From: Acidobacteriota bacterium
GTDB taxonomy: Bacteria > Acidobacteriota > Terriglobia > UBA7540
DNA: 35,508 bases
Reading direction: 5' to 3'
Assembly (NCBI GenBank): GCA_024638215.1
Contig: JAHEKS010000010.1
Span: 1 to 35,508, forward strand
Shown: positions 1 through 35,508 of the stretch, piece after piece
Layout of the letters: every line of letters starts with the position of its first letter
Numbering within the stretch: position 1 is the first letter of the stretch
Position numbers and translations under genes: made by a program
Notes under the pieces: generated by a model
What the model saw: the letters and a program-made list of their open reading frames with translations, nothing else
Databases searched by the model: none
Told to the model about the DNA's origin: nothing

Positions 1-123
1 GGGTAAAACGCCCAGGTAGCTGCCTTTGCCCGGCACCGTGACCGCTTCGACCGTTTCCTGCACGACCTGGCGGTCCGGCGTGACCACCGAAAGCTGGATC
101 TGATTGGGCAGAGCGTCGGACAT
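1..123 (-). CDS. atpC: F1 ATP synthase epsilon subunit, N-terminal fragment (continues beyond window start)
   Basis: Reverse complement from 123 reads MSDALPNQIQLSVVTPDRQVVQETVEAVTVPGKGSYLGVLP; follows atpD. Confidence 0.9.
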   Translation of the reverse strand, partial: MSDALPNQIQLSVVTPDRQVVQETVEAVTVPGKGSYLGVLP

Positions 124-129
124 AACGAA

Positions 130-206
130 GTTAAGAGTTCAGAGTTGAAAGTTAAAGGCAGAAGGTGTGCGCTTTCGACTTTTGACCTTTGACCTTTGAC
201 TTTTCC
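130..206. repeat. Inverted heptad array between atpC and atpD: GTTAAGA GTTCAGA GTTGAAA GTTAAAG / 14 nt / CTTTCGA CTTTTGA CCTTTGA CCTTTGA CTTTTCC
   Basis: Exact 7-bp period on both arms. Confidence 0.92.
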
Positions 207-1691
<1,485 letters not shown>

Positions 1692-2546
1692 TTACTGGGC
1701 CGCGGCGCCGCTTACGATCTCGATAATCTCCTTGGTAATGGCCGCCTGGCGCACGCGGTTCATGTGCAGCGTGAGCGAGTCGATCATTTCCGCCGCGTTG
1801 TTGGTGGCGGCGTCCATGGCGGTCATCTTGGCGGCCAGTTCACCCGCGTGCGATTCCAGCAGCGCGCGGTAAACCTCGATTTCCACGTAGCGCTCCAGCA
1901 GCACGCCGAAAATCTGCTCCGGCGGCTGCTCGTAGATGTAGTCAATCAGCGTCTCGCTCGCCGCCGGCTTGATGGGTTTGACGGGGAGATACCGCTCCAG
2001 CGTCAGCTTCTGGGTGATGATGGTCTTGGACTCGTTGTAAATGAAGTCCACGGCGTCGGCTTCACCGCGCGTGTAAAGCCCGCTGATCTGCTTGGAGATC
2101 TCCTGCGCGTGCGCGAACTCCAGACGGTTGAAGATGTTCACGTAGTCGGAGAGAATGTTGGCCTGGCGCTTGCGAAAATAATCGCGCCCCTTGCGTCCCA
2201 CCGCGATCATCGCAACGTTCTGCCCGGCGTGTTCCTCCAGGTATCTCTCCGTGGCGCGAATCAGGTTGGCATTGAACGCCCCGCAAAGGCCGCGGTCCGC
2301 CGTCACCAGAATCAGCAGAATGTTCTCCACCGGCCGCTCCGCCAGCAACGGGTGCGCGCGCTGTTCGGTGCGCGCCGCCACGCTGCCCAGCAGGCTCAGC
2401 ATCTGGTTGGCGTACGGGCGGATGTTGAAGACGCGTTCCTGCGCGCGCCGCAAACGCGCCGCCGCCACCATCTTCATCGCCCGGGTGATCTGCTGCGTGC
2501 TCTTCACCGAGCGAATGCGCCGCCGAATATCGAGGACGTTGGCCAT
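1692..2546 (-). CDS. atpG: F1 ATP synthase gamma subunit
   Basis: N-term RRRIRSVKSTQQITRAMKMVAAARLRRAQ; C-term AAMDAATNNAAEMI-type motif. Confidence 0.97.
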   Translation of the reverse strand: MANVLDIRRRIRSVKSTQQITRAMKMVAAARLRRAQERVFNIRPYANQMLSLLGSVAARTEQRAHPLLAERPVENILLILVTADRGLCGAFNANLIRATERYLEEHAGQNVAMIAVGRKGRDYFRKRQANILSDYVNIFNRLEFAHAQEISKQISGLYTRGEADAVDFIYNESKTIITQKLTLERYLPVKPIKPAASETLIDYIYEQPPEQIFGVLLERYVEIEVYRALLESHAGELAAKMTAMDAATNNAAEMIDSLTLHMNRVRQAAITKEIIEIVSGAAAQ

Positions 2547-2553
2547 CTTCGGT

Positions 2554-2588
2554 TAAAAGGTCGAAAGTCGAGGGTCGAAAGTCAGAAA
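2554..2588. repeat. Heptad array arm (TAAAAGG TCGAAAG TCGAGGG TCGAAAG TCAGAAA) on the atpG side of the four-helix-bundle gene
   Basis: Exact 7-bp period. Confidence 0.9.
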
Positions 2589-2618
2589 CACGAGGCGCGT
2601 CGCCTCTTTGCGCGCGCG

Positions 2619-2978
2619 TCAGGCTGCAGCCTCAACCTTCACTCGCAAAGCATGGAGCATCCGCGCGATTCCTGCAATTGAATCCAAGAGTTCCTGCACT
2701 TTTTCGCTCCTGACGTACCCTAAGTCGCGGCCCGACATCAGCAGGTATTCGGTCTCAACCAGAGATCCCTCGGCCACGTTGAGGAATCTCGCGTAATCCT
2801 GCCCTCCGCGCCGTTTGGAGCCTTCAGCGATGTTGGTTGGGACGGAAGATGCAGCCCGGCGAAGTTGCGAGACCAGTCCATATTTCTCTTCGGATGGAAA
2901 TGCACTCGACAAACGGTAAACATCGAGAGTTAATGCGTGGCTTTGTTGCCAAACTTTCAATTCGGTAAAGCGCTGCAT
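2619..2978 (-). CDS. Four-helix-bundle protein, 23S rRNA intervening-sequence (IVP/S23) family
   Basis: F-x-LKVWQ..., FPSEEKYGLVSQLRRAASSVPTNIAEGSKRRGG signature; lies between atpA and atpG. Confidence 0.93.
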   Translation of the reverse strand: MQRFTELKVWQQSHALTLDVYRLSSAFPSEEKYGLVSQLRRAASSVPTNIAEGSKRRGGQDYARFLNVAEGSLVETEYLLMSGRDLGYVRSEKVQELLDSIAGIARMLHALRVKVEAAA

Positions 2979-2986
2979 CTTAATAA

Positions 2987-3017
2987 CCTTTGACGTTCGA
3001 CTTTCAACTTTCGACTC

Positions 3018-3028
<11 letters not shown>
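2987..3028. repeat. Heptad array arm (CCTTTGA CGTTCGA CTTTCAA CTTTCGA CTCTCAA CTCTTGA) on the atpA side; inverted relative to 2554-2588
   Basis: Six in-phase heptads; atpA stop lies inside CTCTCAA. Confidence 0.93.
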
Positions 3029-4550
<1,522 letters not shown>

Positions 4551-4608
4551 GATTTCAGTTCTCCCCCCGGAAGAAGCGGCACACTGCGGCTCTCCCCCGG
4601 GGCATAAT

Positions 4609-5148
4609 TTAACGGCCGGTCAGCTTTTCGCGGATGCGGTCCAGTTGGCCGCGAACCGTTCCATCATACACGGTGCTTCGAATCTGGGCCAGAATGCCGC
4701 CTAATAGATTCTCGCGGAGATGGAAGTCCATTTCCACCTGCTTTTGCGTGACCTGTTGGAACTGGGAGCGCAGCGTTTGACGCGCCTCCTCGGAAAGCGC
4801 CGACGCCGAGTAAACGTTCACTTCCACGATCCCCATCCGGTCGTTCACGATTCTTGCGAAGGCCTCGCGAATCTCATCAAGCAGCGGCATGCGAAAATGC
4901 GAAACCAGCACGCGCAGGAAATTGGAGGTGATCCGAGAAGCGCCCATCCGCGCCAGGATCGCGTCCAGAACCTTGATTTTGCCGTCGAGCGAGACCGCGG
5001 GAGTCTCAAACACCTCGCGAAGCCCGGGGCCCGCCTGGTAGGCAGCGGCAAAATCCGCCAGCTCGCGCTCCACAGCGCGGTAGTCTCCCCGCGATCCCAC
5101 CACGTCCGCCAGGGCGCGGGCATATCGGCTGGCTACGGCTATCGGCAC
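4609..5148 (-). CDS. atpH: F1 ATP synthase delta subunit
   Basis: [13 protein letters not shown]-term, operon position. Confidence 0.95.
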
Positions 5149-5151
5149 GGT

Positions 5152-5781
5152 TCAGTTCCTTTTTTCTTCGCTTCCCAGGGTGGCAATAAACTGGCTGACC
5201 AGGCGCTCGCGCGCCGCCTCATCCAGCCGATCGCGGATCATCTGCTCGGCGAGCTGCAAAGCCTGCTGGGCGGTGAAGATCCGCAGGTCGAGCTTGGCCG
5301 CCCGGGTGGCCGAGTCTGTGCGCACGCGAGCGGTCTCCAGGATTCTTTCCGCTTCCCGCGCCGATTCCTCGGCCAGTCGCTTCCGCTCGGCTTCCATTTC
5401 CTTCTCGGCCGAAGCTTTGAAGGCCGCGATCTCCTCTTCCAGATGTTTCAGTTTTTCTTCGACCGCCTCGAGCTGGGCCTGGGATTTCTCGAGCGCCGCT
5501 CTTCCCTCTTCCAGCGCCTTGCGGATGCCTTCCGAGCGCTGGGCGAAGAACTCCGCCAACGGTTTGCGCAGCAGATATCCCAGCGCGACGGCAAGAAGGG
5601 TGAAATTGATGATCTTGAAATAGAGTTCGTGCCGTTCTTTTGCGGCTTCCTGGCTTTGTTCTTCCTGTTCGGGAGCGGCGGCCCAAGCCACGGCATGCCA
5701 CGACGAGGCGGCGCTGGCCGCGGTCGCGCCCCAGAGGGTGCAAGCGAGGAGCATTCCAAAAAATAAAGCCCGGCCTCTCAA
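5152..5781 (-). CDS. atpF: F0 ATP synthase subunit b, with signal-peptide-like N-terminus
   Basis: Hydrophobic segment then long charged coiled coil; operon position; 4-bp overlap with upstream ORF. Confidence 0.9.
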   Translation of the reverse strand: MRGRALFFGMLLACTLWGATAASAASSWHAVAWAAAPEQEEQSQEAAKERHELYFKIINFTLLAVALGYLLRKPLAEFFAQRSEGIRKALEEGRAALEKSQAQLEAVEEKLKHLEEEIAAFKASAEKEMEAERKRLAEESAREAERILETARVRTDSATRAAKLDLRIFTAQQALQLAEQMIRDRLDEAARERLVSQFIATLGSEEKRN

Positions 5782-6254
5782 TTTCGAGCCCCTTCCCAGC
5801 CGCCCGCGGGTTCCTTGCCGCTCAGAACCGCTTCCGTAATCTTCGCGGCCAGCGGCGCGGAAGCCCTTTCCAATTCCTGCTTGGCCGAATCCACTTCGCG
5901 GCCCAGGCCGTCAAGGGCCTCTTTCAAGGTGGCATCCGCCTTGTCGCGCGCTTGGGCAAGCTGCTTGTCGCGCTCGGCCAGGGCGTCCCGGCGGTCAGCT
6001 TCCCGCCGCCGGTAAACCTCCTGCCGTGCGGCCTGGAAAGTCTCTTCATATTCCGTGGCTTTTGCCTCCGCAGTGGCCGCCTGCTCGCGCGCCCGTTCGA
6101 GCGCTCCGCGCGTCTTGCTTTCCCGCTCTTTCAGGACTGCCAGGATGGGACGGAAAAACAACCAGTCCAGAATCACGAGGAGAAAAAAGACGAAGAGAAC
6201 CGTCGGGATGGTGCGGACGAAAAGGTGTCCAAGCTGGCGAAGGATTTCGTTCAT
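5778..6254 (-). CDS. F0 ATP synthase subunit b'
   Basis: Single N-terminal TM (TVLFVFFLLVILDWLFFRPI) plus coiled coil; tandem with b. Confidence 0.85.
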   Translation of the reverse strand: MNEILRQLGHLFVRTIPTVLFVFFLLVILDWLFFRPILAVLKERESKTRGALERAREQAATAEAKATEYEETFQAARQEVYRRREADRRDALAERDKQLAQARDKADATLKEALDGLGREVDSAKQELERASAPLAAKITEAVLSGKEPAGGWEGARN

Positions 6255-6304
6255 GAGGAGGAGCCTTCTCGCGGGAGCGGTCCGCTGGGCTTAATGAGCC
6301 AAAA

Positions 6305-6334
6305 AATCTAACACGGATTTTCAGGAAGTGTCAA
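6305..6334 (-). promoter_or_regulatory. Putative sigma70-type promoter of the atp block (TTGACA-N18-TAGATT)
   Basis: Minus strand TTGACA (6334-6329), 18-nt spacer, TAGATT (6310-6305), about 50 bp upstream of b'. Confidence 0.65.
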
Positions 6335-6402
6335 GAAATGCAGGCGGCCAAATGAGCTCGTATTTGTGCCCCAACACGCTGGTTCGGCACGGAATACGAC
6401 AT

Positions 6403-7776
6403 TTAGGCGTAGGTGACAAATCCCGGGTTCAGCAGGCTTTGGGGATCATATTTCTTTTTCAGTGCCTGAACGGTCTCCCACTTGTCGCCGTAATGAGCTT
6501 TCCATTGCGCGGCGTCGAAGGGAATCCAGCCGGAAAGGTAACGCTTGGCGCCCATCATGGCAGCCGCTTGGCTGGCCATGTTGAGGCGAGGCAGGGCTTC
6601 TTCGAGAAAACGTTGAGGAACGGCGGGCAAGATGCCAAAGCCCATCAGGAAATCGCCCGAAGGCCGCATGAACAGCGGAACGTTCGAGACGTTCCCGCGC
6701 GACGGCCACAGCAGGATGTGCCCGCCCGCAATCGCCTGAGGCGGCAGGTTTTGCAGGACCTGGCCGATATACAGCGCGGTGGTCTGCCAGGGCAGGACGC
6801 ACTCCATCCACGGATGGGCGTACTCCCAGAAGCCGGCGCGTTTCCAAATTGCAAAAAGACTATCGAGGCGTGCGAAAAACTCCAGCATCTCGCCGTCTTC
6901 GGTGTGGACGTGCTTGTAGAACTTGAGGCCGGCGAGTTTTTGCGACACCTCGGGCGCCGCGCCGTCTTCGCACTCGACCGTCGCGTGAAGCGGAAAGAAC
7001 CATTGCGCGAAGGCCTGCCGCGCGCCGCCCACCTTCTTGAACCCTACCGGCGCGGGCACGCACCAGGCTTCGAGAAAATCGAAGCGCTCATCGGTCATCA
7101 CCGCTTTCAAATCTTCCAGCAGCACGCCCAAATCGTCATAGAGAAGATAGAAGCTGCGGAATTTCGGCCGATGCTCGCGCAGGCGCAGTTTGGCTTCGGT
7201 CATTACCCCGAACTGGCCCATGCCGGCGCGCACCGCGTCGAACAATTCCTGATTCTCGCTGGGCGAGCATCGCACGATTTCGGCCTCACCGCTCACCACT
7301 TCAAGCTCCAGGCAATTGTCCGCCTGCGTTCCGTGCCGCCACGAAGCCACTCCCAAACCGCCGGTCGAGAGCGTGCCGCCGACGGTCACGTCCAAGTTAT
7401 TGGTCAGAACCGGCGGGGAAAGGCGTTGCGGCGCCAATTGTTCGACCAAGGAGCGCCACTTGATTCCTGCCTGGCAGACCACCGAGGTTTCCTCCAAGGC
7501 GCGGATTTCGCTCAGGGCCGACATGTCGAGCACCAGGTGCTCGCAAAGCGATTGGCCGGTCTGCGAGTGTCCACCGCCGCGGGTGGATACACCCATGGAA
7601 TGGCGCGCGGCAAACTTCAGTGTCTTCGCCACGTCCTGGGACGATGCCGGACGCACCACCGCCGCCGGCCGGCGCACGATGACCCGGCCAAAGTCGGTCG
7701 AGGCCGCCTCGCGCGAGGCGTCGTCAAGAAGAACCTGACCGGCAATCTCAGCTCCCAATTCGACAGTCCAAGTCAT
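6403..7776 (-). CDS. FAD-binding oxidoreductase, cytokinin dehydrogenase/FAD-linked oxidase-like
   Basis: RRPAAVVRPASSQDVAKTLKFAARH...STRGGGHSQTGQ FAD_binding_4 signature; GGTLSTGGLG. Confidence 0.88.
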   Translation of the reverse strand: MTWTVELGAEIAGQVLLDDASREAASTDFGRVIVRRPAAVVRPASSQDVAKTLKFAARHSMGVSTRGGGHSQTGQSLCEHLVLDMSALSEIRALEETSVVCQAGIKWRSLVEQLAPQRLSPPVLTNNLDVTVGGTLSTGGLGVASWRHGTQADNCLELEVVSGEAEIVRCSPSENQELFDAVRAGMGQFGVMTEAKLRLREHRPKFRSFYLLYDDLGVLLEDLKAVMTDERFDFLEAWCVPAPVGFKKVGGARQAFAQWFFPLHATVECEDGAAPEVSQKLAGLKFYKHVHTEDGEMLEFFARLDSLFAIWKRAGFWEYAHPWMECVLPWQTTALYIGQVLQNLPPQAIAGGHILLWPSRGNVSNVPLFMRPSGDFLMGFGILPAVPQRFLEEALPRLNMASQAAAMMGAKRYLSGWIPFDAAQWKAHYGDKWETVQALKKKYDPQSLLNPGFVTYA

Positions 7777-7922
7777 GGATTCCCCTCGAAACCGAGTGTT
7801 TTGGGGCGCGGCCTGCGGCCCGGCGCCGCAAACTTGTGTTGAAAGTATCAGGAAACCCTATTGCATTTCTCAGCGTCTCAAAATGGAGTTGTGGATTGCA
7901 AGCATTTTCTGGCGAGGCGGCC

Positions 7923-7940
7923 TTTACAACGTGTTGTAAA
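7923..7940. promoter_or_regulatory. Operator-like palindrome TTTACAAC-GT-GTTGTAAA
   Basis: Perfect 8-bp inverted arms with 2-bp centre, 55 bp upstream of the radical SAM start codon. Confidence 0.5.
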
Positions 7941-7995
7941 ATGAAGATGCTGCAGGGGAATTAGAACATCTTTACTCCAAGACCCGGGGAACCCT

Positions 7996-9891
7996 ATGAA
8001 CTTTCGGTTCTGGAATCGAATTGGCAGGTCTACCTCTTCCGACGGCGCGGCAGAAGTTCAAACGCCGGTGTACCCGCCCCCCCAAGATGGGGGCCGGCTG
8101 ATCGTCCTCACGGCTCCGCTGAGCGAAACCATTGACCATGCGGGCTACTTCATCCAGATGGCACTGGCCTCGCTGCCCATTTGGATGGAAAGGGTGATCG
8201 ACCGGAAATATCCCCAGTGGCGCAACGTGGAGCGCAATCCCGACGGCTCGGCGCGGCTGATGCCGGCGGGCGTGCGCCTGGTCGAGAAATCCCTGTTGCG
8301 CGAATTCAGTGAAGAAGATGTTATCGCCTGTTATCCGGCTGACCTGCCCAAGTTTATTGGCCCCAAGACGCGAGTGGTGGCCGTCTCGACTCACAATCCG
8401 CTGGGCGTGACCTTTGCCGCGGGCGTTTATACCTCCATGTTCGGAACGTCCAAGCAGCCCATCAATTCGCACTACGCTAGGGAAATGTTCGCGGCGATCA
8501 ACGCCAGCCCGTACCGGAAGCAATTCAAGCTCATCGTGGGAGGCTCGGGCGGCTGGCAGATCATCCAAACCAACAGCTTCGAGCAATTAGGCGTGGACTG
8601 CGTGGTGGAAGGGCGCAGTGAATCGCAGGAATCCATGGAACTGTTCCACAAGGCGATCCGCGGCGAAGACCTGCCGCGCGAAATCAACGTGGCCCATCCC
8701 AAGAGCCGCGAAGAGATTTTGTTTCCCACCAAGCGAACCACCTTCGGCGTGGTGGAAATGACCACGGGTTGCGGCCGCCGTTGCGCTTTCTGCGTCCCCG
8801 ACTTGAATCCGCAGCTTGACGTTCCCAAGTCGAACATCATGGAAGCGGTGCGCGCCAACGTGCGCAACGGCAACAAGCTGATTTCTCTCGCCACCGAAGA
8901 CATGTTTATCTGGGGACAGGTGAAAACCGGCACGCCTTTCTTCTTCCCCAACCGCGAAGCGCTTCTCGACCTCTATTCCGAAATCGTCAATTCGCCCGGC
9001 GTTGAGCAGCACGTTCTGAGCCACGCCACCATGGCACCCCTTGTCGTGGACCCGCTGCTGATCAAAAAGCTCACCGAAATCATGCTGGACAAGAGCCCGA
9101 TCCGCATTCCCATGCTCAGCAGCCACCCCGAAGGCCGCGTGCTCAATCCTCTGATCGGGTTTGAGACCGGCTCGGTGCGCATGGCCAAGAAAATCATGCC
9201 CAGCAAGGCCGTTCCCTTTCCCATTGACGACTGGCCGAGCATCATTCTGGAAGGTTTGAGAATCGCCAACGAAAATAACTGGTTCCCCATGATGACCCTG
9301 ATGGTCGGGAATCCTGGCGAAACCGACGAGGACGTGAAAGCGACCCTCGAATTGGTTTACGAAATCGAGCGCCGCGGGCTTTTCGCGTTCCTGGTGCCTT
9401 CAATCTTCACGCCGCTGCACGACACTCGAATGGAGAAGCAGCATGGGGTCGCGGAAACCAAGAAGCTCTCGCCGCTGCAATGGCAGTTGATGATGAAGTG
9501 CTGGAAGATCAACCTGCGCCCGGGCCAGCAAGCTTGGTGGGCGCCCACGGCGTGGAAAATCGGCGCCATCTTAACCTGGCTCTGGAAACTGCGCCGGCTG
9601 AACGGGCCCAACTTCACCTGGCCGCTGCTGATGTTCGCGAGCGCAGTTCCGGAAAGACTGCTTGGCTGGATGGGAAAGATCTATCTGCCCAAGCCTCTCA
9701 AGACCAAGACGCGCAAGGAACTCCTCGCCGCGGTCAAGCCACACTACCTCCAGTATTTCCGCACCGACAACGGCGACCTGCCCGAAGGCCACACCCCGCC
9801 CCCGTCGCCTGCCGAGCTTGAAGAAGCGCTGCGCATGGGGAATTGGACCCCGTCACGTCCCGATTTCGGCGATCGGCCAGTTTCCGAGTAG
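7996..9891 (+). CDS. Radical SAM protein with N-terminal B12-binding-like region
   Basis: TTGCGRRCAFC (CxxxCxxC) motif, GNPGETDED, IVGGSGGWQ upstream Rossmann-like region. Confidence 0.88.
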   Translation: MNFRFWNRIGRSTSSDGAAEVQTPVYPPPQDGGRLIVLTAPLSETIDHAGYFIQMALASLPIWMERVIDRKYPQWRNVERNPDGSARLMPAGVRLVEKSLLREFSEEDVIACYPADLPKFIGPKTRVVAVSTHNPLGVTFAAGVYTSMFGTSKQPINSHYAREMFAAINASPYRKQFKLIVGGSGGWQIIQTNSFEQLGVDCVVEGRSESQESMELFHKAIRGEDLPREINVAHPKSREEILFPTKRTTFGVVEMTTGCGRRCAFCVPDLNPQLDVPKSNIMEAVRANVRNGNKLISLATEDMFIWGQVKTGTPFFFPNREALLDLYSEIVNSPGVEQHVLSHATMAPLVVDPLLIKKLTEIMLDKSPIRIPMLSSHPEGRVLNPLIGFETGSVRMAKKIMPSKAVPFPIDDWPSIILEGLRIANENNWFPMMTLMVGNPGETDEDVKATLELVYEIERRGLFAFLVPSIFTPLHDTRMEKQHGVAETKKLSPLQWQLMMKCWKINLRPGQQAWWAPTAWKIGAILTWLWKLRRLNGPNFTWPLLMFASAVPERLLGWMGKIYLPKPLKTKTRKELLAAVKPHYLQYFRTDNGDLPEGHTPPPSPAELEEALRMGNWTPSRPDFGDRPVSE

Positions 9892-10041
9892 GCGGTCACC
9901 CGCCTGCGATCCTCGGCGTGCACGGACGCACCCCCGACTTCCCGCAGGCAGTACCGCGATGATAGAATTTCGGTTATTGGCGGGCAAAAAGGGGAATCTC
10001 GCGTGGCCGGGGAAAGAAAATCCGCAACCCCCTCCGGCGTC

Positions 10042-10851
10042 ATGGGCCGATGCAGGCTCTGCCGCGGAGTAGACTACCTCTGCAGCAGCCATCTGATGCC
10101 GGCGGCTCTTTTTCGGCTACTCCGAAGTAGGACTGTCACCCCTCGGGATCCTCTGGTGATATCCGCGCGCTCGACCTTCCAAACTTCCCGCCAGGTTTCC
10201 GAGCACCTCCTATGTGTGGATTGCGAAGATAGACTTCGCAGGGGCGGGGAAAATTGGGTCTTGCGACATTGCTACAGGGGAGGAGGGAGATTCCTGCTCC
10301 GCGAGCAAGTGGTCAGGTCACGACTCCTTGACGACGGGCCGGTGGGAAGAATCTATTCTTCAAAGTCCAATCCGAACATTGACAGCGGGGCTCTCACGTT
10401 CTTCGCTGCAAGCATTTTCTGGAGAGCTGCAGCGCACGCCTGGCAGATCCCAGGGAGGATGCGAGGAAGTCTCATCGATCTGGGACCATACCAGGAATCA
10501 CTGGGCAAGTATCTCTTGGGACAGGAGCCGTTCCCCGGCTCCGCCGCGATGTGGGTCTGGATTTCGCTTTACGACAAACCAAGCAGAGCTGTGACAACAC
10601 CTGACTCTAGTCGAATCTGCAATTGCCACGCACACACGTTCGACATACCTGGGATTCGGTTCAGTCTATTCGTCGGCCGGACGTTGCCTCAGTTTGTTCG
10701 GCTCATGTGTGTTGCAGGTGGCCCGGACGGCCCGATCGTAGCTTCTTACGCTCCAGACGATATCTTGGCGACCCAGGTGAGTCAGATCAGCCAGACCACG
10801 CGACTATCAAAAGCGCTTCAAAGGAAAGGTAAGTGGAGCTGGTCTCCCTGA
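10042..10851 (+). CDS. Uncharacterised zinc-binding/HNH-like protein (CxxC...SH...CxxCE)
   Basis: CRLCRGVDYLCSSHLMPAALFRLLR ... LLCVDCEDRLRRGGENWVL; ATG at 10042 precedes the first CxxC. Confidence 0.6.
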   Translation: MGRCRLCRGVDYLCSSHLMPAALFRLLRSRTVTPRDPLVISARSTFQTSRQVSEHLLCVDCEDRLRRGGENWVLRHCYRGGGRFLLREQVVRSRLLDDGPVGRIYSSKSNPNIDSGALTFFAASIFWRAAAHAWQIPGRMRGSLIDLGPYQESLGKYLLGQEPFPGSAAMWVWISLYDKPSRAVTTPDSSRICNCHAHTFDIPGIRFSLFVGRTLPQFVRLMCVAGGPDGPIVASYAPDDILATQVSQISQTTRLSKALQRKGKWSWSP

Positions 10852-10926
10852 ATCGCCGGCCTTCGACCCAAGCAGACGGGTAGTCGGCCACTTGCAAACT
10901 GACCCGCCACCTCCGCTTCCGGGCGC

Positions 10927-10955
10927 TTGTTCCCCTTCTTTTCATAATGTAAGAT
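10927..10955 (+). promoter_or_regulatory. Possible promoter of the lpdA operon (TTGTTC-N17-TAAGAT)
   Basis: Spacing 17; -35 match is weak. Confidence 0.35.
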
Positions 10956-11017
10956 GAAAGCTTCAGGCGTTCGGTCATCCAACCGAGTGTGCGCGTAACT
11001 CAAGCGGAGGTGCGGAC

Positions 11018-12424
11018 TTGGCAGAAGGCAAGTACGACTTGATCGTGATTGGCAGCGGCCCGGGCGGGTATGTGGCGGCGATTCGCGCCGGACAGTTGGG
11101 TCTGAAAACGGCGCTGGTCGAGAAAGACGACAAGCTGGGCGGCACGTGCCTGCACGTGGGCTGCATCCCTACGAAAAGCCTGCTTTTCAACGCCGAAGTT
11201 TACGACTATTTCAAAAACGCCAAAGATTACGGAATCATCTGCAAGGAATTTTCGCTCGACTGGGCCGCAGTGATGGCGCGCAAGGCGGCCATTGTCAAAA
11301 AGCTCTCCAAGGGCGTGGAATTTCTGGAAAAAAAGAACAAGGTCGAAACCATCCAGGGCTTCGCGACGCTCGCCGGCCCCGGGCGCGTGACGGTCACCGA
11401 TGCGAAGGGCCAGAAGCGCGAGCTTACCGCCAAGAGCGTCGTCCTGGCCACGGGCTCCGAAGCCAAGTTGCTTCCCGGCTTGGAGGCGGACGGGGAAATC
11501 ATTCTCACCAACAAGGAAATCCTGGACCTGAAAGAAGTGCCGAAATCCATGGTGGTGATCGGCGCGGGCGCGGTAGGGGTGGAGTTCGCGTCCATCTTTC
11601 ACCGCTTTGGATGCAAGGTCACCATCCTCGAAATGCTGCCGCGCGCGGTGCCGCTGGAGGACGAGGAGATTTCCGCCGAGCTCGAAAAATCGTTCAAGAA
11701 ACAGGGCATCGCGATGCACCTGGGCGCGAAAGTCGGCAAGGTCGCGAAAACCGCCAAGGGCGTCACGGTGGACTTCACGACCTCGGACGGCAAGGCGCAG
11801 AAACTCGAGGCCGACACCTGCCTGGTGGCGGTGGGCCGCGCGCCCAACACGCAGAATATCGGCCTGGAGAAAACGCGCGCGCGCCTGGAGCGCGGGTTCG
11901 TCAAAACCAACGGCTTCATGCAGACCGACGAGCCGGGGCTCTATGCCATCGGCGACATCGTGGCCGACAGCCCGCTCCTCGCCCACGTCGGCGAGATGGA
12001 AGGCATCGTCGCCGTCACTCACGCGGCGGGCAAGCACGCCGAGCCCATCAATTACAACCAGGTGCCGAACTGCACTTACACGGAGCCCGAAATCTCGAGC
12101 GTGGGCCTGAGCGAACGCAAGGCGCGTGACGCAGGCCACAAGGTGAAGATTGGCAAGTTTCCCTTCTCCGCCAACAGCAAGGCCGGAATCCTCGGCGCGC
12201 GCGAGGGCTTTATCAAAATCGTCAGCGACGAGAAATACGGCGAAGTTCTTGGCGTCCACATGATCGGCCCGCGCGTAACGGAGATGATCGCGGAAGCCGT
12301 GGTCGTCATGCGCCTCGAAGGCACCGTGGACGACCTGGCGCACGCGATTCATCCCCACCCCACGCTGACCGAAGCGGTGCTCGAAGCCGCCGAGGGCGTG
12401 GAGGGGATGTCGATTCATATCTAG
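11018..12424 (+). CDS. lpdA: Dihydrolipoyl dehydrogenase (E3), TTG start preceded by GGAGG
   Basis: IGSGPGGYVAAIRAGQLG, GGTCLHVGCIPTKSLL, HPHPTLTEA C-term. Confidence 0.97.
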   Translation: MAEGKYDLIVIGSGPGGYVAAIRAGQLGLKTALVEKDDKLGGTCLHVGCIPTKSLLFNAEVYDYFKNAKDYGIICKEFSLDWAAVMARKAAIVKKLSKGVEFLEKKNKVETIQGFATLAGPGRVTVTDAKGQKRELTAKSVVLATGSEAKLLPGLEADGEIILTNKEILDLKEVPKSMVVIGAGAVGVEFASIFHRFGCKVTILEMLPRAVPLEDEEISAELEKSFKKQGIAMHLGAKVGKVAKTAKGVTVDFTTSDGKAQKLEADTCLVAVGRAPNTQNIGLEKTRARLERGFVKTNGFMQTDEPGLYAIGDIVADSPLLAHVGEMEGIVAVTHAAGKHAEPINYNQVPNCTYTEPEISSVGLSERKARDAGHKVKIGKFPFSANSKAGILGAREGFIKIVSDEKYGEVLGVHMIGPRVTEMIAEAVVVMRLEGTVDDLAHAIHPHPTLTEAVLEAAEGVEGMSIHI

Positions 12425-12455
12425 GGGCTCGGGACTAGGGACTCGGGGCTAGGGG
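12421..12455 (+). repeat. Five-unit heptad array CTAGGGG/CTCGGGA/CTAGGGA/CTCGGGG/CTAGGGG; contains lpdA stop codon
   Basis: Exact 7-bp period read directly; TAG stop at 12422-12424. Confidence 0.93.
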
Positions 12456-12533
12456 AAAACGCACTTCGCGAGTTTAGCTAATCAATGGACTGAGGATTGC
12501 CCCAGCCCGCCTAGAACCCAGCACCTGCTCTTC

Positions 12534-13199
12534 ATGCTCTGCCTCGTTGAACAACTCGGTGTCGTGCCCTACGCTGCGGCGCTGGAGTTGCAGCGCGAGC
12601 GCGTCGCTCAGCGCAAAGCGGGCGAGGTTCCAGACACACTGCTTCTGCTCGAACACCCGCACGTTTACACGCTGGGGCGTAATGCGCGGAAGGAGAATCT
12701 GCTTTATTCGCGCGCCTGGCTGGCGGCACTGGGAGCGGAAGTTTTCGAAACCGACCGCGGCGGCGACGTCACCTACCACGGCCCCGGCCAGTTGGTCGGC
12801 TATCCCATCCTCGACCTCACCCAGTATCGGCGCGACCTGGCGTGGTACATGCGCTCGCTGGAAGAAGTGTTTATCCGCGTAGCGGCCGACTTCGGCATCG
12901 AAGCCGGGCGACTCCAACGCTGCCCAGGCGTCTGGGTGGGCGATGCCAAGCTCGTCGCCATGGGCGTGCACGTATCGCGCTGGGTCACTTCGCACGGGTT
13001 CGCCTTCAACGTTTCGACCGACCTCAGCTACTTCAGCCACATCGTTCCCTGCGGGATTCGAGACAAGCAGGTGACGTCGCTTGAGAAGTTGCTGGGCCGG
13101 CGGGTTGAGGCGGCATCGGTTACGGATTCTGTCGTCAAACACTTCGGGCAGGTTTTCGATTTGGAAATGGAACCGGCCGGGTCAAAAGTCGAACGTTGA
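12534..13199 (+). CDS. lipB: Octanoyltransferase (lipoyl-ACP protein transferase)
   Basis: TLLLLEHPHVYTLGRNA, RGGDVTYHGPGQLVGYPI, CGIRDKQVTSL. Confidence 0.97.
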   Translation: MLCLVEQLGVVPYAAALELQRERVAQRKAGEVPDTLLLLEHPHVYTLGRNARKENLLYSRAWLAALGAEVFETDRGGDVTYHGPGQLVGYPILDLTQYRRDLAWYMRSLEEVFIRVAADFGIEAGRLQRCPGVWVGDAKLVAMGVHVSRWVTSHGFAFNVSTDLSYFSHIVPCGIRDKQVTSLEKLLGRRVEAASVTDSVVKHFGQVFDLEMEPAGSKVER

Positions 13200-13254
13200 A
13201 AGTCGAAAGCTTATCGTCACTTTCGACCTTTGACTTTAGACCCTCAACTCTCGA
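13181..13254. repeat. Inverted heptad array: GTCAAAA GTCGAAC GTTGAAA GTCGAAA / 11-nt loop / CTTTCGA CCTTTGA CTTTAGA CCCTCAA CTCTCGA
   Basis: Read directly; lipB stop lies inside GTTGAAA (13195-13201). Confidence 0.93.
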
Positions 13255-13277
13255 CAACGCTCTTTTCGTGATTTCAC

Positions 13278-14243
13278 TTGGCAACCACGCTTACACGCCG
13301 CCAACTTCACGACCTCTACTACTTCCTGCGGCTCAACCGCCGCGTGGACGAGCAGCTCACCAATTTCTATCGCCAGGGAAAAGTCGTAGGCGGCGTCTAT
13401 TCCGGCACCGGCCAGGAAGCGATTTCAGTCGGAACGGCATACGCGCTTGAGCCTGAAGACTTCGTCGGGCCGATGATTCGCAACGTGGGAACGCTTCTGG
13501 TGCGCGGCTACAAGCCGCGCGACCTGTTCCTCCAGTACATGGCGCGCAAGGACGGTCCCACCGGCGGCCGCGACGCGAACACGCATTTCGGAGATGTCGG
13601 GCGCGGCGTGATTGCGCCCATCAGCATGCTGGGCGAAGGCGTGAACGTGATGGCGGGCATCGCGCTCGCCGCGCGCCTGCGCAAGGAAAAGCGCGTGGCC
13701 GTCACTTATGTCGGCGACGGCGCCATGAGCACCGGCCCGTGCCACGAAGGCATGAATTTCGCCGCGGTGCAAAAGTTGCCGCTGCTGATCATCGCCGAGA
13801 ACAACGGCTGGGCTTATTCGACGCCCACCGAGAAGCAGATGGCCGTGCGCGACCTCGCGGTGCGCGGCAAGGCCTACGGAATTCCAGCCGTGATTGTGGA
13901 CGGGAACGACATCCTGAAGGTTTACCAGGCCACGCGCGCCGCGGCGGCTCGCGCCCGCCAGGGCCGCGGCCCGCAGATGATCGAATGCAAGACCATGCGC
14001 ATGAAAGGCCACGCCGAGCACGACGCGGCAAATTACGTTCCGAAGAAAACGCTCGAGGAGTGGAAGAAGAAAGACCCCATCCTGAGGTTTGAGAAGTATC
14101 TGACTTCGAAACGCCTGATGACCGCGAAGGAGAAGGCCCAGATCGAAGCTCGCCTTGACGAGGAGATTCGCGCTGACGCCGAATTCGCAGAAGCTAGCCC
14201 CTTTCCACCGCCCGAGGGCGCGGCGCGAAGCGTGTGGGCCTGA
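13278..14243 (+). CDS. 2-oxoacid (pyruvate/branched-chain) dehydrogenase E1 alpha
   Basis: Thiamine-PP binding GDGAMSTGPCHEGMNFAAVQKLPLLIIAENNGWAYSTP. Confidence 0.93.
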   Translation: MATTLTRRQLHDLYYFLRLNRRVDEQLTNFYRQGKVVGGVYSGTGQEAISVGTAYALEPEDFVGPMIRNVGTLLVRGYKPRDLFLQYMARKDGPTGGRDANTHFGDVGRGVIAPISMLGEGVNVMAGIALAARLRKEKRVAVTYVGDGAMSTGPCHEGMNFAAVQKLPLLIIAENNGWAYSTPTEKQMAVRDLAVRGKAYGIPAVIVDGNDILKVYQATRAAAARARQGRGPQMIECKTMRMKGHAEHDAANYVPKKTLEEWKKKDPILRFEKYLTSKRLMTAKEKAQIEARLDEEIRADAEFAEASPFPPPEGAARSVWA

Positions 14244-14290
14244 ACATCAAGGCAGGGTGTGCTTGGTTCCTCGGGACATTAGATTCGCCC

Positions 14291-14351
14291 GTAGTCGGTC
14301 GTCCGTTGTCCGTTGCAAAGGACAACTGACAACGGGCGACGGACAATGACC
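14291..14351. repeat. Inverted heptad array: GTAGTCG GTCGTCC GTTGTCC / AGGACAA CTGACAA CGGGCGA CGGACAA
   Basis: 7-bp period on both arms; TTGTCC...GGACAA stem. Confidence 0.88.
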
Positions 14352-14362
14352 AAGGCGCGATT

Positions 14363-15337
14363 ATGCCCGTGATGACGTTTCTTGAAGCCATTCGCCAGGG
14401 CATTTGGGAAGAAATGGAGCGCGACCCTTCCGTCTTCCTGCTCGGCGAAGACATCGGCGCTTACGGCGGCGCCTTCAAAGTGAGCGCCGGGATGCTGGAA
14501 AAATTCGGCGAAGACCGCGTGATTGACACGCCGATTTCCGAATCGGCCATTGTGGGCGCAGCAGTGGGCGCGGCGCTCGCGGGCATGCGGCCGGTGGCGG
14601 AAATGCAGTTCATGGATTTTATCACCTGCGGCTTTGACCAGATCGTCAACGTGGCGGCGAAGATTCACTACCGCTGGGGGCCGGCGGTGCCCATGGTGGT
14701 GCGGGGGCCGTCGGGCGCGGGCGTGCACGGCGGGCCGTACCATTCGCAGTCGAACGAAATGTGGTTCGTGCACACGCCCGGGTTGAAAGTAGTGGTGCCG
14801 GCCACCGCCTACGACGCCAAGGGGTTGATCAAGTCTTCGATCCGCGACGACAACCCGGTGATCTTCTTCGAACACAAGCTGCTCTACCGGCGCATCAAGG
14901 AGGACGTGCCGGAAGAAGACTACGTTGTGCCGCTCGGCAAGGCGAGAATCGCACGCGAAGGGACCGACATTGCGGTGATCACCTACGGCGCCATGGTGTG
15001 GACGGCGCTCGAGGCCGCCGAGGCGCTCGCCAAAGAAGGCATCTCGCTCGAGGTCGTTGACCTGAGGACTCTGCTGCCCTACGATGAGCAGGCGGTGCTT
15101 GAGAGCGTGCGCAAGTGCAACAAGGTGATTCTCCTGCACGAGGATACGCGCACCGGCGGCATGGCGGGAGAATTGGCCGCGCTGATTGCGAGCCAGGCAT
15201 TCGAAGATTTGGATGGGCCCATCGTGCGCGTCACCTCGCCCGACACGCCCGTGCCCTTTTCGCCGCCGCTGGAAGAATTTTTCTTGCCCAATGCGCAGAA
15301 GGTGGCGGAGGCGGCGAGGAAGCTGGCGGCATATTGA
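14363..15337 (+). CDS. 2-oxoacid (pyruvate/branched-chain) dehydrogenase E1 beta
   Basis: GEDIGAYGGAFKVSAGM, DTPISESAIVGAAVGAALAGMRPVAEMQFMDF. Confidence 0.95.
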   Translation: MPVMTFLEAIRQGIWEEMERDPSVFLLGEDIGAYGGAFKVSAGMLEKFGEDRVIDTPISESAIVGAAVGAALAGMRPVAEMQFMDFITCGFDQIVNVAAKIHYRWGPAVPMVVRGPSGAGVHGGPYHSQSNEMWFVHTPGLKVVVPATAYDAKGLIKSSIRDDNPVIFFEHKLLYRRIKEDVPEEDYVVPLGKARIAREGTDIAVITYGAMVWTALEAAEALAKEGISLEVVDLRTLLPYDEQAVLESVRKCNKVILLHEDTRTGGMAGELAALIASQAFEDLDGPIVRVTSPDTPVPFSPPLEEFFLPNAQKVAEAARKLAAY

Positions 15338-15342
15338 ACGAA

Positions 15343-15441
15343 GTTGAAAGTCGAAGGTTGAAGGTCGAGGGCTCGGCATAGTGCAAGAGCGAGGAACCGG
15401 GCCTCCTTCTTTCTTCGACCTTTGACTTTTGACCTTCGACC
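15343..15441. repeat. Inverted heptad array: GTTGAAA GTCGAAG GTTGAAG GTCGAGG / 41-nt spacer / TCTTCGA CCTTTGA CTTTTGA CCTTCGA
   Basis: Read directly. Confidence 0.92.
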
Positions 15442-15456
15442 AAAACGAGGTTCGCA

Positions 15457-16752
15457 ATGCCCACTAATGTCGTCATGCCCCAAATGGGCGAAAGCATCGC
15501 GGAGGGGACCGTCACCCGCTGGATGAAGAAAGTGGGCGAGCGCGTGGAGCGCGACGAGCCGCTGTTCGAGATTTCCACCGACAAGGTGGACGCCGAGATT
15601 CCTTCGCCCGCCGCCGGCGTGCTAGCCAAAATCCTGGTGCAAGAAAATGAGACGGTCGCCGTGAACACCGTCGTCGCGGTGATTGACGGCGAAGGCGCGG
15701 CGGTGGCCGCTCCCGCTCCGGCCGAAGCCGGTCGCGACGATATAAAAGCCGAAGCTCCTAAAGCTGCTGCTTTCGCAGAGACGCCCCGGCGGGCCGTTCT
15801 CGCTCCGGCACGCGAGCCGGGCGAAAAGGTCCGCTCTTCGCCGCTGGTGCGGCGCATCGCGCGCGAGCACAATGTGGACCTGGCGCAGGTGGCGGGAACC
15901 GGGCTGGGCGGCCGCATCAGCAAGAAGGACATCTACGCCTATCTGGAACACGCCCCGCAAACCAGTGGCGCTTCGCCGGCTCCGGCTGCGGCGCCTGCGG
16001 TTACGATGCCGGCCCAGGCTCCCGCCCGCGCCCCCGTCGCGAAAAAGATGGTCTTCACCGGGCCTACTAACGTTGTCCCCATGACGCCCATGCGCAATCA
16101 GATTGCCGAGCACATGCTGGCCAGCCGGCGCACCTCCGCGCACGTCTCGACCGTCTTCGAGGTCGAATTGACGCGCGTTTACAACCTGCGCGCGCAGCAG
16201 GCGGCGGAGTTCGAGCGGCGCAACGGATTGAAGCTGAGCTACACGCCGTTTTTCGTCCGCGCCGCGGTGGAGGCGATCAAGGAATTCCCCATTGTTAACT
16301 CTTCAGTGGATGGCACAAATATCGTCTATAAGCGCGACGTCAACATCGGCGTGGCGGTGGCGCTCGAAACCGGGCTGATCGTCCCGGTCATCAAGAATGC
16401 GGACGAGAAGAACTTTCTCGGCATCGCGCGCGCCGTGCAGGATCTGGCCGAGCGCGCCCGGTCCAAGCGCCTGAGCGTGGAGGACGTCGAGCGAGGGACG
16501 TTTACCATCACCAACCCGGGCATCTTCGGAAGCCTCTTCGGAACGCCCATCATTCACCAGCCGCAGGTGGCGATTCTCGGCGTGGGCACGATCGAGAAGC
16601 GCCCGGTCGTCCGCGACGACGCCATCGCCATCCGTCCCATGGTTTACCTGATGCTCTCGTTCGACCACCGCATCATTGACGGGGCCGTCGCCGACCAGTT
16701 CATGGCGGCGATAAAATCTCACCTGGAAAATTGGGAAGAGCCGGTGCTGTAA
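15457..16752 (+). CDS. Dihydrolipoamide acyltransferase E2
   Basis: Lipoyl domain EISTDKVDAEIPSPAAG, E3-binding domain SSPLVRRIAREHNVDLAQVAGTGLGGRISKKD, catalytic SFDHRIIDGA. Confidence 0.96.
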   Translation: MPTNVVMPQMGESIAEGTVTRWMKKVGERVERDEPLFEISTDKVDAEIPSPAAGVLAKILVQENETVAVNTVVAVIDGEGAAVAAPAPAEAGRDDIKAEAPKAAAFAETPRRAVLAPAREPGEKVRSSPLVRRIAREHNVDLAQVAGTGLGGRISKKDIYAYLEHAPQTSGASPAPAAAPAVTMPAQAPARAPVAKKMVFTGPTNVVPMTPMRNQIAEHMLASRRTSAHVSTVFEVELTRVYNLRAQQAAEFERRNGLKLSYTPFFVRAAVEAIKEFPIVNSSVDGTNIVYKRDVNIGVAVALETGLIVPVIKNADEKNFLGIARAVQDLAERARSKRLSVEDVERGTFTITNPGIFGSLFGTPIIHQPQVAILGVGTIEKRPVVRDDAIAIRPMVYLMLSFDHRIIDGAVADQFMAAIKSHLENWEEPVL

Positions 16753-16826
16753 GAAGTTGAAAGTCAAAAGTCGAAAGTCAAAGGGGACAGGCTTTCAACT
16801 TTCGACCTTCAACCTTCAACTTTCAG
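16749..16826. repeat. Inverted heptad array between convergent genes: GTAAGAA GTTGAAA GTCAAAA GTCGAAA GTCAAAG / CTTTCAA CTTTCGA CCTTCAA CCTTCAA CTTTCAG
   Basis: Read directly; carries the stop codons of both convergent ORFs. Confidence 0.92.
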
Positions 16827-17214
16827 CCTTTCGAGAGGCAGCCTCGCCATCGCGCCGGAAGGAATCGAGCGTCCAGATGTCTTCGCGCTGGTCGTGGCGG
16901 AGAATGTAGAGATTACCGTCGTCGGCGAGGACTTTGAAGCACTTGTAAGCGGGACCGTACCACTGGTCGAGGACTTCCTTCACCTCGTGCGTGCGCGGAG
17001 CGGGACGATGGGCGGGGTCATCGGGCGTTCCCGGGGCCGCGTCGGACTTTCCGGGGCGGGCGAGGGTGAAGCGAAGCGGCCGCTCGTCGGCCTTGTAGCC
17101 CGAGTAACATTCGACCACAACGGACATGGCCACATCCCCGATCATAACAAATTCGCCTTGCCCCGCCCACGCAAGCTGCGCCTGCACATGGCGCATGAGG
17201 TCACGGAGGAACAC
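16816..17214 (-). CDS. Hypothetical protein (start uncertain; internal ATG candidates at 17148 and 17130)
   Basis: Non-shadow ORF, coherent C-term EVLDQWYGPAYKCFKVLADDGNLYILRHDQREDIWTLDSFRR. Confidence 0.65.
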   Translation of the reverse strand: MFLRDLMRHVQAQLAWAGQGEFVMIGDVAMSVVVECYSGYKADERPLRFTLARPGKSDAAPGTPDDPAHRPAPRTHEVKEVLDQWYGPAYKCFKVLADDGNLYILRHDQREDIWTLDSFRRDGEAASRKAES

Positions 17215-17256
17215 GGAGGCATTTCCAGCGGATCAAACTGAGAAGCAGCGCGAAGG

Positions 17257-18069
17257 TTAAATCACCAACTCGCTGCGAATGGACTGCGCAAAGGCCTCGA
17301 CGCCGGCGAGCGGCTGGATGGAGATCTTTCCTTCTTCGAGGATGCGGTGGCACAGCGCCGCGGGCTCGTCGCCCTGCCCGGGCAAGCCTTCGACGACGGC
17401 GGTGAGGTCAGCGGGTTCTTTGCGCCGGACATGGTCGAGGGTATAGACCAGAACCTTGGCAAGGTCGGAATCGCGCTTCAGCGAGAGGGCGTGGACAAAT
17501 CGCACGTGGCCGTTGGGCTTGCCGGCAATTTCGACGGGCCGATAACCGTAATCGAAGGTGAAGGAGTCGCCCGGGTGCGTCCACTGCGAGGCGGCGATGC
17601 GTTTCTCCAGTTTGTCCCAGACGCCGGCGTGCACCAGGGCGCTGGTGAGCCGCTGTTTGATGCGCAGGCGCGTGTCCTCGCGCTCGACGGCGCCCGAGCG
17701 CGGGCCGATGTAGCGGGCGAAGAGATCTTGAATCTCGCTTTGCGGATCGCGCAGCAGGCAGGCGCGCGGCGGCGCCACTTGCAGCAGGTTCGAGAAGGCG
17801 TTCTGAATATAGCTGACGTACCGGTCCAGGTTCTCGCCGTGCTCGTCAATCTGCTCCTCGAAGTCGGACTGGATTTCGCGCAGGAATTCCAAGTCAGCCT
17901 GCGGGTGGAAGCGCTTGACGCGGCGCCAGTCGTCGGTGAACAGGCAGCCCAGATATTTTTCTCCCGGGCAGTGGAGGAACAGGCCAATGTTCAAGAACTC
18001 GCCGCGCACCAGGTCCGGAACGTATTGGACCAGGAGGAACGCGCATTGCTTGAGAGTTTCGTTGACCAT
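17257..18069 (-). CDS. DUF3037 family protein
   Basis: LVQYVPDLVRGEFLNIGLFLHCPGEKYLG signature; ATG at 18069 22 nt after the kinase stop. Confidence 0.85.
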   Translation of the reverse strand: MVNETLKQCAFLLVQYVPDLVRGEFLNIGLFLHCPGEKYLGCLFTDDWRRVKRFHPQADLEFLREIQSDFEEQIDEHGENLDRYVSYIQNAFSNLLQVAPPRACLLRDPQSEIQDLFARYIGPRSGAVEREDTRLRIKQRLTSALVHAGVWDKLEKRIAASQWTHPGDSFTFDYGYRPVEIAGKPNGHVRFVHALSLKRDSDLAKVLVYTLDHVRRKEPADLTAVVEGLPGQGDEPAALCHRILEEGKISIQPLAGVEAFAQSIRSELVI

Positions 18070-18091
18070 AACGGTCGACCCTTGCCGTCTC

Positions 18092-18949
18092 CTAGCGCCA
18101 GTTGGGAAACGGCCGCAGGTCGCTGTTCTTCGCGTCCACCAAAGCCTGACGCACCCGCCGGCGGCGCTGGTAGAGCCGCTCCAGCAGGCGGTGGATTTCG
18201 CCAGGCTCGTCACCGCACCATTCGTCGGGAATGCCTTCGGCGCACCGCTCGACTTGCCGCGCCTCCAGATTCTCGACGCGGGAAAGATAGGGTTCGAAAG
18301 ATTGAAACCCTCGCACGCTTTCGTAAACCAGCCGGCGGGGATAAAGGCACCGGATGGGGCTGTCGGGAAAATTCCATTCTCCGTCGTTGAAACAGAATCC
18401 GTGATCGATCATCCAGGGGGAGTAGGAGGCGTTTTCATCAGCGGCGGGACGCGTGAAGATCATCTGCCGCCCGTCGCAGTTGCAGGTCCACTTGTCAAAA
18501 ACCAGGGCGCCGGCAAAGACCGGCGCAAGATCTTCGGCGCGGCGCAGCAAGCGGTCGGGCAGGAAATCCACCACCAGGAATTGACCGGGCTGGCCGGGAT
18601 ATCCGGAGCCGAATTGCAGGCCCGCCGCGCACGGGATGTGCCGCGCAGCCATCTCGAATTCCATTTCCGGGTTGCCGGCGATGAGCTCGGGCGCGACTTC
18701 GACGAAAGCCGGCGGGCGAACCGGCAGGTCAAGAAGCAAGGCAAGGCGGCCCGCCAGCATTTCATTGGCGAGGATGCGCGAATGCTGGGGATTGTTGGAA
18801 AACTTGACGACGTAGTAGTCGCCGTCCTGCGCGCGCAGAAGGTGCGGCTGTGAGGCGCCGCGCATCCGCCGGATGAACTCCACGGCGCGGACGACAGGCG
18901 TCTCCGCCGGCTCGTCGGACGGAAGATTTTGGATCGAAGGTGGTCTCAT
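18092..18949 (-). CDS. HipA-family kinase-like protein
   Basis: GDYYVVKFSNNPQHSRILANEMLAGRLA, FDKWTCNCDGRQMIF, MIDHGFCFNDGEWNF. Confidence 0.82.
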   Translation of the reverse strand: MRPPSIQNLPSDEPAETPVVRAVEFIRRMRGASQPHLLRAQDGDYYVVKFSNNPQHSRILANEMLAGRLALLLDLPVRPPAFVEVAPELIAGNPEMEFEMAARHIPCAAGLQFGSGYPGQPGQFLVVDFLPDRLLRRAEDLAPVFAGALVFDKWTCNCDGRQMIFTRPAADENASYSPWMIDHGFCFNDGEWNFPDSPIRCLYPRRLVYESVRGFQSFEPYLSRVENLEARQVERCAEGIPDEWCGDEPGEIHRLLERLYQRRRRVRQALVDAKNSDLRPFPNWR

Positions 18950-19115
18950 GGAGTCCGGGGCGCGCCCTCGGCGAACCTCGCACACGCACAAATACGGCTC
19001 GGCGCGGCCCATGTAGGCTGGGAAGGTTCTTCAGCCGCGCCCTCGGCCCGGCGACCCCTTCGAGACGGCTGGCCGCACGCCAGCCCGTCCCTCCGACGCT
19101 GGGAGGCCTTGCGCA

Positions 19116-19484
19116 CTAGCGCCGACGCGACTTCTTGCGAGCGGAAGATTTCGCTCTCTTCTTCGAAACCTTTCGCACGGGCTTGCGCGCCTTGGCTGCT
19201 TTCTTTTTCGCCGGCTTTTTTTTTGCGGCTTTCTTCGGCGGGGCCGCTTTGGCTTTGCGTGCCGGCTTGCGCGCCGCTGGAGCGGGCCGTGAAACCTCAA
19301 TCGGAGCAGGCGCGGCGGGGGCGACGGCAGGAACCTGCGGCACCTCGGCCTCGTAGGAGACTTCCTCCTCGAGTTCCTCCTCTTCCTCGCTCATGCCTTC
19401 TTCCTCTTCGCGGTAATCCGAAGAGAGCTCGTCTCCGTATTCTTCCAGATCATCGCCCGGACGGTTCTCATCATCAAACGCCAT
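19116..19484 (-). CDS. Bipolar acidic/basic protein with histone-H1-like Lys/Ala/Pro C-terminal tail
   Basis: N-term EEEEGMSEEEEELEEE, C-term PPKKAAKKKPAKKKAAKARKPVRK; AGGAGG ribosome-binding site upstream of ATG 19484. Confidence 0.8.
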   Translation of the reverse strand: MAFDDENRPGDDLEEYGDELSSDYREEEEGMSEEEEELEEEVSYEAEVPQVPAVAPAAPAPIEVSRPAPAARKPARKAKAAPPKKAAKKKPAKKKAAKARKPVRKVSKKRAKSSARKKSRRR

Positions 19485-19574
19485 GCGTTCCTCCTGCCAT
19501 GATGCCTTGTCCAAAATCCACGTCGAGCCCGCTCAATGCTTGCGCGGTCTCAAGGACTCTCGTGCATCGAGGCA

Positions 19575-19603
19575 GATGTATACCACAGAAATCATCTTGT
19601 CAA
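19575..19603 (-). promoter_or_regulatory. Possible promoter of the H1-like gene (TTGACA; -10 TATACA at spacing 15 or TACATC at spacing 17)
   Basis: Minus strand TTGACA at 19603-19598. Confidence 0.45.
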
Positions 19604-19639
19604 GCGCATCCGCGCCGTGGCGATAGGGTAGAACCGGTT

Positions 19640-21490
19640 TCAGTGCGAGGCCTGGACGACCGCGCCTTTGGTGGCTGTGCGGTCCTTCCGAGCCTGCTCG
19701 CTGGAACGCTTCCTTAGGGCCGAAGTATGAGGGCTGGACCTGCGGCGAGCGGTACGGCGGGGCCGGTAGGAGCTTTCGGACACCACATAGACTCGCAGAA
19801 TCCTGCCCGCGATCAGTTTGAAAGATCGCATACGGTTCCAGCGGCGAATCTCATAAGGCGTCACATCGAAACGATCCGCAATGAGCTCCAGCGTATCGCC
19901 CTTGCGGATCCGGTAACGCAGCAGCCGGCGGCGGCCGCGCTCACGAACTCGTACCAGAGAAGATTGACGCCCCTCGGGAAGCGGCAGCACCAGCCGAGCG
20001 CCTTGGGTGAGCGGGTCGTCGGGGTCGAGCTGGTTGGCGTGCACCAGCGCGGTCCTGGTGATGCGGTATTCCTTGGCGATGCTGGCCAGCGTTTCACCGT
20101 CGCCCACCGTGTGCACCCGCCACCAAATGCGCCGGTCAGGGGGAATCGAGGCGATCGCCTGGTTGTAGGTCTGGGCTGTGCCGGCGGGGAGATTCAAGAC
20201 GAAATCCGGGTTGTTGGCGGGTGTCGTCCAGCGCAGCAAAGAAGGATTCAACCGGATCAAATCCTCGACGGGATGGTCAATGAGCTGCGCCACCAGCCGC
20301 AGGTCCGTAGGAGTGGTGACCCCCACCTGATCGGTCGTAATGGGCGGCTGGGGATGAACGTCAAACCCGTACGCCTGCGGCGTTTTCGCGATCAACGCGG
20401 TGGCCAGAATGATCGGCACATAGTTTTCGGTCTCGCGCGGCAAGGCGTGCAGTCTGAGGAGCTGCCAATAATCGGCGTAGCCGGTCCTCTCAATGGCCTT
20501 TTGCACCGTGATGGGACCGCAGTTATAGGCCGCCATCGCCAGATACCAGTCCCCGAATTCCTGGAAAAGGTCGCGGAGATGCTTGGAGGCCGCCTGGGTG
20601 GATTTAACGGGATCCTCACGTTCGTCCACCCAGCGGCTCTTCTTCAATCCGTACTCCCTCGCCCGGCTCAGCATGAGTTGCCAGATCCCCTTAGCTCCGG
20701 CGCGCGAAAGCGCAAAAGGATTGAAGGTGCTTTCGGCGCCCGCCAGGTAAATCAGGTCCTGCGGCAATCCCTCTTTGCGCAGCGCTTCGGAAATCATGGG
20801 CTGGTAAAGGCCCACGTTGGAGAGGACCTTCTCGATGAATCCGTGGCCGCGCCCCTGGAAGTAGGTAATGACGCCGTCCACATAATCGTTCGAGACGAGC
20901 GGCAAGTCGGAATGGACCGAGTGCAGTTGTTCCTGAACGCGCTCCTTGACCCGGGGATCGACGGAAAAGGTAAGGTCGGAGAAGGACTCGATGGGCGCAG
21001 GCTCGTATTTCTGGTCGCTCAGCGCATCGCCGCGCTCCAGGGTTGCCACCTCAAGCGAGTGAATGTTCTCGACCAGTTTGTCGAATTCGGCGCTGAGCCG
21101 GGCGTCGCTCGCGACGCTGAATTTGGATTGGAGAAGGATGGAAAGCGCACGGTCAAAGTCCTGCCGCGCGTTGTCCATGTTGCTCGCCTGATACTCCTTC
21201 ATGCCGGCCGCGTAAAGAACTTCGGCATGAGTCACCAGCATGTCCACCGCGTCAGGCTCATGCGGGGCAGGCTTGGCAGGAGCGGGCGGAGGCGGCGGCG
21301 TGGGCTTCGGCGCCTCGGCAACCTCCGGCTTGGGAGTTGGAGCGGGTGGAGGAGGCGGCTGCACCACGGCCTGGCGCTTTTCACCGCCGCACCCAAAGAG
21401 AAGCAAGATGAGCAGAAGAGGAAAGCAGGATTTGGACCTTGTCGCCAAGCGGGTTCCCCGAGCGCGTACTTGCTCCGACGGGACTTGCAC
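19640..21490 (-). CDS. Lipoprotein membrane-bound lytic murein transglycosylase with LysM domains (MltD-like)
   Basis: Lipobox-like LLLILLLFGCGG, SLT motif AGAESTFNPFALSRAGAKGIWQLM, LysM YRIRKGDTLELIADRF. Confidence 0.92.
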   Translation of the reverse strand: MQVPSEQVRARGTRLATRSKSCFPLLLILLLFGCGGEKRQAVVQPPPPPAPTPKPEVAEAPKPTPPPPPAPAKPAPHEPDAVDMLVTHAEVLYAAGMKEYQASNMDNARQDFDRALSILLQSKFSVASDARLSAEFDKLVENIHSLEVATLERGDALSDQKYEPAPIESFSDLTFSVDPRVKERVQEQLHSVHSDLPLVSNDYVDGVITYFQGRGHGFIEKVLSNVGLYQPMISEALRKEGLPQDLIYLAGAESTFNPFALSRAGAKGIWQLMLSRAREYGLKKSRWVDEREDPVKSTQAASKHLRDLFQEFGDWYLAMAAYNCGPITVQKAIERTGYADYWQLLRLHALPRETENYVPIILATALIAKTPQAYGFDVHPQPPITTDQVGVTTPTDLRLVAQLIDHPVEDLIRLNPSLLRWTTPANNPDFVLNLPAGTAQTYNQAIASIPPDRRIWWRVHTVGDGETLASIAKEYRITRTALVHANQLDPDDPLTQGARLVLPLPEGRQSSLVRVRERGRRRLLRYRIRKGDTLELIADRFDVTPYEIRRWNRMRSFKLIAGRILRVYVVSESSYRPRRTARRRSSPHTSALRKRSSEQARKDRTATKGAVVQASH

Positions 21491-21511
21491 CCGCCTGGTA
21501 CGCCAAGGGCG

Positions 21512-21540
21512 ATTCTACCTAGGGCACATCGGAGGGTCAA
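21512..21540 (-). promoter_or_regulatory. Putative sigma70-type promoter of the transglycosylase gene (TTGACC-N17-TAGAAT)
   Basis: Minus strand; optimal spacing, immediately upstream of the ORF. Confidence 0.6.
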
Positions 21541-21613
21541 TCTGAAACTGCCAAGATGCCGCCAAGTTCCTCTTCCACAATGAGATACGAGAGAGGTGCG
21601 TCGCCGTCAGATA

Positions 21614-21657
21614 GGCAGGTGGCGCCGCCCCAAGCGTGGCGGCAAAGGACACCTGCC
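21614..21657. repeat. Two-part hairpin: GGCAGGTG...CACCTGCC outer stem, GCCGCC...GGCGGC inner stem
   Basis: Perfect 8-bp and 6-bp arms read directly. Confidence 0.7.
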
Positions 21658-21745
21658 ATAAAGGCCTGGCCTTGGCGCTTGAAGACAAACGCCGGCGAGA
21701 CCCAATCCGGTGAAGCTTGCCTGGTCCCGGCCTCGCCCGGCCCTG

Positions 21746-22006
21746 CTACTTTTTGTAGTATTCCGCGTTGACAGGCGTGAAACCCGCCCACTTTTCCGGC
21801 AGGTCATCCAGCGGGAAAATGGCGGACACTGGGCACACGGGCACGCAGGCTCCGCAGTCAATGCACTCGACCGGGTCAATGTAAAGCATCGGAACGTCGG
21901 CGAAATTCGCCTCGTCCTTTCGCGGGTGGATGCAATCCACCGGGCAGACGTCCACGCACGCCGTGTCCTTGGTGCCAATACAAGGCTCCGCGATAATGTA
22001 GGCCAT
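21746..22006 (-). CDS. 7Fe-type (3Fe-4S/4Fe-4S) ferredoxin
   Basis: CIGTKDTACVDVCPVDCIH and CIDCGACVPVCPVSAIF cluster motifs. Confidence 0.95.
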   Translation of the reverse strand: MAYIIAEPCIGTKDTACVDVCPVDCIHPRKDEANFADVPMLYIDPVECIDCGACVPVCPVSAIFPLDDLPEKWAGFTPVNAEYYKK

Positions 22007-22190
22007 GAAACTCTCCTTCCTGTGGTTCAGTCCTGAATGCGATCGGGATGGGCTCGCCCCACCATCTTCACGTTATCCTCCCGGTCAAAGCCCAGCGATG
22101 ACTTAAGTCTTGTTCCGCAAAATCTTTTGCGACGCCTGGACCGGGTCTTAGCTGCGCCCCCCGGTTCATCCCGAGCCGGAGAGATGCCGC

Positions 22191-22937
22191 TTGATGTCCC
22201 AAAGAGTCGTGGAATACGATGAAGCCATGGCAGCTTTGGACCCGGTCGAGACCCTGCAACGCGTGCCTTTCTTCGCCATGCTGCGCGGCGACGAATTGAA
22301 GGGCTTGGCGCGCCACTGCGTGGTTCGCCACGTCGCCAAGGACAAGATGCTTTTCGCCGAGGGTGACTCATGCGAAGGGCTCTTCGTGGTGCAGGAAGGC
22401 GCCATCAAGCTTTTCAAGATGGCCGACACAGGCCGCGAGCAGGTTCTGGTCATTGAGCGCGCCGGCTCGACGGTGGCTGAGTTGCCCCTGTTCGACGGTG
22501 GTAACTTCCCCGCTTCCGCCGCCGCGGTCGAAGACGCCACGCTGCTTTTTCTTCCCAAGCGAGTGTTCCTCGAACTCTGCCGGCGCAATTCCGAAGTCGC
22601 TTTCGCCGTCATCCGCACGCTCGCCTGGCGGTTTCGCTACATGACCAGCCTGGTGGAGGAGCTTTCCCTCAAGGAAGTCAGCCACCGCCTGGCACGATTC
22701 CTGCGCGACCGGGCGCTGCGCTCCGGCGTGCGCACCAAGCGCGGCGTGGAGTTTCCACTGGAAGAAACCAACCAGGAAATCGGCGCGGAAATCGGCACGG
22801 TGCGCGACCTCGTCTCGCGCAACCTGCGGCAGCTTGTGGACCGCGGCATCATCAAAATGGAACGCCGCAAAGTCCTGGTGCTCGACATGGCCGAGCTCGA
22901 AGCCCAAATCGCCGGCTCCAAGCGCGCCGCTGGCTGA
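22191..22937 (+). CDS. Crp/Fnr family transcriptional regulator
   Basis: cNMP-binding fold N-term and HTH EETNQEIGAEIGTVRDLVSRNLRQLVDRGII. Confidence 0.92.
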   Translation: MMSQRVVEYDEAMAALDPVETLQRVPFFAMLRGDELKGLARHCVVRHVAKDKMLFAEGDSCEGLFVVQEGAIKLFKMADTGREQVLVIERAGSTVAELPLFDGGNFPASAAAVEDATLLFLPKRVFLELCRRNSEVAFAVIRTLAWRFRYMTSLVEELSLKEVSHRLARFLRDRALRSGVRTKRGVEFPLEETNQEIGAEIGTVRDLVSRNLRQLVDRGIIKMERRKVLVLDMAELEAQIAGSKRAAG

Positions 22938-22946
22938 AGTGGCCAG

Positions 22947-24080
22947 TCATTTTCCTGCGTTACCCGGCCCGCCTACAGGATAGAGTTTCGGCAGGCGCTC
23001 TTCCACCGGCGGCAGTGGCGGGAACGGCGCGTGCGGCTCGGTCTGATACCAGTAGGCGACGCTATAGAAATTGTCGGAGCGGTGATTGGCGTGCCCGTGC
23101 TCGATGGTCACGCGGATGGATTTGGTGAAAGGGATGGGCGAGTCGAGATGAAACCTGTAAACGGACCACTTGGCCCCCGCCTCGTATCCGCCGTTGACCG
23201 GCACGCCGAACAGCAGATAGTTTGAAGGCCCGGCGGAAAATCCCCACGCGCCCAGAAAATAATCCTCCGAGCCGGTGCCGTTGATCGAGGGCAGTTTCTC
23301 GCCGTCCACGAAAATCATGTCGTCGCCTTCGCCCCACCAATCGTCCTGGTTCTGCAGGATGCTCATCGTCACGCCCGCAAAGTGGCCGCGCCCTTTGGCG
23401 TCAAGGAAAACGTAATTGCCCTCGCCGTCCAGATTTTTCTTGTCGTTCACTTTCGGGTCGCCGTTTGATTTCCAGTCGTTCGTCCAGCCCTTGCAGGGCG
23501 TGCACTGGTTGAACTGGGCGTGGAAATACATCGTGTCGGCAGCGAGCGGGCGCGAGTATGCGCGATAATCAATATTGTAGTAGAAGGAGTTGACGCGCTC
23601 GTGCCCCTCGTTCGTCACCGTGATACGCGCGTGCTTCTGGAAAGGCATGGGGAAAAAGCAATTGAGCGCTTTGTCAGAACCGACCGCTAACGGCAGCGAC
23701 TGGTACATGAAATAGTCGCCGTTGCCCAAGCCGAAAAAGTCGCCGATGGGCGCTTCCACGCTGGGTGTCGCTTCGTCGTCCCAATACATGCGCAGGACCA
23801 GTTTTATTAGGTGATATTTCTCCGGCGACGAGATGGTGATCCAGAGGTGGGAGATGGCTCCCGGGCCGGGCTCGTCGAGCAGCGTCAGCGTTTCTCCGGG
23901 AGCGACGGGGCGGTAGTCGGCGTTAGCGCCCGTACGGTCATAGCTTGAAACGCGTTTGAGAACGTAGTCGTGCGGTTCGGGCAGGCTCCACAGCAGGTCG
24001 CTCAGGCTCGCCGGATTTTGGGCAAGCGCCGCACCTGCCGCCACCCAAATTGCGAAAAGAACCAAAGTGAGTTTGCGCAT
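22947..24080 (-). CDS. Secreted DUF2961 (GH172-type) protein
   Basis: Signal peptide MRKLTLVLFAIWVAAGAALAQ; GPGAISHLWITI, GSEDYFLGAWGF; GGAGG upstream of ATG 24080. Confidence 0.85.
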   Translation of the reverse strand: MRKLTLVLFAIWVAAGAALAQNPASLSDLLWSLPEPHDYVLKRVSSYDRTGANADYRPVAPGETLTLLDEPGPGAISHLWITISSPEKYHLIKLVLRMYWDDEATPSVEAPIGDFFGLGNGDYFMYQSLPLAVGSDKALNCFFPMPFQKHARITVTNEGHERVNSFYYNIDYRAYSRPLAADTMYFHAQFNQCTPCKGWTNDWKSNGDPKVNDKKNLDGEGNYVFLDAKGRGHFAGVTMSILQNQDDWWGEGDDMIFVDGEKLPSINGTGSEDYFLGAWGFSAGPSNYLLFGVPVNGGYEAGAKWSVYRFHLDSPIPFTKSIRVTIEHGHANHRSDNFYSVAYWYQTEPHAPFPPLPPVEERLPKLYPVGGPGNAGK

Positions 24081-24211
24081 CAGTGCCTCCGCGTGGTACA
24101 TCCAATTCGAACACAGGATAAGGGTGGCGCGATTTTAGCACGGCAAGGGTCTGAACGCGGCGGAAAGGCCGCTCGCACCGGCGCCGGGCGAAAATCCGAC
24201 GCGGAAGACGC

Positions 24212-25060
24212 ATGGTCATGAACACCTCGGGATCGCAGCGCGAAAGATTCCGGCATATCGTCAGCCCGTCGAATCCTGTCCTCAAGATCTTTCGCCGCGC
24301 GCTGCTCGACGGCACCACGCGGCAGGGCTGGCTGGGGATGGAAGGGCCGCTGCTTTTGGAGGAAGCGCTCAACGCGCGCCCGGCGGCCATCGTTCAATGC
24401 GTGCTGGTCGGGGAAAGTGCTGCGACCAAGTTTCAGGCCTTGCTCGATCGCGTCCCCAAAGAGGCCGAACTGGTGAGCGTGTCCGACCGGATGTTCGAGC
24501 AGATTGCCGCCACGCAAACGCCGCAAGGCGTAGCGGCGCTGGTGGAAATTCGCCCGCCGGATTTCGACGCGATCCTCCTGCGGCGCGGCGTGGTTCTCTT
24601 GATTGCCTGCGGCATACAAGACCCCGGCAACATCGGAACCATCGTGCGCAGCGGGCAGGCGCTGGGCGCGTCGGCGCTCATCACCCTGCGCGAGACCGTG
24701 AGCCCGTTTAACCCCAAAGCCGTTCGCGCTTCCGCTGGCGCCGTGCTGCGGCTGCCCATTATTCGCAACCAGGACGCCGGTCCGCTCTTCGCGCGCCTGC
24801 GCCGCGCGCGCGTCCGCATTATCGCCTCCGACCGGCACAGTCCATCGTCGCTCGCCGAGGCTGACTTGAAAGGTTCGGTTGCATTTCTGATCGGCAAGGA
24901 AGCGTCCGGGCTTCCGCCAGAGGTGGCCCGCGCCGCGGACCTGTTGCTGAGTATCCCCATTCGCCCGGAGACCGATTCCGTCAACGCCGCCACCGCCGCC
25001 GGCATCTTTCTCTATGAGGCGGCGCGGCAGCGCGGCTTCGCCTATCGAAGAGAACCATGA
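24212..25060 (+). CDS. TrmH/SpoU family RNA 2'-O-methyltransferase
   Basis: GIQDPGNIGTIVRSGQALGASALI, IGKEASGLPPEV, IPIRPETDSVNAATAAGIFLYEAARQR. Confidence 0.95.
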   Translation: MVMNTSGSQRERFRHIVSPSNPVLKIFRRALLDGTTRQGWLGMEGPLLLEEALNARPAAIVQCVLVGESAATKFQALLDRVPKEAELVSVSDRMFEQIAATQTPQGVAALVEIRPPDFDAILLRRGVVLLIACGIQDPGNIGTIVRSGQALGASALITLRETVSPFNPKAVRASAGAVLRLPIIRNQDAGPLFARLRRARVRIIASDRHSPSSLAEADLKGSVAFLIGKEASGLPPEVARAADLLLSIPIRPETDSVNAATAAGIFLYEAARQRGFAYRREP

Positions 25061-26400
25061 GCCTGTTCGGAACCACTCCCGAATCCTCCTCCTCGGCTGG
25101 CCCGCGCCCGCTCGCCGACCGCATGCGCGCCGAGACTTTGCAAGAATTCGTCGGCCAGCTTCACATCCTCGGACCCGGCAAGCCGCTGCGCCAGCAAATC
25201 GAGCGCGACGAATTGCACTCGATGATCCTGTGGGGACCGCCGGGCTCCGGCAAAACGACGCTCGCCACCATCATCGCGCGGAAGACCAAAAGTGAATTCG
25301 TACGTTTCAGCGCCGTGCTTTCCGGCATTCGCGAAATCAAAGATGTCATGGCGGCGGCGGAAAAAGCGCGCCATTACGGCCGCCGCACCGTTCTCTTTAT
25401 TGACGAAATCCACCGCTTCAACAAGGCGCAGCAGGACGCCTTCCTGCCTTACGTCGAACGCGGCGACATCGTGCTGATCGGCGCGACTACGGAAAATCCT
25501 TCCTTCGAAGTGATCGCCGCGCTGCTCTCGCGCGCCAAGGTTTACATGCTCTCGGCGCTTTCGACGGACGAAATCGTGACGCTGCTCGAGCGTGCTCTTC
25601 ACGACGAAAAACGCGGCCTGGGCGCAACGCCGGTCTCGATCGCGCCCGAGCTGTTGAAGCAGATTGCTGTTTTTTCGAACGGCGACGCGCGGGCAGCGTT
25701 CAATACTCTGGAGACTTCGGTGGCCGCGGCCGACCGCGACTCACAGGGCCGCGCGCTCGTAAGCGAGAAAATCGTCGAGGACGCCATCCAGCGCAAGATG
25801 CTCCTCTACGACAAGGCGGGCGAAGAGCACTACAACCTGATTTCGGCGCTGCACAAGTCGGTGCGCAATTCCGATCCCGACGCCGCGCTTTACTGGCTGG
25901 GCCGGATGCTCGAAGCGGGCGAAGACCCGCTCTACATCGCGCGGCGCGTGATTCGCATGGCGTCGGAGGACATCGGCCTCGCCGACCCCAACGCCCTCGG
26001 CGTGACCGTCGCCGCCATGCAAGCCGTTCACTTCGTCGGCATGCCGGAAGGGAACCTGGCGCTCGCCGAAGCCGTCGTGTACCTGTCGCTCGCGCCCAAG
26101 TCGAACGCGCTTTACACCGGCTACGGGCAGGTGGCCGAGGACGCTCAAAAGACCTTGGCCGAGCCCGTGCCAATGCATTTGCGCAATCCGGTCACAGGGA
26201 TGATGGCTAATTTCGGCTACGGCAAAGGCTACAAGTACGCGCACCAGGCGGAGGACAAGCTCACCGACATGACGTGCCTGCCGGAAAATCTTCAGGACCG
26301 GCAGTATTACCGGCCCACGGACCAGGGCTTTGAGAAAAGGCTGAAGGAAAAACTCCAGGCCATCCAGGAATGGAAGAAAAAGCACGCCAGAAAAGAATGA
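25057..26400 (+). CDS. rarA: Replication-associated recombination protein A (AAA+ ATPase)
   Basis: LWGPPGSGKTTLATIIA, FIDEIHRFNKAQQDAFLPYVE, GATTENPSFEV. Confidence 0.97.
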   Translation: MSLFGTTPESSSSAGPRPLADRMRAETLQEFVGQLHILGPGKPLRQQIERDELHSMILWGPPGSGKTTLATIIARKTKSEFVRFSAVLSGIREIKDVMAAAEKARHYGRRTVLFIDEIHRFNKAQQDAFLPYVERGDIVLIGATTENPSFEVIAALLSRAKVYMLSALSTDEIVTLLERALHDEKRGLGATPVSIAPELLKQIAVFSNGDARAAFNTLETSVAAADRDSQGRALVSEKIVEDAIQRKMLLYDKAGEEHYNLISALHKSVRNSDPDAALYWLGRMLEAGEDPLYIARRVIRMASEDIGLADPNALGVTVAAMQAVHFVGMPEGNLALAEAVVYLSLAPKSNALYTGYGQVAEDAQKTLAEPVPMHLRNPVTGMMANFGYGKGYKYAHQAEDKLTDMTCLPENLQDRQYYRPTDQGFEKRLKEKLQAIQEWKKKHARKE

Positions 26401-26456
26401 AGAAAAAACTTCCATCGCAAGCTCCGGATAGTTTCCCCGGCGCCGGTCGCCTTACT

Positions 26457-27566
26457 ATGACTCCTGTAGCGAAGCTTCCGGAGGCTGAGAAAATGCAGAC
26501 CGACACTCGATGGCAATTGGTTCTGGCGCGTGACGCGAACTCGGACGGCGCGTTCGTTTATGCGGTGCGGTCGACGGGGATTTATTGCCGGCCGTCCTGT
26601 TCCAGCCGCCGCCCGCAGCGCGAGCAGGTGGTTTTCTTTCCCCTGCCCGCCGCGGCGGAGCGCGCCGGATTCCGTCCCTGCCGCCGCTGCCGTCCGGAGC
26701 GGGCCAAGGCCGCCGACCCGCAGCTCGAGATGACGCGGCGCGCCTGCCAGTTTTTGGACGCGCGCGACGGCGAACCCGCCAAGCTCGCCGCGCTCGCCGC
26801 CGAACTGGGCGCAAGCCCCTACCATTTGCAGCGCACCTTCAAGCGCGTGATGGGCATCTCGCCGCGTGAGTATCAGGAAGCGCGCCGCATCGAGCGCCTG
26901 AAAACGGAATTGAAGGGGAAACGAAACGTCACCGACGCGCTCTATGAAGCCGGGTTTGGGTCGAGCAGCAGGTTGTATGAAGGCGTTCACTCGAAGCTCG
27001 GCATGACACCTTCTACGTATCGCCGCGGCGGGCAAGGCATAACGATTCGATATTCCATCGTAGCCTCGCCGCTCGGCCGCCTGTTGCTGGCCGCAACCGA
27101 GCGCGGCGTCTGTCGCGTCGCGATGGGAGAAAGCGACCGCCAGGTGGCGGACGACTTGCGGCACGAATTCCCCGCCGCGGAGATTCGTCACGACGACGCC
27201 GGGCTGCGCGCCTGGACGAGTTCGCTCCTCAGGCAGTTGGACGGCTGGCAGCCACGTGCCGAGTTGCCGCTCGACATCCGTGCCACGGCGTTTCAGAAAC
27301 GCGTCTGGGAAACGCTGCAGAAGATTCCTCGCGGCAGCACGCGCTCCTACGCCGAGGTCGCGCGCGCCATCGGTAAGCCCCGCGCCGTGCGCGCCGTAGC
27401 TCGCGCCTGCGCCACCAACCCCGTGGCGCTGCTGATCCCCTGCCATCGAGTCGTTGAGAGCGGCGGCGGCCTGGGCGGATATCACTGGGGCATCAAGCGG
27501 AAGGAAGCGCTGCTGGCACGTGAGAGGAACTTGCAGGCAGGAAAGTCTGCGAACAAGAAGAGCTGA
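26457..27566 (+). CDS. ada: Bifunctional Ada regulator/O6-alkylguanine-DNA alkyltransferase (start approximate)
   Basis: GIYCRPSCSSRRP, FRPCRRCRPE, AraC HTH, IPCHRV active site. Confidence 0.93.
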   Translation: MTPVAKLPEAEKMQTDTRWQLVLARDANSDGAFVYAVRSTGIYCRPSCSSRRPQREQVVFFPLPAAAERAGFRPCRRCRPERAKAADPQLEMTRRACQFLDARDGEPAKLAALAAELGASPYHLQRTFKRVMGISPREYQEARRIERLKTELKGKRNVTDALYEAGFGSSSRLYEGVHSKLGMTPSTYRRGGQGITIRYSIVASPLGRLLLAATERGVCRVAMGESDRQVADDLRHEFPAAEIRHDDAGLRAWTSSLLRQLDGWQPRAELPLDIRATAFQKRVWETLQKIPRGSTRSYAEVARAIGKPRAVRAVARACATNPVALLIPCHRVVESGGGLGGYHWGIKRKEALLARERNLQAGKSANKKS

Positions 27567-27612
27567 GGGAATTCGCTGCGAGGGCTAACGGAGGGTCCCG
27601 GCCACCGAGAAG

Positions 27613-28395
27613 CTACTCACGAACGGGAACGCGGCGAGGCGCAGACTTTACGGTTTCCACGTACTGCTCAGCTACGAGGACGAGCGTATCTGTAAACCGG
27701 CAGGAGGCAGCGCGGGCCGATTCAAGCAGCTCATCTACCGATAGGTCGGGCTCCGCACCGCCCCCGATCCCGATTTCGTAGCTGGTCCCCTCTCTGTCGG
27801 TAACCGCTCGCCAGTATTGCTCGCCTCTCTTGAAAATCATACAGGGCCCGGTAACCTGGGCTGGCTGCTCGTGAACCCAGTCGCTGCGATACTCCATTAT
27901 CCATTTCCAGTCCGCTGAAGCCCCAAGTTCTAGGACACTTCGGGACAGGGGGTGGCTCGATCTTTCGCTTGCGAGAAATCTGGCAAGGGTCCCCTGCAGA
28001 CTGACACGCCCCTGTTTGTAGGGCTCTAGCGCGCGTCTGTCTATTTCTAGTAGCTCAACTATTGCATTTGCCAGATGCTCGCCGCCGGAATATAAGCGCA
28101 ATGCTACGTCTGCCCCGTAGAATTGTCCCATGAAGGTGACAGTGCCTTCGTTGGGAGGATCCTTGGCCCGATAGTGCTGCATGAGGCGGAAGCCTTCCAG
28201 CAGCGCATAGCGCGCTTCGGCGATCATGCTGTAAGAGTCATTGAGACAGACTCCAGCCTCCGGTATTCGGCTGTTAGGCTCATGAAGGAAGCACATGGCG
28301 TCAAGTCGTGGGACACGGGGGAACTTCAGATTGTGTAACCTGTCTAAGTCGGGAATGGGGCGTCCGTCAACGGTATTTGCTGCGTCGTCAATCAT
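27613..28395 (-). CDS. Hypothetical protein, candidate HEPN-like
   Basis: Non-shadow ORF; EYRSDWVHEQP contains an Rx4H motif in a largely helical-looking protein. Confidence 0.6.
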   Translation of the reverse strand: MIDDAANTVDGRPIPDLDRLHNLKFPRVPRLDAMCFLHEPNSRIPEAGVCLNDSYSMIAEARYALLEGFRLMQHYRAKDPPNEGTVTFMGQFYGADVALRLYSGGEHLANAIVELLEIDRRALEPYKQGRVSLQGTLARFLASERSSHPLSRSVLELGASADWKWIMEYRSDWVHEQPAQVTGPCMIFKRGEQYWRAVTDREGTSYEIGIGGGAEPDLSVDELLESARAASCRFTDTLVLVAEQYVETVKSAPRRVPVRE

Positions 28396-28494
28396 TGGAT
28401 TGCAACCTTTTCAGCAGGTAGTACTATTCTTTTGTTTGCGTGCTCGGTTCTTCGAAGTGAAAGCCCACGAGTCACAGATCCGAAAAGTGCAGCG

Positions 28495-28905
28495 TCAAAT
28501 CCCTTCCGCCACGAATCGCCGCGCGTGCTCTTTCAGGATGCAGCGGTCCTGGATGACTTCCAGGCCGGCGGCGCGGGCGCGACGGGCGGCGTCCTCGTGA
28601 ATCACGCCCTCCTGCATCCAGATGACGCGCGCGCCCTTGCGGATGGCGCTTTCGACGATTTCCGGCACAAACTGCGAGCGGCGAAAGATGACGATGACGG
28701 GCACCGTTTCCGGCAAGTCATCGAGCGACGCGTAAGCCTTTTCATTCAGAACTGAAGTTTCATGAGGATTGACGGGGATGATGCGATACCCGTGCGCTTG
28801 CATATACGCCGCCACGCCGTGGCTGGGCCGCATGGGCTTGGAAGAAAGCCCTACGACCGCGAGCGTCTTGTAGGACTGGAGAATCGAAAAGATGACATCC
28901 GACAT
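28495..28905 (-). CDS. CoA-binding domain protein (YccU-like)
   Basis: TLAVVGLSSKPMRPSHGVAAYMQAHGYRIIPVNPHE, ARVIWMQEGVIHEDAARRARAAGLEVIQDRCILKEH. Confidence 0.93.
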   Translation of the reverse strand: MSDVIFSILQSYKTLAVVGLSSKPMRPSHGVAAYMQAHGYRIIPVNPHETSVLNEKAYASLDDLPETVPVIVIFRRSQFVPEIVESAIRKGARVIWMQEGVIHEDAARRARAAGLEVIQDRCILKEHARRFVAEGI

Positions 28906-29044
28906 TCTCGAACTCCGGCGCGCCATCCGCCCCGACCACTCATTCGATACACCCGGCAAACCCATAATGCAACCTCGCAAATCAATTCAAGCAGATCCTT
29001 CGCGGAGTTTACCCTGAGCGCTCAAAATCGAGATTCTTCGCTTC

Positions 29045-29104
29045 GCTCAGAATGACAGCGAAGGGCTCAGGATGACAACAAAAAGCTCAGGATGACGGCG
29101 CTCG
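29045..29104. repeat. Three tandem 20-bp units with conserved GCTCAGRATGAC core
   Basis: GCTCAGAATGACAGCGAAGG / GCTCAGGATGACAACAAAAA / GCTCAGGATGACGGCGCTCG. Confidence 0.8.
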
Positions 29105-29124
29105 AGCGCTCCTTCATCAGCCTG

Positions 29125-30249
29125 CTAACGCGCGGCGCGCAGCGGCGCGCTCAACACGCGGCGCAAGGCTTCGAGGAACTGCTCGTTCTCCTCGTGCGTG
29201 CCGATGGTGACGCGCAGCGAAGTCGGGAACGCATAAAGTTTCATCGGCCGCACGATGACGCCCTCGTGCAGCAACCGGGCGAAATCCTCCTCGCAATCGC
29301 GCCCCGTATCCACGAGCAGGAAATTTCCCACCGAAGGCGTGTAGCGCACGCCCAACAACGTCAGCTCTTCGGTGACGAATTTCATTTCCCGCCGGTTCAT
29401 TTCCACCGAGTGCGCCACGTGCTCCTGGTCATCGAGAGCCGCCAGCGCCGCAACCTGCGCCACGTAGTTGGCGTTGAAGGGCGAGCGGACGCGGTTGATC
29501 GCCTCGATCAGTTCCGGGTGCCCCAGGCCGTAGCCGATTCTCAGCCCCGCCAAGCCGTGGACCTTGGAAAACGTCCGCAGCACAAAGACGTTCCGACCCG
29601 CTCGGACGTAGTTCACCGAGTGTGAATAGTCGTGGCGCTGGACATATTCGTAATACGCCTCATCCAGCACCACCAGCACGCGCGCCGGAATGGCTTCGAG
29701 GAACCGGTCGAATTCGTGCGCCGTGAACATGGTGCCGGTGGGGTTGTTGGGGTTTCCGATATAGATAACTTTGGTGCGCTGCGTCACGGCCCGCGCGATG
29801 GCGGTGAGGTCGTAGCCCATGTTGCGCAGGGGCGTCTGCACCAGCCCCGCGCCCATCTCGTCGATCGCCAGGCGATAGATGTAGAACGACGATTCGGAGG
29901 AAATTGCCTCGTCACCGGCCACCAGAAACGCCTTGGCGACGAGTTCGATGAGGTCGGTGGAACCGGCGCCGAGGATGGTTTGGTTCATGTCGAGCGAGTG
30001 GATTTCCGCCAGGCGCTGGCGCAGGTAGTAGCCGTGCCCGTCGGGATAGAAATTGATCCGGTCGATCGAATTGCGGATGGCTTCCAAGGCTTTGGGCGAC
30101 GGGCCGAGCGGGTTTTCGTTGGACGCCAGCTTGATGGCGGGATGCCCCAGCTCGCGCTCCACTTCTTCGATGGGTTTGCCGGGCGGGTAAGGCCGAATGC
30201 GTTTTGACCAGGGATGAATTAAGTCTTCGATCGAAAAGTGCTGGATCAT
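29125..30249 (-). CDS. hisC: Histidinol-phosphate aminotransferase
   Basis: KLASNENPLGPSPKALEAI, NPNNPTGTMF, RTFSKVHGLAGLRIGYG. Confidence 0.95.
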   Translation of the reverse strand: MIQHFSIEDLIHPWSKRIRPYPPGKPIEEVERELGHPAIKLASNENPLGPSPKALEAIRNSIDRINFYPDGHGYYLRQRLAEIHSLDMNQTILGAGSTDLIELVAKAFLVAGDEAISSESSFYIYRLAIDEMGAGLVQTPLRNMGYDLTAIARAVTQRTKVIYIGNPNNPTGTMFTAHEFDRFLEAIPARVLVVLDEAYYEYVQRHDYSHSVNYVRAGRNVFVLRTFSKVHGLAGLRIGYGLGHPELIEAINRVRSPFNANYVAQVAALAALDDQEHVAHSVEMNRREMKFVTEELTLLGVRYTPSVGNFLLVDTGRDCEEDFARLLHEGVIVRPMKLYAFPTSLRVTIGTHEENEQFLEALRRVLSAPLRAAR

Positions 30250-30295
30250 TCGAGTCCGACTCCGAATTCACATGATGGCGAGGGTCGGGGTACTC

Positions 30296-31036
30296 TCAGT
30301 CGGATCTTGCGGCGGCCTTCCAATTTTTCAGGCGGCTGATCTCTTCCGCCGTCAGGAAGCGGAACCGGCCGGGCGCCAGGCCGCGGTCGGTTAGGAAGGC
30401 GATGCGCACCCGCTTCAACTTTACCACCGGTTGGCCGATGCGCTCAAACATTCGGCGCACCTGGCGGTAACGGCCTTCAACCAGCGTGATCTCGCACCAC
30501 GGCTTGTCGCGCTCGGCCCCGGAAGCGAGGGGGCGAATCTGGCACGGCGCGGTGCGACGCCCGTCGAGCGTGATGCCCCGCTCGAGCTTGGCAAGAGCCG
30601 TTGCGTCCGGGCGCCCTTCGAGCTTCACATGATAGGTGCGCGGCACGGCGGAAGCGCGCGCCATCAGCAAATTCGCCAGCTCGCCGTCATTGGTGAGCAG
30701 CAGCAGCCCCGAGGAATGGTAATCCAACCTTCCCACCGGGTAAACCCGCTCTTTGATTCCGTGCAAAAGAGAGACCACCGTCTCGCGCCCTTGCGGATCG
30801 CTGACGGTTGAAACCACTCCAGCGGGTTTGTTCAGCAGGATGGCAAAGCGGTGGCCGGCGCGAGGCAGCAGCTTGCCGTCCACTTTGATGTGGTCTCGCT
30901 CGGCGTCTGCTTTCGTGCCCAGTTCGGTGACGATCTGGCCGTTCACCGACACGCGGCCCTGGGCGATCATTTCCTCCGCTTTACGCCGCGAGGTAATGCC
31001 CGCCGTCGAAATGATCTTTTGTAAACGCTCTTGCAT
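30296..31036 (-). CDS. RsuA/RluB family pseudouridine synthase
   Basis: S4 domain N-term, VYPVGRLDYHSSGLLLLTNDGEL. Confidence 0.95.
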   Translation of the reverse strand: MQERLQKIISTAGITSRRKAEEMIAQGRVSVNGQIVTELGTKADAERDHIKVDGKLLPRAGHRFAILLNKPAGVVSTVSDPQGRETVVSLLHGIKERVYPVGRLDYHSSGLLLLTNDGELANLLMARASAVPRTYHVKLEGRPDATALAKLERGITLDGRRTAPCQIRPLASGAERDKPWCEITLVEGRYRQVRRMFERIGQPVVKLKRVRIAFLTDRGLAPGRFRFLTAEEISRLKNWKAAARSD

Positions 31037-31042
31037 CGAGGG

Positions 31043-31070
31043 CTTTCAGCCGTCAGCCATCAGCTTTCAG
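31043..31070. repeat. Four-unit heptad array CTTTCAG CCGTCAG CCATCAG CTTTCAG
   Basis: Exact 7-bp period between the pseudouridine synthase gene and scpB. Confidence 0.85.
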
Positions 31071-31121
31071 GACCGAAGGACGTGCCGGTACGCCGCGCCT
31101 TGACGGGTGGAAATCGGCGGC

Positions 31122-31868
31122 TCACGATTCTGAACTTGGGTGGTCGGCCTGCGGGGCCGCCCCAGCGTCGCTTTCACCAAGTTCACGCGAGGTTTCTGCT
31201 CCGGATGAGCTGTCGGCTCCTTCTTCGCCAGCCAGGCTCTCCGCCTCCGCCGCGGCTTGCGGGGAGTCGGTGAGCGGCAATTCCCCCGCGGCGGGCAAGT
31301 TCTCTTCCGCCGCCAGTTCCGGCCCCAGCGCCTGGCGCGCCAATTCTTCGAACTCGCGCAGGCTGGGCAGCTCGCCCAAATCTTTCAAGCCAAAGTGCAC
31401 CAGAAAATCGCGCGAGGTGCGGTAAAGGATGGGACGCCCCACAACATTCTTGCGCCCCGCGGTGACCACGAGTTTTCGTTCCAGCAGCGTGTGGATGACG
31501 CCGCCGCAATCCACGCCACGAATGTCGTCAATTTCAGGCGCGGTCACCGGCTGGCGGTAAGCGATGACGGCCAGGGTCTCGAGCGCGGGCTTGGAGAGCC
31601 GGATAGGCGGCTTCAGACTCTTGACGAACTTGCGCAGCACGTCGTGGTGTTCGGGCTTGGTGGAGAATTTGTAGCCGCCCGCGATCTGCCGGATTTGAAC
31701 GCCGTGTTCCGCCCGCTCGAAATCTTCCATCAATTCGCGCAGTTTTTCTTTGATCCTGTCGCGCTCTTCGCCTTCGAGCGACTTGACGATGGCGTCGAGC
31801 GTCACCGGCTCCGGCGCGACGTAAATGATGGCCTCGATCAGAGCTTTCAGGTTTTCGTCGGTCAACAT
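31122..31868 (-). CDS. scpB: Segregation and condensation protein B
   Basis: ALETLAVIAYRQPVTAPEIDDIRGVDCGGVIHTLLER. Confidence 0.95.
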   Translation of the reverse strand: MLTDENLKALIEAIIYVAPEPVTLDAIVKSLEGEERDRIKEKLRELMEDFERAEHGVQIRQIAGGYKFSTKPEHHDVLRKFVKSLKPPIRLSKPALETLAVIAYRQPVTAPEIDDIRGVDCGGVIHTLLERKLVVTAGRKNVVGRPILYRTSRDFLVHFGLKDLGELPSLREFEELARQALGPELAAEENLPAAGELPLTDSPQAAAEAESLAGEEGADSSSGAETSRELGESDAGAAPQADHPSSES

Positions 31869-31874
31869 TTCAAC

Positions 31875-32741
31875 CTATCCGAGACTCTCTTCGAAGCTCG
31901 CCTGGATTTCGGCGATGCTGGCGCCGGAGACGATTTCCTCAAAGCGCTTGTTCTTGTGCACGGTGATAGGCGCGAAGAGTTCCTTTTGCCGCATCAGGAC
32001 CGCATGCAGCCGGACCATTTCGAGCAGGGCCAGCAACAATACCACCAGCGCCTGGCGCGAAAGGAAACCCGCAAACAGGTCGTCCAGCCGCACCGGATGC
32101 GGGTTGGCCAGCAGCACCTGCTTGACGTGCTCGAACATCTGCGCCACGCTCACTTCCTCGCGGCGGATCTGCATGGGCACGCGTTTCTTGGCGCGCTCGA
32201 TGATCTGGCGGAAAACGGAAACCAGGTCGAAGACCGTCACCGTCAGGCCCGGCTCGTCCTCCGCCTCCACGAATTCGCCGATGCCCGGCTGCGTCCACGA
32301 CGCGTCTTCCACGATGCGCTTCGACTGCAGCATCTGCGCCGCGTTTTTGAACTGCTCGTGCTCGAGCAGGCGATGGACGAGCTCATCGCGCGGGTCTTCC
32401 TCTTCCTCCGGCGTGGCGTTTGGGTCGGGCGGCAACAGCATCCGCGACTTGATGTAAATCAGCGTCGCCGCCATCAGCACGAACTCGCCGCCCACATCTA
32501 TGTCCATCTCTTCGAGCAGGTGGAGGTAATCGAGGTATTGCTTGGTGATGGTGGCGATGGGAATATCGTAGATGTTGATTTCCTGCTTGCGAATCAGGTC
32601 GAGCAGGAGGTCGAGCGGGCCCTCGTAGACTTGCAGCTTGACGGGCGGAGGCGGCTCGCCCGCGCGCGTGGCGCGCTTAGCCGGCTGGGCAACTTGTTCC
32701 TCTCCGGGTGGATGCGGAGCGGGTTCGCGAGGTTCGTCCAT
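31875..32741 (-). CDS. scpA: Segregation and condensation protein A
   Basis: VYEGPLDLLLDLIRKQEINIYDIPIATITKQYLDYL. Confidence 0.96.
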   Translation of the reverse strand: MDEPREPAPHPPGEEQVAQPAKRATRAGEPPPPVKLQVYEGPLDLLLDLIRKQEINIYDIPIATITKQYLDYLHLLEEMDIDVGGEFVLMAATLIYIKSRMLLPPDPNATPEEEEDPRDELVHRLLEHEQFKNAAQMLQSKRIVEDASWTQPGIGEFVEAEDEPGLTVTVFDLVSVFRQIIERAKKRVPMQIRREEVSVAQMFEHVKQVLLANPHPVRLDDLFAGFLSRQALVVLLLALLEMVRLHAVLMRQKELFAPITVHKNKRFEEIVSGASIAEIQASFEESLG

Positions 32742-32745
32742 AAAC

Positions 32746-32873
32746 GTCGAAAATCAGAAAGCAGAAATTAGAAATCAGAAAACGCAAAGTCGAAAATTGA
32801 GCGATGATTAGGCAGCTCGGCGAAGTGACGCATTCTAATTCTTGCCTTCTGATTTCTGATTTCTGATTTCTAC
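32746..32873. repeat. Inverted heptad array between trpS and scpA: GTCGAAA ATCAGAA AGCAGAA ATTAGAA ATCAGAA AACGCAA AGTCGAA / ATTCTAA TTCTTGC CTTCTGA TTTCTGA TTTCTGA TTTCTAC
   Basis: Read directly; right arm encodes the trpS C-terminus and stop. Confidence 0.92.
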
Positions 32874-33878
32874 TTTGGCACTCAAATTCATCGCAGCCCG
32901 CACTTCGGCCATGGTCGCCTGGGCCACCTTGCGGGCGCGGGCGGTGCCTTCTTCCAAAACGTCCCAGACACGCTGCGGGTTTTCTTCGTAGGGTTTGCGC
33001 CGCTCCTGAATTGGCCCTAGGCGCGCGTCAATGTTTCCTGCCAGGATTGCCTTGCAGTCGAGGCAGCCGATTTCCGCCGCTCGGCACTTTCGGTTCACCT
33101 CGTTGATGTGTTCCAGTTTTGAAAACACCTTATGAAGGTCGAAGACTGGGCAGACGTCAGGATTTCCCGGATCGGTGCGGCGCTTGCGCGCGGGGTCGGT
33201 GATCATTGTCGCCAGTTTCTTGTGGACAACCGCAGGCGGATCAGTCAGGAAAATGGCGTTGCTATAGCTCTTGGACATTTTGCGCCCATCCGTTCCCGGC
33301 AACCGCGAGGCGGGCATCAGGATGGCGCGCGGCTCTGGAAAAACCGCACCGTAGAAGCCATTGAATCGCCGCGCGATCTCCCTCGTAAGCTCAACGTGCG
33401 GCACCTGGTCTTCGCCTACGGGCACCGCGTCGGCTTTGTACATCAAGATGTCCGCCGCCTGGAGCACGGGATAGCCAAGAAATCCATACATATGCAGGTC
33501 GCGGTCAGTGATGTTTTCCAGTTGCTCCTTGTAAGAAGGAACCCGTTCGAGCCAACCAAGAGGAGTGATCATGGAAAGGAGCAAATGCAACTCGGCGTGC
33601 TCCATCAGGCGCGACTGGACAAAGAAGGTCGCTTTATTCGGGTCTAGGCCAGCGGCGAGCCAGTCCGTCACCATTTCCTTAATGTTCAATTGAAGTTCCG
33701 ACGTGTCCGCGTAATCCGTAGTCAGCATGTGCCAGTCGGCAACGAAATGATAGCTTTCGTATTCGTCCTGGCGTGTGACCCAGTTCTGGAGCGCGCCCAC
33801 CAGGTTGCCGAGGTGGAGCTTCCCGGTGGGTCGCATGCCGCTCAAAATGCGCGGGCGCTGTGGGGTTGGATCGGTCAT
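32835..33878 (-). CDS. trpS: Tryptophanyl-tRNA synthetase
   Basis: SGMRPTGKLHLGNLVGALQNW, MSKSYSNAI (KMSKS); start taken at MTDPTPQRPRILSG. Confidence 0.95.
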   Translation of the reverse strand: MTDPTPQRPRILSGMRPTGKLHLGNLVGALQNWVTRQDEYESYHFVADWHMLTTDYADTSELQLNIKEMVTDWLAAGLDPNKATFFVQSRLMEHAELHLLLSMITPLGWLERVPSYKEQLENITDRDLHMYGFLGYPVLQAADILMYKADAVPVGEDQVPHVELTREIARRFNGFYGAVFPEPRAILMPASRLPGTDGRKMSKSYSNAIFLTDPPAVVHKKLATMITDPARKRRTDPGNPDVCPVFDLHKVFSKLEHINEVNRKCRAAEIGCLDCKAILAGNIDARLGPIQERRKPYEENPQRVWDVLEEGTARARKVAQATMAEVRAAMNLSAKVEIRNQKSEGKN

Positions 33879-34137
33879 TCGGCTGGTCGTGGAATTCAGC
33901 CCCAGGGCTGCCTCTGGCAGTTCGAATCGCGCCGCACCGGGTCTATCGCCCGGGCGGCGCTTACTCGACCATCGTAGCACAGGCGGGCGAAACGGGGAAC
34001 GTGCAAACGAGCCTGAAAGCACGCCAAGCGTCTTGGCTTGAACGATTAGCTCCGCACACGTACACTGGAGCGAGACAGGGGCTTGCCCCGTGGCAAGGCC
34101 TTGGCGGGAAGGAAATCCTCGAACTGCGGAGGAACTT

Positions 34138-34683
34138 TTGAGGTCAGGACGGAATCTTTCGACTCTTGCTTTTCTACTTGTGCTGGGCGGGGCGCTCGTT
34201 GCCCATGCCCCTCTTCGAGCGCAGCAACCCAAGAAGCCGGTTAAGAGCCAAGTGCAGAAAGTGGCGCCCATTCCGACGCGTATGTGGAAATCGGAAACGA
34301 CGGGGAACCAATATCGCGTCTGGACGGAAGACAATCGTCTCCACGCCGAGTGGACGAACATTCCGCCGGGGTCCGCCGCCAAGGGCGCCTACATCCGCAC
34401 CGTTTGCCGGCGCGCCGGGCAAAAGTGGGTGGGAGAATCGCGCAGCTATCTTCCTTGTTTGGGAGGCAAGGGCAAGGACGAGCGTCTCATGAATTTTTGC
34501 CACGTCACGACCGGCTTCGAGATTGACACCATGACGGCGTCGCGCATTACCGGGCGCGCCGAAGGATTGAAGCGCTTTGACTGCACGAAGTGCCAGGTTC
34601 TCGAAAAAGAATGGAAGAATTTCGTGTGGGTTCCGCTGCCGCCGAAAAAAGGGCCGGGCCACGAGGTCCCGGAATCTCGATAA
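34138..34683 (+). CDS. Secreted hypothetical protein (TTG start, GGAGGA upstream)
   Basis: Signal peptide-like RNLSTLAFLLVLGGALVAHAPLRAQQ. Confidence 0.6.
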   Translation: MRSGRNLSTLAFLLVLGGALVAHAPLRAQQPKKPVKSQVQKVAPIPTRMWKSETTGNQYRVWTEDNRLHAEWTNIPPGSAAKGAYIRTVCRRAGQKWVGESRSYLPCLGGKGKDERLMNFCHVTTGFEIDTMTASRITGRAEGLKRFDCTKCQVLEKEWKNFVWVPLPPKKGPGHEVPESR

Positions 34684-34691
34684 TCGCCCGC

Positions 34692-35508
34692 CTAGGCGCC
34701 CTTGAGCTTCTTGATTTCCTCAGTGAGCGGCGGAACGATTTCAAAAAGGTCGGCAACGATCCCGTAAGTGGCGACCTCAAAAATCGGCGCTTCCTTGTCC
34801 TTGTTGACGGCCACCACGGTGCGTGAACCCTTCATGCCCACCTGGTGCTGGATGGCGCCCGAAATTCCGAGGGCCACGTAGAGTTTCGGCGCCACGGTCT
34901 GGCCGGAGCTGCCGATCTGGCGGTCCATGGGTAGCCAGCCGCTGTCACAGACGGGCCGCGACGCGCCCACTTCCCCTCCCAGCGCGCCCGCGAGCTGGTT
35001 GGCAAGTTCCAGATTCTCCGGCGCCTTGATGCCGCGCCCCACGGCGACGATGATTTCCGCCTGCGTCAAGTCCACTGCCTGCTTCGCCTCGCGGAAGCGC
35101 TCGCCGGGCCGGGTGCGGATCATTTCCGGCCGCAGGCTGAGCGGGACGGAGGTGATCTTGGCTGGCGCATCGCCGCGCTCGAGCGAGTCCTCGCGAAAAG
35201 CGGCGGCCTGGAAGGTGACGAAATACGGCGGAGCGCCCGCAAATTCCACATCGGCGGAGAATTTTCCCTGAAAAACCTGGCGCACGAAAATCAGGTGCTC
35301 GCCTTCTTTGCGATAGCCCAGGCAATCGCTGACTAGGCCGGCGTCGAGCGAAGCCGCCAGCTTGGGGGCAAAATCGCGCACTTGATAAGTGTGGCTGAAA
35401 ACGACGAAGCGCGGTTTCCTTTGCGCGACGATTTCGCCCAAGACGTGAACCGTGCCGTCCGCGGTGTATTCAGCCAGTTCAGGCGAATCGGCCGCCAGGA
35501 CTTCTTGC
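34692..35508 (-). CDS. etfA: Electron transfer flavoprotein alpha subunit (5' end beyond window)
   Basis: [72 protein letters not shown]. Confidence 0.95.

Follow-up and report, generated by a model that had tools for sequence, protein, structure and literature searches.

The window analysed here, i.e. the whole stretch of 35,508 nucleotides from an Acidobacteriota bacterium, carries on its minus strand a HipA_2-family kinase gene (18092..18949; Pfam PF20613, 4e-13, over the curated cut-off). It is followed, after an intergenic gap of 22 nt (18070..18091), by a gene on the same strand encoding a HipD-like DUF3037 partner of 270 aa (17257..18069; PF11236, 3e-20, the match spanning residues 13-121 and also exceeding the curated cut-off). 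Coordinates, Pfam matches and the kinase motifs VVKFSNN, FDKWTCNCDGRQ and IDHGFCFN confirm the two-gene unit described in the earlier note. The kinase counts 285 aa from the ATG used in that note and 306 aa from an upstream ATG, a possible alternative start at 19012 (minus strand); since its homology begins at about residue 15-20, the position of the actual start is uncertain. The genome has no second HipA_2 gene. As had also been claimed, DUF3037 occupies the partner position: Pfam analysis of the neighbours, namely the DUF3037 gene and a lysine-rich protein, gave no HipB-like or HTH gene beside the kinase. A homologous DUF3037 gene lies directly after the kinase in 113 of 120 fetched loci, two of the other seven being contig ends, and the pairing is thus not due to chance. 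The unit shares with hipBA (HipA/HipB of E. coli) the HipA-like kinase fold, but has no HipB-like HTH partner and belongs to the HipA_2 and not the HipA_C family.

The pair adjoins ordinary metabolic genes, and its host is a soil bacterium. A lytic transglycosylase with LysM (SLT + LysM; 19640..21490, minus strand) is the conserved upstream neighbour, about 2 kb off, and downstream a 2-oxoacid dehydrogenase acyltransferase (E2) gene (15457..16752, plus strand) is the conserved facing neighbour. A small gene of unknown function (16816..17148, or 16816-17214 when taken longer, minus strand) lies downstream of the pair and was found in 14 fetched loci, all of them close to the window's family; it possibly constitutes a third gene of the unit. 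Directly upstream of the kinase (19116-19514, minus strand) a small lysine/alanine-rich, histone H1-like protein is encoded, and similar lysine-rich proteins occur at the equivalent place in loci L050 and L051. No RNA element reached Rfam gathering scores in 16700-19700, and no defence genes were seen near the pair.

Both proteins match a candidate defence system of PADLOC-DB, the kinase as PDC-M66A (2e-15) and the partner as PDC-M66B (3e-13). In the record of Escherichia phage PhiR5_1 (PV340545) two genes annotated as HipA toxin and HipD antitoxin stand in the same order as in the window; the kinase is 27% identical to this HipA (BLASTP E 3e-12, hhalign 99%) and the partner 28% identical to HipD (BLASTP E 2e-11, hhalign 97.5%), the latter in the N-terminal half only. 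The name HipAD reportedly comes from Brenes & Laub 2025, cited by PMC13092281. A kinase/DUF3037 pair has been found beside Retron-Sda1, where the kinase, and not the retron, was required for defence against phage Bas51, deletion of the kinase abolished defence and removal of DUF3037 was toxic; in the authors' proposal the kinase is a toxin which DUF3037 neutralises (PMC12548924). Also, DS-6 was validated and renamed HipAD, a catalytic mutation of its kinase abolished defence, and AlphaFold3 predicted binding of kinase to partner (ipTM 0.76-0.79) and of partner to DNA (0.67) (PMC13092281). In view of the PADLOC matches, these tested relatives and the phage homologues, the kind of system is already known and, judged by homology and architecture, the pair is of the HipAD/PDC-M66 kind. 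The candidate kinase/partner module of the earlier note was therefore right in kind but not new, being PADLOC candidate PDC-M66, and its description as uncharacterised is out of date, as homologues have been tested in both studies.

With HipAD/DS-6/PDC-M66 the branch to which the window belongs shares both protein families, the kinase-then-partner order, the short spacing and a partner that is about 270 aa long and has DUF3037 as its N-terminal half. The novelty lies in the branch itself, which differs in its catalytic loop (Nx(D/N)GRQ, not NxDR...N), in the locus of the window's clade, which is core, single-copy and chromosomal and not prophage- or island-borne, in possessing a kinase-only family and a capsid-cluster version in Acidobacteriaceae, and in a partner with no detectable DUF1829. 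With the Retron-Sda1 locus (a retron RT with HipA/DUF3037) the window has the kinase/DUF3037 pair in common, but no reverse transcriptase-like gene was found among the adjacent genes scanned. Canonical HipA_2 kinases beside a shorter DUF3037 protein also occur in the same phylum; these pairs share both Pfam families in adjacency, but their loop is intact (NxDRTxRN, with NxDRTx(R/K)N in essentially all those fetched), their DUF3037 ORFs mostly measure 140-200 aa and their distribution is scattered. Many Acidobacteriaceae genomes contain this second, canonical type with short DUF3037 and intact loop beside the core type (loci L082-L111).

The catalytic loop of the branch, Nx(D/N)GRQ against the canonical NxDRTxRN, lacks the second, Mg-binding Asn in all of the readable cases (present in 0/112). 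The window kinase reads N157-C-D159-G-R161-Q162 at this place (codons of N157-C158-D159 at 18473..18481, minus strand, located from alignments and counts). D159 aligns with the HipA catalytic Asp and is Asn in most paired relatives, K49 corresponds to the beta-3 Lys, E63 is present, and D182 is the metal-binding Asp. As to the catalytic residues on which the earlier note had made its proposal depend, the answer is divided: D159 and D182 are kept in the window, but the HipA-type metal-binding Asn is missing throughout the branch, with Gln162 in the window's loop, and the catalytic Asp has become Asn in most paired members. In a de-duplicated set covering more families, the catalytic position was Asn in 83 and Asp in 32 of 115 paired members; among partner-less members there were 21 Asp and 2 Asn. 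The window's own clade has mostly Asp. About seven Asp/Asn changes are required on the kinase tree, whose deep branches are poorly supported; tree conclusions rest on a second tree, since in the first the phage and plasmid sequences formed very long branches. Median dN/dS was 0.132 for Asn-type kinases, 0.115 for Asp-type kinases and 0.11-0.14 for the partner, which denotes purifying selection and indicates that the Asn-type genes are not decaying.

Sequence searches gave no solved relatives at E 10, and an NCBIfam search gave nothing useful. The AlphaFold2 model of the kinase (pLDDT 87.9) matched Fam20C/Fam20A, PI4KII-alpha, CtkA, HipA and HipT in Foldseek. For the partner (pLDDT 89.2) the top matches were Can2, Card1, EndoMS and BstEII, all weak (E 8e-3 and worse). 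Together with the order of strands and helices in the model, these suggest a PD-(D/E)xK-like fold in the C-terminal half. At the expected (D/E)xK position the partner has H193-A-L, so the predicted domain appears to be devoid of the catalytic motif and nuclease-dead-looking. DUF1829 was not found in this half when 21 members were searched at E up to 10.

The kinase is present in 28 of 41 genomes (the window's own and relatives) and in 193 of 250 Terriglobia genomes, nearly always as one copy, and the long DUF3037 in 136 of the 250. The pair is conserved beyond close relatives, across families and phyla, as the earlier note had expected of a genuine module, and the best 80 of 528 matches in the genome collection were all acidobacterial. 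Of 94 loci with sufficient flanking sequence, 48 have the lytic transglycosylase some 2 kb upstream in the orientation of the pair, and 37 of 95 have the E2 gene facing the pair. The recurrence of this arrangement in several Terriglobia families argues for vertical descent. Single-copy occurrence and recurrent fixed neighbours were found in place of the patchy spread, varied sites and defence neighbours of a mobile defence island. Plasmid copies of the pair were also considered and discarded, the single distant match being on a Peribacillus plasmid with no DUF3037 annotated beside it. That HipA-family kinase (L213:3977-4753) lies beside glycosyltransferase and dTDP-rhamnose genes and also matches PI3/PI4 kinase (PF00454).

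The branch includes a kinase-only and a capsid-cluster sub-branch. In one bacterial family (f5) about 52 sampled genomes carry the kinase and there is one DUF3037 match, located elsewhere; the partner was absent in 17/17 freshly fetched loci, most of which keep the transglycosylase upstream. The persistence of the kinase there is unexpected for an active toxin, given that the antitoxin is absent. In another family (f10), which we infer to be the Acidobacteriaceae, the pair is placed between the large terminase subunit (TerL) and the portal protein, and the portal is followed by a conserved protein p198, a 335-aa capsid-like protein and a head-tail adaptor (phrog_442). We would guess from its position and conservation that the 335-aa protein is the capsid. 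The near-fixed content of the cluster comprises a spike-like protein, TerL, kinase, DUF3037, portal, p198, capsid-like protein and adaptor (L123:754-16111 and, in genome G178, L264:23-1441; also L112-L116, L118-L121, L124, L197, L206 and L207), and parts of it are present in loci L159, L178 and L209 of the other large clade. A single portal copy is present in 46 of the approximately 52 f10 genomes carrying the kinase, and the portal lies within 5 kb of the pair in 45 of 48 portal-bearing Terriglobia genomes, almost all of them Acidobacteriaceae. The TerL-kinase-partner-portal core is intact in several genomes whose remaining cluster genes have been rearranged. Genome G279, with upstream host genes as in G178, has kinase and partner only, without phage genes. 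In this clade Asn at the catalytic position is the rule. The terminase-kinase-portal cluster was also found in 22 of 23 IMG/VR contigs with a branch kinase, for which reason we rejected the notion that these "viral" copies are misassigned host contigs. The genome of the window has no portal gene of this cluster, most other families likewise, and no phage genes of this kind were seen at the transglycosylase-linked loci. Prophages have been described in Acidobacteria (PMC5900883), and defective-prophage-like contigs are shared with Acidobacteriaceae (PMC12142844); our literature search on HipA together with terminase, portal protein and domestication found nothing. The Acidobacteriaceae cluster is a candidate gene transfer agent or domesticated prophage, and its linkage to terminase and portal may reflect either capture of the pair by phage or descent from phage.

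An ordinary HipAD toxin-antitoxin defence, where infection frees a kinase toxin from its DUF3037 antitoxin and growth stops, would agree with the homology, the gene order, the PADLOC match, the tested relatives and the retention of K49, D159 and D182 in the window. However, the metal-binding Asn is lost branch-wide, the catalytic Asp is Asn in 83/115 paired members, one family has retained the kinase but not DUF3037, and the distribution is single-copy and core at fixed sites with no defence genes seen nearby; we consider this explanation rather unlikely for the branch. In particular, a plain mobile toxin-antitoxin module is inadequate in view of the fixed core site, the kinase-only family, the altered loop and the capsid-cluster setting. 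The old vertical branch, the altered catalytic site and the capsid-gene setting in relatives indicate instead that the pair may have been re-purposed. Our tentative preference, held at somewhat less than even confidence, is that the pair represents a Terriglobia branch of HipAD/PDC-M66 that would serve the cell as a resident switch, regulatory or anti-phage, a domesticated HipAD derivative, and not as a mobile addiction module. This is the likeliest reading overall, and plain toxin-antitoxin defence is possible in the window's Asp-keeping clade.

The capsid setting may be taken further, with the pair as a pseudokinase-partner regulator of phage-derived capsid production (gene-transfer-agent-like or defective-prophage) and as a solitary leftover where capsid genes are absent, e.g. 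in the window. The proximity to the portal (5 kb or less in 45/48 portal-bearing genomes of the class), the survival of the TerL-kinase-HipD-portal core when the remaining cluster is rearranged, the Asn-for-Asp rule in that clade and the lineage with the same host flank and the pair only are consistent with it. We nevertheless hold it to be quite unlikely, as the pair is maintained under selection in the window genome and in most other families although these have no such portal, and phage genes of this kind were not seen at the loci linked to the transglycosylase. The core distribution, the fixed neighbours, the kinase-only family and the Foldseek matches to PI4K and Fam20 could also fit a housekeeping protein or lipid kinase pathway unrelated to phage, for example of the cell envelope given the lytic transglycosylase; but for both proteins the nearest relatives that have been tested act against phage, a phage cluster surrounds the pair in Acidobacteriaceae, and neighbours vary between families, so that the transglycosylase adjacency may be mere chromosomal heritage. 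Such a pathway seems very improbable. Finally, it is conceivable, though we regard it as doubtful, that the whole class carries a domesticated HipAD derivative, retained by the host and acting as a metal-site-altered or pseudokinase nucleotide switch, whose Acidobacteriaceae version is built into the capsid cluster and may control packaging or particle production.

Under the preferred reading of a domesticated resident switch, HipD would use its DUF3037 half to bind the kinase and hold it inactive, while its PD-(D/E)xK-like C-terminal half would bind nucleic acid as a sensing or anchoring part. A phage-related trigger would then disturb the complex and allow the kinase to modify a host target. 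For the window's clade one may speculate that the kinase still works with D159, D182 and K49, Q162 replacing the metal-binding Asn; in branches where D159 is replaced by Asn, nucleotide-dependent binding is more likely than phosphotransfer. The unit probably spread, or became fixed, together with phage material before it was domesticated, and in the window genome it would thus be a resident switch and not a mobile addiction module.

Annotation of the Terriglobia branch as "PDC-M66 defence" may be an over-call. Natural variants, in which the catalytic Asp has become Asn or the partner has been lost, indicate which parts of the system are needed. Additionally, the link to a conserved Acidobacteriaceae capsid cluster makes that cluster worth examining for a possible role as gene transfer agent. 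A newly described anti-phage kinase/partner pair has here become part of the core gene set of a major lineage of soil bacteria.
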